DNA from: Pelagovum pacificum
GTDB lineage: Bacteria; Pseudomonadota; Alphaproteobacteria; Rhodobacterales; Rhodobacteraceae
Assembly: GCF_016134045.1 (NCBI RefSeq)
Contig: NZ_CP065915.1
Coordinates: 2,356,001-2,420,000, forward strand
Reading direction: 5' to 3'
DNA: 64,000 bases
Part shown: piece by piece, positions 1 through 64,000 of the stretch
How positions within the stretch are numbered: position 1 is the stretch's first letter
Layout of the letters: every line of letters starts with the position of its first letter
Program-made: the position numbers and the translations under genes
The notes under the pieces: model-generated
What the model saw: only the letters and a program-made list of their open reading frames with translations
The model's database searches: none
What the model was told of the DNA's origin: nothing

Positions 1-585
1 CGCGCCCGCTGCTACGGCGACGGGCGCGCCGCGATGGCCTATTCACATTCACTCCTCGCCCCGGTCTACGAGCTCGACCCCGCGTCACCGGCCTACCGGA
101 GCACCCGCTACGCCCCCCATGCCGCCGGGCCAGCCGGCGCGCCGATCGTCCCGATCGGGGGATACTCGCTCTCGATCCCCTCCAACATCGCGCCCGAGCG
201 GATCGGGACAGTCAGCAAGGCCCTCGAGGCCCTGACCTCGGCGCCGGCAGCCAAGCTTTACCTCAGCAACGGCTCCCTCTCGAGCCCGCGACGCTCTGTC
301 AGCAGGGATCCCGAGGTCGCCGCGCTGTCCCCTCTGATCGCGAACATCGACGAGATGGATGCACGAGGACTGCTCCGGATGTGGCCGAGGCCCCCCATTC
401 CCGGCATATCCGATATCATTTCCATCGCGGGCGAGGAACTGCACGACATGTTGACGGGAACGGCAAGCGCACACGCGGCACTTGCCGCCGCGCAATCACG
501 CAGCGAGCAGGTCCTCGAAGCAGTTGGACGGACTAGATCCTCAGGCCGCAGGCATGCTGTCGGGGGCCGAGCGCCACAACGATGA
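1..585 (+). CDS. ABC transporter substrate-binding protein, 3' part
   Basis: This is the C-terminal part of a periplasmic family-1 solute-binding protein, which captures a sugar-like substrate for an ABC importer. The reading frame is open from base 1, so the true start lies outside the window and the ATG at 34 is internal. The family signature is the tail with RPPIPGISDI, then a helix resembling GEELHDMLTG and an alanine-rich repeat ending in SEQVLEAVGR. These match the usual end of sugar-binding proteins, just after a WMRPP-like hinge. From about base 568 the DNA becomes homologous to the prophage-like element on the right, so the last few residues (GRAPQR) come from element DNA. The native stop was therefore probably replaced. 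The substrate cannot be told. Confidence 0.7.
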   Translation, partial: RARCYGDGRAAMAYSHSLLAPVYELDPASPAYRSTRYAPHAAGPAGAPIVPIGGYSLSIPSNIAPERIGTVSKALEALTSAPAAKLYLSNGSLSSPRRSVSRDPEVAALSPLIANIDEMDARGLLRMWPRPPIPGISDIISIAGEELHDMLTGTASAHAALAAAQSRSEQVLEAVGRTRSSGRRHAVGGRAPQR

Positions 586-1079
586 ACACCCAGCGCAGGG
601 TGTCGAGATACGGGACCAGCGGAAGGATGGCGCTTTGCGTCTCCGCCAGCACCTGCTGGGCTACCTCGACTCCGGCCGCGCCCAGTGTCGCAACTCCGGC
701 CGCGCCACTCCCCTTCATGGTGCGGCTGTCGGCCAGCACCTCGCGGGCGGGCGGCGTCTCGGCTGCGAAGGCAGTCGTTCGAACCGGGAAGCGATCGCCC
801 CAATGTCGCGCGGGTCCAAGGTCGACATGGATGAACCCGGAGCGCGGATAGTAGCCGAAGCCGAGGAACCCGACCTCCCGCGCCGCCGCCTCGGACGCCA
901 CCGGGTCGTGGTTCGCCATGGCGATGTCGAAGGCGGCGCCGTCGAGGTGCTTTGAGCGGGTCGCGCCGCCGACCGCACGGTTGTGCTCGGGGCTGCGATA
1001 CGCAGAGCGGACGATCAGCGGCTTATCCAGCCGGTCGCGCAGCGCCTGCAGCCTGTCGAGCGCGGGCGGGTTGTTAAAC
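568..1079 (-). pseudogene. Truncated M15-type endolysin fragment
   Basis: This fragment is homologous to the intact endolysin at 32,232-32,906. The core of the M15/VanY-like fold is kept: SAYRSPEHNRAVGG, the zinc motif SKHLDGAAFD and the second motif FIHVDLG. The N-terminal 40 or so residues are missing and the sequence upstream of about 1,079 is unrelated. The C-terminal membrane segment is cut a few residues after the WVFI stretch, where the element joins the ABC substrate-binding gene. With both ends lost it is very unlikely to work as a lysis enzyme. An open frame persists from 1,129 to 533, but its ends are junction sequence. Confidence 0.8.
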
Positions 1080-1229
1080 AACACGCCGCCCCCCAAGAGG
1101 CGACTTCGCGTTGGTTTCGAGCACGTCAAAGGCGGCGAAACGGACGTTCACGTCTTTGGCGGCGAATGGCTGGGGAGAGCCCAAAGTGACGAATGCTGCA
1201 CTATGGGCGAATGTCGGTTACCGACCTCA

Positions 1230-2102
1230 CTACGCTGGCGTGCGCGTCATCTCACGGATCAGGTCATTTGTCTCTGGTCTCGTCGTTTGGTGCCGATATC
1301 GAAGAGCCAAAACAGTTCTTGATATTTCAAGACCATCGAAGGGTTTCGACACAAGGCCCATGTCCGAAGGAATTGCGGTGGCTGGCAGGATCACCGCACC
1401 TGACCCTTGCCGCGCGAGTTCAACTAACCAATCCACGCGATTTGACCGATAGGCCGCGTAGAGTTCGTGACCATGATCCGCGCAGGCCCCATGCAAAGCA
1501 TCCCGCATTTCGCAATTTAGTCGGTCAAGCATATCAGTTCCAGCAAGAGTCGAAAGAGAAATCGCATTTAGTTCAGACAACGGGTGCGACTTTGACACCA
1601 CGACCTTGTAATCCTCTTCATAGAGACGGTCTATGCGATAGAGATCTTCACTGACCTTCTCTGCGCTGACTACAACGTCAAATTCACAATCCCGCAACCC
1701 GGCAAGAAGCTCAGAGGATGACGCAACGATCAATTCGATTTCGGCTTGCGGCAATCGCGTACGAGTGCGCTCCATAGCAGCCGAAATTCTGTTGTGGCCA
1801 ATCGTTTCGCCGACACCGACAGAGATTGGAACCCGCTCCAAGCGCATATGACGGATCGCTTCTGCCTTAGCCTGTAGCGTCTCATCGTGAACCTTCCGCA
1901 ACCTTGGCTGCATGAGTTTTCCGAGGGCGGTAAGCCTGCATCCCGCACGGTCTCTGACAAACAGCTCACCTCCAAGCTCGTCTTCAAGTTTCTTGATCGC
2001 AGTCGTCAAGGAAGGTTGGGAGACATTGGCGGCACTGGCTGCGTGGGTAAAGTTTCGGTGCTCGCAGACAGCGAGAAAATACCTGATCTGGTTCATTTCC
2101 AT
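1230..2102 (-). CDS. LysR-family transcriptional regulator
   Basis: This is a DNA-binding regulator of about 290 residues with a classical LysR layout. It has an N-terminal winged helix-turn-helix (MNQIRYFLAVCEHRNFTHAA, then SQPSLTTAIKKLE) and a C-terminal periplasmic-binding-like effector domain. The start at 2,102 is preceded by GGAG at good distance; a longer frame to 2,201 exists but adds residues the family lacks. It is divergent from the ABM-domain gene at 2,263, the usual arrangement in which a LysR protein controls its neighbour from the shared intergenic region. Together the two genes form a segment inserted between the broken endolysin and the recombinase of copy A; copy B has nothing equivalent. 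The effector is unknown. Confidence 0.88.
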   Translation of the reverse strand: MEMNQIRYFLAVCEHRNFTHAASAANVSQPSLTTAIKKLEDELGGELFVRDRAGCRLTALGKLMQPRLRKVHDETLQAKAEAIRHMRLERVPISVGVGETIGHNRISAAMERTRTRLPQAEIELIVASSSELLAGLRDCEFDVVVSAEKVSEDLYRIDRLYEEDYKVVVSKSHPLSELNAISLSTLAGTDMLDRLNCEMRDALHGACADHGHELYAAYRSNRVDWLVELARQGSGAVILPATAIPSDMGLVSKPFDGLEISRTVLALRYRHQTTRPETNDLIREMTRTPA

Positions 2103-2262
2103 CGCCGCATTCTCCGTCACATCCCTGTTCAGGCCATCAAACCAACTACGATAGCCCATGTCTATCAAAGAATAGAATTTCGGAATTGGAGTCCGACGCA
2201 TCCGTCATGGGACAAGAGTGCATCGAAACCAACCACGATGCACTTCAAACCGGGAGACGACC

Positions 2263-2982
2263 ATGAAAACGCAAGTCCTTCAGGCATTCGCCGCACTGGC
2301 TCTGATCACAACTTCTGCAACTGCACAGGACAACCCGATGGAAAATCATACTGCCAGCTACATCGCCATGCCCGCCGCCGAAGGCCAGACCGAAGCCTTC
2401 GCGGAGTTTCTGGCTGGTGCCGCACCGATCGTGCGAGAAACAGAGCCGGGCACCGTACTTTGGTTTGCTCTGCAAGCCGACGATACGCTCGCAATCTTTG
2501 ACATCTTCGCAGATGAAGAAGCACGCGACGCTCATTTCTCAGGAGCGGTTGCTGCGGCTTTGAACCAAAACGCGGACGCGCTGGTCGACGGAGGATGGGA
2601 CGGCGGTGTTGTCGCGAATATCAACAACTCCGATGTCCTGTCGGTAAAGGCGCCGGTTGATCTCTACACGGCAACGACCGCAACTTACATCAAGCTCGAA
2701 GCTGCTCCAGGTAAAGGCCCCGAATTGGCAGCCTTGCTGACCGCCGCCGGCCCCATCGTCGCAGATACCGAACCCAAGACATTGTTCTGGGCGGCGCTGC
2801 AGATTGACGAGAACAACTTTGCCATCTTCGACATCTTTGCCGACAACTCTGGCCGCGAAGCGCACTTTGCCGGACAAGTCGCCGGACTCCTGAATGAAAA
2901 GGCTCCAGAATTGGTCTCTGGCGGATGGGACGACGGTGTGTTGGCAAACGTCCACAATTTCGACATCCTCGCTACTAAGTAA
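2263..2982 (+). CDS. Exported protein with two tandem ABM-like domains
   Basis: The 239-residue product starts with a signal peptide (MKTQVLQAFAALALITTSATAQ) and then carries two tandem repeats of about 95 residues. Each repeat has the pattern of antibiotic-biosynthesis-monooxygenase (ABM) dimeric alpha-beta barrel proteins: VRETEPGT.LWFALQ followed by FAIFDIFAD, and a GGWD.GV motif near the end. The two halves align well with each other, for example TEPGTVLWFALQ with TEPKTLFWAALQ, indicating internal duplication. The start at 2,263 is chosen for its GGGAG site 10 bp upstream and the signal peptide. ABM domains are often found in heme-degrading or quinone-acting enzymes, but no catalytic residue can be assigned here. 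It is probably controlled by the divergent LysR gene. Confidence 0.75.
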   Translation: MKTQVLQAFAALALITTSATAQDNPMENHTASYIAMPAAEGQTEAFAEFLAGAAPIVRETEPGTVLWFALQADDTLAIFDIFADEEARDAHFSGAVAAALNQNADALVDGGWDGGVVANINNSDVLSVKAPVDLYTATTATYIKLEAAPGKGPELAALLTAAGPIVADTEPKTLFWAALQIDENNFAIFDIFADNSGREAHFAGQVAGLLNEKAPELVSGGWDDGVLANVHNFDILATK

Positions 2983-3006
2983 TCTCGAGGTGACTTGAGA
3001 AAGAAG

Positions 3007-3035
3007 TGCCCGGTGCAACCCATCGGGCGCTTTGC
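3007..3035 (+). terminator. Candidate terminator after the ABM gene
   Basis: An imperfect hairpin with arms GTGCCCGGTG and CATCGGGCGC around a 5-nt loop lies about 25 bp after the stop codon and is followed by a short T-containing stretch. It is plausible as a Rho-independent terminator, but the T-run is weak. Confidence 0.45.
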
Positions 3036-3179
3036 CATTTGAATTCGGATTCACCCCATAGCGGCCGTTCGAGCAAGCGCAGCGAACTGGTGCTCTGTCC
3101 CGCACACCAGACCTCCCTGTGCCTATGCGCGAATGACCAATTTCCGGCAATTCTGCGGAAGCCGCATGCTTGGACCTAG

Positions 3180-3881
3180 TCAAACCCGCTTCATCCGCTG
3201 CAGCAGATTACGGACACTGGAGACATGCCACCGCCCACCTCGCCGGGTCCGCATGGCCGATGCGTTGAGCTCGGCCGCGAGCGCCCTCAGGGATGTGTGG
3301 CCAGCAGTCTGCAGCTGACGTACCACCGGCGCCAGCGCCTCCGCATGCGCATCCGCGTTGGCTCGCACAGCGGCTCGCAGCGCCTCGCCGCCCTTCCCTG
3401 CCCGCCTGAGCGCCGCAGCCCCATTCGGATTGCCCAGCTTCACCCCACGCGCCTTAGCCGCCGCCAGCGCTTCCTTCGTACGCCGCGAGATCGCCTCGCG
3501 CTCCTGCTCCGCCACCAGCGCCATGATCCCGACCGTGAGGTTGTTGGCCTCCGGCATGTCGCAAGCGACGAAGCGGACGCCGCTGTCGCGGAGGGTGAGC
3601 AAGAAGGCGGCGTTGCGGCTCAGGCGGTCGAGTTTGGCGATGACCAGCGTTGCGCCGGTGAGCCGGGCCAGGTGGAGCGCCTTCTCCAGTTCGGGCCGGT
3701 CGTTCTTCCGTCCGCTTTCGACTTCGGTAAAGCGGCTCAGGATCGAAGCCCCCTGCCCCGATGCATAGTCATCGATAGCCTTCCGTTGCGCTTCGAGCCC
3801 GAGACCCGATCGCCCTTGCCTTGCCGTGGAGACGCGCTCGTATGCGACGAGCCGCTGAGGTGAGGGCGTATCGCTGACCAT
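3180..3881 (-). CDS. Small serine recombinase (resolvase type), copy A
   Basis: This site-specific DNA recombinase of about 233 residues has the nucleophile motif YERVS (Ser18) near the N terminus and the DRLSR motif of the catalytic domain. The segment MALVAEQEREAISRRTKEAL forms the long helix, and a C-terminal DNA-binding part ends in RRGGRWHVSSVRNLL. The ATG at 3,881 is used; an upstream TTG gives two more residues. Its catalytic half is almost identical to the copy at 33,869-34,564, but the last 70 residues diverge strongly, so the DNA-binding part has been exchanged or has drifted. The start codon lies inside a 14-bp inverted repeat that may be its own binding site. In both copies it sits where a large terminase gene would be expected. 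Confidence 0.9.
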   Translation of the reverse strand: MVSDTPSPQRLVAYERVSTARQGRSGLGLEAQRKAIDDYASGQGASILSRFTEVESGRKNDRPELEKALHLARLTGATLVIAKLDRLSRNAAFLLTLRDSGVRFVACDMPEANNLTVGIMALVAEQEREAISRRTKEALAAAKARGVKLGNPNGAAALRRAGKGGEALRAAVRANADAHAEALAPVVRQLQTAGHTSLRALAAELNASAMRTRRGGRWHVSSVRNLLQRMKRV

Positions 3882-3921
3882 GTACAAACCTGCCTGACGT
3901 TGGTTGCGCAGGTGTGTACAT
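3880..3921. promoter_or_regulatory. 14-bp inverted repeat at recombinase start (copy A)
   Basis: The arms ATGTACAAACCTGC and GCAGGTGTGTACAT flank a 14-nt spacer and differ by one base from perfect symmetry. The left arm overlaps the recombinase start codon. The same site is perfect in copy B. A recombinase crossover or accessory site, or an autoregulatory operator, would explain it. Confidence 0.6.
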
Positions 3922-3958
3922 CGCGCCGATGCCGCCGATCTCGTAGTCGTTTCTGCTC

Positions 3959-4471
3959 TCAGAGGCGCTCGCAGTCCGCGTCGAGCGTCAGCCCGGCCGG
4001 CTTGTCCTCGACAGGTGTGCCGTCCTTGTCCCGCAGCGTGCCGTCAGGCCCCCGCCAGACCAGTTCGATCCGGTTCAAGGTCGCTGTGCCATCTTCCGCC
4101 ATCACATCAGACAGGCGCGTCCGGGAGGTCGGCGTGATCCCGAGCTCCGCCATGTAGCGCCCCATCAGCTCGAGCTGCTTGTTGGCGATCGCGATCCAGG
4201 GCGACTGCTGAACGTAGCCCGAAGGTGTCTTGATCAGCCTGGGAGTCTCTCGTTGTTTGCGGACCGCCTCGGCCCAGAGACTGTAGGATTGGCAATAGGC
4301 GGCGAAGGCAGCGCGGTCCGCCACGGTGAGGATGCCCGCCTCGTGGAGCGTGCGCGCGAGCCGACGCCACTCCTTGCGCGCATCCGCGTCGAGGTGGTCC
4401 GGACAGCGCGGCACGCCACCCTCCTTGAGCCGCGGCGACATCGTCGGCTTGAGCTTTGGCCCGCGTCTCAT
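3959..4471 (-). CDS. P27-family phage terminase small subunit (copy A)
   Basis: This 170-residue protein matches the P27 family of small terminase subunits, which recognise phage DNA and present it to the large subunit for packaging. The opening RRGPKLKP, followed by RCPDHLDADARKEWRR and the helix with YSLWAEAVRKQ, is typical. So is the segment TPSGYVQQSPWIAIANKQ with a C-terminal TSRTRLS. The gene overlaps the 137-aa gene upstream by 4 bp and runs in the same minus-strand operon as the methyltransferase. The protein is identical to that at 34,642-35,154. The expected partner, a large terminase, is absent; the next gene is a serine recombinase. Confidence 0.9.
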   Translation of the reverse strand: MRRGPKLKPTMSPRLKEGGVPRCPDHLDADARKEWRRLARTLHEAGILTVADRAAFAAYCQSYSLWAEAVRKQRETPRLIKTPSGYVQQSPWIAIANKQLELMGRYMAELGITPTSRTRLSDVMAEDGTATLNRIELVWRGPDGTLRDKDGTPVEDKPAGLTLDADCERL

Positions 4472-4881
4472 GTCGTGGAGTCCGGCGCCTCGACGCCGAT
4501 CCTCTGTTTGCGCTCTGCGATCTGGTCGAGCAACTTCGCCAGCGCGTCCGTCGCCTGCCCCTTGTGCGTCACGCTGGTCTCGCCGGAATGCTCGATGCCG
4601 GACGTCTCCTGCCAGCCCGCCTGTGTCTTGAGATAGAAGATAGACGAGGTGGTGCAGCCGGCACGGGCCTTCTGGAGCAGACCGTGGGCCACATGCGCGA
4701 TGGCCTTCGCCTTACCCCTTTTGTAGTGCTCAAGAACCTCCGGATCTCGTTCGCAAATGGCACGGAAGGTATTGCGGGCGATGCCGAAGTAATCGGCGAT
4801 CTGCTCCTGGTTCAGCAAGGCGGCGAGCGTCTCGACCTCGGAGCGCTGATGATCGTCGAGGGTGATCGGCTGCCGCCCCAT
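4468..4881 (-). CDS. HTH protein resembling a small terminase subunit (copy A)
   Basis: This is a 137-residue protein with a helix-turn-helix near residues 24-40 (NQEQIADYFGIARNTF). A following helix (YKRGKAKAIAHVAHGLLQKA) and the segment TSSIFYLKTQAGWQE are typical of small DNA-binding proteins at the start of phage packaging operons. It overlaps the downstream terminase gene by 4 bp and is separated by 1 bp from the small membrane protein upstream, so the genes form one operon. The sequence is identical in copy B. It could supply DNA recognition for packaging or act as a regulator; the family assignment is by pattern only. Confidence 0.65.
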   Translation of the reverse strand: MGRQPITLDDHQRSEVETLAALLNQEQIADYFGIARNTFRAICERDPEVLEHYKRGKAKAIAHVAHGLLQKARAGCTTSSIFYLKTQAGWQETSGIEHSGETSVTHKGQATDALAKLLDQIAERKQRIGVEAPDSTT

Positions 4882-4882
4882 C

Positions 4883-5104
4883 TCACGCTCCCTTTGCCGT
4901 CCAGCGGTCGAACAGGCGCCGCAGCGCGTAACTGCGCACCAGCGATACCGCCATGAAGGCGAGGCCCGTCAGCACCATCTGCCGGTGTTGAGCTTCGATG
5001 CCGACCAGGGGGAACACGGCGAACTGCGTCGCAAGCGCGACGCCGTAGCCGACCACGACGTTCGCGATCGCCTCAACGAGCGACATCCGGCGCTGCTGGC
5101 TCAT
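4883..5104 (-). CDS. Small inner-membrane protein (copy A)
   Basis: This 73-residue protein has two predicted membrane helices (VEAIANVVVGYGVALATQFAV and MVLTGLAFMAVSLVRSYAL), ending in a basic tail (RRLFDRWTAKGA). It looks like the short DUF7220-type proteins found in alphaproteobacterial prophages. The start ATG at 5,104 overlaps the methyltransferase stop codon (ATGA), so translation is probably coupled. The product is nearly identical in copy B (QQ changed to QE near the N terminus). Function is unknown; a holin-like role is possible but not shown. Confidence 0.7.
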   Translation of the reverse strand: MSQQRRMSLVEAIANVVVGYGVALATQFAVFPLVGIEAQHRQMVLTGLAFMAVSLVRSYALRRLFDRWTAKGA

Positions 5105-6369
5105 GCCGCCGCCTCCCCGCGTCGCTCGATCGCGGTCTCGGTGAACGTCGCTCCTCCGGACAGTATGGCGTCCTGACCGGTGAAGGCCTGCCACCGCGTC
5201 ACGGCCACATCGACATAGGCCGGATCCAGTTCCATTGCGTAGCAGACCCTGCCCGCCGTCTCCGCCGCGATGAGGCTGCTGCCCGACCCGGAGAACGGCT
5301 CGTAGACCGCCTGTCCCGGGCTCGAGTTGTTCAACATCGGTCGGCGCATGCACTCCACCGGCTTCTGCGTTCCATGAACCGTGGCCGCATCCTGGTCTCG
5401 GCTGGCAATCTGCCACAGGGTCGATTGCGTGCGATCCCCCGACCAGTGACCCTTCCCCCGTACGGCGTACCATGCCGGCTCATGCTGCCAGTGGTAGTGC
5501 CCCCGGCTGAGCACATGCCTGTCCTTGGCCCAGATGATCTGGCTGCGGATATCGAAGCCGGTGGCCACAAGACTGTCCGCCACGGTGGTCGCGTGCAGCG
5601 CGCCATGCCAGACGTAGGCGACATCGCCGGGGAACAACGCCCAGGCCTCACGCCAGTCGGCGCGGTCATCGTTGGCGACTTTGCCCGTGCGCCTGGTCTT
5701 CGACGCACCGGTCTCGTTGCGCCAGGCCGGATCGTAATTCACGCCGTAGGGCGGATCGGTCACCATGAGATGCGGCGTGACGCCATCGAGCAACCGATCG
5801 ACGTCAGCCTTGCTGGTGGCATCCCCGCAGAGCAATCGGTGCTGGTCCAGCATCCAGAGATCGCCCGGTCGGCTGACCAGCACCGCGGGCGGCTCCGGGG
5901 TCGTCTCTTCGCCCGCCTGCGCCTCTCCGCTCGCCAGCAGCGCATCCAGCTCCGCCCCGTCGAAGCCGAGACTGCCAAGGTCCACGCCGAGGTCTCCGAG
6001 GTCAGCGAGTTCGAGGCCGAGCAACTCCCGGTCCCATCCCGCCTGCTCCGCCAGACGGTTGTCCGCCAGGATATAGGCCCGCTTCTGCGCCTCCGTCAGA
6101 TGCGCCAGTTCGATCACCGGAACGCTCGGGAGGCCCAGCTTCCGCGCGGCCAGCACGCGGCCATGCCCTGCGATGATGCCGCTGTCGCCATCGACCAGCA
6201 CCGGGTTGTTGAACCCGAACTCGCGGATGGACCCGGCGATCAGCGCAACCTGCGCCTCGCTGTGCGTGCGGGCGTTGTTGGCATAAGGAACCAGGTCCGC
6301 GACCGGCCGATGTTCGATCGACTGGGCTCCGATCGGCCCGCCTACCCGCTCTGCCACTGCCTGCGCCAT
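5101..6369 (-). CDS. ParB-domain DNA methyltransferase (copy A)
   Basis: This 422-residue protein has an N-terminal ParB/sulfiredoxin-like domain (residues about 20-110, with the GHGRVLAARKLG motif). A C-terminal beta-class amino-methyltransferase domain follows. The catalytic DPPYG comes before the S-adenosylmethionine-binding FSGSGSS, which defines the class. Such enzymes methylate adenine N6 or cytosine N4 and protect phage DNA from host restriction. The ATG at 6,369 (MAQAVAERVGG) is conserved with copy B; an open extension to 6,420 is less likely. A linker patch around residues 150-180 and another near LWQIASRDQD differ from copy B while the rest is almost identical, suggesting recombination. 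Confidence 0.9.
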   Translation of the reverse strand: MAQAVAERVGGPIGAQSIEHRPVADLVPYANNARTHSEAQVALIAGSIREFGFNNPVLVDGDSGIIAGHGRVLAARKLGLPSVPVIELAHLTEAQKRAYILADNRLAEQAGWDRELLGLELADLGDLGVDLGSLGFDGAELDALLASGEAQAGEETTPEPPAVLVSRPGDLWMLDQHRLLCGDATSKADVDRLLDGVTPHLMVTDPPYGVNYDPAWRNETGASKTRRTGKVANDDRADWREAWALFPGDVAYVWHGALHATTVADSLVATGFDIRSQIIWAKDRHVLSRGHYHWQHEPAWYAVRGKGHWSGDRTQSTLWQIASRDQDAATVHGTQKPVECMRRPMLNNSSPGQAVYEPFSGSGSSLIAAETAGRVCYAMELDPAYVDVAVTRWQAFTGQDAILSGGATFTETAIERRGEAAA

Positions 6370-6639
6370 ACCCCCGCTCCGGAAACTCTCGGCTGTTCGC
6401 CTGCCTCTCCCGGAGACCATATCACGGTAGCTAAATCCCTGTCACCGTGACGGAAAACGACAACGGGCGACATGAGCAGACAAAGTGCCGGACAATGACG
6501 CCAAGTCGCGCCACCTCGGCCAAGGTCAGCATTGCTGACCTTAATGCTCGATATCACGCGTGGCAGCTGCATGGCCTTGACCGCCGACCCGGCGCCGCGG
6601 ACCATGACAACTGAGTTTGGAGTATGCGCTCAACCAGGC
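6370..6639. other. Region upstream of the methyltransferase operon (copy A)
   Basis: This stretch is shared with copy B (37,053-37,312) and probably holds the promoter of the minus-strand methyltransferase-terminase operon. A short inverted motif, AAGGTCAGCATTGCTGACCTT (two 9-base arms around a 3-base centre), lies at about 6,521-6,541 and is also present in copy B near 37,204. It is a good operator candidate. Confidence 0.55.
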
Positions 6640-7075
6640 AGTCACGATCGCGGCTTTGGTTGCCGGTCGTGAGCGCAAATCTGGCGGTATCCGCGTTCGG
6701 CAGTCTGAATGCCGCCGCAGCTGACGTCGCCAGTAGTTCACTCGCGCGCGCGTCTCTCTCTACTACTACCTACTGTCCCTGTCGGTTGGAGAGTCCTTGA
6801 GCAGAAGGCATAGGACGACCAGCCCCGGCATTTACCGAGGTGGGTCCCACTGCCCTCAGCTGTCCGTGTCGGTCGGAGCCGCCCCGTCGCTTCAGGCCCC
6901 CGAGGTCGATAAGGTCCTCTCCTCGAGGTCAGCCGCTACTTACGACACCGGACCCGGCACCGGGGGACGCGCTTCGGCCTTTCGGACTGCGCTCGGCATC
7001 TGTCCCCGCCCCGCGGTATGCCACTCCAAATCCGGCGCCGCGGTCATGCAAACCCTCCGCTGGATCGGGTTCAGC
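6640..7075. other. Conserved non-coding segment before the cargo slot (copy A)
   Basis: About 430 bp here are roughly 95% identical to 38,530-38,960 in copy B. Short frames exist on both strands, but none has a convincing start, family pattern or synonymous-substitution bias between the copies. The segment ends where the cargo genes differ. It may be a long leader, a small RNA locus or a recombination anchor for exchanging cargo. Confidence 0.5.
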
Positions 7076-7130
7076 GAGCGGCGCGATACATCCGCCCATC
7101 GAACTCCCCCATCATAAAGTCCAGCATAAA

Positions 7131-7175
7131 TCATTGTAATATAGACATTTTCAGACACCGACCGTCAAACGACGA
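7131..7175 (+). promoter_or_regulatory. AT-rich element conserved upstream of cargo (copy A)
   Basis: ATTGTAATATAGACATTTT at about 7,133 is matched by ATTGAAATATAGTCATTTT at 39,021 in copy B. In both cases it is followed by a GTCA-A-ACGACGAC block, although the sequences around it differ. Its place just before unrelated cargo genes suggests a shared promoter or operator. No exact -35/-10 pair can be assigned. Confidence 0.4.
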
Positions 7176-7297
7176 CACTGACCCTTGATTGGCCTCACCG
7201 GCGCCGAAATAATCGGGACGATCGTCGATGCCAGCACTCGCCTAGACCGCGTTCAACCGCACCGGGGTAGCGCGAGGCGCATTCAATGGAGGTTTGA

Positions 7298-8218
7298 ATG
7301 CTGCCATTTCGCAAACCTGCGCCCTCGCCCGCCCAGATGCGGGAACGCTTGTTCAGGTCAAGCGTCGGATCACTGCACGATTGGGAAAAGCCAGACGTAC
7401 GCGAGGGAGTTGGCCCCTACGAACCAGAAGTCTTCGACAGCTATGACAACGCGCGCCGTCAAGTCGTTCAGGAAGTCCGAGCAAAGCTGGACGCAATGCC
7501 CGACACCGAACTTCAGACGCTGACCGACCGCCAGTCCGAGGGCCATGACTCTCTCCGACGATCTTGGGAGGCCTTCGTAGATGACAGCAAGCAAAGCCTC
7601 CCCCAAAGGCCGCCTTGGTACGCTGGCGGTTTCAACGTCAGACATCATGCTGCCGACCGCGAGCACTGGGCGCGCATGCCGAATTTCACCATACACGAGT
7701 TGCTGTGTCTGTCCGCAGGCGTTGAGCCGACGTCTTTCGACCAGAAGGTTCTCGAGAAGAATGCGCGCGGCAATCCCGAGACGTACTGGTCCCCCATGCA
7801 GTTCCTCCTCAAACGCCGCGAACTGCTGAACCGAAAGTTCCTGGGCTACTCTGTGTCTGGAAAAGTTGATGGCGCTGGCTTTTCGACTTGGTGCAGCAAG
7901 GTCGATTTTGAGGCCGATCAAGAGTTTCTGGAACTGCTCCGGCGGTATCATGGGCTGTCAGACGATGGAGTGCGCGGAGGTATCGCTAGGCACCCTGCCA
8001 AGACGCCGCAACAGCGAGAGATTGACAAGATCGCGCAGCTCTTCACAGCGATGGCGATTGAACTGTACGGCTTCGACCGCTTCGCCGACCGAAGCCCGAC
8101 TCCGCGCGAGATCACCAATCTGGCAGCATCGATGGGGATATCGGTACACGAGGACACGGTGCGCAAATACCTCGGGATTGGTGCCAAGTTCATCCCGAAA
8201 GACTGGAAGCCCGAATAG
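7298..8218 (+). CDS. Unknown 306-aa cargo protein (copy A)
   Basis: I do not recognise this protein. The ATG at 7,298 has a strong GGAGG site 5 bp upstream. The N-terminal 100 residues are charged and probably helical. The middle contains a tryptophan-rich part (HWARMPNFTIHELLCLSAGV) resembling helical domains of bacterial proteins that judge growth or stress state. The end (SPTPREITNLAASMGISVHE, then DTVRKYLG) has the shape of a helix-turn-helix. There is no signal peptide or membrane helix. It occupies exactly the place where copy B carries the QueC-like two-gene unit, so it is a candidate phage-defence or regulatory cargo gene. Confidence 0.7.
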   Translation: MLPFRKPAPSPAQMRERLFRSSVGSLHDWEKPDVREGVGPYEPEVFDSYDNARRQVVQEVRAKLDAMPDTELQTLTDRQSEGHDSLRRSWEAFVDDSKQSLPQRPPWYAGGFNVRHHAADREHWARMPNFTIHELLCLSAGVEPTSFDQKVLEKNARGNPETYWSPMQFLLKRRELLNRKFLGYSVSGKVDGAGFSTWCSKVDFEADQEFLELLRRYHGLSDDGVRGGIARHPAKTPQQREIDKIAQLFTAMAIELYGFDRFADRSPTPREITNLAASMGISVHEDTVRKYLGIGAKFIPKDWKPE

Positions 8219-8365
8219 CGCTATTCTGCCGCCGAATAGCGAAGCGATACCCCCTGAAATTTCAAATACTTAAACTTAATCGGGCAGGCCAGCTGCTGTT
8301 CCGTTACGCCACCTGCACGCTCTTCTACGGTCCCGTCATCGACCACGGACGCGGAGTAGAAAGAG

Positions 8366-8587
8366 ATGACAAGCGGGACATCAGCAAGTCGCGGGCTGGA
8401 CCCAAGCAACAGGCAGTTGAAGGAACGCGATCTCGCCGAACGATGGCAAGTTTCCCGACGCACCCTCCAGCGTTGGCGAAGCGGAGGGAACGGGCCGCCT
8501 TTCCTGATCATTCGAGGCTGCATGCGCTACCGCCTCGACGACATCATCGAGTTCGAAAATCGTCACCGGCAGGAAGGTGAGGAATAG
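8366..8587 (+). CDS. Excisionase-like helix-turn-helix protein (copy A)
   Basis: This is a 73-residue MerR-like DNA-binding protein of the kind found beside phage integrases. The motif is LKERDLAERWQVSRRTLQRW, followed by a wing (GPPFLIIRGCMRYRLDDI). The family includes excisionases and control proteins. It is the first gene of the integrase-side block (HTH, small ORF, DUF2924, large recombinase). The copy B equivalent at 42,138 shares the TLQRWRS core but little else, so this gene has diverged together with the neighbouring cargo rather than with the integrase. Confidence 0.8.
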   Translation: MTSGTSASRGLDPSNRQLKERDLAERWQVSRRTLQRWRSGGNGPPFLIIRGCMRYRLDDIIEFENRHRQEGEE

Positions 8588-8592
8588 CGGCC

Positions 8593-8784
8593 ATGAACCC
8601 GCTCCCACCTCATCACCTCCGCCCCCTCGAACGCCGCGCCGAGCTTTGCAGGCTGCTCGCCCTCGGCCTCGTCCGGCTTCATGCGCGGAACCGGCAACTC
8701 TCTGCGGAAAATGGAGAATTTTCGCTACACTCTCCGCCCAACCAGAGCGGTGATGCAACTCCAACCAATCGGAGAGACGCATGA
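8593..8784 (+). CDS. Small conserved ORF coupled to DUF2924 (copy A)
   Basis: This 63-residue product has a conserved core (ERRAELCRLLALGLVRLHAR) and an end (PTNRRDA) kept in copy B at 42,421-42,588. Its stop overlaps the DUF2924 start (ATGA), so it may serve mainly to couple translation. No family function is known to me; it might be an unrecognised small protein of this integrase module. Confidence 0.5.
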   Translation: MNPLPPHHLRPLERRAELCRLLALGLVRLHARNRQLSAENGEFSLHSPPNQSGDATPTNRRDA

Positions 8785-9227
8785 CCGATCCCATCCCCGC
8801 GCGACTGGCCGCCCTCAAGACCACGCCGACGCCCGACCTGAAGCAGCAGTGGCGCGATCTGTTCGACAGTGAGCCGCCGCCCTTCAATCGCCGCTACCTG
8901 GAGAGCCGCCTCGCCTACCGCATCCAGGAATTGGCCTATGGCGGCCTGAAACCCGAAACGATCCGGCGGTTGGAGCGGCTGGGTGAGGACCTGGACGGTG
9001 GGGATCGCCACAAACGCTACATCCGTGCGGATCGGATGCCCATCGCCGGGACGCGGTTGATCCGGGAGTGGCAAGGCGTGGAACATGTCGTCACCGTCAC
9101 GAAGGACGGCTTCGAGTGGCAGGGGCGACCCTACAAATCGCTGTCCGCAATCGCCCGCGGCATTACCGGCACGCGCTGGAACGGCTGGGTGTTCTTCGGC
9201 CTCAAGAACCAAAGGGGCCGGACATGA
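8781..9227 (+). CDS. DUF2924 protein (copy A)
   Basis: This 148-residue DUF2924 protein belongs to a family that almost always precedes a large serine recombinase in alphaproteobacterial prophages. The pattern LKQQWRDLFDSEPPP.FNRRYLESRLAYRIQELAYGG is diagnostic, as is the C-terminal part with YKSLSAIARGITGTRWNGWVFFGL. The gene overlaps its neighbours by 4 bp on each side. It is nearly identical to 42,585-43,031. A helper role for the recombinase, such as control of integration direction, is an inference from context. Confidence 0.9.
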   Translation: MTDPIPARLAALKTTPTPDLKQQWRDLFDSEPPPFNRRYLESRLAYRIQELAYGGLKPETIRRLERLGEDLDGGDRHKRYIRADRMPIAGTRLIREWQGVEHVVTVTKDGFEWQGRPYKSLSAIARGITGTRWNGWVFFGLKNQRGRT

Positions 9228-10531
9228 CAGAGCTCAAGATCAAGCGCCGCTGCGCGATCTACACCCGCAAGTCCTCCGAGGAAGGGCTGGATCAGGAGTT
9301 CAACTCGCTTCACGCTCAGCGGGAGGCCTGCGAGGCGTACATCGCCAGCCAGCGCTCCGAGGGTTGGGTGCTGGTCCGCGATCAGTATGACGACGGCGGC
9401 ATCTCCGGGGGCACGCTGGAGCGCCCCGGCCTGCAGCGGCTGCTGGAGGATATCGAGGACGGGCTGGTCGACGTGGTCGTGGTCTACAAGATCGACCGCC
9501 TCAGCCGGTCGCTCGCCGACTTCGCCAAGCTGGTCGAGGTTTTCGACCGGAACGGCGTGACCTTCGTCTCCGTCACGCAGTCGTTCAACACGACCACGTC
9601 GATGGGCCGGCTGACGCTCAACATTCTCCTCTCCTTCGCCCAGTTCGAACGCGAGGTGACGGCAGAGCGCATCCGAGACAAGTTTGCCGCAAGCCGCAAG
9701 AAGGGGCTCTGGATGGGCGGAGTGCCGCCCTACGGCTACCGCGTCGAGAACCGGAAGCTGATCGTCGACGCCGAGCGCGCGGAGCAAGTCCGCTGGATCT
9801 TCGCCCGCTTCCTCGAAATCGGCTCCGGCACGGAACTGGCGCGGGAGGTGGCGAAACGCGGCATCCGCACGCCGCGCGGCAACCGGATCGACAAGAAATA
9901 CCTCTACCGGATGCTGAACAACCGCGCCTACCTCGGCGAGGCGGTCCACAAGGGAGAAAGCTATCCCGGCGAGCACGACGCGATTATCAACCACGAGACG
10001 TGGGACCGCGTCCACGCCATCCTGCAGGAGAGCCCGCGCAAGCGTGCGGCCCGCACCCGCGCCGAGACGCCCGCTCTCCTGAAGGGGTTGCTCTACGGCC
10101 CCGACGGCGCGGCGTTCTCGCCGACGCACACGCGCAAGGGCGGGAGGCTCTACCGCTACTATGTGAGTCAGACCGTGCTCAAGCATGGCGCGGGGGCCTG
10201 CGCGGTCGGCCGAATACCTGCAGGCGAGATCGAAGTGGCCGTCATGGACCAGCTACGCGCCGTATTCCGCCAGCCGGAGATCGTAGCGGGGACATGGAAG
10301 GCAGCGCGTGCCCAGAACGGCGACATCGCTGAGACTGACACACGTGAGGCGCTGACCCGGCTGGATCCGCTCTGGGACGAACTGTTTCCGGCAGAGCAGG
10401 CGCGCATCGTGGCGCTGCTGGTCGAGCGCGTGGACATCAGCTCGGACGGGCTCAACGTACGGCTTCGTGTTGACGGGCTCAGCGGTCTGGCTCGTGAGAT
10501 GCACGCGGGTGCCGCTGAAAAGGCAGCATGA
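9224..10531 (+). CDS. Large serine recombinase (integrase), copy A
   Basis: This 435-residue integrase of the large serine recombinase family would join the circular element to the chromosome. The nucleophile motif YTRKS (Ser17) opens the catalytic domain, with YKIDRLSRS and the FAQFEREVTAERIRDK helix behind it. A Recombinase domain (GYRVENRKL through RIDKKYLYRMLNNRAYLGE) and a C-terminal beta-ribbon and coiled-coil part follow. The ATG at 9,224 overlaps the DUF2924 stop. The zinc-ribbon cysteines of some relatives are not seen. The protein is about 90% identical to copy B at 43,028, with most changes at the C terminus. It appears intact. Confidence 0.93.
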   Translation: MTELKIKRRCAIYTRKSSEEGLDQEFNSLHAQREACEAYIASQRSEGWVLVRDQYDDGGISGGTLERPGLQRLLEDIEDGLVDVVVVYKIDRLSRSLADFAKLVEVFDRNGVTFVSVTQSFNTTTSMGRLTLNILLSFAQFEREVTAERIRDKFAASRKKGLWMGGVPPYGYRVENRKLIVDAERAEQVRWIFARFLEIGSGTELAREVAKRGIRTPRGNRIDKKYLYRMLNNRAYLGEAVHKGESYPGEHDAIINHETWDRVHAILQESPRKRAARTRAETPALLKGLLYGPDGAAFSPTHTRKGGRLYRYYVSQTVLKHGAGACAVGRIPAGEIEVAVMDQLRAVFRQPEIVAGTWKAARAQNGDIAETDTREALTRLDPLWDELFPAEQARIVALLVERVDISSDGLNVRLRVDGLSGLAREMHAGAAEKAA

Positions 10532-10584
10532 ACTCAATCGCTACTTCGTCATCAAGTCCAAATGCCTAGACCAGGAGATTGAAA

Positions 10585-11025
10585 GTGGAACATAAGACCG
10601 AAGCTCGCGCAGGCCGTACTGTCTGCAACCCGGCGCTCCAACGGCCAATCGAGTCCATCTTGGCAGAGATCAGAGAGGGCTTCGCGAGGCAGCTTCACGT
10701 TGCCCACCTCGGTGACGGCTACCACGTCGTGCAGATCCCGGGTGAGGAAGGAGAGCCGCTGAAAGCCTGGCCTGGGCCATTTAAGTCAGAGAGAGCAGCG
10801 AGCCTGTTTCGAGATGATCTGATCGAGGCAGCAACGCAGGGCAATCCACGCGACGCTTGCTGCTCGGACGGAATATTCGATCACTTCAACCTTGCCGGAC
10901 GGTTTCTGGACCTCATCGAGACCCATGAAGGCGATGCGAGGACGCTAGCAACGATGATCGCAGCGGAAAGGCCATGGATAGGGCTGGCGCCTACCAGGCT
11001 CGACGACACGGGCATCGAGTTCTGA
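10585..11025 (+). CDS. Unknown 146-aa protein inserted behind the integrase
   Basis: I do not recognise this protein. GTG at 10,585 is the preferred start because AGGAG lies 7 bp before it; a TTG at 10,579 is too close to that site. The product is soluble and acidic, with a central GDGYHVVQIPGEEGEPLKAW strand-rich part and a helical end. Its stop overlaps the start of the next HTH gene (TGATG), so the two are probably co-translated. Copy B lacks it entirely, as there the integrase stop overlaps the HTH gene directly. This is therefore a second small cargo site. Confidence 0.6.
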   Translation: MEHKTEARAGRTVCNPALQRPIESILAEIREGFARQLHVAHLGDGYHVVQIPGEEGEPLKAWPGPFKSERAASLFRDDLIEAATQGNPRDACCSDGIFDHFNLAGRFLDLIETHEGDARTLATMIAAERPWIGLAPTRLDDTGIEF

Positions 11026-11438
11026 TGGAGCGGAGTACCGATCGTAATCTGCATGAGCCGTCGAGTGGCAAGGTCCCCGAGACAATGACGCTCCACGTCC
11101 CGTTCCGCGTCGTGAAACGTGGCGGGCGGAAGGAGGTGCAGCTTCCGGCAGGAGCGCCGCATCCGCAGCGTACGGACAGTTCGCTGGTCAAGGCACTGGC
11201 GCGTGCCTTCCGCTGGAAGCGCATGCTGGAGTCGGGCGAGTTCGCCACCATCGCCGAACTGGCCGAGCGCGAGGGCATAGCGCCGTCCTACATGACCCGC
11301 GTCCTGCGGCTGACCCTGCTCGCGCCCGATATCGTTGCAGCGATCCTGAACGGGAAACAGGGTCCGAAGGTGATGCTCGCAAGGCGGCTGGAGCCGTTTC
11401 CCATCGCATGGTCCGAACAAAAAGCGACTGTCGCCTAG
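11025..11438 (+). CDS. ParB/KorB-like HTH protein (copy A)
   Basis: This is a small DNA-binding protein of about 137 residues. The helix-turn-helix sits at ATIAELAEREGIAPSYMTRV, followed by the LRLTLLAPDIV helix typical of ParB/KorB-type repressors. It begins with PETMTLHVPFRVVKRGGRKE, which is conserved in copy B at 44,332-44,715. The ATG at 11,025 is translationally coupled to the gene before it; an internal ATG in the conserved part is also possible. It ends the element and may regulate the integrase block. Confidence 0.75.
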   Translation: MERSTDRNLHEPSSGKVPETMTLHVPFRVVKRGGRKEVQLPAGAPHPQRTDSSLVKALARAFRWKRMLESGEFATIAELAEREGIAPSYMTRVLRLTLLAPDIVAAILNGKQGPKVMLARRLEPFPIAWSEQKATVA

Positions 11439-11936
11439 CGGTCTACAGCAGACCTTGGAGCTCAGTGTCGGTCATGTCCGCTCCCGGCCCTTAGCAGACA
11501 TTCGCCCCCCTGCCCGGTCGTCGTCGCTTCCGGCCCACACCGGACCTTGGACGGAACAATAGACGCTGCGATGCAGCTACCGGGAAGCGGTCGCCCGTGA
11601 TCTGGTGCAGCATATGCTGAAAGGCCAAGGTCCGCATTGCCGACAAAGCTGCCGTTCGCTGCACGCGCCCGATCTGTGCTGCAGAGGCGCTCTTGCCGGG
11701 AGGGCGGAGAGCCGACATTCGCTGCACTTCACACTGATGACCGCTGTGCGCAAAATCGGTAACACCGCACTGCCGTGATTGTTGGTCCGCCGGAACCCGC
11801 CGCCTGCGTCGTGATCCGGCTGGTCACCGCCACCTTCACGTCCACGGTCGCGCCGGAGCATGTTGACTAAGCCATAACCATGACAGGCTCGTCAGCTGGA
11901 AACGGGGGCGTCACGGCGACACCCCCGTTTCTCGTC
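11439..11936. repeat. Gene-free end of copy A with degenerate intergenic repeats
   Basis: There is no credible gene here. The first 100 bp, including CCCCCTGCCCGGTCGTCGTC, match the end of copy B near 44,719-44,765 and mark the right limit of the element. The rest holds fragments of the dispersed repeat family, such as CTTCCGGCCC, AAGGTCCGCATTGC and ACATTCGCTGC. A short GACACCCCC-type stretch precedes the metal cluster. Confidence 0.5.
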
Positions 11937-12698
11937 TCATACCCCGAGGGCGCGCAGGCCCATCCAGAGGCCCATCACCATCATCATCAGGTTCTCGGTC
12001 AGGGAAATGAAGCCGAGCGGTACGTTCGACTCCCCGCCAACGCAGGCACATTTCAACTCGCGCTTATCGATGTAGACGGCCTTGAACACGCTGACGGCCC
12101 CAATGGTCCCGATGAAAAGGGCAACGGGCGCGGAAATCCATGTCAGGACGCTTGCAGTCATCAGGATGCCAGACAGCGCCTCACCGTAGGGGTAGATCTT
12201 GCCGTAGGGCACCCAGCGTTTCGCCAGAAGGTCATAGTTCAGGAACATGGTCGAGAACTGCTCGACGTCCTGAAGCTTCTGAATCGCAAGCACCGTCATC
12301 GACAGCGAGATGAACCACTGGAAGCTCTGCCAAGTCAGGATCGTCCCGTATTGGTGCCATGCCAGCCCGAGCGCCAGCAGGGCACAGACTGAAAAGATCG
12401 CGATGACAGGCCGGTAGGTCGTGTCGCTCTGTTCTTCCTTGGGCGGGTCGATCCCGAGGAAGATGCGCAGATCGTCATGCCCCCCTACCCGGTCCCCGTC
12501 GATGAAAGTCTGGGGTGTCGTCTTGACGTCATGCTTGCGCTTGAAGGCCTCGGTCTCGTCCTTGTTCTTCAGGTGGTGATCCTCAACGACATAGCCTCTG
12601 CGCTCCAGCAAATCCTTGGATTTGAGGCCGAAGGGGCATGTGTGCTCGGGCATGACCATGCGGTAGAGAATGGCGGTTTTCGTGGTATCTTTTGGCAT
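11937..12698 (-). CDS. Glutaredoxin-MauE fusion membrane protein
   Basis: This 253-residue protein joins a glutaredoxin-like domain (residues 1-85, single-cysteine site HTCPFG, cis-proline motif TTPQTFIDG) to a MauE/DoxX-type membrane domain. The membrane part has four or five helices and a CACVGG cysteine pair near the end. Such proteins handle disulfide exchange across the membrane, often for maturation of exported metal or redox enzymes. ATG 12,698 is chosen because its GAGG site is 9 bp upstream; ATG 12,704 and 12,713 are also in frame. It is the last gene of the minus-strand multicopper-oxidase cluster, so it probably keeps copper-site cysteines reduced. That role is inferred. Confidence 0.85.
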   Translation of the reverse strand: MPKDTTKTAILYRMVMPEHTCPFGLKSKDLLERRGYVVEDHHLKNKDETEAFKRKHDVKTTPQTFIDGDRVGGHDDLRIFLGIDPPKEEQSDTTYRPVIAIFSVCALLALGLAWHQYGTILTWQSFQWFISLSMTVLAIQKLQDVEQFSTMFLNYDLLAKRWVPYGKIYPYGEALSGILMTASVLTWISAPVALFIGTIGAVSVFKAVYIDKRELKCACVGGESNVPLGFISLTENLMMMVMGLWMGLRALGV

Positions 12699-12709
12699 GA
12701 TCATCTTCC

Positions 12710-13534
12710 TCAATTCGTGCAGGTGTACTGACCGCGGAAACCGGCCTCGTAGTCAGGGCCCGCGCTGATGATGAAGTCCTGAAGGCTGTCATCTTCCGTA
12801 TCGCGCACCTGAATCCTGATCGGGTCAGCCGTAAAGCTTTCTTCCGCGCCATCGAGCCGGACAAGGTCCCCGCTGATCTTGACCAGGGCAGTGCCGCCCC
12901 CCGACACGAATACGGGCGGGCTTGTTTCGGTGTAAGTGAAGCTGCACGCGGCGCGTTCCGAAAAGACTTCGGCGATATCTGCCTGCGTCAGGAACTCCGG
13001 ATCGACCTTGGAAACAACCTCGCTGGACAGGGCATCCTGAGCGGATTTCAACTCGGCCGCCGGTTTGTCCCCGGCGGGGATTGCCTCTCCAGTCGCCGAT
13101 ATGTCCGCGATCAGATAACGCATCTCCGCGATTTCCTTGTCCTGAGCATAGATGATGTCATCCGCCAAGGTGCGTACCCTGCGATCGGTGATTTCCGCGC
13201 GGGACGAGGTCATGATGGCTATCGAATGGTGCGGAATCATCGCCCGCATGTAGGCGCGGTCCTGCACCGTCACTTGGCTACGCACCAGCCAGAGCGCCCC
13301 CGCGAACACGATGACCGAGCTCGCGAAGATCGCGATGTTCAGCGCGTGGTTCTTGTACATGCCCAGCATGAAGGCCAGCATGACGAAGGCCATTAGCGCC
13401 CCCATGACAAGTGCCATGTAGGCGCGGGTCTCTGACCAGAAGACATGGCCGACCAGATAGGTGTTCAGGTACATCAGCCCGAACATTAGGACCGTGGAAA
13501 CGGCAATCATCAGGAAAAAGCGGGAATAGGCCAT
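12710..13534 (-). CDS. DUF305 membrane protein with a C-terminal extension
   Basis: This 274-residue protein has three N-terminal membrane helices and a DUF305 domain with the copper-type ligand motif MIPHHSIAIM. A second periplasmic part follows (about residues 165-274, with ERAACSFTY and TEDDSLQDFI). DUF305 proteins are common next to multicopper oxidases and bind copper or silver through His/Met residues. The first 150 residues are clearly paralogous to the 161-aa protein at 25,944. The extension is missing there and recalls the lipoprotein-like DUF6692 domains. It ends 12 bp before the start of the glutaredoxin gene. Confidence 0.85.
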   Translation of the reverse strand: MAYSRFFLMIAVSTVLMFGLMYLNTYLVGHVFWSETRAYMALVMGALMAFVMLAFMLGMYKNHALNIAIFASSVIVFAGALWLVRSQVTVQDRAYMRAMIPHHSIAIMTSSRAEITDRRVRTLADDIIYAQDKEIAEMRYLIADISATGEAIPAGDKPAAELKSAQDALSSEVVSKVDPEFLTQADIAEVFSERAACSFTYTETSPPVFVSGGGTALVKISGDLVRLDGAEESFTADPIRIQVRDTEDDSLQDFIISAGPDYEAGFRGQYTCTN

Positions 13535-13611
13535 CGGCGCCTCCGAGTGGATTCAGGCGAACAACAACCTTCCAGTGGGTGGATGTTCCCTGAATTCTGA
13601 CTTTTCTCGGC

Positions 13612-14016
13612 CTATTCCTGCTGGGTTCTTTCACGTTGATAGGCACGTTCGCGCTCGGGCCAGGTGGATTTGATGTAGTCGAGGATCGCTCGAATTTTCG
13701 CATCCCCCAAGCTGTCGCCAAAGCCGGGCATGTCACTCTCAAAGCCCCCGCCGACCACCGCGGCCGTCCCGTCCCGCGTGATGCGGAACAGGATGTCATC
13801 GCCGTGATGCCAGGTGTGGCCAGTGGCATCATGCGGCGGTGCAGGCAGGCGCCCGTCGGGACCGGGACTGCGCCAGTCCGGTTGCCCCTCAAGCTCGGCC
13901 CCGTGGCAGGATGCGCAGTTTTGCTGATACAGAGCTGCGCCATCTACGCCTTCCTCAGTCGCGACGGCCTGCGCCCAGCTTGCAAGAGTTGCTGCAAATG
14001 CGACCATACCCTTCAT
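13612..14016 (-). CDS. Exported c-type cytochrome of the multicopper oxidase cluster
   Basis: This is a periplasmic monoheme cytochrome c of about 134 residues. It has a short signal peptide (MKGMVAFAATLASWAQAVA), the heme site CASCH, then GAELEGQPDWR, HTWHHGDD and the axial methionine region ESDMPGFG. The ATG at 14,016 overlaps the oxidase stop codon, so translation is coupled; a longer in-frame start at 14,082 lies inside the oxidase. It is paralogous to the cytochrome at 23,057-23,518, sharing STWPERER at the end. It may carry electrons to or from the oxidase. Confidence 0.88.
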   Translation of the reverse strand: MKGMVAFAATLASWAQAVATEEGVDGAALYQQNCASCHGAELEGQPDWRSPGPDGRLPAPPHDATGHTWHHGDDILFRITRDGTAAVVGGGFESDMPGFGDSLGDAKIRAILDYIKSTWPERERAYQRERTQQE

Positions 14017-15392
14017 ATGACCCTGATCCAGTTCGTCATGCCCGAAGCTGCGTGCCCCAGCATGTGACAATGCAACAGCCACTTTCCCGGGTTGTCCGCA
14101 ACGAAGGCGATCTCTGTCGTCTCGCCTGCCATGACCAGAACCGTGTCACGCAGCGGACCAAGGCTTCCGTCTTCCTTGCGCACGCTGAAATGTAGCCCGT
14201 GCAGGTGCATCGCGTGCGGGAAGATCGTGTCATTGGTCATGCGGATGCGCGCTGTCTCCCCGCGCGACAGGCTGACAAGAGGCGTCTCTCCCGGCCCGGC
14301 CTGCCCGGCCAGGGCCCAGAACTGTCCTTGCTGCACCAACTCCTGCCAGCTCAGCCTTTGTCCGTTGAAGGTGGCGCTTTCCAAGCCGCGCATCGCACCG
14401 CCCTGTAGCGGCATTTCAAGCACAAGCGCGGCGTCGACGCCCACGACTTCCATGCGCGGATTGCGGGGCAAGGCCCGAGGCGCACCGCGAGGCCCTGACG
14501 CGGCACGTCCTTCGACAGAGACTTCAGCAAGTACGCGCCAGCTATCATCCGCCGCGGCAAAGAAAAGTCCCGCGGCTTCCCCGTCCTCGGCGGTGACATC
14601 GACGATCAGGTCCATGCGTTGTGCAGGTGCAATCACAAGCGTATCCACCAACGGTTCCGGCGCGCCGAGCGGCATCCCGTCGAGCGCCACCGTCCAGCCA
14701 GTCAGCCCCTCCAGCTTCAGACCGAAGATCCGGGCATTGGCCGCGTTGATTAGCCGCAACCGCAGCCGCTCGTTCTGCCGGGCCGGAAGCCTGTAATCAT
14801 GGCGCCCGTTCACCCCCACGAGGTTGCCGATCCGGCCTCCGTGGCTGCGCGTCATCGGCGCTGCGAAATCATCGACGAACAGGCCCGTGTCGGGGTCCAG
14901 CAACCAGTCGTCGATCATCAGGACCTCGTCGCGGTCCACATCCGGCGGCGTCGCCTCTTCGATGATCAGGGCTCCGGAAAGGCCCCGCGCGACCTGCTCC
15001 ATCGAGCTGGTATGGGCGTGATACCAGTAGGTCCCCGCATCGGGCAGATCGAAAGTGTAGTCGAAGCTCTCACCGGGTGGCACCGCGTCCTGTGTCAGCC
15101 CAGCGACACCATCCATGGCATTATCGATACGAATGCCATGCCAGTGAACCGAGGTCGGAACCTCCAGCGTGTTCATCAGCCGTCGCTCCAACCGGCTGCC
15201 CTGAGCGGCGCGAATGACCGGACCTGGAATCGTACCATTATAGCTCCAAACCGGCGTTGCCGGATAGCCATCCGGGGCAAGCTGCGCAGTGGCCGCCTGG
15301 GCTCTCAGGAGCGAAGTATCTTGAGCATGTGCAAGGCGTGCCACTGGAACGGCGGCAAGACCTGCGCAGAAGGTGCGGCGCGTCATCTTCAT
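14013..15392 (-). CDS. Tat-exported multicopper oxidase
   Basis: This 459-residue periplasmic oxidase couples substrate (probably Cu(I)) oxidation to oxygen reduction. A twin-arginine signal (TRRTFCAGLAAVPVARLAHA) is followed by three cupredoxin domains. All four copper-ligand blocks are present: HWHG and HAHTS in domain 1, HAMHLHG and HCHMLGHAASGM in domain 3. The last of these supplies the type 1 copper cysteine. It lacks the long methionine-rich insert seen in the second oxidase at 24,071. It lies between two cytochrome c genes in one operon and is coupled to the downstream one. A role in copper tolerance is expected from the neighbours. Confidence 0.92.
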   Translation of the reverse strand: MKMTRRTFCAGLAAVPVARLAHAQDTSLLRAQAATAQLAPDGYPATPVWSYNGTIPGPVIRAAQGSRLERRLMNTLEVPTSVHWHGIRIDNAMDGVAGLTQDAVPPGESFDYTFDLPDAGTYWYHAHTSSMEQVARGLSGALIIEEATPPDVDRDEVLMIDDWLLDPDTGLFVDDFAAPMTRSHGGRIGNLVGVNGRHDYRLPARQNERLRLRLINAANARIFGLKLEGLTGWTVALDGMPLGAPEPLVDTLVIAPAQRMDLIVDVTAEDGEAAGLFFAAADDSWRVLAEVSVEGRAASGPRGAPRALPRNPRMEVVGVDAALVLEMPLQGGAMRGLESATFNGQRLSWQELVQQGQFWALAGQAGPGETPLVSLSRGETARIRMTNDTIFPHAMHLHGLHFSVRKEDGSLGPLRDTVLVMAGETTEIAFVADNPGKWLLHCHMLGHAASGMTNWIRVI

Positions 15393-15393
15393 T

Positions 15394-15834
15394 TCAGTTG
15401 ATCCCGTTGGCGCGCTGCACTTCGCGGATGTAGGCGATGATTGACGTTACATCCGCACGGGTCACCTCGGGTTGCGGCGGCATGTCTCCGAATTTCCAAT
15501 GGTGCGCGCGTACGCCGTTCGCAGCCGCCATCTGGAAGGCCGTGTCGCCATGATGCGACGGCTCGTAGATCCTGTGGATCAGCGGCGGGGCGATCCCCAT
15601 TTTTCCGGCGGCATTTTCGCCATGGCAATCAGCGCAGACCGCATCGAAGGCCCGCTTCCCCATCGTCCCCTCGGGCGAAAGCATATCGGGATGCGTGGAG
15701 GCCACCATGGGCGCGCCATCCTCCGGCGACGTGATTTCCTGCACGGGGGCGGTTTGCTCGGAAGAGCGGGTGACAGCATAGGCACCAAGCACCACGGCAA
15801 GAACCGCGGCCCCGGCGAGGGTGAATTTGTTCAT
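15394..15834 (-). CDS. Membrane-anchored c-type cytochrome
   Basis: This 146-residue protein has an N-terminal anchor or signal (KFTLAGAAVLAVVLGAYAV), one heme site CADCH and a later methionine (FGDMPPQ) as likely sixth ligand. It ends 1 bp before the multicopper oxidase start and is read first. It is of the same general class as the other two cytochromes in this window but not a close paralog of them. A role as electron carrier for the oxidase is inferred from operon structure. Confidence 0.88.
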   Translation of the reverse strand: MNKFTLAGAAVLAVVLGAYAVTRSSEQTAPVQEITSPEDGAPMVASTHPDMLSPEGTMGKRAFDAVCADCHGENAAGKMGIAPPLIHRIYEPSHHGDTAFQMAAANGVRAHHWKFGDMPPQPEVTRADVTSIIAYIREVQRANGIN

Positions 15835-15921
15835 GGGAGTATCCTGACCTGCACGGCTTTACGGGCCGCGCGCTCTGATGATGGGGCGACAGAAATCGAC
15901 CTAGGTTCAACTGGAGCTGGC

Positions 15922-16242
15922 TCAGGCGCGAGGAGGCGGGAGGTCCAAGGACAGACTGATCGTCGTACCAATTCGTGGCTCCGGCCACGCATGACGGAGC
16001 GGCAACTGATCGTTTTCATGCAGGGGCTGACTGCCATCCAAAAGGGCATGGGACCCACAGGTCACCATATCAGCGCAAGGCGCCTCGACCTGGTGATGAC
16101 TATCGGAAATTTGCCGATCTGCTGGCACCATCGTTTCCGGACAGACCGTACAGTCATGCATCTCCGCCCCCGCCGCAGACATTTGCGGCGAGGCTGCCAG
16201 CATCAAGAGGCTGGTCAGAAAGATGACGGCGATCAGACGCAT
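15922..16242 (-). CDS. Small exported Cys/His protein heading the oxidase cluster
   Basis: This 106-residue protein has a signal peptide (MRLIAVIFLTSLLMLAAS) and a cysteine/histidine-rich mature part with HDCTVCPETM and CADMVTC. It ends in a proline-rich tail (LDLPPPRA). ATG 16,242 has GGAGAG 6 bp upstream. Similar short proteins precede multicopper oxidase genes in other alphaproteobacteria, and this one resembles the small protein at 23,636 in layout, though not in clear sequence. It may be a periplasmic metal-binding protein or a leader-like control peptide. The family is unknown to me. Confidence 0.65.
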   Translation of the reverse strand: MRLIAVIFLTSLLMLAASPQMSAAGAEMHDCTVCPETMVPADRQISDSHHQVEAPCADMVTCGSHALLDGSQPLHENDQLPLRHAWPEPRIGTTISLSLDLPPPRA

Positions 16243-16798
16243 CAAGACTCTCCATCCGAGCCCCATAAGTGGGTTCCGACGACTCTGCGGTCAATCCCGA
16301 AATGAAGTATCGTCTGGGGCTGGGAACGGACATCCTTAGGCGCGAAGGTCCGGTATGGGCCGGTTGCGACAGGCGCGCCCATGCAGCAACTGCGAACTCG
16401 CCTAAGATCGACGAAGTCAATTTGGGCTCAAAGCGGTCATGGGGTGGCGCGGCAGGGCGCAAACTACTTCCCCCAACAGCCCCCACTTCCTGAACGGTCG
16501 CCTACCCTACCCCGTCGTTGGCGCTTCCGGCCCAGAGCGGGCATTTGACCAGGGTGCGGCGAAGGTCGGCTTCGAGCCCTTCCTGCTCATTCGAAGGGCT
16601 GCAGCGAACGGCCGCTCTCGCGAGCCGCCCAAAAAAGTGCCGGAACCACATGGGTTTTGCTTTGGGGTTCTGCCCGGCGAACCTTCTTTAGACGCGAGCA
16701 CCGTTAGGGAGGGACAGAAACGACCGTTTTTGACAAAGCAGCTGTTCGTCATTGGCGGAGCTGCTGCTTCGATTCTCAGTCGCCTTGAGCTGACTGCA
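16243..16798. repeat. Gene-free stretch with degenerate intergenic repeats
   Basis: There is no credible gene between the oxidase cluster promoter region and 16,799. Repeat-family fragments are visible, such as GGCGCTTCCGGCCCAGAGCG, GGCGAAGGTCGGCTTCGAGC and CAGCGAACGGCCGCTCTCGC. The part next to 16,242 should contain the promoter of the oxidase cluster, but no clear regulator box was found. Confidence 0.45.
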
Positions 16799-17407
16799 CT
16801 ATCCCAGCCTGTCTTCAAGTCTTCGGGCCAAGTCCCGGCGCCCCGCCCTACCTCTGATCTGCTCAGTGTGTAGCTTCGTGGCGAGCAAGTACCAGTCGCC
16901 GTCGTCAGAGGACTGGAGACGATAGTGGCGCGAGGCTCCTACTACCATTCCCTGTGCTGCAGTCGCGGCGACAACCGTGATAGTGAGGCCGCGAATTTCA
17001 CTGGCATGTCCTATCTCTACATTCCCTCTCTGAAGCAAAGTCTCCAGATTGCCTATACTCATGAAGCTGCCGCTGCTGAGCGGTCCCTGGTTTGTCGCTT
17101 CTGCAGGATTCGCCAAATCCTTATCTGACATCTCCGTGCGATCGGTCACGATTGCCTCGGCAATACCCGACGCGGTTTCGAACCTGACAATGATGTCGAC
17201 AACGAATACAGGCTCAAGCCCAAGGTTGGCCACGAACCAGCTCGCCTGCTTCCCGAACCCTGCGCCCAATGAGATGATAATCTCTGGTCGACGCTGTCGG
17301 CGGAAGCTGGTGAAGAAGACCTGTAAGTAAACGACCCAGATCAGCACCATGACCGCGTTTAAGATCACTTGCAGCGCACTGCTGTTACTGGATAGCCACT
17401 CAAACAT
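16799..17407 (-). CDS. Membrane-anchored protein of unknown function
   Basis: This 202-residue protein has one N-terminal membrane helix (ALQVILNAVMVLIWVVYLQV) and a cytoplasmic or periplasmic beta-rich domain after it (PEIIISLGAGFG, LEPVFVVDIIVRFETA). A basic C terminus (RGRAGRRDLARRLEDRLG) ends it. I recognise no family. It lies 18 bp downstream of the histidine kinase on the same strand, so they may be co-transcribed and functionally linked. Base composition is less GC-rich than the metal clusters. Confidence 0.65.
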   Translation of the reverse strand: MFEWLSSNSSALQVILNAVMVLIWVVYLQVFFTSFRRQRRPEIIISLGAGFGKQASWFVANLGLEPVFVVDIIVRFETASGIAEAIVTDRTEMSDKDLANPAEATNQGPLSSGSFMSIGNLETLLQRGNVEIGHASEIRGLTITVVAATAAQGMVVGASRHYRLQSSDDGDWYLLATKLHTEQIRGRAGRRDLARRLEDRLG

Positions 17408-17425
17408 AATAACATGTCATTGTGC

Positions 17426-18451
17426 TTACCCTGTCGGTGTACGTTCCGCCGCGCCCAAGGTTGCGGGCATAGCGACTTTTTGAGGATCGAGTTTCAGGAT
17501 CACCGATAGATTTTTGTCGGTTAAGCTCCGTTCGATATCGCCATTCAGATAGAAGCGGATCGTGTTGTCGATCATCGAGGAGCCGAATCCGCTTCTTTCT
17601 TCAGCAGCTGTTCGCGTCTCTGGGCCAAACGACTCCTTCCAAAGAAGGATCAGTTGATGTTCTCGCCGTTCACTTCGAATCTCCAGTTTTCCCCCTGGGT
17701 GGGACAGCCCGCCGTATTTCATCGCATTGGTAGCAAGTTCATAAAATATCAGGGCGAGCGGGGTGACGGCCTCACCCGGCAAGCATACCTCCTCGACCTC
17801 AATATTCAACGCGTTCACATCCGCGAAGGCGCGGAGAACCGACTGGAGGAGCTCGGACAAGGTCGTCCGGTCAGCATCGCCGGCCGGACTAGAATTCCGC
17901 ATGGAAAGGGAATGCGCAGTAGACAGGGCCGACAGGCGGTCCCGCATGAGCGGAACCAATTCGGTCACGCTATCAACCTGTCGAGCGCTGATGCTCAGCA
18001 AGGCACTGGCAATAGCAAAGCTGTTGGCGACGCGGTGCCGCATCTCGGCCAGCAGCAGTTGCTGCTGCTCCTCAGCTTGGCGCTGACGCGTGATGTCACG
18101 TGCGATCTTCGAGGCACCGATCACAGTCCCACTTGCATCTCGAACCGGTGAGACGGTCAGCGAAATCGGTACGAAGCTGCCGTCCTTCCTGCGGCGGGTG
18201 GTCTCATAGTTTGCGATACGCTCGCCTCGACGCAGCCTCGCAATAAAATCAACCTCTTCATCCAGTCGATCTTCGGGAAAGAGGATGGTGATGGGTTGAC
18301 CGATGACTTCGTTGGCCGAGTAGCCAAAGAGCCGCTCCGCGCCCCCATTCCAGCTCTTTATGATGCTGTTGAGATCTTTGGTGATGATCGCATCATCGGA
18401 CCCTTCGACGATGGCGGCGAGGTGTTCTCTCGAATGATCGATCTTGCTCAT
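17426..18451 (-). CDS. PAS-domain HWE-type sensor histidine kinase
   Basis: This 341-residue soluble sensor kinase has an N-terminal PAS domain (IVEGSDDAIITKDLNSIIKS through ITRQR) and then an HWE/HisKA_2-type phosphoacceptor (EMRHRVANSFAIASALLS). The ATPase part has its N-box at ELATNAMKYG and the G-box GFGSSMIDN. Such kinases often answer light, redox or general stress signals and signal through PhyR-like or orphan regulators. The ATG at 18,451 is chosen because the frame upstream to 18,787 is repeat-type intergenic DNA. No response-regulator gene is adjacent. Confidence 0.9.
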   Translation of the reverse strand: MSKIDHSREHLAAIVEGSDDAIITKDLNSIIKSWNGGAERLFGYSANEVIGQPITILFPEDRLDEEVDFIARLRRGERIANYETTRRRKDGSFVPISLTVSPVRDASGTVIGASKIARDITRQRQAEEQQQLLLAEMRHRVANSFAIASALLSISARQVDSVTELVPLMRDRLSALSTAHSLSMRNSSPAGDADRTTLSELLQSVLRAFADVNALNIEVEEVCLPGEAVTPLALIFYELATNAMKYGGLSHPGGKLEIRSERREHQLILLWKESFGPETRTAAEERSGFGSSMIDNTIRFYLNGDIERSLTDKNLSVILKLDPQKVAMPATLGAAERTPTG

Positions 18452-19403
18452 GTCTTGGCAGCCCTCACATTGGCGTAACGATAGGGTCTGTTGCTCCCAA
18501 GTGGAAGAGGCAGGACCAACACTCCCGACCCTCGGACGTTCGGGGCGACCTGCCGCGGGATTTTTGTTCCGCACAGCGGTTACTGACCAAGCTGCAGGTG
18601 AAGGTTCGCTCCAGAACGCCCAGCGGTCGAAATCCAGACGTTCTTGTCGCCGACAGAACCCACCATTTGTGTACAACCGAAAGCTGCCGTTTGTCGGAGG
18701 TCCGCTTCGTCCGCAAAGCTGACCTTGACTACCGGTCAAGGTGCCGATCTTGCGTGCTGACGCGGCGAAGGTCAGGTTCGAGCCCAAATAGGCCGGGCCG
18801 ATCTTGGGAGACTTCGCGGTTGCAGCACCGGTGCGCCTGCCGCGACCGCCCTACTCGGACCTTCGCGCCTTGCGCAGCGACCTACGGCTCTCCGCCCGGC
18901 AGAAGTTCAACGCGACCCGCAACTCAGCAACCCGCACCCGGCGCATGATATACGGCCGGCAATCGTCCGATTTGGGTTCCATCTCGGCGAACGCGACTCC
19001 GGTCGAAGTGATTAGGTTGGCCCCCGGGAAAACTATACATTTACAGCATCTTATGAGAAATTCACCAAATGGGCTCAGTCATCAGGTCCAGAGAATAGCG
19101 GCCCTGAGAGACCGCTTTCGGGCCTCTTGGCGCCAAGCGCAGTGCTCAGCCCCTTCCGCATAACCCTCGGAAACAACAACAAAATCCGGCCGGAGCTGAA
19201 ACGGGAGAACATTTTCGCGGGGACTAGTGGCGGAGAGAGCGGGTCTGACGTCCAACCTTCTCCAGTATAAGTCATTGATTTTATTTGATATGCACAGCTG
19301 CTACGCTGGAAGAGCGGGAGTCCGTCCGCAAAGGTTGGCTCTATCGTGATGTCGGCAACGATGAGCGGCAGTCGGCTGCCTTGATCTTGGAGAGCACCCC
19401 CGA
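18452..19403. other. Long gene-free stretch with repeat fragments and a tRNA-flank copy
   Basis: I see no supportable gene in these 950 bp. The first 450 bp contain dispersed repeat fragments, such as GAAAGCTGCCGTTTGTCGGA and GAAGGTCAGGTTCGAGCCC. Positions 19,061-19,237 are a diverged copy of the tRNA-Ser 3' flank. The remainder is featureless. Confidence 0.5.
19061..19237. repeat. Diverged copy of the tRNA-Ser 3' flank (possible att scar)
   Basis: This stretch aligns with 56,464-56,641 in the same orientation: TTCACCAAAT, CAGGTCCAGAGAATA, GAGACCGCTTTCGGGCC, GTGCTCAGCCCC and GCATAACCCTCGG. It ends with TGGCGGAGAG, the last bases of a tRNA-Ser gene read on the other strand. The match stops exactly where the tRNA body would begin. 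That is the pattern of an old integration scar or of a duplicated island end. Confidence 0.6.
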
Positions 19404-19745
19404 TCATCCACCAGCCGCCCTCGGCGCCAACAGGATGACGGCCGCACCGGCGAGGCAGATTGCGGCACCTGTCAGGTCCCAAGTGTCCGGGCGCTGCTTC
19501 TCGATGAGCCACAGCCAGAGGAGCGAGGCTGCGATATAGACCCCGCCATAAGCTGCGTAGGCCCGCCCCGCAAAATCGGAGGGGGCAAGGGTCAGGAGCC
19601 AAGCGAAGACGGCCAGGCTCAGGAGGCCGGGGACCAGCCAGAGCGCGCTCGCGCCTTGCCGCATCCATGCCCAGACCGCAAAGCAGCCCGCAATCTCGGC
19701 CAGAGCGGCACCGATGTAGATGGCGAGGGTGCCGGGTGCGTTCAC
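19404..19745 (-). CDS. ynfA: YnfA/UPF0060 small membrane protein
   Basis: This 113-residue membrane protein of the YnfA family has four helices and is distantly related to small multidrug-resistance transporters. Typical segments are [32 protein letters not shown] and [19 protein letters not shown]. The start is a GTG at 19,745 that overlaps the MerR stop codon (GTGA), so the two are translated together. Being second in a metal-regulator transcript suggests it is induced with the divergent Zn/Cd pump, but its substrate is unknown. Confidence 0.9.
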
Positions 19746-20182
19746 GATGCCGCCTCGCTCTCCGGATGCTGGTGATCGGTTGCGCAAAGCGAATGGTCGC
19801 CCAGAACTTCAATGACCCGGCAATCGGCAATCCGACCGCCTGCACATTGCACGACCATGCGCTCAAGTTCGCCTTTCAGCGCAGTCAGGCGCGCAAGGCG
19901 GCTTTCAACCTCGGCCAGCTGCGCCCTGGCGATGACATCGGCGGCTGCGCAGGATTGATCGGGTCTGTCAGAGAGACTCAGAAGGTCTCGGATAGCGTCC
20001 AGCGGAAAACCGAGCTCCCGCGCATGGCGGATGAAGGCTAGCCGATCCAGTGCCGACTGCCCATAGAGCCGCTGGTTCCCGGCACTGCGATCTGGCTCCG
20101 GCAGGAGCCCGATCTGCTCGTAGTAGCGGATCGTCGGAACCTTCACGCCGGCCGCTTCGCCCAATTTTCCGATGGTGAGCAT
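19742..20182 (-). CDS. MerR-family heavy-metal regulator
   Basis: This 146-residue metal-sensing transcription factor has a MerR winged helix ([20 protein letters not shown], then [13 protein letters not shown]) and a long dimer helix. A C-terminal metal loop contains cysteines ([11 protein letters not shown] and HSLC), and another cysteine lies near residue 80 (DQSCAAAD). The ligand set resembles Zn/Cd/Pb sensors of the ZntR/CadR/PbrR group rather than the CueR type. It is divergent from the Zn/Cd ATPase, and the intergenic region holds a promoter with the long 19-bp spacer that MerR activators need. Confidence 0.92.
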
Positions 20183-20193
20183 CAGATTTCCTC

Positions 20194-20224
20194 TTGAAGC
20201 TATAGCTACTAGAGACCTTAGGTT
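20194..20224 (+). promoter_or_regulatory. MerR-type promoter of the Zn/Cd ATPase
   Basis: A -35 TTGAAG (20,194-20,199) and a -10 TAGGTT (20,219-20,224) are separated by 19 bp. Between them is an imperfect dyad, CTATAG-CTA-CTAGAG. The over-long spacer with a central dyad is the hallmark of promoters that MerR proteins activate by DNA distortion. Confidence 0.8.
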
Positions 20225-20274
20225 CCCGACTCAGCAAATACAATGTTGCCCGCTGGGCGGGTTGGAAGGGCGTG

Positions 20275-22506
20275 ATGACGGCGAACGACAGTGCAACCTA
20301 CGAATGGACGGTTTCCGGGATGGACTGTGCGTCGTGCGCCGGCAAGGTCCGGGGTGCGGTCGAACGCCTGCCTGGCGTGAGCGACGTCGATGTGGCGCTG
20401 ATGACCGAGCGGCTTCGGCTGACTCTGGATGAAGGGCAGACCCCTCGCAACCAGATCGAAGCAATCGTCAAGCGGCTCGGCTACGGGATCGCGGCGAAAG
20501 GATCGAGCCCCGATCGGAAAGGCTTCGTGCTGCCGGACGATGAGCAAGCGTCCCGTGCGGACGGCTCGCGAGATGCCGCAGGACTCGAGCCCAACGCTGG
20601 ATCGACAGGGCCCGAGAGCGGTCCCGGGCCCGGTTCGCGTTGGTATCAGACCGCGAAGGGCAGACTGGTGATCGGCACCGGTCTCCTCCTCGCGGCGGCA
20701 TGGGCCGTGAAACTGCTCGCCTCCCAGGATGTGGCAACGTGGGCATTCATCCTCGCGACGCTCATTGGTGTCGCCCCTATCGCACGCCGCGCCGTCGCGT
20801 CCGCCAGAGCGGGGATGCCGTTCACGATCGAGATGCTGATGACAATCGCCGCCAGCGGCGCGCTCGTCATCGACGCCGCCGAGGAAGCGGCGCTCGTCGT
20901 CTTCCTCTTCGCCGTCGGGGAGGTTCTCGAAGGTGTTGCGGCGAACAAGGCCCGCGACGGGATCCGGGCGCTCGCTCGTCTGGTACCGAAGACCGCGATC
21001 CTGGAGATCGGCGGCCGGACTCGGGTGATACCAGCCGACCAGCTGCAGGTGGACCAGATCGTTCTGGTGCGCCCGGGAGACCGGGTCCCGGCAGATGGCG
21101 AAGTTATCGAGGGCACCTCGGGCGTCGATGAGAGCGCCGTCACGGGCGAGAGTGTGCCGAAGCTGAAGGAACCCGGTGCCTCCGTCTTTGCCGGCTCCAT
21201 CAATTCCGAGGCGGCGCTGCGTGTTCGGGTCACCAAGTCGGCCGAGGACAACACCATTGCCCGTATCATCCGGCTGGTCGAGGAAGCGGAAAGCGCCCGG
21301 GCCCCGACCGAGCGCTTCATAGACCGTTTCAGCCGCATCTACATGCCGGCCGTCGTCGGAGTTGCGGTGCTGGTGGCCATCGTCCCGCCCCTCGCGTTCG
21401 GGCAAGGCTGGGATACGTGGATCTACCGGGCGCTCGCGCTTCTCCTGATCGGATGCCCCTGCGCGCTGGTGATCTCGGTACCGGCTTCCATCGCCTCTGC
21501 GCTTTCTTCAGGCGCGCGTCGCGGGCTGCTGATGAAAGGAGGCGCCGTGATCGAGGCCGCGGCGGCCACCACGCATGTCGCATTCGACAAGACCGGAACC
21601 CTGACCCACGGACGGCCGCGCGTCACGGACGTGGTGCCGATCTCGGGATCGGAGACAGAGGTGCTGGCGCTGGCTGCCGCCGTCGAAGCGGGGTCGAGCC
21701 ATCCTCTGGCGGAGGCGATCCTGTCCCGCGCGGAAGCTGCGGGAGCGCCGTTCCTGGCCGCGACCGCCGCCAAAGCGCTTCCGGGCAAAGGGGCCGAAGC
21801 AGTCGTTGAGGGTGAAACCGCCTGGGTGGGCTCTCCACGGTTCGCCGGGGAGCGCGGTGTGTTGGACGACCACGCGCTCCGGGCGGTGGTCGGCATGGAA
21901 GATGAAGGCAAGACAGTCGTCGCGGTCTTCCGCCGGAGCCAGTTGGTCGGACTCGTAGCGCTCCGGGACGAACCCCGAGAGGATGCCGCCCGCGCGGTGC
22001 AGCAACTCAAGGCGCTTGGCATCGCGTCTGTGATGCTGACCGGCGACAACCGGCGCACGGCAGCAGCCATTTCCGCTGGGCTGGGCATTGACCATCGCGC
22101 CGAATTGATGCCCGAAGGCAAGGTCGCGGCGATCCGTGAGATGACCGCCAGGGACCGCGTGATGATGGTGGGCGACGGCATCAACGATGCCCCTGCGCTC
22201 GCCACCGCCCACATCGGAGTTGCCATGGGCTCCGGAACGGACGTCGCGCTTGAAACCGCCGACGCCGCGATCCTGCGCAATCGCGTGACCGATGTGGCCG
22301 GCAAGATTCGCCTTGCTCGCGCAGCCATGGCGAACATCAGGCAAAATGTGGCGATCGCGCTCGGCCTTAAGGCGGTGTTTCTGGTGACGACGATCCTCGG
22401 CATTACCGGGCTGTGGATCGCGATCCTTGCAGATACCGGCGCGACGGTGCTCGTCACACTGAACGCGCTGCGGCTTCTTGCGTTTGATCCGGAACGTGAG
22501 GCCTGA
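20275..22506 (+). CDS. zntA: Zn/Cd/Pb-exporting P1B-type ATPase
   Basis: This inner-membrane pump of about 743 residues expels Zn(II), Cd(II) or Pb(II) using ATP. It has an N-terminal HMA domain with GMDCASC, a variable acidic linker, membrane helices and the CPC motif (IGCPCALVIS). The phosphorylation site DKTGTLTHG, the SSHPLAEA motif and the hinge GDGINDAPAL follow. The last helices contain the K (GLKAVFL) and D (ILADTGAT) residues that mark the P1B-2 (Zn/Cd) class and not the copper class. The start is ATG 20,275 with GGAAGG upstream. It is transcribed divergently from its MerR regulator. Confidence 0.93.
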   Translation: MTANDSATYEWTVSGMDCASCAGKVRGAVERLPGVSDVDVALMTERLRLTLDEGQTPRNQIEAIVKRLGYGIAAKGSSPDRKGFVLPDDEQASRADGSRDAAGLEPNAGSTGPESGPGPGSRWYQTAKGRLVIGTGLLLAAAWAVKLLASQDVATWAFILATLIGVAPIARRAVASARAGMPFTIEMLMTIAASGALVIDAAEEAALVVFLFAVGEVLEGVAANKARDGIRALARLVPKTAILEIGGRTRVIPADQLQVDQIVLVRPGDRVPADGEVIEGTSGVDESAVTGESVPKLKEPGASVFAGSINSEAALRVRVTKSAEDNTIARIIRLVEEAESARAPTERFIDRFSRIYMPAVVGVAVLVAIVPPLAFGQGWDTWIYRALALLLIGCPCALVISVPASIASALSSGARRGLLMKGGAVIEAAAATTHVAFDKTGTLTHGRPRVTDVVPISGSETEVLALAAAVEAGSSHPLAEAILSRAEAAGAPFLAATAAKALPGKGAEAVVEGETAWVGSPRFAGERGVLDDHALRAVVGMEDEGKTVVAVFRRSQLVGLVALRDEPREDAARAVQQLKALGIASVMLTGDNRRTAAAISAGLGIDHRAELMPEGKVAAIREMTARDRVMMVGDGINDAPALATAHIGVAMGSGTDVALETADAAILRNRVTDVAGKIRLARAAMANIRQNVAIALGLKAVFLVTTILGITGLWIAILADTGATVLVTLNALRLLAFDPEREA

Positions 22507-22597
22507 GATCAGATCATCGGCAGGGCGATGGTTCCGCTGCCATGCCGCAGGGCTGAGCGCTGAGAACATAAACCTCGGGGTACTGTTCCGCCGCGAG

Positions 22598-23034
22598 TGC
22601 TCAACATGCTGCAACTGGAATCGGGCTTCTGCTCGGTTTCGCGCTGGTGGCCGCCATCTGGTCGCGCACCACTACGGGGCTATTGGCCGTCCGGGGCGTG
22701 AAGCCGAACTCGAAAGAGAGACCGCAGGCGGCGATCATGGTGGCGTTCGTCGGGCTGCTCGCGCTCCACACGATTGAAATCCTGGCTTTCGCCGCAGTCT
22801 ACAGGGCGCTGCAGGGCTGGGGCGTGGGAGGCTTCGACGGCAGCTACGACCCATGCTGGAGCGGCCTGATCTACTTCTCCGGCGTCAACTTCGCCACGCT
22901 CGGGTACACGCAGATCGAGGCAACCGGGCCGATACGGATGGTCAACATGATGCAGTCGCTCGGCGGCTTCATGGTGCTGACCTGGTCGGCGACGTTCCTC
23001 TAACTCGGTCTGCGAACTGGCCTGGCGCGAGTAG
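22598..23034 (+). pseudogene. Frameshifted two-helix ion-channel gene
   Basis: The core encodes an Ion_trans_2-type potassium-channel-like protein (TIEILAFAAVYRALQGWGVG, a pore-like LIYFSGVNFATLGYTQIE, then MQSLGGFMVLTWSATFL). The N terminus is out of frame: a plausible start near 22,598 or 22,606 reads MLQLE and must shift to reach IGLLLGFALVAAIW. At 23,001-23,004 an extra A creates a premature TAA. Removing it restores YSVCELAWRE with a stop at 23,032. Two separate lesions suggest decay, although a sequencing error could explain one of them. It sits at the end of the zntA transcript. Confidence 0.7.
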
Positions 23035-23056
23035 CAGCCGACGACCATGGGGAATG

Positions 23057-23518
23057 TCAGTTTGCCTCCGACACCCTCTCTTGGTATCGGCGCTCGCGCT
23101 CTGGCCATGTGCTCTTGATGTAGTCGAGAACGGCGCGGATGTCCGCGTCGCTCAGCACGTCTGCGAAGCCGGGCATGTCGCTCTCGTATCCGCCGCCGAC
23201 CACGGCGGCGGTGCCTTCCCTAACGATGCGGAACAGGACATCGTCAGGATGGTGCCAGGTGTGGCCGCTGGCGTCGTGGGGTGGCGCCGGCAACCGGCCG
23301 GACGGAAGCGGCGAGCGCCAGCCCGGCTGGCCCTCCAGTTCCGCGCCGTGGCAGGCGGCGCACTGATCCGCATAGATCTGGCGTCCTTGCGCGATGATGT
23401 CCGCCGACGCAACGGCGGTGGATGCGGTACCGGCATAACGCCAGCCAGCAAAGACCGCGAGGATCACACCTCCGACGACCAGACCGATCACGACAGTATT
23501 TCGGAGAGCTTTTTTCAA
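23057..23518 (-). CDS. Membrane-anchored c-type cytochrome, paralog of 13,612
   Basis: This 153-residue protein has an N-terminal membrane helix (TVVIGLVVGGVILAVFAGW), heme site CAACH, then GAELEGQPGWRSP, HTWHHPDD and ESDMPGF. It ends in STWPERERRYQERVSEAN, all matching the cytochrome at 13,612. The start appears to be TTG at 23,518. It stands alone on the minus strand between the ion-channel pseudogene and the plus-strand copper cluster. The multicopper-oxidase and cytochrome set therefore exists in two copies with different gene order. Confidence 0.85.
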   Translation of the reverse strand: MKKALRNTVVIGLVVGGVILAVFAGWRYAGTASTAVASADIIAQGRQIYADQCAACHGAELEGQPGWRSPLPSGRLPAPPHDASGHTWHHPDDVLFRIVREGTAAVVGGGYESDMPGFADVLSDADIRAVLDYIKSTWPERERRYQERVSEAN

Positions 23519-23635
23519 GACGTCTATCCCCGATCACTGCGGAATAACATTCGCGTTTGGTCGAGACCACGTTGTGCCAGCGGCGAGGCGCCTGCGACAA
23601 TGGACATTCTCGTGAGCAATGCCTATCTTTGCAGC

Positions 23636-23998
23636 ATGCTCGAACGTGTCGTCACCATGCTTGCCATACTCGCGATCACCGTGGTGACGACGGTGACCTC
23701 CGCGCATGCGACACGCATGAGCATGAATTCCGGTGTGGATCACGCGATGCATGTCGACGACATGATGCACTCTCCGGTCATTTCGGGCTTCGACTGTGAC
23801 GCTGGAGAGCACTGTGGATCGGCCGATGCCGAGATGTGCGAGTTCGTATGCGCAGGCCTCTCTGCCTTCCTGACGTCGGCAGGCGAGGAAGCCGGGCACG
23901 CCTACGGCGCCGCCAGTCATGACGTCCCGTCCGCGGCAATCCACGTCAGCCGTGCGCCGGGACTGAACGAACGACCTCCCAAGCTCCGTCTCCTCTGA
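23636..23998 (+). CDS. Small exported His/Met/Cys protein heading the copper cluster
   Basis: This 120-residue protein has a signal sequence (TMLAILAITVVTTVTSAHA) and a metal-binding-looking mature part (HAMHVDDMMHSP, then FDCDAGEHCGSADAEMC.FVC). It ends in RAPGLNERPPKLRLL. Starts at 23,600 and 23,657 are also possible. It is the first gene before the methionine-rich multicopper oxidase, mirroring the small protein that precedes the other oxidase at 15,922. It could be a periplasmic copper chaperone or a control peptide. I know no exact family. Confidence 0.6.
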   Translation: MLERVVTMLAILAITVVTTVTSAHATRMSMNSGVDHAMHVDDMMHSPVISGFDCDAGEHCGSADAEMCEFVCAGLSAFLTSAGEEAGHAYGAASHDVPSAAIHVSRAPGLNERPPKLRLL

Positions 23999-24070
23999 GC
24001 GCGCCCGGGCAGACGCCCGAGGCGCCCCATCGGTATTGATGAACGGGACGGAAGTCCCGAGGAGACGACC

Positions 24071-25624
24071 ATGAACATGCTTTCTCGACGCGGCTTTCTT
24101 GCCGCAAGTGCGGCCGCCATTGGCGCTGCACACTTGCCCCGCATCGCCTTCGCGCAAGGGGTGGCGCCGATCAGCCTCTCCGCTGCGACGCGCACGCTCG
24201 ACATCGACGGTCGCGCTGCCACGGTCTTCGGGCTTGCCGGCCCCGGCGGTCAGGGACTGATCCTCGACCCCGGCCAGAGGTTCCGGGTCGATCTGACCAA
24301 CGACCTGGACGTCGGTACCATCATCCACTGGCACGGACAGATCCCGCCCAACGCGCAGGACGGTGTGCCGGACATGCCGATGCCCCTCCTCGCACCGGGT
24401 GAAACCCGATCCTACGACTTCGAGGCACGGCCCGGCACGCACTGGATGCACAGCCATGTGCCCACCCAGGAGATGCAGCTGCTCGCCGCGCCGCTGATCG
24501 TGCGCTCGGCCGAGGACGTTGCTGCCGACCGGCAAGACGTCGTGATGTTCCTTCATGACTTCTCCTTCAAGGCCCCCGAGGAGGTTCTGGCCGAGATCGG
24601 CGCAGGTCATGGCGGCGGGCACGGCGCGGGCCATGGTGCCGGTGCATTGCCCGATCAGGGCGCTCCCATGGGAGGCATGGGGGCGATGCAGGGCATGGAT
24701 CACGGGGCCATGGGCCATGGCGCCACGGGCGGCATGCCGATGGGCAACATGCCCGGAATGGGCGGGATGATGGGTATGGGCGGCCAGATGGGCGGCATGG
24801 CCATGGACCTGAACGACTATGACTGGGACGCCTATCTCGCCAACGACCGGACACTGTCGGACCCGGAGGTAGTGCGGGTCGAGCGCGGCGGGCGTATCCG
24901 GCTCCGGGTCATCAACGCCGCAGCGGCGACGGTGTTCTGGATCGACACCGGGGCGGCCGAGGCGCGGCTGGTCGCGGTGGACGGGCACGCCGTCCAGCCT
25001 ATCGCGGGCTCGCGGTTTGGGCTGGCGATGGGCCAGCGGCTGGACATCGAGATCGACCTGCCGAACGAGGGCGGCGCCTGGCCGATCATTGCGCTACGCG
25101 AAGGGGCGCGGGAGCGCACCGGGCTCATCCTCGCCACGCAGGGCGCCGAGGTCCAGCGCCTCGATGCCGTGGCGGAGTCTGAAGCGCCCGCTTTCGACAC
25201 CGATCTGGCGCAGGAGGCGCGCCTGGTCGCGCTGAATGCCCTGCCGGACCGGCCGGTGGATCGCAGCCAGATGCTTATGCTGGGCGGTTCGATGCAGCCC
25301 TATCTCTGGACGATCAACGGGGCTGTCTGGGGCCAGCACCAGCCGATCACCGCTCGCAGCGGCGAGCGCGTCGTACTGTCGTTCCACAACATGTCGATGA
25401 TGGCCCACCCGATGCATCTGCACGGCCATGTGTTCCAGGTCGTCGGGTTGAACGGGCGACGCGTTGCCGGTGCGCTGCGCGACACGGTTCATGTGCCGCC
25501 GATGTCCAGGGTCGACGTCGCGCTCGATGCAGGCGAAGCCGCCCGCTGGATGCTGCACTGTCACCACATGCCGCACCTCGCCTCGGGCATGATGACCGAG
25601 TTCGCGGTCACTGCTTCGGTCTGA
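24071..25624 (+). CDS. Methionine-rich multicopper oxidase (CopA/PcoA-like)
   Basis: This 517-residue Tat-exported oxidase (SRRGFLAASAAAIGAAHLP) has the copper blocks HWHGQ, HWMHSH, HPMHLHGHVF and HCHHMPHLASGM. Between domains 1 and 2, around residues 175-250, lies a long Met/His/Gly-rich insert (GGHGAGHGAG, then repeated GMGG and MGGM). This is typical of copper-resistance oxidases such as PcoA/CopA, where it binds extra Cu(I). The gene follows a small His/Met/Cys protein by 72 bp. A 9-bp GC-rich hairpin lies just after the stop. Cu(I) oxidation in the periplasm is the expected activity. Confidence 0.93.
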   Translation: MNMLSRRGFLAASAAAIGAAHLPRIAFAQGVAPISLSAATRTLDIDGRAATVFGLAGPGGQGLILDPGQRFRVDLTNDLDVGTIIHWHGQIPPNAQDGVPDMPMPLLAPGETRSYDFEARPGTHWMHSHVPTQEMQLLAAPLIVRSAEDVAADRQDVVMFLHDFSFKAPEEVLAEIGAGHGGGHGAGHGAGALPDQGAPMGGMGAMQGMDHGAMGHGATGGMPMGNMPGMGGMMGMGGQMGGMAMDLNDYDWDAYLANDRTLSDPEVVRVERGGRIRLRVINAAAATVFWIDTGAAEARLVAVDGHAVQPIAGSRFGLAMGQRLDIEIDLPNEGGAWPIIALREGARERTGLILATQGAEVQRLDAVAESEAPAFDTDLAQEARLVALNALPDRPVDRSQMLMLGGSMQPYLWTINGAVWGQHQPITARSGERVVLSFHNMSMMAHPMHLHGHVFQVVGLNGRRVAGALRDTVHVPPMSRVDVALDAGEAARWMLHCHHMPHLASGMMTEFAVTASV

Positions 25625-25628
25625 CTTA

Positions 25629-25657
25629 GTCGGGGCGCTCGGACCGATCGCCCCGAC
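25629..25657 (+). terminator. GC-rich hairpin after the multicopper oxidase
   Basis: The arms GTCGGGGCG and CGCCCCGAC form a perfect 9-bp stem around an 11-nt loop directly after the stop. No clear T-run follows. It may end or attenuate transcription, or stabilise the oxidase mRNA. Confidence 0.5.
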
Positions 25658-25727
25658 GTCCTGCCCCTTGTTGTCGCTAGGGTCAGTTACGAAGCCCATC
25701 CCAGGGCTGAAAAACACGGAGTATGAA

Positions 25728-25856
25728 ATGATGAACGGCGACAACACGGGCTCGATGATGGGTTGGGGAATGGGCTTCGGTTGGTTCTGGATGGTCGTCA
25801 TCCTTGTGCTGGTCGGTCTCGTGATTGCCGCGCTGGTAAAATATCTGCGCAAGTGA
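25728..25856 (+). CDS. 42-aa single-helix membrane protein
   Basis: This very small protein consists of a Met/Gly/Trp-rich head (MMNGDNTGSMMGWGMGFGWF) and one membrane helix (MVVILVLVGLVIAALVKYL). GGAG lies 7 bp before ATG 25,728, and a second ATG follows at once. Such short proteins, often labelled SHOCT-less or hypothetical, recur between copper oxidase and DUF305 genes. The Met-rich head suggests contact with Cu(I), but this is inference. Confidence 0.7.
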   Translation: MMNGDNTGSMMGWGMGFGWFWMVVILVLVGLVIAALVKYLRK

Positions 25857-25943
25857 GGGCTTTCCCTTACCTGAAAAGCCAAGGGCATTGTTGCTTTGCT
25901 GAATGCGCTTAACTTGCAGCAACATTCGTTCAGGAGCTGAAAT

Positions 25944-26429
25944 ATGAACTACGGACGTTTCTTTGCGATGATTGCGACTTCGACGGTCGTGATGTTTGGA
26001 TTGATGTATCTGAACACCTACGCGCTCGACCACATCTTCTTCTCGCAGACGCGGATGTGGATGGCGATCTATATGGGCGCGGTGATGGCAATCATCATGC
26101 TAGCTTTCATGCTGGGCATGTATTCCAACAAGAAGGTCGATTTCGCGATCTTCGCGGGCGCTGCCGCAGCCTTCGCCCTGTCGCTGTGGCTTGTCCGCAG
26201 CCAGGAGACGGTCGACGACCTCGCCTGGATGCGGGCGATGATCCCACACCATTCCATCGCCATCCTGACCAGCGAGCGCGCCAATATCTCAGATCCTAGG
26301 GTTCGGGCACTGGCAGATGCAATCATCGAGGCACAGCTCAGCGAAATTGCTGAAATGAAGAGCTACATCGCAGACATCGAGGCGAATGGCGAGGCACCCG
26401 CGGGCACGCCCCGCGCCGAAATTGAATGA
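25944..26429 (+). CDS. DUF305 membrane protein
   Basis: This 161-residue protein has three membrane helices and then a DUF305 domain with MRAMIPHHSIAILTSERANI. It aligns over its whole length with the first part of the protein at 12,710 (FGLMYLNTY, LAFMLGMY, SLWLVRSQ are shared). It lacks the C-terminal extension of that paralog. DUF305 proteins bind copper or silver ions through the HH and Met residues. It lies in the plus-strand copper cluster between the 42-aa protein and DUF302. Confidence 0.88.
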   Translation: MNYGRFFAMIATSTVVMFGLMYLNTYALDHIFFSQTRMWMAIYMGAVMAIIMLAFMLGMYSNKKVDFAIFAGAAAAFALSLWLVRSQETVDDLAWMRAMIPHHSIAILTSERANISDPRVRALADAIIEAQLSEIAEMKSYIADIEANGEAPAGTPRAEIE

Positions 26430-26495
26430 CGCCACAGCCTGGTGGAGAGCAGATTCCGCTGCTGGAGTTGAAGTGATGAACCGAAAGGAACGACA

Positions 26496-26882
26496 ATGGA
26501 CTACACGATCAACCGCCTGATTGCGGACGCAGAATTTGACGCCGTCGAGGCCCGCACCCGTGCTGCGTTGACCGACAACGGTTTCGGCATCCTGACCGAA
26601 ATCGACGTCAAGGCGACGATGAAAAAGAAGTTGGATGTCGAGATGCCGGCCTATCGCATCCTCGGTGCCTGCAACCCCAAGATGGCACATCAGGCGATCG
26701 GGATCGAGCCTAGGGTGGGCGCGATGCTGCCCTGCAACGTCATCTTGCGCGAAGTCGAGGACGGCGTCGAGGTCAGCGCTATCGATCCTGTGGCGTCGAT
26801 GCAGGCGATCGAGAACGCCGAGCTGACGGCCGTGGCAGGCGAGGTGCGCGACCTGCTGGCGAAAGCCGTCGAGGCGATCTGA
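26496..26882 (+). CDS. DUF302 protein
   Basis: This 128-residue soluble DUF302 protein carries the typical pattern GFGILTEIDVKATMKKKL, then YRILGACNPKMAHQAI and LPCNVILRE. The family is often found with oxidative or metal-stress genes and is proposed to bind small ligands or heme. Its stop is followed 1 bp later by the TVP38-like gene start, which indicates an operon. No signal peptide is seen, so it acts in the cytoplasm. Confidence 0.9.
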   Translation: MDYTINRLIADAEFDAVEARTRAALTDNGFGILTEIDVKATMKKKLDVEMPAYRILGACNPKMAHQAIGIEPRVGAMLPCNVILREVEDGVEVSAIDPVASMQAIENAELTAVAGEVRDLLAKAVEAI

Positions 26883-26883
26883 G

Positions 26884-27558
26884 ATGAGCCTGCGCGCCGC
26901 CATCCTCACGGGCCTTGCGATCCTCGGGATCGGACTGCTCGCTGTCTGGCAGTTCGCGCCTTCGGTATTCGCCGAGGCGCGCAGCCTTCTGGACGTCGAG
27001 CGTCTGGAAATGCTGGTGGCGCGCGCCGGTCTCTGGGGGCCGGTCCTGATCGTCACGCTTATGACCCTTGCGGTCGTGGCCAGCCCCATCCCGAGCGCGC
27101 CGATCGCACTGGCGGCCGGAGCGGCCTACGGACATCTCTGGGGGACCGTGCAGGTCGTCATCGGCGCCGAGCTCGGGGCGCTGATCGCCTTCGGTCTCGC
27201 ACGGGTTCTGGGGCATGATGTCTTGCGGCGGGTGTTCGGTGATCGCGTCGATGCCGGGCTTCTCGGCTCGCAGACCGCGTTGACGGCGACGGTTTTTGCC
27301 AGCCGCCTGATGCCCTTCGTGTCCTTCGACATGATCAGCTACGCGGCCGGACTGAGCCGATTGCACGCCTGGCTTTTCGCCCTCGCAACATTGGCGGGGA
27401 TCATCCCGGCAAGCTTCCTGCTGGCACATTTCGGCGGTGAGGCGGTTAGCGGAGACCTCGGGCGCGCGACATGGGCGGTGCTCGGACTCGGGCTTGTGAC
27501 GGGGCTGCCGCTGCTCTGGGTGGCGCTGCGGCAAAAGCCTGAAAAGGAAAATCCATGA
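26884..27558 (+). CDS. TVP38/TMEM64-family membrane protein
   Basis: This 224-residue integral membrane protein belongs to the SNARE-associated/DedA superfamily. The central pattern SPIPSAPIALAAGAAYGHLWG followed by GAELGALIAFGLARVLG matches TVP38 proteins. So does the segment ASRLMPFVSFDMISYAAGLS. These proteins are lipid scramblase or transporter relatives and are often called mercuric-reductase-linked when they sit in metal operons. It overlaps the APC permease start by 4 bp. Confidence 0.88.
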   Translation: MSLRAAILTGLAILGIGLLAVWQFAPSVFAEARSLLDVERLEMLVARAGLWGPVLIVTLMTLAVVASPIPSAPIALAAGAAYGHLWGTVQVVIGAELGALIAFGLARVLGHDVLRRVFGDRVDAGLLGSQTALTATVFASRLMPFVSFDMISYAAGLSRLHAWLFALATLAGIIPASFLLAHFGGEAVSGDLGRATWAVLGLGLVTGLPLLWVALRQKPEKENP

Positions 27559-28865
27559 CGAAAAGCGATTACGAGAAGAACAGCATTACCCTGCCGGGCG
27601 CAGTGGCCATGGGAACCGGCGTGATGATCGGCGCGGGCATCTTCGCGCTGACCGGACAGATCGCCGAACTTGCCGGACCGCTCTTCCCGCGCTCGTTCGT
27701 CGTCGGCGCCATCGTGACCGCGTTCAGCGCCTACACCTACATCAAGATGTCGAACGCGTATCCGTCAGCGGGTGGCATCGGGATGATCCTGAAGAAGGCG
27801 TACGGCCCGACGACGGTCGCGGCGGGTGCTGCACTCCTGATGGCCCTGTCGATGGTGATCAACGAAAGCCTCGTCGCGCGCACATTCGGCACCTACACAC
27901 TGCGGGCGTTCGGCGGCGATCCGGATAGCGTGCTGGTGCCAATCCTCGGCGTCGGGCTGATCGTCTTCGCCTGGCTCGTGAACGTATCGGGCAACCGGTC
28001 GGTCGGGCTTTTGTCCATCGTCATGGCCGTTCTCAAGGTGGGCGGCATCGCGCTGTTCGGGGCAGCCGGCCTCTGGGCGAGCGGCATCTCGTTCGAGGCG
28101 ACAGGTGGAGACATGGGCGCCACCGGCTTCGTGGCGTCGGTTGCGCTGTCGATCCTGGCCTTCAAGGGCTTCACGACCATCACCAACAGCGGCGCAGAGG
28201 TCACCGACCCGCACCGCAATGTGGGCCGGGCCATCATCTGGTCGATTGCCATCTGCGTCGTCGTCTATCTGCTGGTGGCCTTCGCGGTCGGCTCCAGCCT
28301 GCCGCTCGACCGTATCGTGGCGGCGAAGGACTACGCGTTGGCCGAAGCGGCCCAGCCCTCCCTCGGTCAGACCGGCTTCTACCTGACGGTGGCGCTGGCG
28401 CTGGTGGCCACGGCGTCAGGTCTGATCGCCAGCGTGTTCGCGGTCTCGCGGATGCTGGCGATGCTGACCGACATGAAAATGATCCCGCACAGCCATTTCG
28501 GGATGCCGGGCACGATCAAGGACCACACACTCGTCTACACAGTTGTGATCGCGGGCTTTCTCACGGTCTTCTTCGACCTCAGCCGGATCGCGTCTCTCGG
28601 GGCCTTCTTCTATCTGGTGATGGACATCATCATCCACTGGGGCGTGTTCCGGCACCTGCGTGAGGACATCGGCGCACGGGGCTGGGTGTTGCTGACGGCC
28701 ATCGCGCTGGACGCGGCGGTGCTGGCCGCCTTCGCCGCGATGAAGTGGCAGTCCGACCCCCTCATTGTCGTCCTCGGCGCGATCGGCATGGCGCTGGTGT
28801 TCCTGCTTGTCGGGATCTTCCTCGCACGCAATCCCGCCCCGGAAGACGCTCACGACCATCACTAA
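27555..28865 (+). CDS. APC-family permease in the copper cluster
   Basis: This 436-residue amino-acid/polyamine/cation permease has about 12 membrane helices. The family signature is GTGVMIGAGIFALTGQIAEL near the N terminus, with the FKGFTTITNSGAEVTDPHRN loop of the APC fold in the middle. The C terminus is histidine-rich (APEDAHDHH), unusual for amino-acid carriers and suggestive of metal contact. It is translationally coupled to the TVP38-like gene and followed by the copper ATPase. The transported substrate is not evident. Confidence 0.88.
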   Translation: MTKSDYEKNSITLPGAVAMGTGVMIGAGIFALTGQIAELAGPLFPRSFVVGAIVTAFSAYTYIKMSNAYPSAGGIGMILKKAYGPTTVAAGAALLMALSMVINESLVARTFGTYTLRAFGGDPDSVLVPILGVGLIVFAWLVNVSGNRSVGLLSIVMAVLKVGGIALFGAAGLWASGISFEATGGDMGATGFVASVALSILAFKGFTTITNSGAEVTDPHRNVGRAIIWSIAICVVVYLLVAFAVGSSLPLDRIVAAKDYALAEAAQPSLGQTGFYLTVALALVATASGLIASVFAVSRMLAMLTDMKMIPHSHFGMPGTIKDHTLVYTVVIAGFLTVFFDLSRIASLGAFFYLVMDIIIHWGVFRHLREDIGARGWVLLTAIALDAAVLAAFAAMKWQSDPLIVVLGAIGMALVFLLVGIFLARNPAPEDAHDHH

Positions 28866-28932
28866 AAAGAGCTTGAGCTTCCAACGGCTGGAGGCCGCAA
28901 GCTGAAACAAGAGATCGAAAGGCTTGCAGACC

Positions 28933-31266
28933 ATGGAGCATGATCATCATCACGCGGCACCCGACATTCCGGTGGGGACAGAGACGGCGAAGGACCCGGT
29001 CTGCGGGATGACGGTCACGGTAAAGCCCGACGGGCGGCACGCCGAGTTCCAGAGCGAAACCTTCCATTTCTGCTCGGAGAAGTGCCAGACCAAGTTCAAG
29101 GCGGATCCGTGGTTCTATGCCTCGGGCCGGGCCGCCGGGCAGAAGAAGGCTGCTCCGGCCAACGTCCAGTACACCTGCCCGATGCATCCCGAAATCGTTC
29201 GCGATGCGCCGGGGTCCTGCCCGATCTGCGGCATGGCGCTGGAGCCGATGGTTCCCTCGGACGAGCCGAGCGAGGAGTTGACCGACTTCACCCGCCGGAT
29301 GTGGATTTCCGCCGCGGCGGCGGTGCCGCTCATTATCCTGACGATGGGTGAACTGGTCGCGCTGCCGGTGCGCGACTGGATCGGGCATCAGACCGCCAGC
29401 TATCTCGAATTCGTACTGGCCACGCCGATCATCCTCTGGGCCGCCTTGCCATTCTTCCGGCGCGGCTGGGACTCCCTCGTGAACCGCAGCCCCAATATGT
29501 GGACGCTGATCAGCATCGGCGTGGCGGCGGCCTATCTTTACTCGATCGTCGCCACTTTCCTGCCAGGGATCTTTCCGGAACAGTACCGGATGGGCCATGG
29601 CGTCGGCACCTACTTCGAGGCGGCGGTCGTGATCGTGGCGCTGGTCTTCGTCGGCCAGGTTCTCGAATTGCGGGCGCGCGAACGCACCGGAGACGCGATC
29701 CGCGCGCTCCTCGACCTCGCTCCAAAGACGGCGCGGCGCATCCTGCCGGACGGCACCGAATACGACGCGCCGCTGGAGAACATCATGGAGGGCGACCGGC
29801 TGCGCGTGCGGCCCGGCGATGCGGTCCCGGTCGATGGCACGGTGATCGAAGGTCGATCGTCTCTGGACGAAAGCATGCTGACCGGCGAGTCCATGCCGGT
29901 CGAAAAGGGCCCGGGCGATGCGGTGACCGGGGCAACGATCAACAAGAACGGCTCCCTCGTGATCGAGGCGGGCAAGGTCGGGTCCGACACCGTGCTGGCG
30001 CAGATCGTCGCGATGGTGTCGAACGCGCGCCGGTCCCGCGCGCCGATCCAGGGGCTGGCTGACCGGGTGTCGGCGGTGTTCGTGCCGACCGTGGTCGCCA
30101 TCGCCATCATAGCCTTCGTCGTCTGGATGATCTTCGGCCCGGAACCCGCGTTGGTCTTCGCCATGGCATCCGCCGTTTCGGTCCTCATCATCGCCTGCCC
30201 CTGCGCGCTGGGGCTGGCGACGCCGATCTCCATCACCACGGCCGCGGGGCGCGGTGCGCAGGCGGGTGTGCTGATCAAGGACGCCGAGGCGCTGGAGCGT
30301 ATGGCGGGTGTCGATACGCTCATCGTCGACAAGACCGGCACGCTGACCATGGGCAAGCCGAAGCTGACGGACGTTGTGGCGCTTGGTGACATCACCGAGA
30401 CCGACCTGCTGTCGCTGGCCGCAGCTCTGGAGCGCGGCTCGGAACACCCGCTGGCTGAGGCGATCGTCGAGGGAGCCGAGGCGAAGGGTGCGCCGCGTCA
30501 GGAGGCCACGGACTTCGACGCCGTCACCGGCAAGGGCGTGCAGGGGATAGTGGGCGAACGCGCGGTGGCGCTCGGCAACGCCGCGATGATGCGGGAGATG
30601 GGGCTCGACACCGCGCAGGCCGAGGCAAAGGCCGACACCCTGCGCGCCGAGGGCAAGACGGCGATGTTCGTCGCTCTTGACGGCGCGCTCGTCGGCATCG
30701 TGGCGGTCGCCGACCCGATCAAGGACAGCACCGCTCAGGCGATCCGGGAACTCCATGCCCAGGGGCTGCGGGTCATCATGGCCACGGGCGACAACGAGCG
30801 CACGGCACAGGCGGTGGCGGGCAAGCTTGACATCGACGAGGTCCGCGCGGGCATCCTGCCCGAGGCCAAGAAGGACCTGATCGACCAGTTGCGCCGCGAT
30901 GGCCACAAGATCGCCATGGCGGGGGACGGGGTGAACGACGCGCCCGCGCTGGCCGCCGCCGATGTCGGCATCGCCATGGGCACTGGAGCCGATGTTGCGA
31001 TGGAAAGCGCAGGCATCACCCTGTTGGGCGGCGACTTGATGGGCATCGTGCGGGCCCGCAAGCTCGCCCGCGCCACATTGCGCAACATCAAGCAGAACCT
31101 GTTCTTCGCATTCGCCTACAACGCTCTCGGCGTCCCTATCGCAGCAGGACTGCTCTATCCCGTGACCGGCCTGCTGCTCTCGCCGATGATTGCGGCGGCG
31201 GCGATGAGCCTGTCCTCGGTCTCGGTGATCACCAACGCCTTACGGCTCAGGCGGGTCGATCTCTGA
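28933..31266 (+). CDS. Cu/Ag-exporting P1B-type ATPase with YHS and HMBD domains
   Basis: This copper pump of about 777 residues has a His-rich start (EHDHHHAAP), a YHS domain ([20 protein letters not shown]) and a heavy-metal-binding domain ([10 protein letters not shown], then [10 protein letters not shown]). It carries these in place of the usual HMA domain. Core motifs are [28 protein letters not shown] and [10 protein letters not shown]. The last helices contain AYNALGVP and MSLSSVSV, the P1B-1 copper/silver signature. ATG 28,933 is chosen; a TTG 9 bp earlier is in frame. It feeds Cu(I) to the periplasmic oxidases of this cluster. Confidence 0.93.
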
Positions 31267-31305
31267 CCTGCAAGTCCACACATTCAACCTCGAAAGGAAA
31301 ATCAG

Positions 31306-31785
31306 ATGACCCAAGACACTTTTTCCCGCCGCACGCTCCTGATCGGCGGAGCTGCACTGGTGGCTGCATCGCCCCTGAGGGCTCTTGCGCAAGGCGCCGG
31401 ACCGGCGATCCACGTGATGAAGGACCCCAACTGCGGCTGCTGCTCGGCCTGGATCGAGATCCTCGAGAACGACGGCTTCTCCGTCACGACCGAGGCGAGC
31501 GCCGGGACGCTTCTGATGCGTTACAAGCTGGACAACGGAATCCCGCAGGAGATGGCCTCCTGCCATACAGGCCGCATCGAAGGCTACATGATCGAGGGCC
31601 ACGTCCCCGCTGCCGATATCTGGCGCCTTCTGGAAGAGCGTCCGGACGCAGTCGGCCTCGCAGTGCCCGGCATGCCCTACGGCTCGCCCGGAATGGGACC
31701 GGAAAGCGAGCGAGAGGCCTTTGACGTGTTTCTGATCCGAGGCGACGGATCGACCGAGGTCTTCACCAGCTATGCTTCTGCCTGA
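31306..31785 (+). CDS. Tat-exported DUF411 metal-binding protein
   Basis: This 159-residue periplasmic DUF411 protein starts with a twin-arginine signal (FSRRTLLIGGAALVAASPLR). The mature domain has the metal site DPNCGCCSAWIEILE, the ASCHTG motif, EGHVPAADI and the GMPYGSPGM loop. DUF411 proteins are regular members of copper operons and bind Cu(I) through the Cys/Met residues. It closes the plus-strand copper cluster; copy B of the prophage remnant begins 27 bp later on the other strand. Confidence 0.9.
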   Translation: MTQDTFSRRTLLIGGAALVAASPLRALAQGAGPAIHVMKDPNCGCCSAWIEILENDGFSVTTEASAGTLLMRYKLDNGIPQEMASCHTGRIEGYMIEGHVPAADIWRLLEERPDAVGLAVPGMPYGSPGMGPESEREAFDVFLIRGDGSTEVFTSYASA

Positions 31786-31811
31786 CCTTGAGGCTGCAAT
31801 TCGGTTCTTGA

Positions 31812-32069
31812 TCAGGGGCGAGAAGATATACGCGCCTGATCCCGCATAACAGCGTAGTCCGCCAGCATCTCCGCGACCGCCGACCCCTCCGGCAGCAGGG
31901 CCAGTTCCTCGGCCGCCCGCGCCTGGAGATCCCGGCTGTACTCGACGACGGGCGGACACGCCCCGAGGCTGCCGACGTCAGAAGCGCCCGTCGCGCAGCT
32001 GCTCAGCCAGATCGTCGCGAGAACGAGGGCGACGCGTCGCGGCCTCGAGCATCTTGCGTTGGACATCAT
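31812..32069 (-). CDS. Rz1-like outer spanin lipoprotein (overlapping)
   Basis: This lipoprotein of about 85 residues has the lipobox LSSC after a basic, hydrophobic leader (RRVALVLATIWLSSC). The mature part with ACPPVVEYSRDLQARAAEEL is common in alphaproteobacterial phage lysis cassettes. Its first 92 bp overlap the end of the membrane protein gene at 31,978-32,235 in another frame. This nested arrangement is the hallmark of Rz/Rz1 spanin pairs, which fuse inner and outer membranes in the last step of lysis. ATG 32,069 or 32,066 may be used. Confidence 0.75.
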   Translation of the reverse strand: MMSNARCSRPRRVALVLATIWLSSCATGASDVGSLGACPPVVEYSRDLQARAAEELALLPEGSAVAEMLADYAVMRDQARISSRP

Positions 32070-32235
32070 TGGCCTTCTCCGTAGTCTCAAGGCGTTCGAC
32101 GAGGCGTCCCGCTCGCTCGCCGAACCGCCGAAGCGCGAGCACGAACAGCACCACGGCGAGGATGATGGCCCCGTAGCGCAGCGCCGCCTGCACCCACGGG
32201 CGGGCCGCGATCCCGGTGAGGAGCCCGGCGATCAC
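31978..32235 (-). CDS. Rz-like inner spanin
   Basis: This 85-residue protein has one N-terminal membrane helix (AALRYGAIILAVVLFVLAL) and then a charged coiled coil (RAGRLVERLETTEKANDVQR). This is the layout of an inner-membrane spanin subunit. Its start overlaps the endolysin stop by 4 bp, and its tail overlaps the lipoprotein gene. It could alternatively be a small holin-like protein, but the nested lipoprotein favours the spanin reading. Confidence 0.7.
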   Translation of the reverse strand: MIAGLLTGIAARPWVQAALRYGAIILAVVLFVLALRRFGERAGRLVERLETTEKANDVQRKMLEAATRRPRSRDDLAEQLRDGRF

Positions 32236-32906
32236 CGCCGGCCCCGCTTCCAGTCATCGAGGCGAGCATAGATGGTGACCGCGATGCCTCCGAGCGCCAC
32301 AAGGATGAACACCCAGGGCAGGGTGTCGAGATACGGCACAAGCGGCAGGATGGCGGATTGGGTCTCTGCCAGGACGCTCTGCGCGACCTCGACCCCGGCT
32401 GCGCCCAGCGTCGCCACGCCAGCCGCGCCACCGCCTTTCAAGGTGCGGCTCTCAGCCAGCGCTTCGCGTGCGGGCGGCGTCTCGGCTGCAAATGCCGTCG
32501 CCCGGACCGGGAACCGCTCGCCCCACTGACGCGCCGGGCCGAGGTCGACATGGATAAACCCCGAGCGCGGATAGAAGCCGAAGCCGAGGAACCCGACCTC
32601 CCGCGCTGCGGCCTCGAACGCCACCGGGTCGTGGTTCGTCATGGCGATGTCGAAGGCGGCGCCATCAAGGTGCTTGGATCGGGTCGCGCCGCCGACGGCG
32701 CGGTTGTGCTCTGGGCTGCGATAGGCCGAACGGACGATCAGCGGCTTGCCCAGCTGGTCGCGCAGCGCCTGCAGCTTGTCGAGCGCGGGTTCGCTGACCA
32801 GCAGTTTGCCAGTGCCCCGGCAGGCGATCTCAGCCGGGCTGAAATTCCGCCAGCGCCATGCGCTCTCCGGAACGTCGCGCCAATGGCGATAGAATGTCGT
32901 GGTCAT
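32232..32906 (-). CDS. M15-type endolysin with a C-terminal membrane anchor
   Basis: This 224-residue peptidoglycan peptidase of the M15/VanY type cleaves cell-wall cross-links during phage release. The N-terminal part contains WRWRNFSPAEIACRGTGKL. The zinc motifs are SKHLDGAAFD and FIHVDLG, with RSAYRSPEHN before them. A membrane helix near the end (PWVFILVALGGIAVTIYARL) and a basic tail suggest membrane release control, as in signal-arrest endolysins but at the other end. The start is ATG 32,906. A fragment of the same gene remains in copy A at 568-1,079. Confidence 0.88.
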   Translation of the reverse strand: MTTTFYRHWRDVPESAWRWRNFSPAEIACRGTGKLLVSEPALDKLQALRDQLGKPLIVRSAYRSPEHNRAVGGATRSKHLDGAAFDIAMTNHDPVAFEAAAREVGFLGFGFYPRSGFIHVDLGPARQWGERFPVRATAFAAETPPAREALAESRTLKGGGAAGVATLGAAGVEVAQSVLAETQSAILPLVPYLDTLPWVFILVALGGIAVTIYARLDDWKRGRR

Positions 32907-33066
32907 GGGGGTCCTCCGAAACGAGTTGTCGGCCCCTCGCAGGGCTCGGTGCGTTCGCCGTTCGGGAAGGTCCACTGGACCTTCTCGTCTGCCTTTCAGG
33001 CAGACCACGGCTCACCCCGCCACGAGGGCGGGTCATTGCGGGCTGATGAATGGGGATCGGGTACGG

Positions 33067-33354
33067 CTACGGGCCGCCGCCGAAGATCTTGAGCTTGATG
33101 GCGATGCCCGCGAGCAGCGCCAGCATGACGCCGGTGGTGATCATGCGCGCGGCAGTCTGCATGGCGGTGCGGCGCACCAGGCGGATGCAGTCCACCAGCG
33201 AGCGCAGATCGCGGATGTCGAGCGCGGCCTCGTCGCCGTCGAGGCCGACATCGGCGAGAGCGCGCTTCGCGCCTTCCTCGGCGGCCCGCGTCAGGATGGC
33301 CTCGAACTCGGCGTCGGGCATGCGGACGTAGCCCTCGGATCGGGGTGGGTTCAT
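33067..33354 (-). CDS. DUF6127 small phage membrane protein
   Basis: This 95-residue protein has a soluble N-terminal half (EGYVRMPDAEFEAILTRAAE) and one C-terminal membrane helix (MITTGVMLALLAGIAIKLKI). It matches the small DUF6127-type proteins found just before endolysin genes in alphaproteobacterial prophages, where a holin-like role is often suspected. ATG 33,354 starts 20 bp after the broken tail gene. No equivalent remains in copy A. Confidence 0.7.
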   Translation of the reverse strand: MNPPRSEGYVRMPDAEFEAILTRAAEEGAKRALADVGLDGDEAALDIRDLRSLVDCIRLVRRTAMQTAARMITTGVMLALLAGIAIKLKIFGGGP

Positions 33355-33374
33355 CAGGGTCCTCCTTCCGCCGC

Positions 33375-33867
33375 TCAGCCGATCTTGCAGCCCCAGAAGG
33401 ACGTGTGATCGGCGGCGAACTAACCGTCCGCTACCAGGAAATACCTCTGCAGCTCGACGGTATCGCCCGCCGTCAGCGGGACCATGGTCTGATGCCAGAT
33501 CGCGGTGGCGAGCGAGACGTGGGTGGCGGAGATTTCGCCAAGGGAGCCGCGGATTTCGGTGGTGCCGTTCAGGACGAGCTGCCCGCAAATTCAGGCAGTC
33601 GTGCTGGCGTTGACCTTGTACATGAGCGTCGCGCCGAAGAGGTAGGTGCCATCGACCGGGCGCCACGAAATGGTTGTTCGCGGCGTCGAAGGCCCCCTGA
33701 GCGTTATGGTCAGTGTTGTTGAGGCCGATCTTCGTCCAGGTCCCGACGCCGACATAGTTGTCGTAGCTGGTGTACGCCTTGACGCGCGGCAGCCGGGGCT
33801 GATCGACGATCCCGTTAGCGTTGTCGACGCTGAGCCAGTCGAAAAGGTGCTGACGTCGGCCGAGCCA
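33375..33867 (-). pseudogene. Broken C1q-like phage tail/fibre protein end
   Basis: The translated pieces read GTWTKIGLNNTDHNAQGAFD, NNHFVAP, then in another frame DGTYLFGATLMYKVNA. After a stop come ICGQLVLNGTTEIRGSLGEI and TMVPLTAGDTVELQRYF, and a further stop precedes FAADHTSFWGCKIG. This is the usual C-terminal C1q-like domain of DUF2793-type phage tail proteins, here with one frameshift and two in-frame stops. The 5' side is cut off at the recombinase gene. It is the only structural-gene trace in either copy and shows that the ancestor was a tailed phage. Confidence 0.8.
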
Positions 33868-33868
33868 C

Positions 33869-34564
33869 TCAGCTGATCCTCCCCAACAGATTACGGACGT
33901 TCGACACATGCCACTTCCCGCCTCGTCTGGTTCGCATGCCTCGAGCGTTCAACTCGTCGGCAAGGGCCCGCAGGGACGTGTGACCGGCCTGTTGAATGGC
34001 GCGTACGATGGGGGACAGCGCCATGGCGAAGTCATTTGCGTTGCCCGCCACAGTGACCCTCAGCGCTTCTCCGCCCTTGGCCGCCCGCCTGAGCGCCGCG
34101 GCCCCGTTCGGGTTGCCAAGCTTGACCCCGCGCGCCTTGGCCGCCGCCAGCGCTTCCTTGGTGCGCCGCGAGATCGCTTCGCGCTCCTGCTCCGCCACCA
34201 GCGCCATGATCCCGACCGTCAGGTTGTTGGCCTCCGGCATGTCGCAGGCGACGAACCGGACGCCACTGTCGCGGAGGGTGAGCAGGAAGGCGGCGTTGCG
34301 GCTCAGACGGTCGAGTTTGGCGATGACCAGCGTTGCGCCGGTGAGACGGGCCAGGTGGAGCGCCTTCTCCAGTTCGGGCCGGTCGTTTTTCCGTCCGCTT
34401 TCGACTTCGGTAAAGCGGCTCAGGATCAAAGCCCCCTGCCCTGACGCATAATCGTCGATCGCCTTTCGCTGCGCTTCGAGCCCGAGACCCGATCGCCCTT
34501 GCCTGGCCGTGGAGACCCGCTCGTAGGCCACGAGCCGGAGGATCGGGGCAGTATCGTTGACCAT
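33869..34564 (-). CDS. Small serine recombinase (resolvase type), copy B
   Basis: This is the counterpart of the recombinase at 3,180-3,881. The nucleophile motif YERVS, DRLSRNAAFL, the helix LVAEQEREAISRRTK and a C-terminal part ending GMRTRRGGKWHVSNVRNLL are present. The first 165 residues are almost the same as in copy A, but the last 70 differ (for example VTVAGNANDFAMALSPIVRA). The ATG at 34,564 lies in a perfect 14-bp inverted repeat. The gene sits directly between the tail-gene remnant and the small terminase genes. Confidence 0.9.
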   Translation of the reverse strand: MVNDTAPILRLVAYERVSTARQGRSGLGLEAQRKAIDDYASGQGALILSRFTEVESGRKNDRPELEKALHLARLTGATLVIAKLDRLSRNAAFLLTLRDSGVRFVACDMPEANNLTVGIMALVAEQEREAISRRTKEALAAAKARGVKLGNPNGAAALRRAAKGGEALRVTVAGNANDFAMALSPIVRAIQQAGHTSLRALADELNARGMRTRRGGKWHVSNVRNLLGRIS

Positions 34565-34604
34565 GTACACACCTGCCTGACGTTGGTTGCGCAGGTGTGT
34601 ACAT
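34563..34604. promoter_or_regulatory. Perfect 14-bp inverted repeat at recombinase start (copy B)
   Basis: The arms ATGTACACACCTGC and GCAGGTGTGTACAT are perfectly complementary and flank a 14-nt spacer (CTGACGTTGGTTGC). The left arm covers the recombinase start codon. Its place and symmetry fit a recombinase site or an autorepressor operator. Confidence 0.65.
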
Positions 34605-34641
34605 CGCTCCGATGCCGCCGATCTCGTAGTCGTTTCTGCTC

Positions 34642-35154
34642 TCAGAGGCGCTCGCAGTCCGCGTCGAGCGTCAGCCCGGCCGGCTTGTCCTCGACAGGTG
34701 TGCCGTCCTTGTCCCGCAGCGTGCCGTCAGGCCCCCGCCAGACCAGTTCGATCCGGTTCAAGGTCGCTGTGCCATCTTCCGCCATCACATCAGACAGGCG
34801 CGTCCGGGAGGTCGGCGTGATCCCGAGCTCCGCCATGTAGCGCCCCATCAGCTCGAGCTGCTTGTTGGCGATCGCGATCCAGGGCGACTGCTGAACGTAG
34901 CCCGAAGGTGTCTTGATCAGCCTGGGGGTCTCTCGTTGTTTGCGGACCGCCTCGGCCCAGAGACTGTAGGATTGGCAATAGGCGGCGAAGGCAGCTCGGT
35001 CCGCCACGGTGAGGATGCCCGCCTCGTGGAGCGTGCGCGCGAGCCGACGCCACTCCTTGCGCGCATCCGCGTCGAGGTGGTCCGGACAGCGCGGCACGCC
35101 ACCCTCCTTGAGCCGCGGCGACATCGTCGGCTTGAGCTTTGGCCCGCGTCTCAT
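34642..35154 (-). CDS. P27-family phage terminase small subunit (copy B)
   Basis: The protein is identical to that encoded at 3,959-4,471, and the DNA differs by only a few bases. The same P27 features are seen (RRGPKLKP start, RCPDHLDADARKEWRR, TPSGYVQQSPWIAIANKQ). It overlaps the upstream gene by 4 bp. A working small subunit without a large terminase could package only with help from another phage. Confidence 0.9.
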   Translation of the reverse strand: MRRGPKLKPTMSPRLKEGGVPRCPDHLDADARKEWRRLARTLHEAGILTVADRAAFAAYCQSYSLWAEAVRKQRETPRLIKTPSGYVQQSPWIAIANKQLELMGRYMAELGITPTSRTRLSDVMAEDGTATLNRIELVWRGPDGTLRDKDGTPVEDKPAGLTLDADCERL

Positions 35155-35564
35155 GTCGTGGAGTCCGGCGCCTCGACGCCGATCCTCTGTTTGCGCTCTG
35201 CGATCTGGTCGAGCAACTTCGCCAGCGCGTCCGTCGCCTGCCCCTTGTGCGTCACGCTGGTCTCGCCGGAATGCTCGATGCCGGACGTCTCCTGCCAGCC
35301 CGCCTGTGTCTTGAGATAGAAGATAGACGAGGTGGTGCAGCCGGCACGGGCCTTCTGGAGCAGACCGTGGGCCACATGCGCGATGGCCTTCGCCTTACCC
35401 CTTTTGTAGTGCTCAAGAACCTCCGGATCTCGTTCGCAAATGGCACGGAAGGTATTGCGGGCGATGCCGAAGTAATCGGCGATCTGCTCCTGGTTCAGCA
35501 AGGCGGCGAGCGTCTCGACCTCGGAGCGCTGATGATCGTCGAGGGTGATCGGCTGCCGCCCCAT
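35151..35564 (-). CDS. HTH protein resembling a small terminase subunit (copy B)
   Basis: This is a 137-residue protein identical to the copy A product at 4,468-4,881, with the helix-turn-helix NQEQIADYFGIARNTF. Its place between the membrane protein and the P27 gene is unchanged. The complete identity between copies, compared with 80-90% elsewhere, points to recent duplication or gene conversion of this block. Confidence 0.65.
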   Translation of the reverse strand: MGRQPITLDDHQRSEVETLAALLNQEQIADYFGIARNTFRAICERDPEVLEHYKRGKAKAIAHVAHGLLQKARAGCTTSSIFYLKTQAGWQETSGIEHSGETSVTHKGQATDALAKLLDQIAERKQRIGVEAPDSTT

Positions 35565-35565
35565 C

Positions 35566-35787
35566 TCACGCTCCCTTTGCCGTCCAGCGGTCGAACAGGC
35601 GCCGCAGCGCGTAACTGCGCACCAGCGATACCGCCATGAAGGCGAGGCCCGTCAGCACCATCTGCCGGTGTTGAGCTTCGATGCCGACCAGGGGGAACAC
35701 GGCGAACTGCGTCGCAAGCGCGACGCCGTAGCCGACCACGACGTTCGCGATCGCCTCAACGAGCGACATCCGGCGCTCCTGGCTCAT
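35566..35787 (-). CDS. Small inner-membrane protein (copy B)
   Basis: This is a 73-residue two-helix protein equivalent to 4,883-5,104, with one residue change near the start (SQERRM instead of SQQRRM). Its ATG overlaps the methyltransferase stop. Function is unknown. Confidence 0.7.
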   Translation of the reverse strand: MSQERRMSLVEAIANVVVGYGVALATQFAVFPLVGIEAQHRQMVLTGLAFMAVSLVRSYALRRLFDRWTAKGA

Positions 35788-37052
35788 GCCGCCGCCTCCC
35801 CGCGTCGCTCGATCGCGGTCTCGGTGAACGTCGCTCCTCCGGACAGTTTGGCGTCCTGACCGGTGAAGGCCTGCCACCGCGTCACGGCCACATCGACATA
35901 GGCCGGGTCCAGTTCCATTGCGTAGCAGACCCTGCCCGCCGTCTCCGCCGCGATGAGGCTGCTGCCCGACCCGGAGAACGGCTCGTAGACCGCCTGTCCC
36001 GGGCTCGAATTGTTCAACATCGGCCGGCGCATGCACTCCACCGGCTTCTGCGTGCCGTGGACGGTCGCGGCGTCCTGATCCCGATTGGGGATGGTCCAAA
36101 GCGTGGATTGCGTGCGATCCCCCGACCAGTGTCCCTTCCCCCGTACGGCGTACCATGCCGGCTCATGCTGCCAGTGGTAGTGCCCCCGGCTGAGCACATG
36201 CCTGTCCTTGGCCCAGATGATCTGGCTGCGGATATCGAAGCCGGTGGCCACAAGACTGTTCGCCACGGTGGTTGCATGCAGCGCGCCATGCCAGACGTAG
36301 GCGACATCGCCGGGGAACAACGCCCAGGCCTCACGCCAGTCGGCGCGGTCATCATTGGCGACTTTGCCTGTGCGCCTGGTCTTCGACGCGCCGGTCTCGT
36401 TGCGCCAGGCCGGATCGTAGTTCACGCCGTAAGGCGGATCGGTCACCATGAGATGCGGCGTGACGCCATCGAGCAACCGATCGACGTCAGCCTTGCTGGT
36501 GGCATCCCCGCAGAGCAGCCGGTGCTGGCCCAGCAGCCAGAGGTCGCCGATCCGGCTGACAGGATTGGTCGGCGGGTCCGGCGTCACCTCCTCGCCGTCC
36601 TGAGCCTGTCCGCTCGCCAGCAGCGCATCCAGCTCCGCCCCGTCGAAGCCGAGACTGCCAAGGTCCACGCCGAGGTCTCCGAGGTCAGCGAGTTCGAGGC
36701 CGAGCAACTCCCGGTCCCATCCCGCCTGCTCCGTCAGACGGTTGTCCGCCAGGATGTAGGCCCGCTTCTGCGCCTCCGTCAGATGCGCCAGTTCGATCAC
36801 CGGAACGCTCGGGAGGCCCAGCTTCCGCGCGGCCAGCACGCGGCCATGCCCAGCGATGATGCCGCTGTCGCCATCGACCAGCACCGGGTTGTTGAATCCG
36901 AACTCGCGGATGGACCCGGCGATCAGCGCGACCTGCGCCTCGCTGTGCGTCCGGGCGTTGCTCGCATAAGGAACCAGGTCCGCAACCGGCCGATGTTCGA
37001 TCGACTGGGCTCCGATCGGCCCGCCTACCCGCTCTGCCACTGCCTGCGCCAT
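35784..37052 (-). CDS. ParB-domain DNA methyltransferase (copy B)
   Basis: This 422-residue enzyme is equivalent to that at 5,101-6,369. It has an N-terminal ParB-like domain with GHGRVLAARKLG, then the beta-class order DPPYG followed by FSGSGSS. It differs from copy A in short patches: the linker (GQAQDGEEVTPDPPTNPVSR), the WLLGQHRLL segment and LWTIPNRDQD. The target-recognition region between DPPYG and FSGSGSS is otherwise nearly the same, so both probably methylate the same site. Confidence 0.9.
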   Translation of the reverse strand: MAQAVAERVGGPIGAQSIEHRPVADLVPYASNARTHSEAQVALIAGSIREFGFNNPVLVDGDSGIIAGHGRVLAARKLGLPSVPVIELAHLTEAQKRAYILADNRLTEQAGWDRELLGLELADLGDLGVDLGSLGFDGAELDALLASGQAQDGEEVTPDPPTNPVSRIGDLWLLGQHRLLCGDATSKADVDRLLDGVTPHLMVTDPPYGVNYDPAWRNETGASKTRRTGKVANDDRADWREAWALFPGDVAYVWHGALHATTVANSLVATGFDIRSQIIWAKDRHVLSRGHYHWQHEPAWYAVRGKGHWSGDRTQSTLWTIPNRDQDAATVHGTQKPVECMRRPMLNNSSPGQAVYEPFSGSGSSLIAAETAGRVCYAMELDPAYVDVAVTRWQAFTGQDAKLSGGATFTETAIERRGEAAA

Positions 37053-37314
37053 ACCCCCGCTCCCGAAACTCGTGGCCCTCTGCCTGCCTCTCCCGGAAAG
37101 TCTATCACGACCGCTAAAACCCTGTCACCGTGACGAAAAACGACAATGAACGACATGAGCAGACAAAGTGCCGGACAATGACGCCAAGTCGCGCCACCTC
37201 GGCCAAGGTCAGCATTGCTGACCTTAATGCTCGATATCACGCGTGGCAGCTGCATGGCCTTGACCGCCGACCCGGCGCCGCGGACCATGACAACTGAGTT
37301 TGGAGTATGCGCTC

Positions 37315-37731
37315 ATGTTGAAGCCGTTTCTTTTAGTCCTCCTGTCAATCGTTCCAGCGGCATTGACCGCTCAGGCATCGCTGGAGGGCGTCGTCACTCA
37401 TGTTCGCGATGTCGATACGTTTGAGGTTGATGGCATCGCCATCCGCCTAAATGGCATTGACGGGCCGGAGCTGAACGAGCCCCACGGCCGGCAAGCAAGC
37501 GCATTCATGCAGCAGCTGGTCGACGGCCGCACTGTGACATGCGCTCTCAATGGGGAGCGCAATGGAGATCGGTTGATCGGCGTCTGCTTCCTCGACGGAC
37601 AGGATGTGGGCGCTCTTGCGATCGCTCAAGGCCTTGCCCTCGATTGCCGGCGTTACTCTGGCGGCCGCTACGCGCACCTGGAGCAGCCTGGTGCGGTCCA
37701 GCGTCTGGGTGGACGCGCCGGATACTGCTGA
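37315..37731 (+). CDS. Exported thermonuclease (SNase-like)
   Basis: This 138-residue protein has a signal peptide (MLKPFLLVLLSIVPAALTAQ) and a staphylococcal-nuclease fold (VTHVRDVDTFEVDGIAIRLN, GIDGPELNEPHGRQA). Basic and acidic residues of the active site (RLNGID, E in PELNEP, R in GRQAS) are plausibly kept. The end GAVQRLGGRAGYC is typical for short family members. GGAG lies 9 bp before ATG 37,315. With the next gene it makes a 1.2-kb insert that copy A lacks; the flanks rejoin at 6,638. Such nuclease genes travel as extra genes in prophages. Confidence 0.85.
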   Translation: MLKPFLLVLLSIVPAALTAQASLEGVVTHVRDVDTFEVDGIAIRLNGIDGPELNEPHGRQASAFMQQLVDGRTVTCALNGERNGDRLIGVCFLDGQDVGALAIAQGLALDCRRYSGGRYAHLEQPGAVQRLGGRAGYC

Positions 37732-37869
37732 TCTCGGCAACCTCCGAGAGAGGCTTCGATAGAGCACTGCGCCGGCATTCCCTGAGCCGAAGCCGAACCA
37801 GGTCCGAGGCCTTGCTCGAACGACAAGTGGCCGATTGCCTGATCGGCCATCGCGGATCTATCATTCAAA

Positions 37870-38499
37870 ATGCGCAGGCTGTGGTGGATCGTACCGATCG
37901 TCGCGGTGTGGGCGATCGCCAACACCGCGGATGATATCTCCGAGAAGACTCGAGGACCAACCTCGCCATCCGCTCAGACATTCCAGACCAATCCTGCAAC
38001 CGAGACGAACCTTTCAGGTCCTCAGGTCAATACCGATCGAGCGACCTATGAGTATGTCACCGGAGACCGCGTCCGGCTTCGGAGCGGGCCGACGACATCG
38101 GATTCCGTTCTCGGGCATCTCAACACGGGAGATCGCGTCAGGCTACTTGGAAGAAGCGGTTCTTGGAGCGAAGTAATTACCTCTTTCGGCAGAGGGTGGA
38201 TGTCGTCCGATTACCTTTCACCTGATCAGCCGCCGACCACTGTCAGAGCTCCTGCCACCCCTAGCAGACAGATCGCGGCACCAACGGACCGGGAGATACG
38301 CGACGCGAGAGCACAGATAATCCGCCAAAGTATCGCGAGCTACCAAGGATCATGCCCCTGCCCCTACAACATCGACCGGGCCGGGCACCGGTGTGGAGGC
38401 CGAAGCGCTTGGTCCAGACCAGGGGGCTTTAGCCCGATCTGCTACGACAGCGATGTGACCGACGCTCGTTTGCAGTCCTACCTCGCGAGGCAGCGATGA
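37870..38499 (+). CDS. SH3-domain protein of the nuclease pair
   Basis: This 209-residue protein has an N-terminal membrane segment or signal (WWIVPIVAVWAIANTADD) and a bacterial SH3 domain (TGDRVRLRSGPTTSDSVLGH, then RLLGRSGSWSEVI and GWMSSDYL). The C-terminal cysteine-rich part has SCPCPYNIDRAGHRCGGRSA and PICYDSDV. Genes of this type are regularly found next to the short SNase gene in alphaproteobacteria. A role in cell-wall binding or DNA handling at the envelope is possible. It belongs to the 1.2-kb insert. Confidence 0.8.
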   Translation: MRRLWWIVPIVAVWAIANTADDISEKTRGPTSPSAQTFQTNPATETNLSGPQVNTDRATYEYVTGDRVRLRSGPTTSDSVLGHLNTGDRVRLLGRSGSWSEVITSFGRGWMSSDYLSPDQPPTTVRAPATPSRQIAAPTDREIRDARAQIIRQSIASYQGSCPCPYNIDRAGHRCGGRSAWSRPGGFSPICYDSDVTDARLQSYLARQR

Positions 38500-38529
38500 C
38501 CGCCAACGTGGCGTGCCGCTTAACCAAGC

Positions 38530-38960
38530 AGTCACGATCGCGGCTTTGGTTGCCGGCCGTGAGCGCAAACCTGGCGGTATCCGCGTTCGGCAGTCTGAAT
38601 GCCGTCGCAGCTGACCTCGCCAGTCGTTCACTCTCGCGCGCGTCTCTCTCTATTGCTACCTACTGTCCCTGTCGGTTGGTGAGTCCTTGAGCAGAAGGCA
38701 TAGGACGACCAGCCCCGGCATTTGCCGAGGTGGGTCCCACTGCCATCAGCTGTCCGTGTCGGTCGGAGCCGCCCCGTCGCTTCAGGCCCCCGAGGTCGAT
38801 AAGGTCCTCTCCTCGAGGTCAGCCGCTACTTACGACACCGGACCCGGCACCGGGGGACGCGCTTCGGCCTTTCGGACTGCGCTCGGCATCTGTCCCCGCC
38901 CCGCGGTATGCCATCCTGCAACCGGCGCCACGGTCATGCAAACCCTCCGCCGATCCGGAC
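38530..38960. other. Conserved non-coding segment before the cargo slot (copy B)
   Basis: This is the counterpart of 6,640-7,075 with about 95% identity. No convincing gene is present. From about 38,960 to 39,259 the sequence differs from copy A except for the AT-rich element at 39,021-39,064, and I see no gene there either. Confidence 0.5.
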
Positions 38961-39017
38961 CACCAGCGAGCCCTGGGCTCGCCGAACATGGTGCTTCGAT
39001 TATCACACACAACTTAA

Positions 39018-39064
39018 TCCATTGAAATATAGTCATTTTATGACACACGCCGTCACACGACGAC
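39018..39064 (+). promoter_or_regulatory. AT-rich element conserved upstream of cargo (copy B)
   Basis: ATTGAAATATAGTCATTTT followed by the GTCACACGACGAC block matches the element at 7,131-7,175. It lies 200 bp before the first cargo gene. A shared promoter or operator is likely, but no exact boxes can be assigned. Confidence 0.4.
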
Positions 39065-39259
39065 ATGCTCCCGTGTGCGAGATCGATACAGCGCTGCTGC
39101 GTGAATTCAGGCTGCCCAACCGAAGCAACCCGCTAAGCGGAGCTGGCCATCGCCACTTGATTGCTCGTTGCCGGACCCTATTGCGATCATCTCGCGTCCG
39201 CGCCTGCTTTGACATACGGCTACATCTGCGCTGAACTGAGAGCCGGGAGGAGGGCCGTC

Positions 39260-40042
39260 ATGGGCCACAACACGCTCGGCGTAATACCGAACAACGTGAA
39301 GTGGCGGCGAGTGGTCGGGCTGCTCGGCTCAGACGCGGCCGGCCCGGAAGTCTTCGCAGCAAGCGCGCAAGCGGCCGAGCGGGATCTTCTGGACGCGTCC
39401 GATGATCCGGTCTTCGTCGAAGCCGTCAGGCTCCTGCTCGCGATCCCGGCTGCGGCAAGGTCGGAGGATTTCGGCGACGCACTGAGGCAACTGGACCTTT
39501 CCGTCGTGGATCAGCCAGAGTTGCTGGACATAATCGTTGCGACAGGCCAGCGGCTCGACAACGTGAGACGGTCGACCAACCGCCGCACCGACCTCGGCGA
39601 ACTCGCGGGCCGGGCGCTCACGGCCACGCTCTCTGACTGGATCGGTAATTCCTTGCCCGGGCTCTTCGAGGCGACGGCGGATGACGTCAGGCTCGCCGCA
39701 CGGACGCTGAGCTACTCCAAGCGGATCTCCGAACTCACCCGTGGGTATTTCGCGAACCTTACAAAGGCGACCCTCGCATATTGGCTGGAGCGCGATCTGA
39801 GCAACCACGTCGGGGCAGATGCACGGTTTGCCGCGCAGGGGAGCCGCAGCGCTTTCGACGAGGAACTTGGCGCGTACGCGCACGAGGCGACCAGAATCAT
39901 CAAGGAGTTCTCCAGCGGGTGGTACGGCAAGACACTGCACGACCGGGGCGGCTTCTCCGAGCACGATGCCGCCTCGTTCGGAGCAGTCAGCCTGAAGAAG
40001 ATCGTGGCAGAGTTAAAGGTGAAAAGGGTCGCTCATGGCTGA
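39260..40042 (+). CDS. Unknown 260-aa partner of the QueC-like enzyme
   Basis: I do not recognise this family. ATG 39,260 has a GGAGG site and gives an MGHNTLGVIPNN start; an open extension to 39,161 lacks such a site. The protein looks mostly helical and soluble (for example VFVEAVRLLLAIPAAARSED, ELAGRALTATLSDWIGNSLP, YFANLTKATLAYWLERDL). There is no signal peptide or catalytic motif. It overlaps the QueC-like gene by 8 bp, so they form one unit. Removal of Met would leave an N-terminal glycine, a feature I recall for partners of QueC-like enzymes in Qat and type IV CBASS defence. It is not QatB or a CD-NTase as far as I can see. Confidence 0.75.
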   Translation: MGHNTLGVIPNNVKWRRVVGLLGSDAAGPEVFAASAQAAERDLLDASDDPVFVEAVRLLLAIPAAARSEDFGDALRQLDLSVVDQPELLDIIVATGQRLDNVRRSTNRRTDLGELAGRALTATLSDWIGNSLPGLFEATADDVRLAARTLSYSKRISELTRGYFANLTKATLAYWLERDLSNHVGADARFAAQGSRSAFDEELGAYAHEATRIIKEFSSGWYGKTLHDRGGFSEHDAASFGAVSLKKIVAELKVKRVAHG

Positions 40043-41912
40043 ACCTGTAATCACCGTGTTCGAGGGCGATGACCGTCAGGAAATTCGGATCAACGGGCAG
40101 GATCCGACCTTCACCTTGGCGTTCGACGCGATCCGGGCCGCCGCCGTTACCGAGATCGATGACCTCGCGCTCGATTTCTTGGAGATCGCCGCCGCTGTGT
40201 TCGCCGCAGACAGTGGCTTCAAACGCGGCGGACCGACCCGGCCGCGAATGGGCGAAGACTGGCGTCGCGAGTTCCGGTTCCGCATTCCGGTCAGACGCTC
40301 CGAGATCTGGTCTAAGCCGGAGATCACCGACGCGCTTATCGCCGTGGCGGAGTTCCTCACCGAAGACAGCATGGCTTTCGAGTTCGCGGACGCAGAACCG
40401 GCCATACCGATTGATCCTTATTTCGACCTCGATACCAGCGGTGCGACGTACAAGGCAGACGAGGTCATCCTGTTCTCGGGCGGCCTAGACTCCTTTGCGG
40501 GGGCACTGGAAACGCTTTCGGCATCGACCGAACGGGTCATTCTGGTCACGCACCGGTCGGCTCAGAAGGTGATCCCACGGCAGGTAGAGCTCGGAGAAAT
40601 TCTAAAGAAGCGATTTGGGTCCCAGGTCATGCACCTGCAGGTTCAGGCGCGGCGGAAGGGCCAGCAGGGACGGGATGACACGCAACGATCCAGAACGCTG
40701 CTCTTCACGGCTCTCGGCCAGGCGGTCGCCCGAACATTCGGCGCCCGGCGCCTCAGCCTGTTCGAGAACGGCGTCATCAGCCACAATCTGCCGATCTCAC
40801 AACAGATCGTGGGCACCATGGCCACGCGCACGACGCACCCGCTCGGCCTCAAGCTCATGAACGACCTGCTGGGCCTCATCTGGCCCGGCGGGCCGTCCAT
40901 CCGCAATCGCTACGAATGGCTGACGAAGACGGATGTTGTCCGACGGGTTGCAGAATACGGAGCTGCCCGTGACATCCCGAGAACCGTGAGCTGCACAAGC
41001 ATTCGCGAGCAGACCAGTCGCCACACTCACTGCGGCGCCTGTACACAATGTCTCGACCGGCGGTTCGCCATTCTCGCGGCCGGACAAGCGGAACACGACA
41101 AGGCAGAGGACTACAAGACGGACATCCTGTTCGGCCCCCGCGATACGACGCGATCCCGCACATTCGCATTGGAGTGGACTCGGCACGCGATCCGCGTCGG
41201 TCAACTCGACCGCACGTCTGCCCTCACCGAGTTCGGGCAGGAGATCAGCCGCATCGTTTCAGGGAATCCCACGCTGTCGTCGCGGGAGGCCCTGGACAGG
41301 GTCCTCGATCTGCACCGGCGCCATTCCAGAGCGGTGCAAGACGTCATCGAGTCTGCGACCGTCACACAGGCAGGTGCGCTCGCCCGGCAGGCACTGCCCC
41401 GGACGTCGCTGCTCGTCCTGCATCTCAGCCAAGCGGGGCCGGAGTGTGCCGCCCCCTCTCGGCGGTTTGGCGACCTGTTCAGGCCAGCCAAATTAAACGA
41501 CGTCGAAGAGGTCGATATGGTCCCTGACCCTTCCGCGTTGCTCCGGGTCGCATTCTTCGAAGACGAGAACCACGTACTCGCGGTCGAGGGACTCGGGCGG
41601 GTCGAAGGAATGCCGGCCCGTGTCGCCCATGAACTGAAGCCCCAGTTCGACGTGGATCGCGCCGCGGGCCTGAAGCCCGATGACCACCGGTACGTGGAGC
41701 AACATCGGCTCGCACATCGGACAGGCCAGACCGCGGATGCCGCCCGGCAGAGCGTGCGTCGTTGCCGGCAGACACTCGCAAGCTTTTTCGAAGACGTCCA
41801 CGGTGAGCCCCCGCCACACGACCTCCTCATCGAGAGTCCGCGAGACCCGGCAACCCGAGGTTACCGGCTCGATCCGACCATGATCCCGATCTCGCGGGAC
41901 CGGGTGGACTGA
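40035..41912 (+). CDS. Large QueC-like PP-loop enzyme (candidate defence)
   Basis: This 625-residue protein has an N-terminal domain (1-140) of unknown fold. A QueC-like core with PP-loop SGGLDS at residues 148-153 and the NLPISQQIVG, ATRTTHP region follows (about 251-269). A zinc-type cysteine set is present at Cys320 and at CGACTQC, residues 333-339. The C-terminal part (370-625) is extra. True QueC of queuosine synthesis is about 230 residues, and no queD, queE or folE lies nearby, so this is not the housekeeping enzyme. QueC-like proteins occur in Qat (QatC) and type IV CBASS defence. Here only one unknown partner is present, without an ATPase, TatD nuclease or CD-NTase. It sits in the cargo slot of copy B. 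Confidence 0.85.
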   Translation: MAEPVITVFEGDDRQEIRINGQDPTFTLAFDAIRAAAVTEIDDLALDFLEIAAAVFAADSGFKRGGPTRPRMGEDWRREFRFRIPVRRSEIWSKPEITDALIAVAEFLTEDSMAFEFADAEPAIPIDPYFDLDTSGATYKADEVILFSGGLDSFAGALETLSASTERVILVTHRSAQKVIPRQVELGEILKKRFGSQVMHLQVQARRKGQQGRDDTQRSRTLLFTALGQAVARTFGARRLSLFENGVISHNLPISQQIVGTMATRTTHPLGLKLMNDLLGLIWPGGPSIRNRYEWLTKTDVVRRVAEYGAARDIPRTVSCTSIREQTSRHTHCGACTQCLDRRFAILAAGQAEHDKAEDYKTDILFGPRDTTRSRTFALEWTRHAIRVGQLDRTSALTEFGQEISRIVSGNPTLSSREALDRVLDLHRRHSRAVQDVIESATVTQAGALARQALPRTSLLVLHLSQAGPECAAPSRRFGDLFRPAKLNDVEEVDMVPDPSALLRVAFFEDENHVLAVEGLGRVEGMPARVAHELKPQFDVDRAAGLKPDDHRYVEQHRLAHRTGQTADAARQSVRRCRQTLASFFEDVHGEPPPHDLLIESPRDPATRGYRLDPTMIPISRDRVD

Positions 41913-41954
41913 GTCGCTAGTCAAAGCTGCCTTGGCGCCCCCAAAAGAACGACG

Positions 41955-42113
41955 GGAACACCCGAGTCACGACAAATCCGCTCCGTGTCACGTCTCAGCG
42001 GTTACGGCCCTTGTTATCGCTGAGTTTTCTGGTCCGCCATGTCACGTCGAAAACCCGCCGCGTCACGCTGAAAACATGTCTAAGCCACTGACAATATTAT
42101 ATATTTATCCACA
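41955..42113. other. Repeated GTCACG motifs, AT-rich tract and DnaA-box-like site
   Basis: Between the QueC-like gene and the HTH gene are five copies of GTCACG or a close variant. Two of them are extended (GTCACGTCGAAAAC near 42,038 and GTCACGCTGAAAAC near 42,061). An AT-rich tract (ACAATATTATATATTT) and TTATCCACA at 42,105-42,113, the consensus DnaA box, follow. The set resembles a small replication origin or an HTH-protein operator array. Copy A has no equivalent. Confidence 0.4.
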
Positions 42114-42137
42114 CGAGCAGACAAGTTCAGAGGTAGC

Positions 42138-42350
42138 ATGTCATACGCGTCCATCCCCCAGAATCCAGACCGCATGCTCAGCGAGCGCGCCCTTGCCGCC
42201 CGGTGGGTCCTCTCCACGAGAACGCTCCAGAGGTGGCGCAGCGACGGGTACGGCCCAGCGTTCCTAAACATCGGCGGGAGTATCCGCTACCGGCTTGGCG
42301 ACATCCTCGCCTACGAGGCGCAGCATCGCCAGGGCGGCGATGACCTGTAA
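42138..42350 (+). CDS. Excisionase-like helix-turn-helix protein (copy B)
   Basis: This 70-residue DNA-binding protein has LSERALAARWVLSTRTLQRW as helix-turn-helix and GPAFLNIGGSIRYRLGDI as wing. It matches the position of the protein at 8,366 but shares only the core with it. It may bind the repeated motifs just upstream and control the integrase block or excision. Confidence 0.8.
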   Translation: MSYASIPQNPDRMLSERALAARWVLSTRTLQRWRSDGYGPAFLNIGGSIRYRLGDILAYEAQHRQGGDDL

Positions 42351-42420
42351 CTGGAGAACAGGCGAAGTCGCGGGCAATCGCGACCCGGCCGTCGGACGCA
42401 ATCCACTGCCCGCATGCGCC

Positions 42421-42588
42421 ATGAGGCCACCAGAACGCCGGGCCGAGCTCTGCAGGCTGCTCGCTCTCGGCCTCGTCCGGCTCCATGCGCGCAACCGGCA
42501 ACTCTCTGCGTCCGATGGAGAATCTCCGCTACACTCTCCGCCCGACCAGAGCGGTGATGCAACTCCAACCAATCGGAGAGACGCATGA
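42421..42588 (+). CDS. Small conserved ORF coupled to DUF2924 (copy B)
   Basis: This 55-residue product has the same core as 8,593-8,784 (ERRAELCRLLALGLVRLHAR and the PTNRRDA end). Its stop overlaps the DUF2924 start. A longer frame from 42,295 exists, but only the part from 42,421 is conserved with copy A. Confidence 0.5.
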   Translation: MRPPERRAELCRLLALGLVRLHARNRQLSASDGESPLHSPPDQSGDATPTNRRDA

Positions 42589-43031
42589 CCGATCCCATCC
42601 CCGCGCGACTGGCCGCCCTCAAGACCACGCCGACGCCCGACCTGAAGCAGCAGTGGCGCGACCTGTTCGACAGCGAGCCGCCGCCCTTCAATCGCCGCTA
42701 CCTGGAGAGCCGCCTCGCCTACCGCATCCAGGAACTGGCCTATGGCGGTCTGAAACCCGAAACGATCCGGCGGTTGGAGCGGCTGGGTGAGGACCTGGAC
42801 GGCGGGGATCGCCACAAACGCTACATCCGTACGGATCGGATGCCCATCGCCGGGACGCGGTTGATCCGGGAGTGGCAGGGCGTGGAACACGTCGTCACCG
42901 TCACGAAGGACGGCTTCGAGTGGCAGGGGCGACCCTACAAATCGTTGTCCGCCATCGCCCGCGGCATCACCGGCACGCGCTGGAACGGCTGGGTGTTCTT
43001 CGGCCTCAAGAACCAGAGGAGCCGGACATGA
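42585..43031 (+). CDS. DUF2924 protein (copy B)
   Basis: This 148-residue DUF2924 protein differs from that at 8,781 at two positions only. It overlaps the genes on both sides by 4 bp. The family is tied to large serine recombinases in alphaproteobacterial prophages; a helper role is inferred. Confidence 0.9.
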   Translation: MTDPIPARLAALKTTPTPDLKQQWRDLFDSEPPPFNRRYLESRLAYRIQELAYGGLKPETIRRLERLGEDLDGGDRHKRYIRTDRMPIAGTRLIREWQGVEHVVTVTKDGFEWQGRPYKSLSAIARGITGTRWNGWVFFGLKNQRSRT

Positions 43032-44335
43032 CCGAGGTCAAGATCAAGCGCCGCTGCGCGATCTACACACGCAAATCCTCCGAGGAAGGGCTGGAGCAGG
43101 AGTTCAACTCGCTTCACGCTCAGCGAGAGGCCTGCGAGGCCTACATCGCCAGCCAGCGCTCCGAGGGCTGGGTGCTGGTCCGCGATCAGTATGACGACGG
43201 CGGTATCTCCGGCGGCACGCTGGAACGCCCCGGCCTGAAGCGGCTGCTGGAGGACATCGCGGACGGGCTGGTCGATGTCGTCGTGGTCTACAAGATCGAC
43301 CGCCTGAGCCGCTCGCTGGCCGACTTCGCCAAGCTCGTGGAGGTGTTCGACCGAAACGGCGTGACCTTCGTCTCGGTCACGCAGTCCTTCAACACCACCA
43401 CGTCGATGGGGCGGCTGACGCTGAACATCCTGCTGTCCTTCGCCCAGTTCGAGCGCGAGGTGACGGCCGAACGCATCCGCGACAAGGTCGCCGCCAGTCG
43501 GAAGAAGGGCATGTGGATGGGCGGGGTGCCGCCCTACGGCTATCGGGTCGAGAACCGGAAGCTGGTGGTCGACGAAGAAGCCGCCGCGCATGTGCGCTGG
43601 ATCTTTGCGCGCTTCCTCGAGATCGGCTCGGGGACCGAACTGGCGCGCGAGGTTGGGACGCGCGGAATCCGGACGCCGCGCGGCAATCGGATCGACAAAA
43701 AGTACCTCTACCGCATGCTCAACAACCGCGCCTACATCGGCGAGGCGGTGCACAAGGGCGAAAGCTATCCCGGTGAGCACGACGCGATCATCGACCGCGA
43801 AGCGTGGGATCGCGTCCACGCCATCCTGCAGGAAAGCCCCCGCAAGCGCGCCGCCCGGACTCGCGCCGACACGCCCGCGCTGCTGAAGGGGCTGCTGTTC
43901 GGACCCGATGGCGCGGCGTTCTCGCCGACGCATACTCGCAAGGGCTACAAGCTCTACCGGTACTATGTCAGCCAGACCGTGCTGAAGCATGGCGCCGGAT
44001 CGTGCCCGGTCGGCCGAGTGCCCGCGGGCGAGATCGAAGCGGCCGTCATCAAGCAGCTGCGCGTCGTATTCCGCCAGCCGGAGATTGTGGCGTGCACCTG
44101 GAAGGCGGCACGCGGACATGCTGACGACATCACTGAGGCCGACGCTCGCGTGGCCCTGCAGCCACTCGACCCGCTGTGGGACCAGCTCTTCCCGGCAGAA
44201 CAAGCCCGCATCGTTGCACTGCTGGTCGAGCGCGTGGAGATCGGCACAGACGGTCTCAACGTCCGGCTTCGCGTCGACGGACTCGGCGGTCTAGCCCGCG
44301 AGATGCTTGCCGGTGGCATCGAGGCCGCAGCGTGA
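43028..44335 (+). CDS. Large serine recombinase (integrase), copy B
   Basis: This 435-residue integrase is equivalent to 9,224-10,531. The nucleophile motif YTRKS, YKIDRLSRS, FAQFEREVTAERIRDK and the Recombinase domain through RIDKKYLYRMLNNRAYIGE are all present. The first 170 residues are nearly identical to copy A and the end is more variable (for example QPEIVACTWKAARGHADDIT). Its stop overlaps the GTG start of the last HTH gene. Both integrases appear intact, so either could act on both elements. Confidence 0.93.
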   Translation: MTEVKIKRRCAIYTRKSSEEGLEQEFNSLHAQREACEAYIASQRSEGWVLVRDQYDDGGISGGTLERPGLKRLLEDIADGLVDVVVVYKIDRLSRSLADFAKLVEVFDRNGVTFVSVTQSFNTTTSMGRLTLNILLSFAQFEREVTAERIRDKVAASRKKGMWMGGVPPYGYRVENRKLVVDEEAAAHVRWIFARFLEIGSGTELAREVGTRGIRTPRGNRIDKKYLYRMLNNRAYIGEAVHKGESYPGEHDAIIDREAWDRVHAILQESPRKRAARTRADTPALLKGLLFGPDGAAFSPTHTRKGYKLYRYYVSQTVLKHGAGSCPVGRVPAGEIEAAVIKQLRVVFRQPEIVACTWKAARGHADDITEADARVALQPLDPLWDQLFPAEQARIVALLVERVEIGTDGLNVRLRVDGLGGLAREMLAGGIEAAA

Positions 44336-44715
44336 CCCGCGGGGATGCAATCCCCGAAACTATGACGCTTCACGTCCCGTTCCGCGTCGTGAAGCGTGGC
44401 GGGCGGAAGGAGATGCAGTTGCCCGATGGCGCCGCGCAGACGCGTCCGAGGGACAACACGTTGGTGAAGGCGCTGGCGCGGGCGTTCCGCTGGAAGAGGA
44501 TGCTCGAGTCCGACGAGTTCGCCACCATCGCCGAACTGGCCGAACGCGAGGGGATCGCGCCCTCCTACATGACCCGCGTCTTGCGCCTGACACTGCTCGC
44601 GCCCGACATCGTCGAGGCGATCCTGGACGGCAGGCAGGGGTCAGAGGTATCGCTGACGCGCGTTCTGGAGCCGTTCCCGCTTGAGTGGGAGGACCAGCCG
44701 GTTCTCTTCGGCTAG
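44332..44715 (+). CDS. ParB/KorB-like HTH protein (copy B)
   Basis: This 127-residue DNA-binding protein is equivalent to 11,025-11,438, with ATIAELAEREGIAPSYMTRV as helix-turn-helix. GTG 44,332 overlaps the integrase stop; ATG 44,362 is the start of the strictly conserved part. The homology between copies A and B ends about 50 bp after this gene. Confidence 0.75.
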   Translation: MTRGDAIPETMTLHVPFRVVKRGGRKEMQLPDGAAQTRPRDNTLVKALARAFRWKRMLESDEFATIAELAEREGIAPSYMTRVLRLTLLAPDIVEAILDGRQGSEVSLTRVLEPFPLEWEDQPVLFG

Positions 44716-44893
44716 CAGCCCTTAATAGGCATTCCCCCCCTGCCCGGTCGTCGTCGCTTCCGGCCCTCTGCGGTCATTGGTTAGGATCTGCATTGCCGCA
44801 GGGCGGCTTCCCCATACCGGACCTTCATGGCACCGCGCAGCAAAGTCCAAAGCCCCAAGGTCAGCAGTGCGGACAGAGCGGACACTGGCGCGG

Positions 44894-45250
44894 TCAGCTG
44901 TAACTTCTGACGACGGCGACGCAGTTGGCCTTGGCACTTGTGAAGTCGAACACATGGCAGAAGCGTCGAGTCTGCCCGTTTGCGAACGTCACCTCTCCAC
45001 TCGCAGCACCGACCTTACCGTGCGAAATTGCGTGCTGGACAGTGACAGATTTTGGTCTCCGTCGAGTTCCAAGGTGCTTAAGAACCGCACCCTTCCCCGA
45101 GATTGGCTCTGTTGAGGGATTCTCCCAGATCACGTCTTCGCTGAAGGCGCTCGGCTCAGCGTCACCGCATTCCAGCGCGATCGCCACATCCTGAGCGAAC
45201 TTGTTCTTCGGTGAATTGCCACAGTCCTTGCTGCCTTGCACTTGGGCCAA
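44894..45250 (-). CDS. SnoaL/NTF2-like protein
   Basis: This 118-residue protein has the small NTF2/SnoaL-type fold pattern: a first helix (KFAQDVAIALECGDAEPSAF), then FSEDVIWENPSTEPISGKGA and the strands VTFANGQTRRFCHVFDFTS. The likely start is TTG 45,250, with GGGAGG 5 bp upstream. Members include isomerases and hydrolases as well as binding proteins; no specific function can be given. It lies alone between repeat-rich gaps, just right of copy B. Confidence 0.7.
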   Translation of the reverse strand: MAQVQGSKDCGNSPKNKFAQDVAIALECGDAEPSAFSEDVIWENPSTEPISGKGAVLKHLGTRRRPKSVTVQHAISHGKVGAASGEVTFANGQTRRFCHVFDFTSAKANCVAVVRSYS

Positions 45251-45658
45251 CGTCGCCTCCCTGCTTGGTTCATTCTCAGCATACGACCGACTTTCTGAGG
45301 GTCAAAATGGGCTCGAAGTCGGTCATATTGCGGCGCAGCGCATCTTGCGCATGGCAGGCAGTGGCGGCCGTCGCGGCCACGCGACATAGAACCGCGCAGT
45401 GACCGCTTCCGGCCCAAAGCCGACCTTCAGCGTCGGTCCAGCTATTGCACTCCGGCAAACAAAAGCTGCCGCTCGCCTCACTCGCCCGGCACGTGCTGCG
45501 GTTAGCATTAACTCTAAGGACAGTGTGGAAGTGAAGGAAAGTGTGGAAGCGGCCGTTCGCTGCGGACGTGAAGGGTATTGCTGTAGCTCTCCAATCCTGA
45601 ACTTCACAGACGTGCCGCGAAGAATTTCGTCCGACCTCAAGAACCCGACGATGCCCCT
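45251..45658. repeat. Gene-free stretch with degenerate intergenic repeats
   Basis: No gene is supported. Fragments of the dispersed repeat family are present, such as CGCTTCCGGCCCAAAGCCGA, CAAAAGCTGCCGCTCGCC and GCGGCCGTTCGCTGCGGAC. Confidence 0.45.
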
Positions 45659-46576
45659 CTACTGCGTCAGACCCCAGAAATTCGCTATGTGGCGTGTCGA
45701 GGAGATGCCGACTTCCAGCATGTTATTGCCCTCTTTGCCAAGGCCGTCGTCTCCCTCGGCACTGATGGACGTGCCATGGCCCATTCCTTCGATCATTTAT
45801 TCCTCAATGACGTCATGGCCGGAAGTGTCGTACCAGACCCGCCGGGGAAGGCCGTCAATCTCCTCAATGCGCGTCGGCGGCCCTTCGACCTCGTGGATCT
45901 TCTGCCATTGCCGGAGAATGGAATCGGCGTTGGAACTGTCGACGGAATGATCGCTGTCGCCATGCCAGACCGAGATTTTCGACCAAGGACCGGTGAATTT
46001 CGACGCTGAGCGCACAAGAGCGTCCAGCTTGCGGTCCGACGGTCCGCCATAGCTTTTCATGCGGAAGAGCGCCTGGACCAGACTGTTCGCGCTACGGTAG
46101 GGCAGACCGGCGATGATCGTGCCCTCCGCGAACACTTCCGGATGGGTCGCCAGCATGACAGATGTAATGCCCCCCCGAGGACATCCCCGTGATGAAAACC
46201 CGAGACGGATCGATGGCGTGATCGTCAACGACCCGCATGATCATCTGCCGGATTGAGAGTGGTTCGCCGCCGTCGCGATGGCTGTCGCCCGGCTAGAACC
46301 AGTTAAATCTGCCGATTGCGTTGTTGGCCTTCCGCTGCCCCGGAAACAGAAGTGCCACCCCGCACGCGTTGGCGAGACTGGACCAGCCCGATCCGACGTC
46401 ATAACTCGCCACAGATTGGGTGCTGCCATGCAGCACGACCACAAGGGGCCGTTACTAGGTAAGTTATCAGGAATGTACACGCCTGCGCTCCGCGAACCCG
46501 GGTCGGTTCCGAACTCCCTGAGGACGGTGAGGCGGTCCCTTGTTTCAGAGGGTTGCCGAGCAGAAGGTTCGTTCAT
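45659..46576 (-). pseudogene. PHB-depolymerase-type esterase pseudogene
   Basis: Reading across three frames gives a full poly(3-hydroxybutyrate) depolymerase-like alpha/beta hydrolase. Its pieces are AGVYIPDNLPSNGPL, VVLHGSTQSVASYDVGSGW, NNAIGRFNWF and PGDSHRDGGEPLSIRQMI. Then come DPSRVFITGMSSGG with the nucleophile serine, TSVMLATHPEVFAEG and SVWHGDSDHSVD. Lesions are a frameshift after SNGPL, a TAG in place of a Glu codon after NWF and a frameshift in the G run just after the nucleophile elbow. A TAA follows HDVIEE, and the remaining tail reads on to FWGLTQ. With four lesions the gene is dead, yet the sequence is otherwise well kept, so decay is recent. Confidence 0.85.
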
Positions 46577-46769
46577 GAATTGGGTTCCTTGGTGACACCG
46601 GTTTGCGCCGACGCAAAGTCAAACTGCCCTGAAAAGGTAACGCTGCATCGCAGCAATGCCACGCATGATTAGACAATGATCTGTGTACCTCACGTCCGCG
46701 TTTGGGCCGTGAACCGCGGACGGCCCTTCACCGAAATATCGATCTTTGACGGCGTCCAGGCATGCGTCT

Positions 46770-47501
46770 TCAGCCGACACGCCGCAGGAAGTGCTGCAAC
46801 CGCTCGTCCTTTGGTGCATCGAGCATCTGCTCGGGCGGCCCCTGCTCGACAATGCGGCCGCCCTCCATGAAGAGGATCCGGTCCGCGATCTCGCGGGCGA
46901 AAGACATCTCGTGCGTGACAATCAGCATGGTCTGCCGTTGTTCGGCCACGCGGCGCATCAGGTCCAGCACCTCGCCGACCCATTCGGGGTCGAGCGCCGA
47001 GGTCGGCTCGTCGAACAGCATCAAGTCTGCGCCGATCGCCATCGCCCGGCCGATTCCGACGCGCTGCTGCTGACCGCCCGAGAGGGCGGCAGGATAGCTG
47101 TCCGCCTTGTCGGCCAGGCCGGTCTCCGCCAGGACCTTGATCGCGCGCGCCTCGGCTTCGTCCTTCGGGCGGCCCTGCACAGTAACGAGGGCTTCCATGA
47201 TGTTCTGTTTCGCAGTGCGGTTCGCGAAGAGCGCGTAGTTCTGAAAAACATAGGCAGTCGCCCGCCGCAGGGCCAGAATGTCGCGCTTGCCGGCATGGGC
47301 GGCGTCGACCGCGACGCTACCGATCTCAATCCGCCCAGCCTCGGGCCGGTCAAGGAAATTCAGGCAGCGCAGCAACGTAGATTTGCCGGTCCCAGAGGGT
47401 CCGATGATGACCACCCGCTCGCCGTCCGCGATGTCCAGGTCTATGTCGTCCAGCACCGTGGTGGCGCCGAACCGCTTGGTTAGGCCACGGACCCGGATCA
47501 T
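46770..47501 (-). CDS. Polar amino-acid ABC transporter, ATP-binding protein
   Basis: This 243-residue ATPase powers import through the permease encoded upstream. Walker A is GPSGTGKST, the signature LSGGQQQRVGIGRAMA and Walker B LMLFDEPTSALDPEWV. It is of the GlnQ/HisP type used for amino acids. Its ATG overlaps the permease stop by 4 bp. The order in transcription is binding protein, permease, ATPase. It lies on the minus strand, with promoter expected upstream of 48,957. Confidence 0.93.
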   Translation of the reverse strand: MIRVRGLTKRFGATTVLDDIDLDIADGERVVIIGPSGTGKSTLLRCLNFLDRPEAGRIEIGSVAVDAAHAGKRDILALRRATAYVFQNYALFANRTAKQNIMEALVTVQGRPKDEAEARAIKVLAETGLADKADSYPAALSGGQQQRVGIGRAMAIGADLMLFDEPTSALDPEWVGEVLDLMRRVAEQRQTMLIVTHEMSFAREIADRILFMEGGRIVEQGPPEQMLDAPKDERLQHFLRRVG

Positions 47502-48172
47502 CTGGCGAAGGCCTTTCCAAGCCGCGTCTCAAGCTGTCTTTGTCCCTGGCTCAGCACCTCGACGATCACCCAGTAGATCAATGCTACGACGAGGAAGGCC
47601 TCGAAATACAGGAAGCTCCCCGACGCCTCCTTCTGAGTGGCGCCCATCATCTCCGTGACGCCGAGTGTGAAGGCGAGCGAGGTGCTTTTTATCATGTCGA
47701 TGAAGTAGTTGACCAGCGTCGGCGCCGCGATGCGGGCGGCCTGGGGCAGCACGATCCGGCGCATCATCTGCCCTTGGGTCATGCCGATCGACTGCGCCGC
47801 CTCCCACTGGCTGCGGTCCACGCCGGTGATGGCGGCGCGGATTGCCTCGGCCATGTAGGCGGAGAAATGCAGCGTCAAACCCATGATCGCCGCCGTCACA
47901 CCGTTGATCTGGGTGAGGACCGAGACGACCTGCGGCAGTCCGTAGTAGAACAGGAACAGCTGCACGAGCAGTGGCGTGCCGCGGAAGAAGCTGATGAAAA
48001 GGATCACCAGCCAGTCCAGCCCCGGCACGCGCACCACCCGTTCCACCGCCAGGAGCGAAGCGAGGATCAGTGCGCAGCCCATGGCCACGACCGCCATCAG
48101 CAACGTCAGCGGCACGTAGCTCAGGATGACAGGCACCAGCGCCAGCATATAGTCGAGGTCGAGTGCCCGCAT
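47498..48172 (-). CDS. Polar amino-acid ABC transporter, permease
   Basis: This 224-residue inner-membrane permease of the HisM/GlnP type has about five helices. The family loop is EAAQSIGMTQGQMMRRIVLP, and the early motif FFRGTPLLVQLFLFYYGLP is typical of polar amino-acid and cystine importers. It starts 9 bp after the binding-protein stop. It probably forms a homodimer, as only one permease gene is present. Confidence 0.92.
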   Translation of the reverse strand: MRALDLDYMLALVPVILSYVPLTLLMAVVAMGCALILASLLAVERVVRVPGLDWLVILFISFFRGTPLLVQLFLFYYGLPQVVSVLTQINGVTAAIMGLTLHFSAYMAEAIRAAITGVDRSQWEAAQSIGMTQGQMMRRIVLPQAARIAAPTLVNYFIDMIKSTSLAFTLGVTEMMGATQKEASGSFLYFEAFLVVALIYWVIVEVLSQGQRQLETRLGKAFAR

Positions 48173-48180
48173 CCGTCAGG

Positions 48181-48957
48181 TTATTCCGCCGCGGCGGTGG
48201 CGGCCGTCGTGATGTCGCTGCCGAACCACTCCTGAGAGATCGCCTCCAGCGTGCCGTCCTCGCGCAGGGACGTCAGCGCGGCGTCCACCCGGTCGCGCAA
48301 CTCGCGCCCGTCCTCGTCGTCGCGGAACGGCAGGGCGTTGCGGATCTCCGAGAAGGGTTGCCCGGCCAGTTGCAGCGGCAGCGGGCTTTCGGCGATGACT
48401 TGGGTGGAGGAGACGCGGTCCATGACAAAGGCATCGACCCGGCCGAGCGCAACGTCCTGCTCGATGTTCGATTCGTATGTGCGAATATCGATCTCGTCCG
48501 CGTTCGGCAGGTCCCGCAGCAACTGCTCGAAGTTCGAGCCAAGGTTCACTGCAACCGATCGGCCGGACAGGTCATCGACCCCGCCGATCTCCTCGTTGCC
48601 CTCGCGCACGACGACCTGCGCGCCGTCGATCACGTAGGGCTGGCTGAAGACGAAGGCGGCTTCGCGCTCGGGGGTGATGGTGATCTGGTTGGCGATCGTG
48701 TCGATCCGCCCCGCCTCCAACGCGCCGATCAGGCCCGAGAAGGACATCGTCTCGAACTCGATCTCAAACCCCGCCCGCTCGCCGACGGCGTTCATCACAT
48801 CGACCTCGAAGCCCTGCAATTCGTCCTGGCGGACGAAGGTGAAGGGGAAGTAGCCGCCCGACATGCCGACACGCAGCGTCTCGATGTCCTGAGCGGCGAG
48901 CGGGCTGGCAATGGCGGTCGACGCGATCCCGGCGGCGAAGATGAACGATCTGAGCAT
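48181..48957 (-). CDS. Polar amino-acid ABC transporter, substrate-binding protein
   Basis: This 258-residue periplasmic binding protein has a signal peptide (MLRSFIFAAGIASTAIASPLAAQ) and the family-3 motif GFEVDVMNAVGERAG, followed by ANQITITPEREAAFVFSQPY. Ligand contact regions and the closing EWFG are normal. The ligand cannot be fixed; cystine or another small polar amino acid fits the FliY-like pattern. This complete operon of ordinary composition may be native DNA between accessory blocks or an older acquisition. Confidence 0.92.
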   Translation of the reverse strand: MLRSFIFAAGIASTAIASPLAAQDIETLRVGMSGGYFPFTFVRQDELQGFEVDVMNAVGERAGFEIEFETMSFSGLIGALEAGRIDTIANQITITPEREAAFVFSQPYVIDGAQVVVREGNEEIGGVDDLSGRSVAVNLGSNFEQLLRDLPNADEIDIRTYESNIEQDVALGRVDAFVMDRVSSTQVIAESPLPLQLAGQPFSEIRNALPFRDDEDGRELRDRVDAALTSLREDGTLEAISQEWFGSDITTAATAAAE

Positions 48958-49752
48958 CTAGGGCTCCCTTTCGATTGGTGAGGACTAGAGGTGGCCACAA
49001 CTGCCGGGTGCTACAACGCGTGCGTAGGAATAAGAACAGCCGAGCTAATCCAACAGCGCGGACGGCCGTTTGTTCCGCTTGCCGCTCCGCCACAAGACAA
49101 ATGTTCCGTCTCAATACGGGACGGCGGCTTGGCCTACCGAGGGCATAGTCCCAAAGTAGATCCTACCGAGGTTCTAGGCGGTGGGTTGTCGGCACGCAGA
49201 GCTCCTCTCGAGCGAGGTCTTGAAGGCAGGTTTATGGGTCGGCCCCGGCTTCTGGTCTTCGCGCAGTAGGTCGGTTCGGTCTCCGACTTAGAGTGGAGGT
49301 GGATCAGTTGAACTGATCGCTCGGGTGCTTCCAGCTCTAACCGGACACTCATCGGATGTTCAGGCGACCATCCCTCCCGGCCCTAACCGGACCTTCGCGA
49401 CAGGGGCTGGTCGCTGCGATGCGGCTTCACCATACCAGCCGTTCGCCGCGCCCGCGAGATCGATGCCGAGGAGAACTCACACTTCGCGGGTCGAAACTGC
49501 CGTCTGCTGCCTGTGTATGATAGTTTTCTGGACCCGTAGTGAGGCCATACAGAGGTGGAAAGCGATCCGGCCGTAACGCGATGGCAATCGGACGAAACTC
49601 TCGCAAAAGAGCCGAATCTAGCTCCCTGTGTTTCTTCGTTTCGCCATGCTATATGGGCTATCGGTAAGTATGACGGACCAGAACAGACAGACTACGACGC
49701 GGGACGCGTGCTGCAGTTTCACGGAAGCATTGCCCCTAAGGAGCACAAGCCG
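48958..49752. repeat. Gene-free stretch with degenerate intergenic repeats
   Basis: The first part should hold the ABC-operon promoter. Between about 49,040 and 49,470 are repeat-family fragments (GCGGACGGCCGTTTGTTCCG, TACGGGACGGCGGCTTGGCC, GGCCCTAACCGGACCTTCGC, GCTGCGATGCGGCTTCACC). From 49,500 on the GC content falls, marking the defence-island-like segment. An open frame from 49,555 is probably only the upstream extension of the gene at 49,753. Confidence 0.45.
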
Positions 49753-50187
49753 ATGGCTGGCCGAAGGCGCGAGGGCAATCGCCCGGACAGACGTATCTGG
49801 GATGAAGATGCGACCACAATTGAGCAGCGTAAAGCTCTGTGCGCAAAAGTCTGCTACGTCGGCACGGCGAACCACAAGCTACGCCCTGGTGACTATGGCT
49901 TCACCCCGAGCCACAACCCAAGACCGTCGAAGTCACCATGCGATGCGCTTCGCGCCGTTCTCATCAAGGAAGCATCAGAACTGTTCCAGAGCGGTATCAT
50001 GCGTGGCATGGTCAGCCGCTTTGAGCCCGACGGCATTCCCAAATATGTTTGGGCTGTTGATGCTGATGGCGAGGTTTATGAAGCAAAGGCTAAGGCTGAT
50101 CAGGAAACCAAATATCATGGTTACCGCATTGGCGAAGATGAACAATCTGTCCGGAAGTATGTCCTGGAAGAGTGGAAAAAGCGATGA
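49753..50187 (+). CDS. Unknown 144-aa protein coupled to an IrrE-like protein
   Basis: I do not recognise this protein. ATG 49,753 starts the part that looks structured (AGRRREGNRPDRRIWDEDAT, GTANHKLRPGDYGFTPSHNP, SKSPCDALRAVLIKEASELF); a frame from 49,555 is open but unconvincing. The end is a beta-rich stretch (GIPKYVWAVDADGEVYEAKA) followed by YHGYRIGEDEQSVRKYVLEE. Its stop overlaps the start of the next gene (ATGA), so both are made together. The pairing of a small unknown protein with an IrrE-like one recalls toxin-antitoxin or defence units. Lower GC than the flanks suggests transfer. Confidence 0.65.
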   Translation: MAGRRREGNRPDRRIWDEDATTIEQRKALCAKVCYVGTANHKLRPGDYGFTPSHNPRPSKSPCDALRAVLIKEASELFQSGIMRGMVSRFEPDGIPKYVWAVDADGEVYEAKAKADQETKYHGYRIGEDEQSVRKYVLEEWKKR

Positions 50188-51497
50188 CTTCTGGATTGGA
50201 ATTCAGTCTCACATCTGAGGTTCTTGACGAGGGTGCGCCAGAAGAACGCGCCTCCTTTGGGATACTTTCGATCAAAGCCAACGGTCAAACGCTCACTGAG
50301 GGATTCGATCATTACCTGAATGGATTCAGGGTTGGACCGCTTGTTTCAGCCTACTACCTTGCCGAATGGTTGGCCTGGAACTGGTGGCGTCTGAGATGGG
50401 AGTCGTGTTCTCACGCCCCCGACTGGAATCTCGTTCACCAGATGAATACAATCGGCGAGGGGTATGTATGGCCGAATATTCAAATCTGGTCGGATGGACA
50501 CCGATCCGTTCTTATATCGCGTCCGTCTGTCAGACCGGATGCCAAACCATTCCGGTACGTCGGTGCATCGCCTGTCGTTATTCCCTCGACTACATTTGAA
50601 CATGCAGTTGATGAATTCATGCCGCGTATAATCGGAAGGCTACGCGAAAGAAAAGTTGAGTTCACTAATCTTGACCGCCTCTGGAAAGACGTTCTTGAAG
50701 AGCGCAACAATCCGGACCTCGCTGAACGGAGGCGGTTGGAAGCGCTTATGGGACGAGACCCTGATTCTATTGATGATCAAGCGATTGAAAGTTTAATAGC
50801 AAGTCGTGAACGGCTGGGGAGCGCTGCCGTTGATGAAGTCGCTGCCGGCTTTTCAACGTCTGGTCGCAGGATGATGAGCAATGTCGAAGATTTTGAAGGT
50901 GCGGCAGCAACTGTCGGTTTCAACGCAAAACTAAGTGACGCCTTACGAATGCGCGAGTTACCTAATCCAGCCGAGGTTCCCGCCTGGAAGCGCGGAAGGA
51001 TTGCTGCTGACCTAGTCAGACAACAGGAACGCCTCGAGGACAGAGCTCTTACTGATAAAAAACTTGCCGAACTGATGGGCGCAAGCCCGTCTCTTCTTTC
51101 AAACGAACCTTCGGTCCAGGTGCCGCTCTCATTTGCTCTGACCGAGAGAAACGGAACGAAATCGAGTATAGTTCTCAATCAGCGTCCCAGAGTGAGCCGG
51201 CGATTTGCGCTGGCGCGCCTTATTGGCGATCAACTCATGAATCCTCCTGGGTCACTTCACCCAGCTATCAGTTCCTCAACATATAGGCAGAAGGCGCAGC
51301 GTTCCTTTGCTGCCGAGCTGCTTGCACCCTTCTCGGTTATTGATGAATTAATGGCTGGAGACTACTCAGAGGAGAAGCAGCAGGACATAGCCGATCTCTT
51401 TGATGTTTCTCCTATGGTTATTAACACGCTTCTTCGGACCCATGACAAAATTGATCGTGATGATCTTGAAGGCCTGGGATATTTGGCGACGCCCTGA
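50184..51497 (+). CDS. IrrE/ImmA-like protein with a degenerate zinc motif
   Basis: This 437-residue protein has an N-terminal domain I do not recognise (residues 1-130, tryptophan-rich YLAEWLAWNWWRLRWE). A helical middle follows. The C-terminal segment resembles ImmA/IrrE (DUF955) peptidases: QRPRVSRRFALARLIGDQLM, then RQKAQRSFAAELLAP and a helix-turn-helix-like QQDIADLFDVSPMVINTLL. In active members the RRFALA stretch continues as HELGH, and here it reads RLIGD, so the zinc ligands are missing. It may act as a non-enzymatic sensor or regulator. It is coupled to the 144-aa gene. Confidence 0.75.
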   Translation: MTSGLEFSLTSEVLDEGAPEERASFGILSIKANGQTLTEGFDHYLNGFRVGPLVSAYYLAEWLAWNWWRLRWESCSHAPDWNLVHQMNTIGEGYVWPNIQIWSDGHRSVLISRPSVRPDAKPFRYVGASPVVIPSTTFEHAVDEFMPRIIGRLRERKVEFTNLDRLWKDVLEERNNPDLAERRRLEALMGRDPDSIDDQAIESLIASRERLGSAAVDEVAAGFSTSGRRMMSNVEDFEGAAATVGFNAKLSDALRMRELPNPAEVPAWKRGRIAADLVRQQERLEDRALTDKKLAELMGASPSLLSNEPSVQVPLSFALTERNGTKSSIVLNQRPRVSRRFALARLIGDQLMNPPGSLHPAISSSTYRQKAQRSFAAELLAPFSVIDELMAGDYSEEKQQDIADLFDVSPMVINTLLRTHDKIDRDDLEGLGYLATP

Positions 51498-52117
51498 TTT
51501 AGAGTGAATGCTGGGAAGCAAAGGCAATTCTTTCTTTGACGTATTCGCGGGTGCTGACCATCAGCTATAGATCGCCTTTGATGAGATGCTGGTTTCGCGG
51601 CGGCTGGTCCGAGTGTCGGCGACAGGCTCCAAGCCGACCTGGGGTCGCGCGCCAGAGTATCCGTCATCTGGCCCAAGTCATCGGTATGCTCCGTCCCACA
51701 GCTGCCGATCGAGATTGGGCCCGAGCCACGTCCGGTTCCGGCCCCTTCCGGACATTCGCCAAGCTGGCTCTGCTGCGGCGCTGCTTCACCAAACCGGCCG
51801 CATCTCCTCTCCGCAGCATATTGCCTCCGAAGAGGGCCCTCAGTAGGAGGAAGCCGCAGCTGACGCGCCCTTCTTAGATGACCCTTCTATTATGGACCGG
51901 CCAGTCTCTCGTGCTCCACGTGATTTTAGCTCTTATTTAATCTTGCCATTAAACGGATAGACAGGGAGGGGCGCCGATCAGCTTGAGGGTCATGCACATA
52001 GCATAGACGAGCGGTTATTATTCGGCGACTGTGTTGTCGAACCTACGGGAGATGACAGTCGAGCCGGATGCGTTAGAGACAAAGCCATTCAACAGCCAAC
52101 CGGGGCGGAAACACACG
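51498..52117. repeat. Gene-free stretch with degenerate intergenic repeats
   Basis: No gene is supported. Repeat-family fragments lie at about 51,590-51,800 (for example GGTCCGAGTGTCGGCGACAG, CCGGCCCCTTCCGGACATTC, CTGCTGCGGCGCTGCTTCAC). An AT-richer stretch at 51,910-52,030 probably contains the promoter of the Mrr-like gene. Confidence 0.45.
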
Positions 52118-53332
52118 ATGTCTGACGAATTGCTGAATCCGAGCGTCGCAGCGCAGTCTCCGTCCGATGCAGAGCTCGACGTGGTGGTCAACGACCTGCA
52201 ACGTTCAATACAGGAGTGGGCAATCCGTCACGAGCTTTGGTTCGACTGCGGCTTCAAGTCCTTTGCCGAACGCGTCGGCGGAGAGCCTGGGGAGCCCCCC
52301 GTCGTCACAATCCTACACTTCGACGGCGACCTCGGACGCGCGCTCGATGGCGATTTCCACGGACTCGATATTGAGTTCTTCGACCTGCTAGCGCGACAAG
52401 GTTTCTGGTATGAGCGTAACGATAGTGCCAGCGTTTATTTATATCCAGAGGACAATAGCCCATTATTCCAGCCGTTCCTCGACCGCGAAAACTGGCAGTG
52501 GGTGTGCGGACTGGTCCAGCAGGACGTCGCAGATGTTTACGAAGAGCTATATTCGTACTTCGCGAGGCGCCCGGAGGATCTCCACCGCCTCACTTGGCGA
52601 GAATTCGAGACACTACTGTTCCGGATCTTCCAGGCTCAAGGGTTCACTTGCGAGCTAGGACCGGGCTCCAATGATGGCGGCATAGACGTTCGCGTGCTCC
52701 AGCGAGACCCACTGGGCGACATACTGACGCTGGTCCAAGCCAAGCGCTACTCTCCAAAGAATAAAATCGATCTGTCGGCAGTAGCAGCGCTGCATGGCGT
52801 CGCAGACGTTGAAGCGGCGCAGAAGAGCATGTTCGTCACGACCTCCGATTACCTTCCTTCGGCACGGAAGTTCGCCGGACGGACCCGCATCCCAATGAAG
52901 TTAACGACCTCTGCCGATGTCAGCGAATGGTGCCAGGAGGCAAGCGCAGGCATCATCCGCGATAAGTCAAAGCTGGTGACACGCCAAGCAGTAGCTTCGC
53001 TGCTTCAGAGCCTTACTTTTAGGGATCCCCGCATCGTCCACGCGCGGACAGGCTACTCTGTTCTCACCAACCAGTTCTCGATCATACTTAAGGAGACGAA
53101 GCACGCAGCGCTGCTGATGGCCATCCCAGCAAAGACCATCTCAGACGATGGTTATGGACAGAGAGGTTGCGAGGTGCCCGATACTGGCCCCGCTTGCCTG
53201 GACCGTCTGACAGCTGATACCGTCTTCCGCGCAAAGCGGACCGTCCACGACGGCAAGGTAAGCTATTGGGACGGTCAGAACCTATATACAGCATGGGACG
53301 GAGCTCCCGCGAGCTTCGATCTTTACGATTAG
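52118..53332 (+). CDS. Mrr-type restriction endonuclease
   Basis: This 404-residue nuclease has an Mrr-cat domain in its middle. LTWREFETLLFRIFQAQGF (about residues 157-175) supplies the first acidic residue, GSNDGGIDV (about 184) the catalytic Asp, and LVQAKRY (about 204) the Q-x-K pair. The N-terminal 140 residues and the C-terminal 130 have no recognised motif and may sense the target. Mrr proteins cleave methylated foreign DNA and some are SOS-inducible. ATG 52,118 is chosen; frames open upstream to 52,031 with a possible ATG 52,052. It is a single-gene unit between the IrrE-like pair and the Septu-like pair. Confidence 0.85.
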   Translation: MSDELLNPSVAAQSPSDAELDVVVNDLQRSIQEWAIRHELWFDCGFKSFAERVGGEPGEPPVVTILHFDGDLGRALDGDFHGLDIEFFDLLARQGFWYERNDSASVYLYPEDNSPLFQPFLDRENWQWVCGLVQQDVADVYEELYSYFARRPEDLHRLTWREFETLLFRIFQAQGFTCELGPGSNDGGIDVRVLQRDPLGDILTLVQAKRYSPKNKIDLSAVAALHGVADVEAAQKSMFVTTSDYLPSARKFAGRTRIPMKLTTSADVSEWCQEASAGIIRDKSKLVTRQAVASLLQSLTFRDPRIVHARTGYSVLTNQFSIILKETKHAALLMAIPAKTISDDGYGQRGCEVPDTGPACLDRLTADTVFRAKRTVHDGKVSYWDGQNLYTAWDGAPASFDLYD

Positions 53333-53552
53333 CTCGGGAATGATTGCCGGCCCTGAGTTAACGTCCATGCCAAGCGCAGCGGATGGCTGCTCCCATCCTA
53401 CTTCACCAGCTTTTCAAGTGAGCCAACGCGTAGTCACGCTCGTGCATCCACATGCGGCCACTTAGTTTTGGCACAGCGTGCCTTCGTGGATAAGTTGCTC
53501 CGGTGGCACATTTAGTCAGAAGTCTGCCACATGCACATAGCTAACCTCGACA

Positions 53553-55115
53553 TTGCACATTGCACACTTGATAGTTGCTAAAATTATACTGAGGGTTTGG
53601 TTCTTGTACGCAGAAAATGATTTTCAGTTGCTGGAAGCGCGCACTGCAGATGTACGCGTTGAGATTCCATGGCGACACAAGGGCCGCCCGTATATCAACC
53701 CTCACGCCGTCTTTAGCCGCAAGCCTCACATGGCTGGCGAACAGCATGAACATTTGACGGCAATAATCGGAAAAAACGGAACTGGGAAATCCCATCTATT
53801 AAGCGCAATCGTTCAGACATTCCTGCGCCTCGAAGAGCTGCAACAGGGTGAGCGAAAAAGGATCAAGGATGAGCTCCCGCTGGAACTTCTGGTCTATCGC
53901 GTGGATGGCCATCAATGCAGAGTCGCGCAGACAGGGCATCGCTCGATTAGCATTCAGGTAAACGGCGAGGAAGTTGCTCCCAAAGACCTTCCCTTACCGA
54001 AACGTATCGTCGCGCTGACTATCAGCCCATTCGACAAGTTTCCACTACCCAGAACAATACGTCGTTCAGTAGTTCAAGTTGATGCCGCATCATCAATGTA
54101 CCAGTATCTTGGCCTACGAGACAATTTCGGTAAGGCATCCATTCGGACTCTTTTATTTAGATCCTTAAGCAGCTTGTTCGACACAGCGGATAACAGCGCT
54201 CTTAGACTGAGTAACATCGGGGCCGTATTCGACTTTCTTGGAATGAGGCCGATGGTTAATGTCATCTACGCGCTCAGGGAACGGTCATTGCTCCAAACCA
54301 TCGCGAACGGCGGCGACCCTTACGCCGATCACGACTTATCTTATACGAAAAGGCGTCTTCTAGAGGATATTTCTCGAAGTGATGTGTCGTTATCCCACCT
54401 TCAACATCTAGCGCGTCTCGCCTTCGCGAAAGCTTTGGGAAGCCGTATTGGAACGCACGCAGACCTGGAGACTGGATTTCAAGACCCCTTGTTTCTCGAT
54501 CTTCAGCCGTTACGTCGTGCAGGCCTCCTGAGCATGTCCGGCGTTGAAGTTGAACTCAAGGATGGGGGCCCGACCGATCTCCTTCAGGCAAGTTCTGGTC
54601 AGTTGAGTATGGTCTCTGCGCTTATCGCGCTGGCATCTGTCATCAAGAACGGAAGTTTGGTCCTCATTGACGAGCCAGAACTCAGCCTGCATCCCGAGTG
54701 GCAGGTGAAGTACATCGATTTGCTGCTGCGCACTTTCGCTCGTTACCATGGTTGTCACTTCGTAGTGGCAACTCACTCACCTATGGTGGTCTCCGAGTTG
54801 CCTGAGCACGCCGAAGTCATCTCGCTCGACCAAGAAGAGCTGCCAACTACGAAGGAACTGAAGGGTCAATCCGCAGACTACCTCCTCGCCGAAGTCTTCG
54901 GTGCGCCGACATCAAACAATCTTCACGTCCGAGACCGTATCGTCACTGCACTCCGTTTGATTGCAAATGGGGATATGAACTCCAAGGATTTTGACGAAGC
55001 GCTTGCTGACTTGCGTAAATTTGCGACCGAGTTGGAGCCAAACGATCCAGCGGCTGAATTGATTAGAAACGTTGAAGAAGCTGCGAGGGACGCAGGGACT
55101 GAGGCGCAGTCATGA
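53553..55115 (+). CDS. Septu-like AAA/ABC ATPase (PtuA-like)
   Basis: This is an SMC/ABC-type ATPase of about 520 residues. Walker A GKNGTGKS is at about 73-80, an ABC-like signature SSGQLSMVSAL at about 347, Walker B LVLIDEPELSLHPEW at about 369 and the H-loop VVATHSPM at about 404. These count from the upstream TTG at 53,553. A TTG at 53,604 with GAGGG 8 bp before it is an equally good start. Its stop overlaps the start of an HNH nuclease gene. An OLD-like/PtuA ATPase followed by an HNH nuclease is the layout of the Septu anti-phage system. The toprim domain of OLD nucleases is absent, which supports Septu over Gabija. Confidence 0.82.
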   Translation: MHIAHLIVAKIILRVWFLYAENDFQLLEARTADVRVEIPWRHKGRPYINPHAVFSRKPHMAGEQHEHLTAIIGKNGTGKSHLLSAIVQTFLRLEELQQGERKRIKDELPLELLVYRVDGHQCRVAQTGHRSISIQVNGEEVAPKDLPLPKRIVALTISPFDKFPLPRTIRRSVVQVDAASSMYQYLGLRDNFGKASIRTLLFRSLSSLFDTADNSALRLSNIGAVFDFLGMRPMVNVIYALRERSLLQTIANGGDPYADHDLSYTKRRLLEDISRSDVSLSHLQHLARLAFAKALGSRIGTHADLETGFQDPLFLDLQPLRRAGLLSMSGVEVELKDGGPTDLLQASSGQLSMVSALIALASVIKNGSLVLIDEPELSLHPEWQVKYIDLLLRTFARYHGCHFVVATHSPMVVSELPEHAEVISLDQEELPTTKELKGQSADYLLAEVFGAPTSNNLHVRDRIVTALRLIANGDMNSKDFDEALADLRKFATELEPNDPAAELIRNVEEAARDAGTEAQS

Positions 55116-55759
55116 ATCCGGTTCAATATGGCGCTGCGTGCCAAGCACTGGTTGATACTTTCGATGCGCTTGAGTGTGGGCAAAAGGATCACAAATATTG
55201 GGGCGACGACGCTGTCGCCACTGTCCGTGCAGAGATCAAAGTACACTATATCGCCGAGCAGAACCGCCGATGCTGCTATTGCGGGCGCGAGTACCCGACC
55301 GACAACAATGCGGTCTGGGACGGTGAGCACATAATCGCCAAGAAAATCGCGCCACACTTCATGTTTGAGCCACGTAATTTGGCAGCATCATGCAAAGACT
55401 GCAACATCGCTAAAGGAGACGATGAAGTCCGCACTAATCCCAAGCGTAAGTCATTTCCTGATGAAGCGAAGCACTACAAAATCGTCCACCCTCACTTTGA
55501 CAACTACCATGATCACATTCGGTGGTATGGCGATGTTGTTAAGCCACTCTCTCCCAAGGGGGCCGAGCTTGTCGGCATGTGCAAGCTGTGGCGCTTTGGC
55601 ATCACCAAGGCAGGGGCCGAAGTGACACCGCCCAACCCTTTGGTCGACGGGTTGATCGGCGTGATGATGGACCCCCAAGCGGACGCCTTGACCAAGGAAG
55701 TCGCTATCGAAGCGTACAAAACTTATGTGAGGGCACAACCTCAGAAGGCGGCAGACTAA
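55112..55759 (+). CDS. HNH nuclease of the Septu-like pair (PtuB-like)
   Basis: This 215-residue protein has an HNH fold. A first zinc knuckle CCYCG is at about 54-58, the catalytic stretch DGEHIIAKK at about 70, and NLAASCKDCNIAKG near 90 provides the N and second knuckle. In Septu, PtuB supplies the DNA-cleaving activity and PtuA the sensing ATPase. Four-bp overlap with the ATPase gene supports joint function. The C-terminal 90 residues are helical and unassigned. It may equally belong to a less-studied ATPase-HNH group related to Septu. Confidence 0.85.
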   Translation: MNPVQYGAACQALVDTFDALECGQKDHKYWGDDAVATVRAEIKVHYIAEQNRRCCYCGREYPTDNNAVWDGEHIIAKKIAPHFMFEPRNLAASCKDCNIAKGDDEVRTNPKRKSFPDEAKHYKIVHPHFDNYHDHIRWYGDVVKPLSPKGAELVGMCKLWRFGITKAGAEVTPPNPLVDGLIGVMMDPQADALTKEVAIEAYKTYVRAQPQKAAD

Positions 55760-55874
55760 GGACGAACATCGATTTTGAGCATGGCGCGGCCATCACGAAG
55801 CTTGCAAGGTTTGCGTGCTACTCGAGATACGTCGCTCTGCGGGCAAATCTACATTTCTGAAGTTGGCCACTTGC

Positions 55875-56131
55875 GCAGCGAACGGCAGCTTCCCGCCCCT
55901 CCCGGACCTTGATCGACACTGCAGCAAACGACTGCTCCCCGCCCTTAGGCGACTTTGATGCGGACCGCAGCGAATGGCCGCTCTCCGCCTCTCCCGGACC
56001 TTGATCGACACTGCAGCAAACGACTGCTCCCCGCCCCTTTCGGACGTTAGTCGTCATCGCAGCGAAGGTCCGCTCTCCGCCTTTCTTGGACCTCGGTCGT
56101 CTCAGCAGCGAATGGCTGCTCTCCGCCCGCC
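55875..56131. repeat. Six-unit 46-bp tandem repeat
   Basis: Units start with GCAGCGAA or GCAGCAAA at 55,875, 55,921, 55,967, 56,013, 56,059 and 56,105, an exact 46-bp period; the last unit is partial. Units 1 and 3 and units 2 and 4 are most alike, showing duplication of a 92-bp dimer. There are no unique spacers, so it is not CRISPR. It is a tandem form of the dispersed repeat family. The flanking parts, 55,760-55,874 and 56,132-56,463, show no gene. Confidence 0.85.
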
Positions 56132-56463
56132 TTCACCTATTGCCCCCTTGCTCGCATGCTCCAGCGACCAACCGACCGTGAAGCCGTGGAGGACGGTCAA
56201 AATTTTTTTCACCAAGGCCAACAGAGAACTGAGCGCCGCCTGGTCGCGGAAGCCGAAGTAGGGGTCGTCGTGCATGGTCTCGGGAAAGGTCCTCGAGACT
56301 TAAGTCGCAGCACGACAAGCAACGGAAGCCGCAGCATCAGGATGACGGGTCAGGTCACGCCAGTCTCTTGTTCGATCCCGGTCGCGCTTGACCGAACGCG
56401 ACCGCGATCGACTTGATCAGGCGGACCACCCAGAAACCAAGCCACCTCAGTGACTTGCAGGGT

Positions 56464-56641
56464 ATTCACCAAATCGGCGCAGTCATGAGGTCCAGAGAAT
56501 ATCGGCCCGGAGAGACCGCTTCCGGGCCACCGCGCACCGGGGCCAGTGCTCAGCCCCTCGCGCATAACCCTCGAAAACAACGGAAAAATCCGGCCGCCGC
56601 CGGATCGGGAGAACGCTTTCGCGCGGGCAAGTGGCGGAGAG
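56464..56641. repeat. tRNA-Ser 3' flank, repeated at 19,061
   Basis: This stretch follows the tRNA-Ser gene in its direction of transcription and has a diverged direct copy at 19,061-19,237 that ends with the last ten or so bases of the tRNA. The pair brackets 37.4 kb of accessory DNA. Confidence 0.6.
56584..56605 (-). terminator. Rho-independent terminator of tRNA-Ser
   Basis: Read on the minus strand, ATCCGGC and GCCGGAT pair around a 4-nt loop and are followed directly by a run of T residues, about 27 bp after the tRNA end. Confidence 0.8.
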
Positions 56642-56721
56642 GAAGGGATTCGAACCCTCGAGACGGTTTCCCGCCTACACACTTTCCAGGCGTGCGCCTT
56701 CGACCACTCGGCCACCTCTCC
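56632..56721 (-). tRNA. tRNA-Ser (anticodon GGA)
   Basis: Read on the minus strand, the acceptor arms GGAGAGG and CCTCTCC pair, the D-arm has GCCGAGTGGTCGAAGGC and the anticodon loop reads CTGGAAA with anticodon GGA. A long variable arm as in class II tRNAs follows, then the T-loop TTCGAAT, discriminator G and encoded CCA. The 90-nt gene looks intact. It is the right limit of the accessory region. Confidence 0.97.
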
Positions 56722-56874
56722 GCCGGCGTCTCTAGCGGAAGGTGTGGACCGAGTGCAAGAGGCCGAAGACGCTTTTCACCGGGCTTTTGCCCGAGGTCAC
56801 CGCCGAGGCACCGCACAGGCAATGCGCGGGCGCCGTCGGGCCGCCACAGGGGGCGGCCAACGACAACGCGCCCG

Positions 56875-57474
56875 TCACTGCAGGTAGGAGATGTCCTCGG
56901 CGAAGTACTGGTAGCTGTCGGCGTTGTCGATCAGCACCTCCAGATCGACGAGAGCACGCTCCGAGCAGGCGCTGCGGGAATAGCAGATGTCTTCCGTCCG
57001 GGCGACGACGTCGAAGTGGCTCATCTCGTGGATGATCGTGCCTTCGCGGCTGCCGTTCTCCATCTCGATGGAGCCGGAGGGGAAGGCATACATCCGCGGC
57101 ATCTCGAAGAAGGACGGACAGAGGTTGATGGCGAAGTGATCGTGCGTCCAGACGTTGGCGTACATCTCGCTGTCGCAATCCTCCTCGCCGATGTTGGCGC
57201 AGACGATCTTGATCTCGTTCTCGTTGATCGCGGTGTAGATCGACTTGAAGCTCGCCCGGACGGAGGCCGCGTTGTTCTTCGAGTAGGGGCCGAACCAGCG
57301 GCGGTACTCGGGGGTATCGCCGATCGAGACAGCGGCGCGCAGGGCGATCTTCTCGGCCCCGACGAGCGCTTCCTCGACGAGCGCGATCTCCCCCTTCTCG
57401 CAGCGTTCGAAGTCGTGGGCCAGCGCAGGCGCGGCTATGGTCATGAGGATGACCGCAAGGAGAATACGAAACAT
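56875..57474 (-). CDS. Exported M35-like metallopeptidase
   Basis: This 199-residue protein has a signal peptide (MFRILLAVILMTIAAPALA) and a deuterolysin/M35-type domain. The zinc motif HEMSH is at about 149-153 in the setting GTIIHEMSHF. An aspartate in the ARTEDICYS segment is the likely third ligand, and the terminal NADSYQYFAEDI is typical. Several cysteine pairs suit a periplasmic or secreted enzyme. Peptide-bond hydrolysis is expected; the target is unknown. It lies in the core flank between tRNA-Ser and the alaX gene and has a likely promoter upstream of 57,474. Confidence 0.8.
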   Translation of the reverse strand: MFRILLAVILMTIAAPALAHDFERCEKGEIALVEEALVGAEKIALRAAVSIGDTPEYRRWFGPYSKNNAASVRASFKSIYTAINENEIKIVCANIGEEDCDSEMYANVWTHDHFAINLCPSFFEMPRMYAFPSGSIEMENGSREGTIIHEMSHFDVVARTEDICYSRSACSERALVDLEVLIDNADSYQYFAEDISYLQ

Positions 57475-57522
57475 CCCTGCCCTCCGTTGAGACGTAACTG
57501 AGCTGACTATGCGTCAGCCCGG

Positions 57523-58239
57523 TCAGTCGAGCAACAGGGAGACCCGGCGGTTCTGCTTGCCCTTCTTCTCGATCTTCCCGAGGCGCACGGTGCCGATTTC
57601 GGACGTCCAGGCGACATGCGTGCCACCGCAGGGCTGGAGATCGGCGGTATTCTCACCGTCGCCGATCCGAACGAGGCGAATGCGCCCTGCCCCGCGTGGC
57701 GGGCTGACCGACATGGTCTTCACAAGGTCCGGCTGCGCGTCGAGTTCTTCTTCCGTGATCCATTCCTCGCTCACCGGGAAGTCGCAGGCGATCATGCGGT
57801 TGAGGGTATCCTCGATCTCTTCCTTGTTGTCGGGGGCTTCGGGCATGTCGAAGTCGAGCCGCCCCTTCTCAGCCCCGATGGAGCCGCCGGTGACGGGGCG
57901 CGGGATGACGACGGACAGGAGGTGGAGCGCGGTGTGCATCCGCATGTGGCGGTGCCGCCGCTCCCAGTAGAGGACCTGGGTGACCTTCGCGCCCTCGGGC
58001 GGCAGCGCGGCGGGCTCCGCGGGGATCAGGACGATGTCGTCGCCCTCCCCCTTGACCGCGGTCGCGATGTCGATTGTGCCGCCGTCCCATTCCAGCCGGC
58101 CGCTGTCGCCGGGCTGGCCGCCGCCGGTCGCGTAGAACAGGCTGCGGTCGAGGATCAGGCCCCCTTCGCTGGTGTGGCCGGTAACGTGGGCCTCCGCCTC
58201 GCGCAGGTAGGCATCGGCGCGGAACAGCATCTCGGTCAT
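57523..58239 (-). CDS. AlaX-type alanyl-tRNA editing protein
   Basis: This 238-residue trans-editing hydrolase removes serine or glycine wrongly attached to tRNA-Ala. The tRNA-SAD domain motifs are LDRSLFYATGGGQPGDSG with HMRMHTALHLLS and, near the end, DLQPCGGTHVAWTSEIG, which carry the zinc ligands (HxxxH and CxxxH). ATG 58,239 overlaps the MscS stop codon; the frame continues upstream but only as antisense of the channel gene. It is last in the cysK-mscS-alaX transcript. Confidence 0.9.
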   Translation of the reverse strand: MTEMLFRADAYLREAEAHVTGHTSEGGLILDRSLFYATGGGQPGDSGRLEWDGGTIDIATAVKGEGDDIVLIPAEPAALPPEGAKVTQVLYWERRHRHMRMHTALHLLSVVIPRPVTGGSIGAEKGRLDFDMPEAPDNKEEIEDTLNRMIACDFPVSEEWITEEELDAQPDLVKTMSVSPPRGAGRIRLVRIGDGENTADLQPCGGTHVAWTSEIGTVRLGKIEKKGKQNRRVSLLLD

Positions 58240-60641
58240 ATGTCTTCCCCCTTCACGACGTCGGGCTGATCGCCCTTCAACGTGTCCTCCCAATTGTCGT
58301 GCGGCCCCTGCGTGGAGCGCGCGTCGGACCCCGCGCCGTCCTTGCTGCGCACCCAGATGTCGCGCTGCGGGAACGGGATCTCGATCCCCTCCTCGGCGAA
58401 ACGGCGCGCGATGGCGTGGTTCATCTCGGTCTGAACCGACAGGATCCAGTTCACGTCGCGCAGGATGGCACGGATCTCGAAGTCGAGCGAACTGTCCCCG
58501 AACCCCTTGAAGAAGACGTACGGCTCCGGATTGTGCAGCACCATCGGATGCTGCCGCGCGATGGAGAGCAGCACGTCGGAGACCATCTCGGTATCGGTGC
58601 CGTAGGCCACCCCGACGGGGACGATGATCCGCCCGACGTTGTTGCCGCGCGTCCAGTTGGTCACGACGTTGGAGACGAGGTCGGCGTTCGGCACGATGAC
58701 GTCGGTGCGGTCGAAGGTCTCGATCCGGGTGGACCGGACGGAGATGTCGCGGACGTAGCCCATCTGGTCGCCGACCTGGATCCAGTCGCCCTCGCCGATC
58801 GGGCGTTCGACGAGCAGGATGATCCCGGAGATGAAGTTCGACACGATATTCTGCAGGCCGAAGCCGATACCGACCGTCAGCGCGGAGGCGACGAGCGCGA
58901 AGTTCGACATGTCGATGCCCGCGCTCGTGATGGCGAAGATCGCGGCGATCATGATGCCGAGGTAGCCGATCCCGACCGCGACCGCGTTCTGGCCACCGAC
59001 ATCGAGCCGGGTCTTGGGCAGCACGGTCGCGCGCAGCGCGCCCTGCACGATCCGGGTCAGCACGTAGCCCCCGGCGAAGACCGCCGCGAAGATCAGCACG
59101 TTGCGCGGCGACAGCGTGGTGTCGCCGACGGTGAAGCCCTCGCGGAACCGGGTCCATGCCTCGGTCAGGTCGGCGACGCGGGCGCCCCAGATCAGGATGA
59201 GGATCGGCAGCGCGATCAGGGCGAGCGCCATCGCGACGAGGACCGGCAACAGGGCGTTCTCCGCCGTCTCCGAGTTGTTGGTGATCAGGATGTAGATGTC
59301 ATAGACCAGCCGCTGAAGCAGCAGCACCACGCCGAACACACCCAGTGTCATCGCCATCGGACGGCCGAGTGCCTCCGCCGCCGCCTCGTAGCCAAGCGCA
59401 GCAAGCAGCGGCGTGGCCACCCCCGCCAGCGTGGCGATGCGGCCCACGGTGCTGATGATCCGGCCGCGATACTTCCGGCCCTCGTCCTCTTCCGTGTCGG
59501 AGATCGGCCGCGCGAGGATGCGGCCGAACTGGAACAGCGCGAAGCCGGTCAGTAGGTGCGCCGGGAACATCACGACCGCCGACGCCTCTGGCGAGCTGTC
59601 GATGGTTGAGAGCATGCTGCGCAGCACGGTCTCCAGCCCGATCGCCCAGCCGAGCAGGTTGGCGAGAAAGCGCGCCCGCATTCGGCCGAGCTCTCCGAAC
59701 TCCAGCGGTCCGGCGCGCCCCTCTCCGTCGCTCGGGAAGTAATGCTCGCCCAGCCACCGGGTGAAGAGGATCAGGATGCCCGCGCCGAGGAGGTCGGGCA
59801 GCATGGCCTCTCCGTGGACCCCGACGAGGCCGGTCGCGATGATCCCGGTGAACAGCGCCAGAAGCCCGATGGAGGGCAAGATGAACTTGCCGGTCGACAG
59901 CAGGAAGGACAGCACCCCGTGCGATCGCCCGCCCCGTCGGTTCACCCGCGCGTTCAGCCGCCGCATCCAGAGCCGCCCGCGCATCAGCAGCACCGTTGCC
60001 ACGACCACGAAGATCAGGATGGCCGGCAGGTTGTCGAAGAGCTCGCGCTGGCGGACTTCGTTGCTGATCGAGTTTTTGGTCTCCGACGCGAGAGTCGCGA
60101 TACCGCGCTGCAAGGTGAGCACGCCATCGCCCCATGTCGTCGGGTTCAGCGGCATCGGCCCCCGCCCGGCGAGCGAGCGCGTCTGCCGCATCCGGATCAG
60201 CGCGTCGATTTCGCCGATCAGGCCGTTGGCCTGCACGTAGGTTTCGTTGGCGAGCCGCACCGGCGCCATCAGATCGTTCAGGCGCGACCGAAGCTCCGCC
60301 CGGCGCTCGGTGATCGCCTCCGGCTCGCTACCGCCCTCCTCGGGCGGCTCGCCGAGCGCCTCGATCTGCTGCTCGAGCGTGGCGATGCGGGCCGAGTTCT
60401 GGCCCTGCGCCTGCTCGAACCGGGTGCGATAGCCGGCGATCTCGTTGCGGAGTTGCTCGAACGCGAAGGTCGAGGCGCGCCGGTTGTCGATCGCAAGCTC
60501 TGCCCGCTCGACCACGCTCTCCCACGACAGAAGGTCGGGGACCTCTTCCCTGTTGACCGGAGAATCCACCTGCGCCAGCGCCGCCGGCCCGGCCAGGATG
60601 GCCAGCGCCAGCAGAAGCGCCGCGACCAGGCGGGAGGTCAT
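58236..60641 (-). CDS. MscS-family mechanosensitive channel with DUF3772
   Basis: This 801-residue inner-membrane channel opens on membrane tension to release solutes. It has a signal peptide (ALLLALAILAGPAALAQ) and a periplasmic coiled-coil DUF3772 domain (YRTRFEQAQGQNSARIATLE, through residue about 190). About ten membrane helices follow, then the MscS core with the pore helix region VASALTVGIGFGLQNIVSNF. The beta domain is IGEGDWIQVGDQMGYVRDIS and IVPNADLVSN. It belongs to the large MscM/YbdG-type group common in Rhodobacteraceae. It overlaps cysK and alaX by 4 bp each. Confidence 0.92.
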   Translation of the reverse strand: MTSRLVAALLLALAILAGPAALAQVDSPVNREEVPDLLSWESVVERAELAIDNRRASTFAFEQLRNEIAGYRTRFEQAQGQNSARIATLEQQIEALGEPPEEGGSEPEAITERRAELRSRLNDLMAPVRLANETYVQANGLIGEIDALIRMRQTRSLAGRGPMPLNPTTWGDGVLTLQRGIATLASETKNSISNEVRQRELFDNLPAILIFVVVATVLLMRGRLWMRRLNARVNRRGGRSHGVLSFLLSTGKFILPSIGLLALFTGIIATGLVGVHGEAMLPDLLGAGILILFTRWLGEHYFPSDGEGRAGPLEFGELGRMRARFLANLLGWAIGLETVLRSMLSTIDSSPEASAVVMFPAHLLTGFALFQFGRILARPISDTEEDEGRKYRGRIISTVGRIATLAGVATPLLAALGYEAAAEALGRPMAMTLGVFGVVLLLQRLVYDIYILITNNSETAENALLPVLVAMALALIALPILILIWGARVADLTEAWTRFREGFTVGDTTLSPRNVLIFAAVFAGGYVLTRIVQGALRATVLPKTRLDVGGQNAVAVGIGYLGIMIAAIFAITSAGIDMSNFALVASALTVGIGFGLQNIVSNFISGIILLVERPIGEGDWIQVGDQMGYVRDISVRSTRIETFDRTDVIVPNADLVSNVVTNWTRGNNVGRIIVPVGVAYGTDTEMVSDVLLSIARQHPMVLHNPEPYVFFKGFGDSSLDFEIRAILRDVNWILSVQTEMNHAIARRFAEEGIEIPFPQRDIWVRSKDGAGSDARSTQGPHDNWEDTLKGDQPDVVKGEDI

Positions 60642-61672
60642 GCGTCCTCGAACACGCCGGGGAGGTCGTCGGGCGTGCCGTCCATCCAGCCGGGCACGGG
60701 CAGGTCCTTGGACCGCAGGAACTCGGGGTTGAACAGCTTGGACTGGTAGCGCGTGCCGTAGTCGCAGAGGATCGTCACGATGGTGTGGCCCGGCCCCAGC
60801 TCCTTGGCGAGGCGCATCGCCCCCGCGATGTTGATGCCGGAAGAACCGCCAACGCAGAGCCCCTCGTCCTTCAGCAGGTCGAAGACGATCGGCAGGGCCT
60901 CCTCGTCGCTCACCTTGTAGCAGAAGTCGGGCATGAAGCCTTCGAGGTTCTTCGTGATACGGCCATTGCCGATCCCCTCGGTGATCGAGGTGCCGGACAT
61001 ATCGGCCTCGCCCGACTGGAGCAGCGACATAACCCCGGAGCCGCCCGGATCGGCGAGCGCGATCTTCACGCCCTTGGGCTGAAGCGCCATGCCGACGCCA
61101 GCCAGCGTGCCGCCGGTGCCGACGGCAGAGACGAAGCCGTCGACCTTGCCGCCGGTCTGCTCCCAGATCTCGGGGCCGGTGCCGTCGATGTGGGCATCGC
61201 GGTTGGCGGTGTTGTCGAACTGGTTCGCCCAGATGACGCCGTGCGTGCTGTCCTTGGCAAGCGTCTCGGCCAGCCGGCCGGAGTAGCGGACATAGTTGTT
61301 CGGGTTGCGGTAAGGCACGGCCGGCACCTGTACGAGCTGCGCGCCCGCGAGCCGGATCATGTCCTTCTTTTCCTGGCTCTGGGTCTCTGGGATCACGATG
61401 ATGGTCTTGAAGCCCATCGACGCGCCCACGACAGCGAGCCCGATGCCGGTGTTGCCGGCGGTGCCCTCGACGATCGTGCCGCCGGGCAGCAGCTCACCGC
61501 GCTCGATGGCGTCGGTGATGATCGAGAGCGCGGCCCGGTCTTTCACGGACTGGCCGGGGTTCATGAATTCGCACTTGCCGAGGATCGTGCAGCCCGTCTC
61601 TTCCGAGGCGCGGCGCAACTTGATCAGCGGCGTGTTTCCCACGGCGGTGGCGAGGTCGGGTTTGAACTGCAT
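60638..61672 (-). CDS. cysK: Cysteine synthase A
   Basis: This 344-residue pyridoxal-phosphate enzyme makes cysteine from O-acetylserine and sulfide. The PLP lysine lies in MNPGQSVKDRAA (Lys44), with the substrate loop GTAGNTGIGLAVVGASMG and the phosphate-binding GTGGTLAGVG. It is adjacent to trgB and trgA; in Rhodobacter sphaeroides the trgAB-cysK locus is linked to tellurite resistance. The gene overlaps the channel gene by 4 bp, suggesting one transcript. It is fully intact. Confidence 0.95.
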   Translation of the reverse strand: MQFKPDLATAVGNTPLIKLRRASEETGCTILGKCEFMNPGQSVKDRAALSIITDAIERGELLPGGTIVEGTAGNTGIGLAVVGASMGFKTIIVIPETQSQEKKDMIRLAGAQLVQVPAVPYRNPNNYVRYSGRLAETLAKDSTHGVIWANQFDNTANRDAHIDGTGPEIWEQTGGKVDGFVSAVGTGGTLAGVGMALQPKGVKIALADPGGSGVMSLLQSGEADMSGTSITEGIGNGRITKNLEGFMPDFCYKVSDEEALPIVFDLLKDEGLCVGGSSGINIAGAMRLAKELGPGHTIVTILCDYGTRYQSKLFNPEFLRSKDLPVPGWMDGTPDDLPGVFEDA

Positions 61673-61724
61673 CGTAGCCTCCTGATGCGCTGCTGGGACG
61701 GTTTAGGTTCGCACGCCGGCGAAC

Positions 61725-62834
61725 TCAACCCGAGGCGCGCAACCGCTCGCGATGCCGTGCGAGCCAGAGCAGCATCATCACCAGCGGTCCGACGTTGATC
61801 TCACCGCTGTCGACAAGCGCCATCGCGCGGTCGAAGGACATCACGTGGCTCTTGATGTCCTCATGTTCCTCCTCCGCACCACCGAGCCTCTGGTCGGCCC
61901 CGGAGAGGTCGGCAAGCCCAAGAAAACAATGGAAATAGTCCGTGTTGTAGCCCGGCGATGAATAGACCGAGGAGATCGGCAGGACTTCGCGGATGCCGAG
62001 GCCCGCCTCCTCGATCGCCTCGCGGACGGCGCCCTCTTCCGGCGTTTCGCCCGCGTCGACCATTCCCGCGACTGGTTCCAGCACAAGGGGATGTGGATCA
62101 CCGCGCATAAGCGGACCGAAGCGCAGCTGCTCGATCAGCAGCACCTGATCCGTCGCCGGATCGTAGGGCAGGATCAGAGTCGCATCGAACGACACGAAAC
62201 ATTCCCGGCCGAGCTCCGGGCTCAGCGCACCGTCGAACCGGCGATGTCGGAAGGTAAACCGCCGCATCCGAAAGAAGCCGTCGTAGCCCGTGGAGGTCGA
62301 AGTGATGTCGACCGGGTTGTCCGACCCGCGCACTTCGGTCGGCGCGGGTTTCACCAGTTCGGCCCGGATCCAGCCGCGCGCCTCGATACCGTGGTGCACC
62401 GCGATCATGTCCTCGACCGGCTGGCCGGCCTCGAACCGCTCCATGATCTCGACCGCCGATTCCACGGTGGCCGCCGCCCAGCGCGCCACCCAGGCGTCCA
62501 AATCCCACGGGTCGCCCGACAAGACGGACCGGTCACCCGGCATGTAGACCTCGGCCCGCACCGGACCGTCCCCCGTGCTGACCTCGACCTCCTTCACGGC
62601 GTAGAGCGTGCCGCCCTCGTAATAGTCGAGCCGTGCCCGCTCCTGCGGCGTGACGTCGAGCAGCAGGCCCGGCACGTCGCCCCCACCGGTGGCGAGGCCC
62701 GGATAGCGCTGCCCGTCGACGCCGCGCACTTCATGCCCGGCCAGCACACCGGACGGCAGCTCGCCCGGGTCACGGCCGAGCACATGCGTCAGCAGCGGGC
62801 GGTGCCGCAGCGTCCCATAAAGGAAGAGCGTCAT
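61725..62834 (-). CDS. trgB: GGCT-NUDIX fusion protein (TrgB-like)
   Basis: This 369-residue protein has an N-terminal gamma-glutamylcyclotransferase-like (AIG2) domain (FLYGTLRHRPLLTHVLG, LDYYEGGTLYAVKEV). A C-terminal NUDIX hydrolase domain follows, with the box GMVDAGETPEEGAVREAIEE completed by AGL. The NUDIX part belongs to the ADP-ribose pyrophosphatase group (YSSPGYNTDYFHCFL). In Rhodobacter the trgB product of the tellurite locus has this NUDIX architecture. It follows trgA by 1 bp and precedes cysK by about 50 bp. Confidence 0.9.
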   Translation of the reverse strand: MTLFLYGTLRHRPLLTHVLGRDPGELPSGVLAGHEVRGVDGQRYPGLATGGGDVPGLLLDVTPQERARLDYYEGGTLYAVKEVEVSTGDGPVRAEVYMPGDRSVLSGDPWDLDAWVARWAAATVESAVEIMERFEAGQPVEDMIAVHHGIEARGWIRAELVKPAPTEVRGSDNPVDITSTSTGYDGFFRMRRFTFRHRRFDGALSPELGRECFVSFDATLILPYDPATDQVLLIEQLRFGPLMRGDPHPLVLEPVAGMVDAGETPEEGAVREAIEEAGLGIREVLPISSVYSSPGYNTDYFHCFLGLADLSGADQRLGGAEEEHEDIKSHVMSFDRAMALVDSGEINVGPLVMMLLWLARHRERLRASG

Positions 62835-62835
62835 G

Positions 62836-63279
62836 TCAGCGATAGGTCCGGCCCGCGATTTCCGTGACGATGCCGCCGATGATACCGACGCCGAGGATGG
62901 TGCCCCAGATCTCGTAGGTAGAGATGAAGGTCAGGTGGACGACCATCTTGTCGAACACATCTACCACCGCCGCCATCGGGCCGGGATAGAGCATGTTCAG
63001 GCTGTCGAGGATCATCTCGTAGAAGCTGAGCAGGAAAACCGCCCAGAGCAAAGTGATGACCGCACCCGTTAGTCCGACCCCCATCATCGCCGCAAAGCCG
63101 AGGCCGGCGCGGCTGCCGACGATCGACCAGCCGCAGAACAGGCCCACCACGGCGGTGAACTCGGCGAAGCGACCGGGATCGGCGTCCTCCGGCAGCATCG
63201 GTTCGATCAGGTACTCCGAGACGTACCACGCCAGCGCGGCGTAGAAGATGGCCGCCGCAAGGCGTGCGAACGTCGGCAT
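62836..63279 (-). CDS. trgA: TrgA-family membrane protein (tellurite resistance)
   Basis: This 147-residue protein has about four membrane helices. The family pattern is MPTFARLAAAIFYAALAWYV, then FAEFTAVVGLFCGWSIVGSR and MLYPGPMAAVVDVFDKMVVH. TrgA proteins are restricted to Rhodobacterales and are linked to tellurite tolerance together with trgB and cysK. The gene is directly followed by trgB. It is good taxonomic evidence for the host. Confidence 0.9.
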   Translation of the reverse strand: MPTFARLAAAIFYAALAWYVSEYLIEPMLPEDADPGRFAEFTAVVGLFCGWSIVGSRAGLGFAAMMGVGLTGAVITLLWAVFLLSFYEMILDSLNMLYPGPMAAVVDVFDKMVVHLTFISTYEIWGTILGVGIIGGIVTEIAGRTYR

Positions 63280-63312
63280 GTCCTGTCCCTCCTGCTCTCG
63301 CGGAAGGCCGGG

Positions 63313-64000
63313 TCAGGCTGGCCGCTCCACGGTGATCTGCGTCACGTCGCAGTTGCTACTATGAAAGGTCGCCGCGCAAGAGGTGAGATAGACATTCCAG
63401 AGCCGCCGGAACCGCTCGTCGAAGCCGAGGCGGGCGATATCGTCCCACTTCTCGTTGAAGGTCTCGTGCCAGCGCCGCAGCGTGATGGAGTAGCTCTCGC
63501 CGAAGTCCATCTTCTTCGCCAGTTTCAGGCCGGCGTCCGCGATCTCTTCCTTCAGGCGCTTCGGAGCGGGCAGCATACCGCCCGGAAAGACGTACTTCTG
63601 GATAAAATCGACGCCCTTGCGGTAGCTCTCCCACCGCTCGTCGCGGACGGTGATGATCTGTAGCGTGGCATTGCGGCCGGGCTTCAGCCGATCGCGCAGC
63701 GTCTGGAAGTAGACGGGCCAGTATTGCTCGCCCACCGCCTCGAACATCTCGATGCTGGCGATACCGTCGTAAGAGCCCGTCTCGTCCCGGTAGTCCTGCA
63801 GTTTGAATTCGACCTGATCCTCGAGACCCGCCTTGCGGATCCGCTCGACGGCGAAATCGTACTGTTCCTTGCTGATGGTCAGTCCGGTGACCTTCAGGCC
63901 CCGCTCCTTCGCGGCGTATTCCGCGAAGCCGCCCCAGCCGCAGCCGATCTCGAGCACGTGGTCGCCGGGCTTCGCGCCCATCTGGTCGACCATCGCCGCA
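63313..64000 (-). CDS. cfa: Cyclopropane-fatty-acyl-phospholipid synthase, C-terminal part
   Basis: The last 230 or so residues of an S-adenosylmethionine-dependent fatty-acid cyclopropane synthase are encoded here. The start lies outside the window. The SAM motif VLEIGCGWGGFAEYAA, the ITISKEQ-like GLTISKEQYDFA, EMFEAVGEQYWPVYF and the later YVFPGGMLPAP with FGESYSITLRRW are all typical. The enzyme modifies membrane lipids under stress. The C-terminal end (VTQITVERPA) is intact. Confidence 0.92.
   Translation of the reverse strand, partial: AAMVDQMGAKPGDHVLEIGCGWGGFAEYAAKERGLKVTGLTISKEQYDFAVERIRKAGLEDQVEFKLQDYRDETGSYDGIASIEMFEAVGEQYWPVYFQTLRDRLKPGRNATLQIITVRDERWESYRKGVDFIQKYVFPGGMLPAPKRLKEEIADAGLKLAKKMDFGESYSITLRRWHETFNEKWDDIARLGFDERFRRLWNVYLTSCAATFHSSNCDVTQITVERPA

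Follow-up and report, generated by a model that had tools for sequence, protein, structure and literature searches.

Organization of the Locus

The DNA analyzed (the window, 64,000 nucleotides of the Pelagovum pacificum genome) carries a pair of overlapping genes, referred to here as the partner and the enzyme, which lie on the forward strand among genes of a phage-derived element. The features are listed in their order along the window; several were annotated through homologues at two related loci, L003 and L020.

33869..34570, minus strand: small serine resolvase of the element; the L003 homologue is a Resolvase
34642..35124, minus strand: terminase-small-subunit-like protein (L003 homologue annotated)
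35151..35564, minus strand: second terminase-small-subunit-like protein (L003 homologue annotated)
35566..35787, minus strand: DUF7220-like small protein (via the L020 homologue)
35784..37052, minus strand: ParB-like N-terminus fused to a DNA methyltransferase (via the L003 homologue)
39260..40042, plus strand: partner gene (B), QatB-like, 260 aa, starting with MGHNTLGVIPNNVKW; putative N-terminal substrate
40035..41912, plus strand: enzyme gene (C), long-form QatC-like PP-loop enzyme, 625 aa
40143..41084, plus strand: QatC-homologous part of the enzyme, residues ~37–350, N-terminal extension and QueC core, with SGGLDS at 148–153, TRTTHP at 264–269 and Cys 320/333/336/339
41529..41909, plus strand: C-terminal extra module of the enzyme, residues ~499–625, ending LLIESPRDPATRGYRLDP..., not in standard QatC; winged-helix-like reading (weak HTH matches in relatives)
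42138..42350, plus strand: AlpA-like helix-turn-helix protein; the L003 homologue is HTH_17, excisionase-like
42585..43031, plus strand: DUF2924-like protein, by likeness (judged by eye) to the L003 DUF2924 protein
43028..44335, plus strand: large serine recombinase (L003 homologue); start inferred from a 4-bp overlap, gene caller start 42920
44332..44715, plus strand: small recombinase-associated protein; the L003 homologue is phrog_14161

Both reading frames of the pair, of 260 and 625 aa, were found again in an ORF check with the coordinates given above and share 8 bp; the ATG of the partner at 39260 was preceded by GGGAGGAGGG. The SGGLDS motif and the cysteines 320, 333, 336, and 339, already pointed out in a preliminary description of this DNA, were all in place.

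The association of the two genes was analyzed in three sets of loci, which overlap. A partner-based contig search provided 31 genome loci, and this set leans to the lineage of the window because the search patterns were built from close partner homologues. The enzyme gene was located downstream of the partner and on the same strand in all 31 of them, with a spacing of −8 to 28 bp in the extended alignment, except at L016 (343 bp, partner with an in-frame stop); the 8-bp overlap was present in 15 of the 31 once the alignment was extended to residue 1. When the enzyme was used as a query against 394 genomes of the family, matches were obtained in 32 and 30 loci were examined, 20 of which, the window's own included, had the partner directly upstream. 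The remaining ten were seven short QatC loci, one locus of a third type (L062), one cut by the contig end (L053) and one scrambled (L051), and among the loci assigned to the long form the partner was upstream in 20 of 22 (window's own counted). In IMG/VR, the enzyme was present in each of the 23 viral contigs found by means of the partner. Rarity of co-occurrence, which would have spoken against a two-gene unit, was not seen in any set. Since most of the partner homologues listed (120 of 237) were 258–261 aa long and the enzyme followed in 31/31 loci, this arrangement is not due to chance. The partner gave one match in a plasmid search and none among 50,697 phage records.

The Enzyme Has a QatC-Type Core

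The enzyme was matched by the Pfam model of QueC (PF06508) at 27.6 bits (cut-off 22) and by the PADLOC model of QatC at 177 bits, while the NCBIfam model of QatC scored it at 200 bits, under its cut-off of 280. A sequence search of the PDB aligned residues ~37–350 with QatC (9vlk/9vll, E 1.4e-31; 9zee/9zef, E 6.1e-30), and a profile built from 86 enzyme homologues reached E 5.4e-51 against the PDB QatC. The part of the enzyme past residue 350 had no match in these PDB searches, the QatB-binding C-terminal helices of QatC included, and residues ~351–498 were left without an assignment.

Conservation was examined in an alignment of 43 long-form rows, the window among them, in which at least four pairs represent one genome fetched twice. 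S148, D152, S153, the four cysteines, R220, T267, H268, and K298 were conserved in 43/43 rows, T264 in 40 (Ser in the other three) and T266 in 42 (Ser in one). In the PDB alignment, T264 and T266 correspond to T278 and T280 of QatC, which have been reported as invariant and as standing in for the CDG-recognizing Tyr and Asp of Cap9 and QueC (PMC13279940, accessible part). The Tyr/Asp site of canonical QueC was not found in the enzyme, which has Thr at the aligned positions.

In a tree of the core region (43 rows), all 27 long forms were placed on one side of a branch with a support of 80/100, under the 95/80 mark, and 83% of the 200 bootstrap trees united them in a single group. The 13 QatC rows, drawn from several phyla, lay apart from them and did not form one group themselves, and the placement of the long branches, Leptospira among them, was unsure. 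The long forms also differed in length, about 594–706 aa versus about 400–466 aa for the QatC chains and genes examined. By homology, these results identify the enzyme as a relative of QatC, hence not a wholly new protein.

Different Modules Are Found at the C-Terminus of the Enzyme

The last ~125 residues of the window enzyme end LLIES...RGYRLDP. When 26 diverse C-terminal fragments were scanned for domains, HTH_11 matched six of them (best E 2e-4), Sigma70_r4_2 five and Trans_reg_C three, and the window's own fragment had no match in that scan. A profile of the fragments found sigma factors as the best PDB matches (E 0.008 and 0.011), and the winged helix of TcpP at E 0.029. The winged-helix reading derives mainly from the GYRL ending of the window enzyme, which resembles that of OmpR-type domains; the assignment of this module as winged-helix-like is a weak one.

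Other long forms end differently. At its end, the Leptospira enzyme has a DpnII-MboI domain (PF18742, 38.3 bits over a cut-off of 27, E 1.2e-9), and a third module was present in the group of 704–706-aa enzymes (L029, L031, L144–L147); one member of this group was scanned, and Pfam gave no name for the module.

The Partner Keeps Its N-Terminus and Is a Likely Relative of QatB

No model of Pfam, PADLOC, NCBIfam or PHROGs matched the partner above its cut-off; among PDB sequences, the best match of the partner was an unrelated protein (E 0.026), and a second PDB search gave none. Its N-terminus was strongly conserved: Gly2, His3, and Trp15 were invariant in 99/99 close homologues, and Gly2, His3, and Leu6 in 39/39 diverse homologues down to 24% identity, in which Pro10 was nearly invariant and Trp15 was lost in one clade. 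The invariant Gly2 agrees with the earlier suggestion that the partner would expose an N-terminal glycine, as expected of a substrate for N-terminal modification. In QatB (48 rows), MGTS and Pro16 were invariant and Trp18 nearly so.

A remote signal between both families was obtained with hhalign. The profile of diverse partner proteins matched QatB with P 1.1e-4, or P 1.2e-4 and a score of 38.5 against 115 QatB rows, and a pooled 125-row profile gave P 5.6e-4 and a score of 34.1. As controls, ten further families encoded by the same elements, reversed profiles and ten column shuffles were used, and the best of them scored 21.6. A narrow profile of close partner proteins reached only Prob 1.1 and a score of 20.9 against QatB. 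Thus, the partner, first described as an unknown protein, still matches no family model, but its broad profiles link it remotely to QatB, of which it is likely, not proven, to be a far relative.

Comparison With qatABCD and Other QueC-Like Systems

The QatA, QatB, and QatD proteins of one qat locus (L063), used as a single reference set against L001–L152, some of which are short, did not match any pair locus; QatA, QatB, and QatD matched only short-QatC loci and one broken locus (L072). All four qat genes were found in six of the seven short-QatC genomes of the same family, and the seventh (G255) had C and D only. A QatA encoded elsewhere in the genome was considered and rejected: the sole KAP protein lies ~1 Mb away and shows no tblastn likeness to the L063 QatA. 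The preliminary description had reported neither an ATPase nor a TatD nuclease nor a CD-NTase beside the pair, and this was upheld by the L063 queries for the first two and, for the last, by the lack of such a match of the partner in Pfam or PADLOC.

Like qatABCD, the pair has an MG-starting partner gene just upstream of an enzyme with an N-terminal extension and a PP-loop/QueC core, and SGGxDS, T-R-T and the zinc cysteines occur in both. It differs in that QatA and QatD were not detected at pair loci, in the N-terminal tail of the partner (MGH and a short tail with P10 and W15, whereas QatB has MGTS, a tail of 30–90 aa, P16 and W18), and in the longer enzyme with its C-terminal module and separate branch. 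QatB and QatC have been reported to suffice against lambda without A and D, and this defense is lost in the QatB G2D and QatC PP-loop mutants; A and D are required against some phages, Bas25 and Bas39, and the accessible part of this report by Gao et al. leaves open the reaction of QatC and the contribution of QatA/QatD (PMC13279940). In the accessible part of another study, qatA and qatD adjoin about a third of a QatC cluster, and qatB does so at a similar rate (PMC13329287). No paper on the long, A/D-less form was found among the titles and abstract openings searched.

Type IV CBASS also combines a QueC-like enzyme, Cap9, with an MG-starting partner, and N-terminal ligation, demonstrated for Cap9, is proposed for the pair. 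Nevertheless, the partner is no CD-NTase by Pfam or PADLOC, QatC-type Thr replaces Tyr/Asp, and the enzyme is much longer; Cap10, a TGT-family protein, was not among the annotated recurring neighbors, of which a part was scanned. Canonical QueC shares the PF06508 match, the PP-loop and the zinc cysteines, whereas the pair's enzyme has a partner protein and extensions on both sides, and no queuosine gene was among its recurring neighbors. Hence, a location of relatives in queuosine operons, which would have argued against a separate system, was not seen.

The earlier proposal of a separate defense system was retained in part. The pair is a regular two-gene unit, but given its QatC-type core, the remote QatB signal and the published sufficiency of QatB and QatC, "separate system" is too strong, since the pair does not appear to be separate from Qat in origin. 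The homology, the pairing, the conserved N-terminus and active-site residues, and the differing C-terminal modules can all be read from the sequences, as can the failure to detect QatA or QatD nearby and a CDG pathway in most carriers. Our preferred reading is that the pair is probably a self-sufficient QatBC-type anti-phage N-terminal ligase cassette, belonging to a distinct lineage devoid of A and D.

The Pair Occupies an Apparent Cargo Slot of Phage-Derived Elements

In the window, the pair is flanked by ParB-methylase and AlpA-like genes, both belonging to a phage-derived element that recurs, in agreement with its first placement in a prophage cargo slot. Neighbors were counted at 31 loci and the window with a home-made gene caller, which misses some genes, and were annotated through the L003 and L020 proteins. 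Among these 32 loci, the recombinase group was present in 28, the TerS/ParB-methylase group in 26, the primase in 22 (some as fragments), AlpA-like genes in 21, DUF7220 in 17, DUF2924 in 14 and the second TerS in 12. The ~770-aa primase family of these 22 loci is missing from the window copy, and a search of the window's own genome at E 1e-40 did not find it either. In 20 larger loci from the family genomes, a set partly made up of the same genomes, a recombinase-group gene was found in 9 and an AlpA-like gene in 15.

Many pair copies are located in prophages or satellite-like elements. L003, of ~20 kb, looks like a phage satellite by gene content: as in PICIs and phage satellites (PMC6092414, accessible part), an integrase-type recombinase, an AlpA-like gene, a primase and TerS are present and no head genes were called. 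The pair's elements differ from these in carrying a large serine recombinase, DUF2924 and a ParB-methylase; moreover, the window copy has no primase and L028 contains the pair in a prophage with large terminase, portal, protease and major head protein. A plasmid of Leptospira noguchii carries the pair next to an IS982 transposase; none of the 25 features listed is a phage gene, and the partner there begins MGHERLGILPKTRSW, with Gly2-His3 kept.

Two related elements have neither partner nor enzyme. L124 carries the resolvase, TerS, DUF7220, second TerS, ParB-methylase, AlpA and large recombinase genes together with other genes, and L123 carries DUF7220, a ParB-type methylase, a primase and DUF2924 together with other genes. 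As both elements hold other genes in that slot, the pair looks like exchangeable cargo. No empty insertion site was found in relatives, the best right-flank match starting at a contig end.

This distribution bears on whether the pair serves the element itself rather than the cell, through superinfection exclusion or by controlling excision or a helper phage, the C-terminal module regulating genes of the element. The recombinase-group and AlpA-like genes recur beside it in 28 and 21 of the 32 loci, and in 9 and 15 of the second, partly overlapping set of 20, which speaks for such a role. It is nevertheless unlikely, as the slot of L123 and L124 is filled with other genes and the pair also occurs in the L028 prophage, which has head genes, and on the Leptospira plasmid. 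An anti-phage ligase cassette travelling as cargo remains our preferred reading. The loci point to a QatBC lineage without detected A and D, which varies in its C-terminal modules and is often located in phage-derived elements; its defensive role and its chemistry are deduced.

Host Supply of Deazaguanine

Type IV CBASS combines a QueC fold with an N-terminal glycine (PMC11996544, accessible part). The supply of deazaguanine was examined in the window's own genome and in its relatives. The own genome is 99.98% complete and has Tgt; at E 0.001, searches for QueC, QueD, and QueE found nothing. Because the pair's enzyme was itself missed by the QueC search, absence can be claimed solely for a true QueC, which elsewhere scores >100 bits. 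A role of the enzyme in host queuosine synthesis was rejected, considering its lack of queuosine neighbors, its Thr site and the absence of QueC, QueD, and QueE matches in this genome.

The comparison was extended to 47 genomes, comprising 22 long-form carriers (four with partial enzyme matches only), 7 with qatABCD, 2 of the third type and 16 non-carriers. QueE was matched in two of the 47 (G388 and G327), and in a set of 29 genomes another QueE model picked out these same two; the two models detect 8/14 and 10/14 control genomes, so that some genomes are missed. QueD was matched in five (G004, G017, G106, G327, G388), a near full-length QueC in five (G388, G327, G208, G010 and, with a stop, G311) and Tgt in 47/47. 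In 18 of the long-form carriers the enzyme is near full-length (that of G035 with an in-frame stop, TGA); QueE was matched in none of them, QueD in three and QueC in one. The non-carriers were alike, with QueE in 0/16, and the absence of QueE is therefore a feature of the family and not an enrichment in carriers. As none of the 18 carriers had a QueE match, host-made CDG seems unneeded for the persistence of the pair, and it is unlikely, from gene content, that the CDG used by Cap9 is made by the host in carriers.

These data also weigh on a true deazaguanylation of the partner, as performed by Cap9 on its CD-NTase, with CDG imported or made by a missed enzyme. The parallel with the fold and glycine of type IV CBASS (PMC11996544) invites it, Tgt in all 47 genomes suggests that hosts use outside deazaguanines, and the limited reach of the QueE models, together with a QueC search that missed the enzyme itself, leaves room for overlooked genes. 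It must be regarded as quite improbable, since QueE was unmatched in 45/47 and 27/29 genomes and QueD in 42/47, and the residues recognizing CDG are replaced by Thr as in QatC (PMC13279940). Given Thr in place of Tyr/Asp and no QueC, QueD or QueE match in the own genome, the deazaguanine first suggested as the attached group is doubtful. Uptake of CDG itself is not known. It is conceivable, though very doubtful, that the pair is an infection alarm, in which a deazaguanine of the phage would be joined to the N-terminus of the partner and switch on a DNA-targeting C-terminal module, the system being silent in the uninfected cell. More likely than this alarm is a new kind of N-terminal protein modification in which no deazaguanine takes part.

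Proposed Mechanism and Significance

For the preferred QatBC-type ligase cassette, the following course can be proposed. ATP would be bound at the SGGLDS loop and a carboxylate activated by the QatC core, while removal of Met1 would expose the glycine of the partner, whose conserved tail MGHxxLxxLPxxxxW may thread it into the active site, where the activated carboxylate would be joined to it. The group transferred is probably not a host-made 7-carboxy-7-deazaguanine. The modified partner and the enzyme would then interfere with the infecting phage. Complex formation, N-terminal ligation, anti-phage activity and the role of the C-terminal module are all inferred.

It is highly improbable that the pair is a remnant of QatBC, decayed or carried along neutrally after the loss of qatA and qatD: A and D were undetected and breaks or splits affect several copies (L016, L018, L025, L030, and G035), but the catalytic residues are nearly invariant, the N-terminus and length of the partner are kept to 24% identity, and the long forms share an extra module and group apart from QatC.

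A lineage in which only B and C parts were found would offer two-gene systems from nature in which the N-terminal chemistry could be worked out. Because the hosts mostly lack genes for the nucleobase of Cap9, the pair provides a test of what the enzyme attaches, and the scarcity of recognizable CDG-pathway genes in carriers argues against a need for host CDG as co-substrate. The differing end modules fused to the enzyme suggest that effector work has passed to the C-terminal module; it may provide the target or effector function that QatA (a DNA-binding ATPase) and QatD (a predicted nuclease) may provide in qatABCD, possibly as DNA binding in the window form and as DNA cleavage in the Leptospira form.

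Cargo and Flanks of the Phage-Derived Element

The cargo slot of this recurring phage-derived element, occupied in the window by the partner gene and the long QatC-like enzyme gene (the B-C pair), carried other genes in two loci, L123 and L124:

L123, 12448-15538: two unknown proteins, 398 and 388 aa
L124, 12826-15677: two unknown proteins, 413 and 316 aa

None of these four proteins was matched in a PADLOC scan. A third slot protein of about 200 aa, sigma-like as judged by eye, was present in both loci. A primase family of about 770 aa, detected in 22 of the 32 related loci (window included), was absent from the window between the AlpA-like and DUF2924-like genes (42350-42585). To the left of the resolvase, at 31978-33909, the window carried a peptidase/endolysin-like gene (phrog_17373) and small genes common to three or four related loci.

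The B-C Pair in Leptospira and Other QueC-Like Loci

The B-C pair was also found in a distant phylum, and several further QueC-like loci were identified:

L164:12001-14645: B-C pair, Leptospira noguchii plasmid
L165:7042-9588: qatBCD-like locus, Listeria phage LM 4-14-1 (unverified record)
L166:1602-7355: QueC-like operon, Bradyrhizobium japonicum plasmid
L070:6768-10444 and L071:6597-10273: further type with a QueC-like protein

In Leptospira, the pair was adjoined by an IS982 transposase, and the enzyme carried a DpnII-MboI nuclease domain at its C-terminal end. In the Listeria phage locus, a 206-aa protein starting with MGTN was accompanied by a QueC-like protein of 400 aa and a TatD-like one of 259 aa; on visual inspection, these three genes resemble qatBCD. 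Another locus (L072) contained what was left of a broken qatABCD-like system, its qatC-like gene being interrupted by a stop.

The Bradyrhizobium operon, possibly a protease-armed relative, encoded a protein of 1041 aa that scored 24.2 bits against CHAT (cut-off 24), a Gly/Ser-rich 274-aa protein starting with MGSG, a QueC-like protein of 446 aa and a protein carrying an ASCH domain. The L070/L071 type combined a 177-178-aa protein, a QueC-like protein in which SDGMDS replaced SGGxDS, a single protein in which an HTH domain was joined to an M78 peptidase domain (domain scan of the L071 copy) and a 185-191-aa protein.
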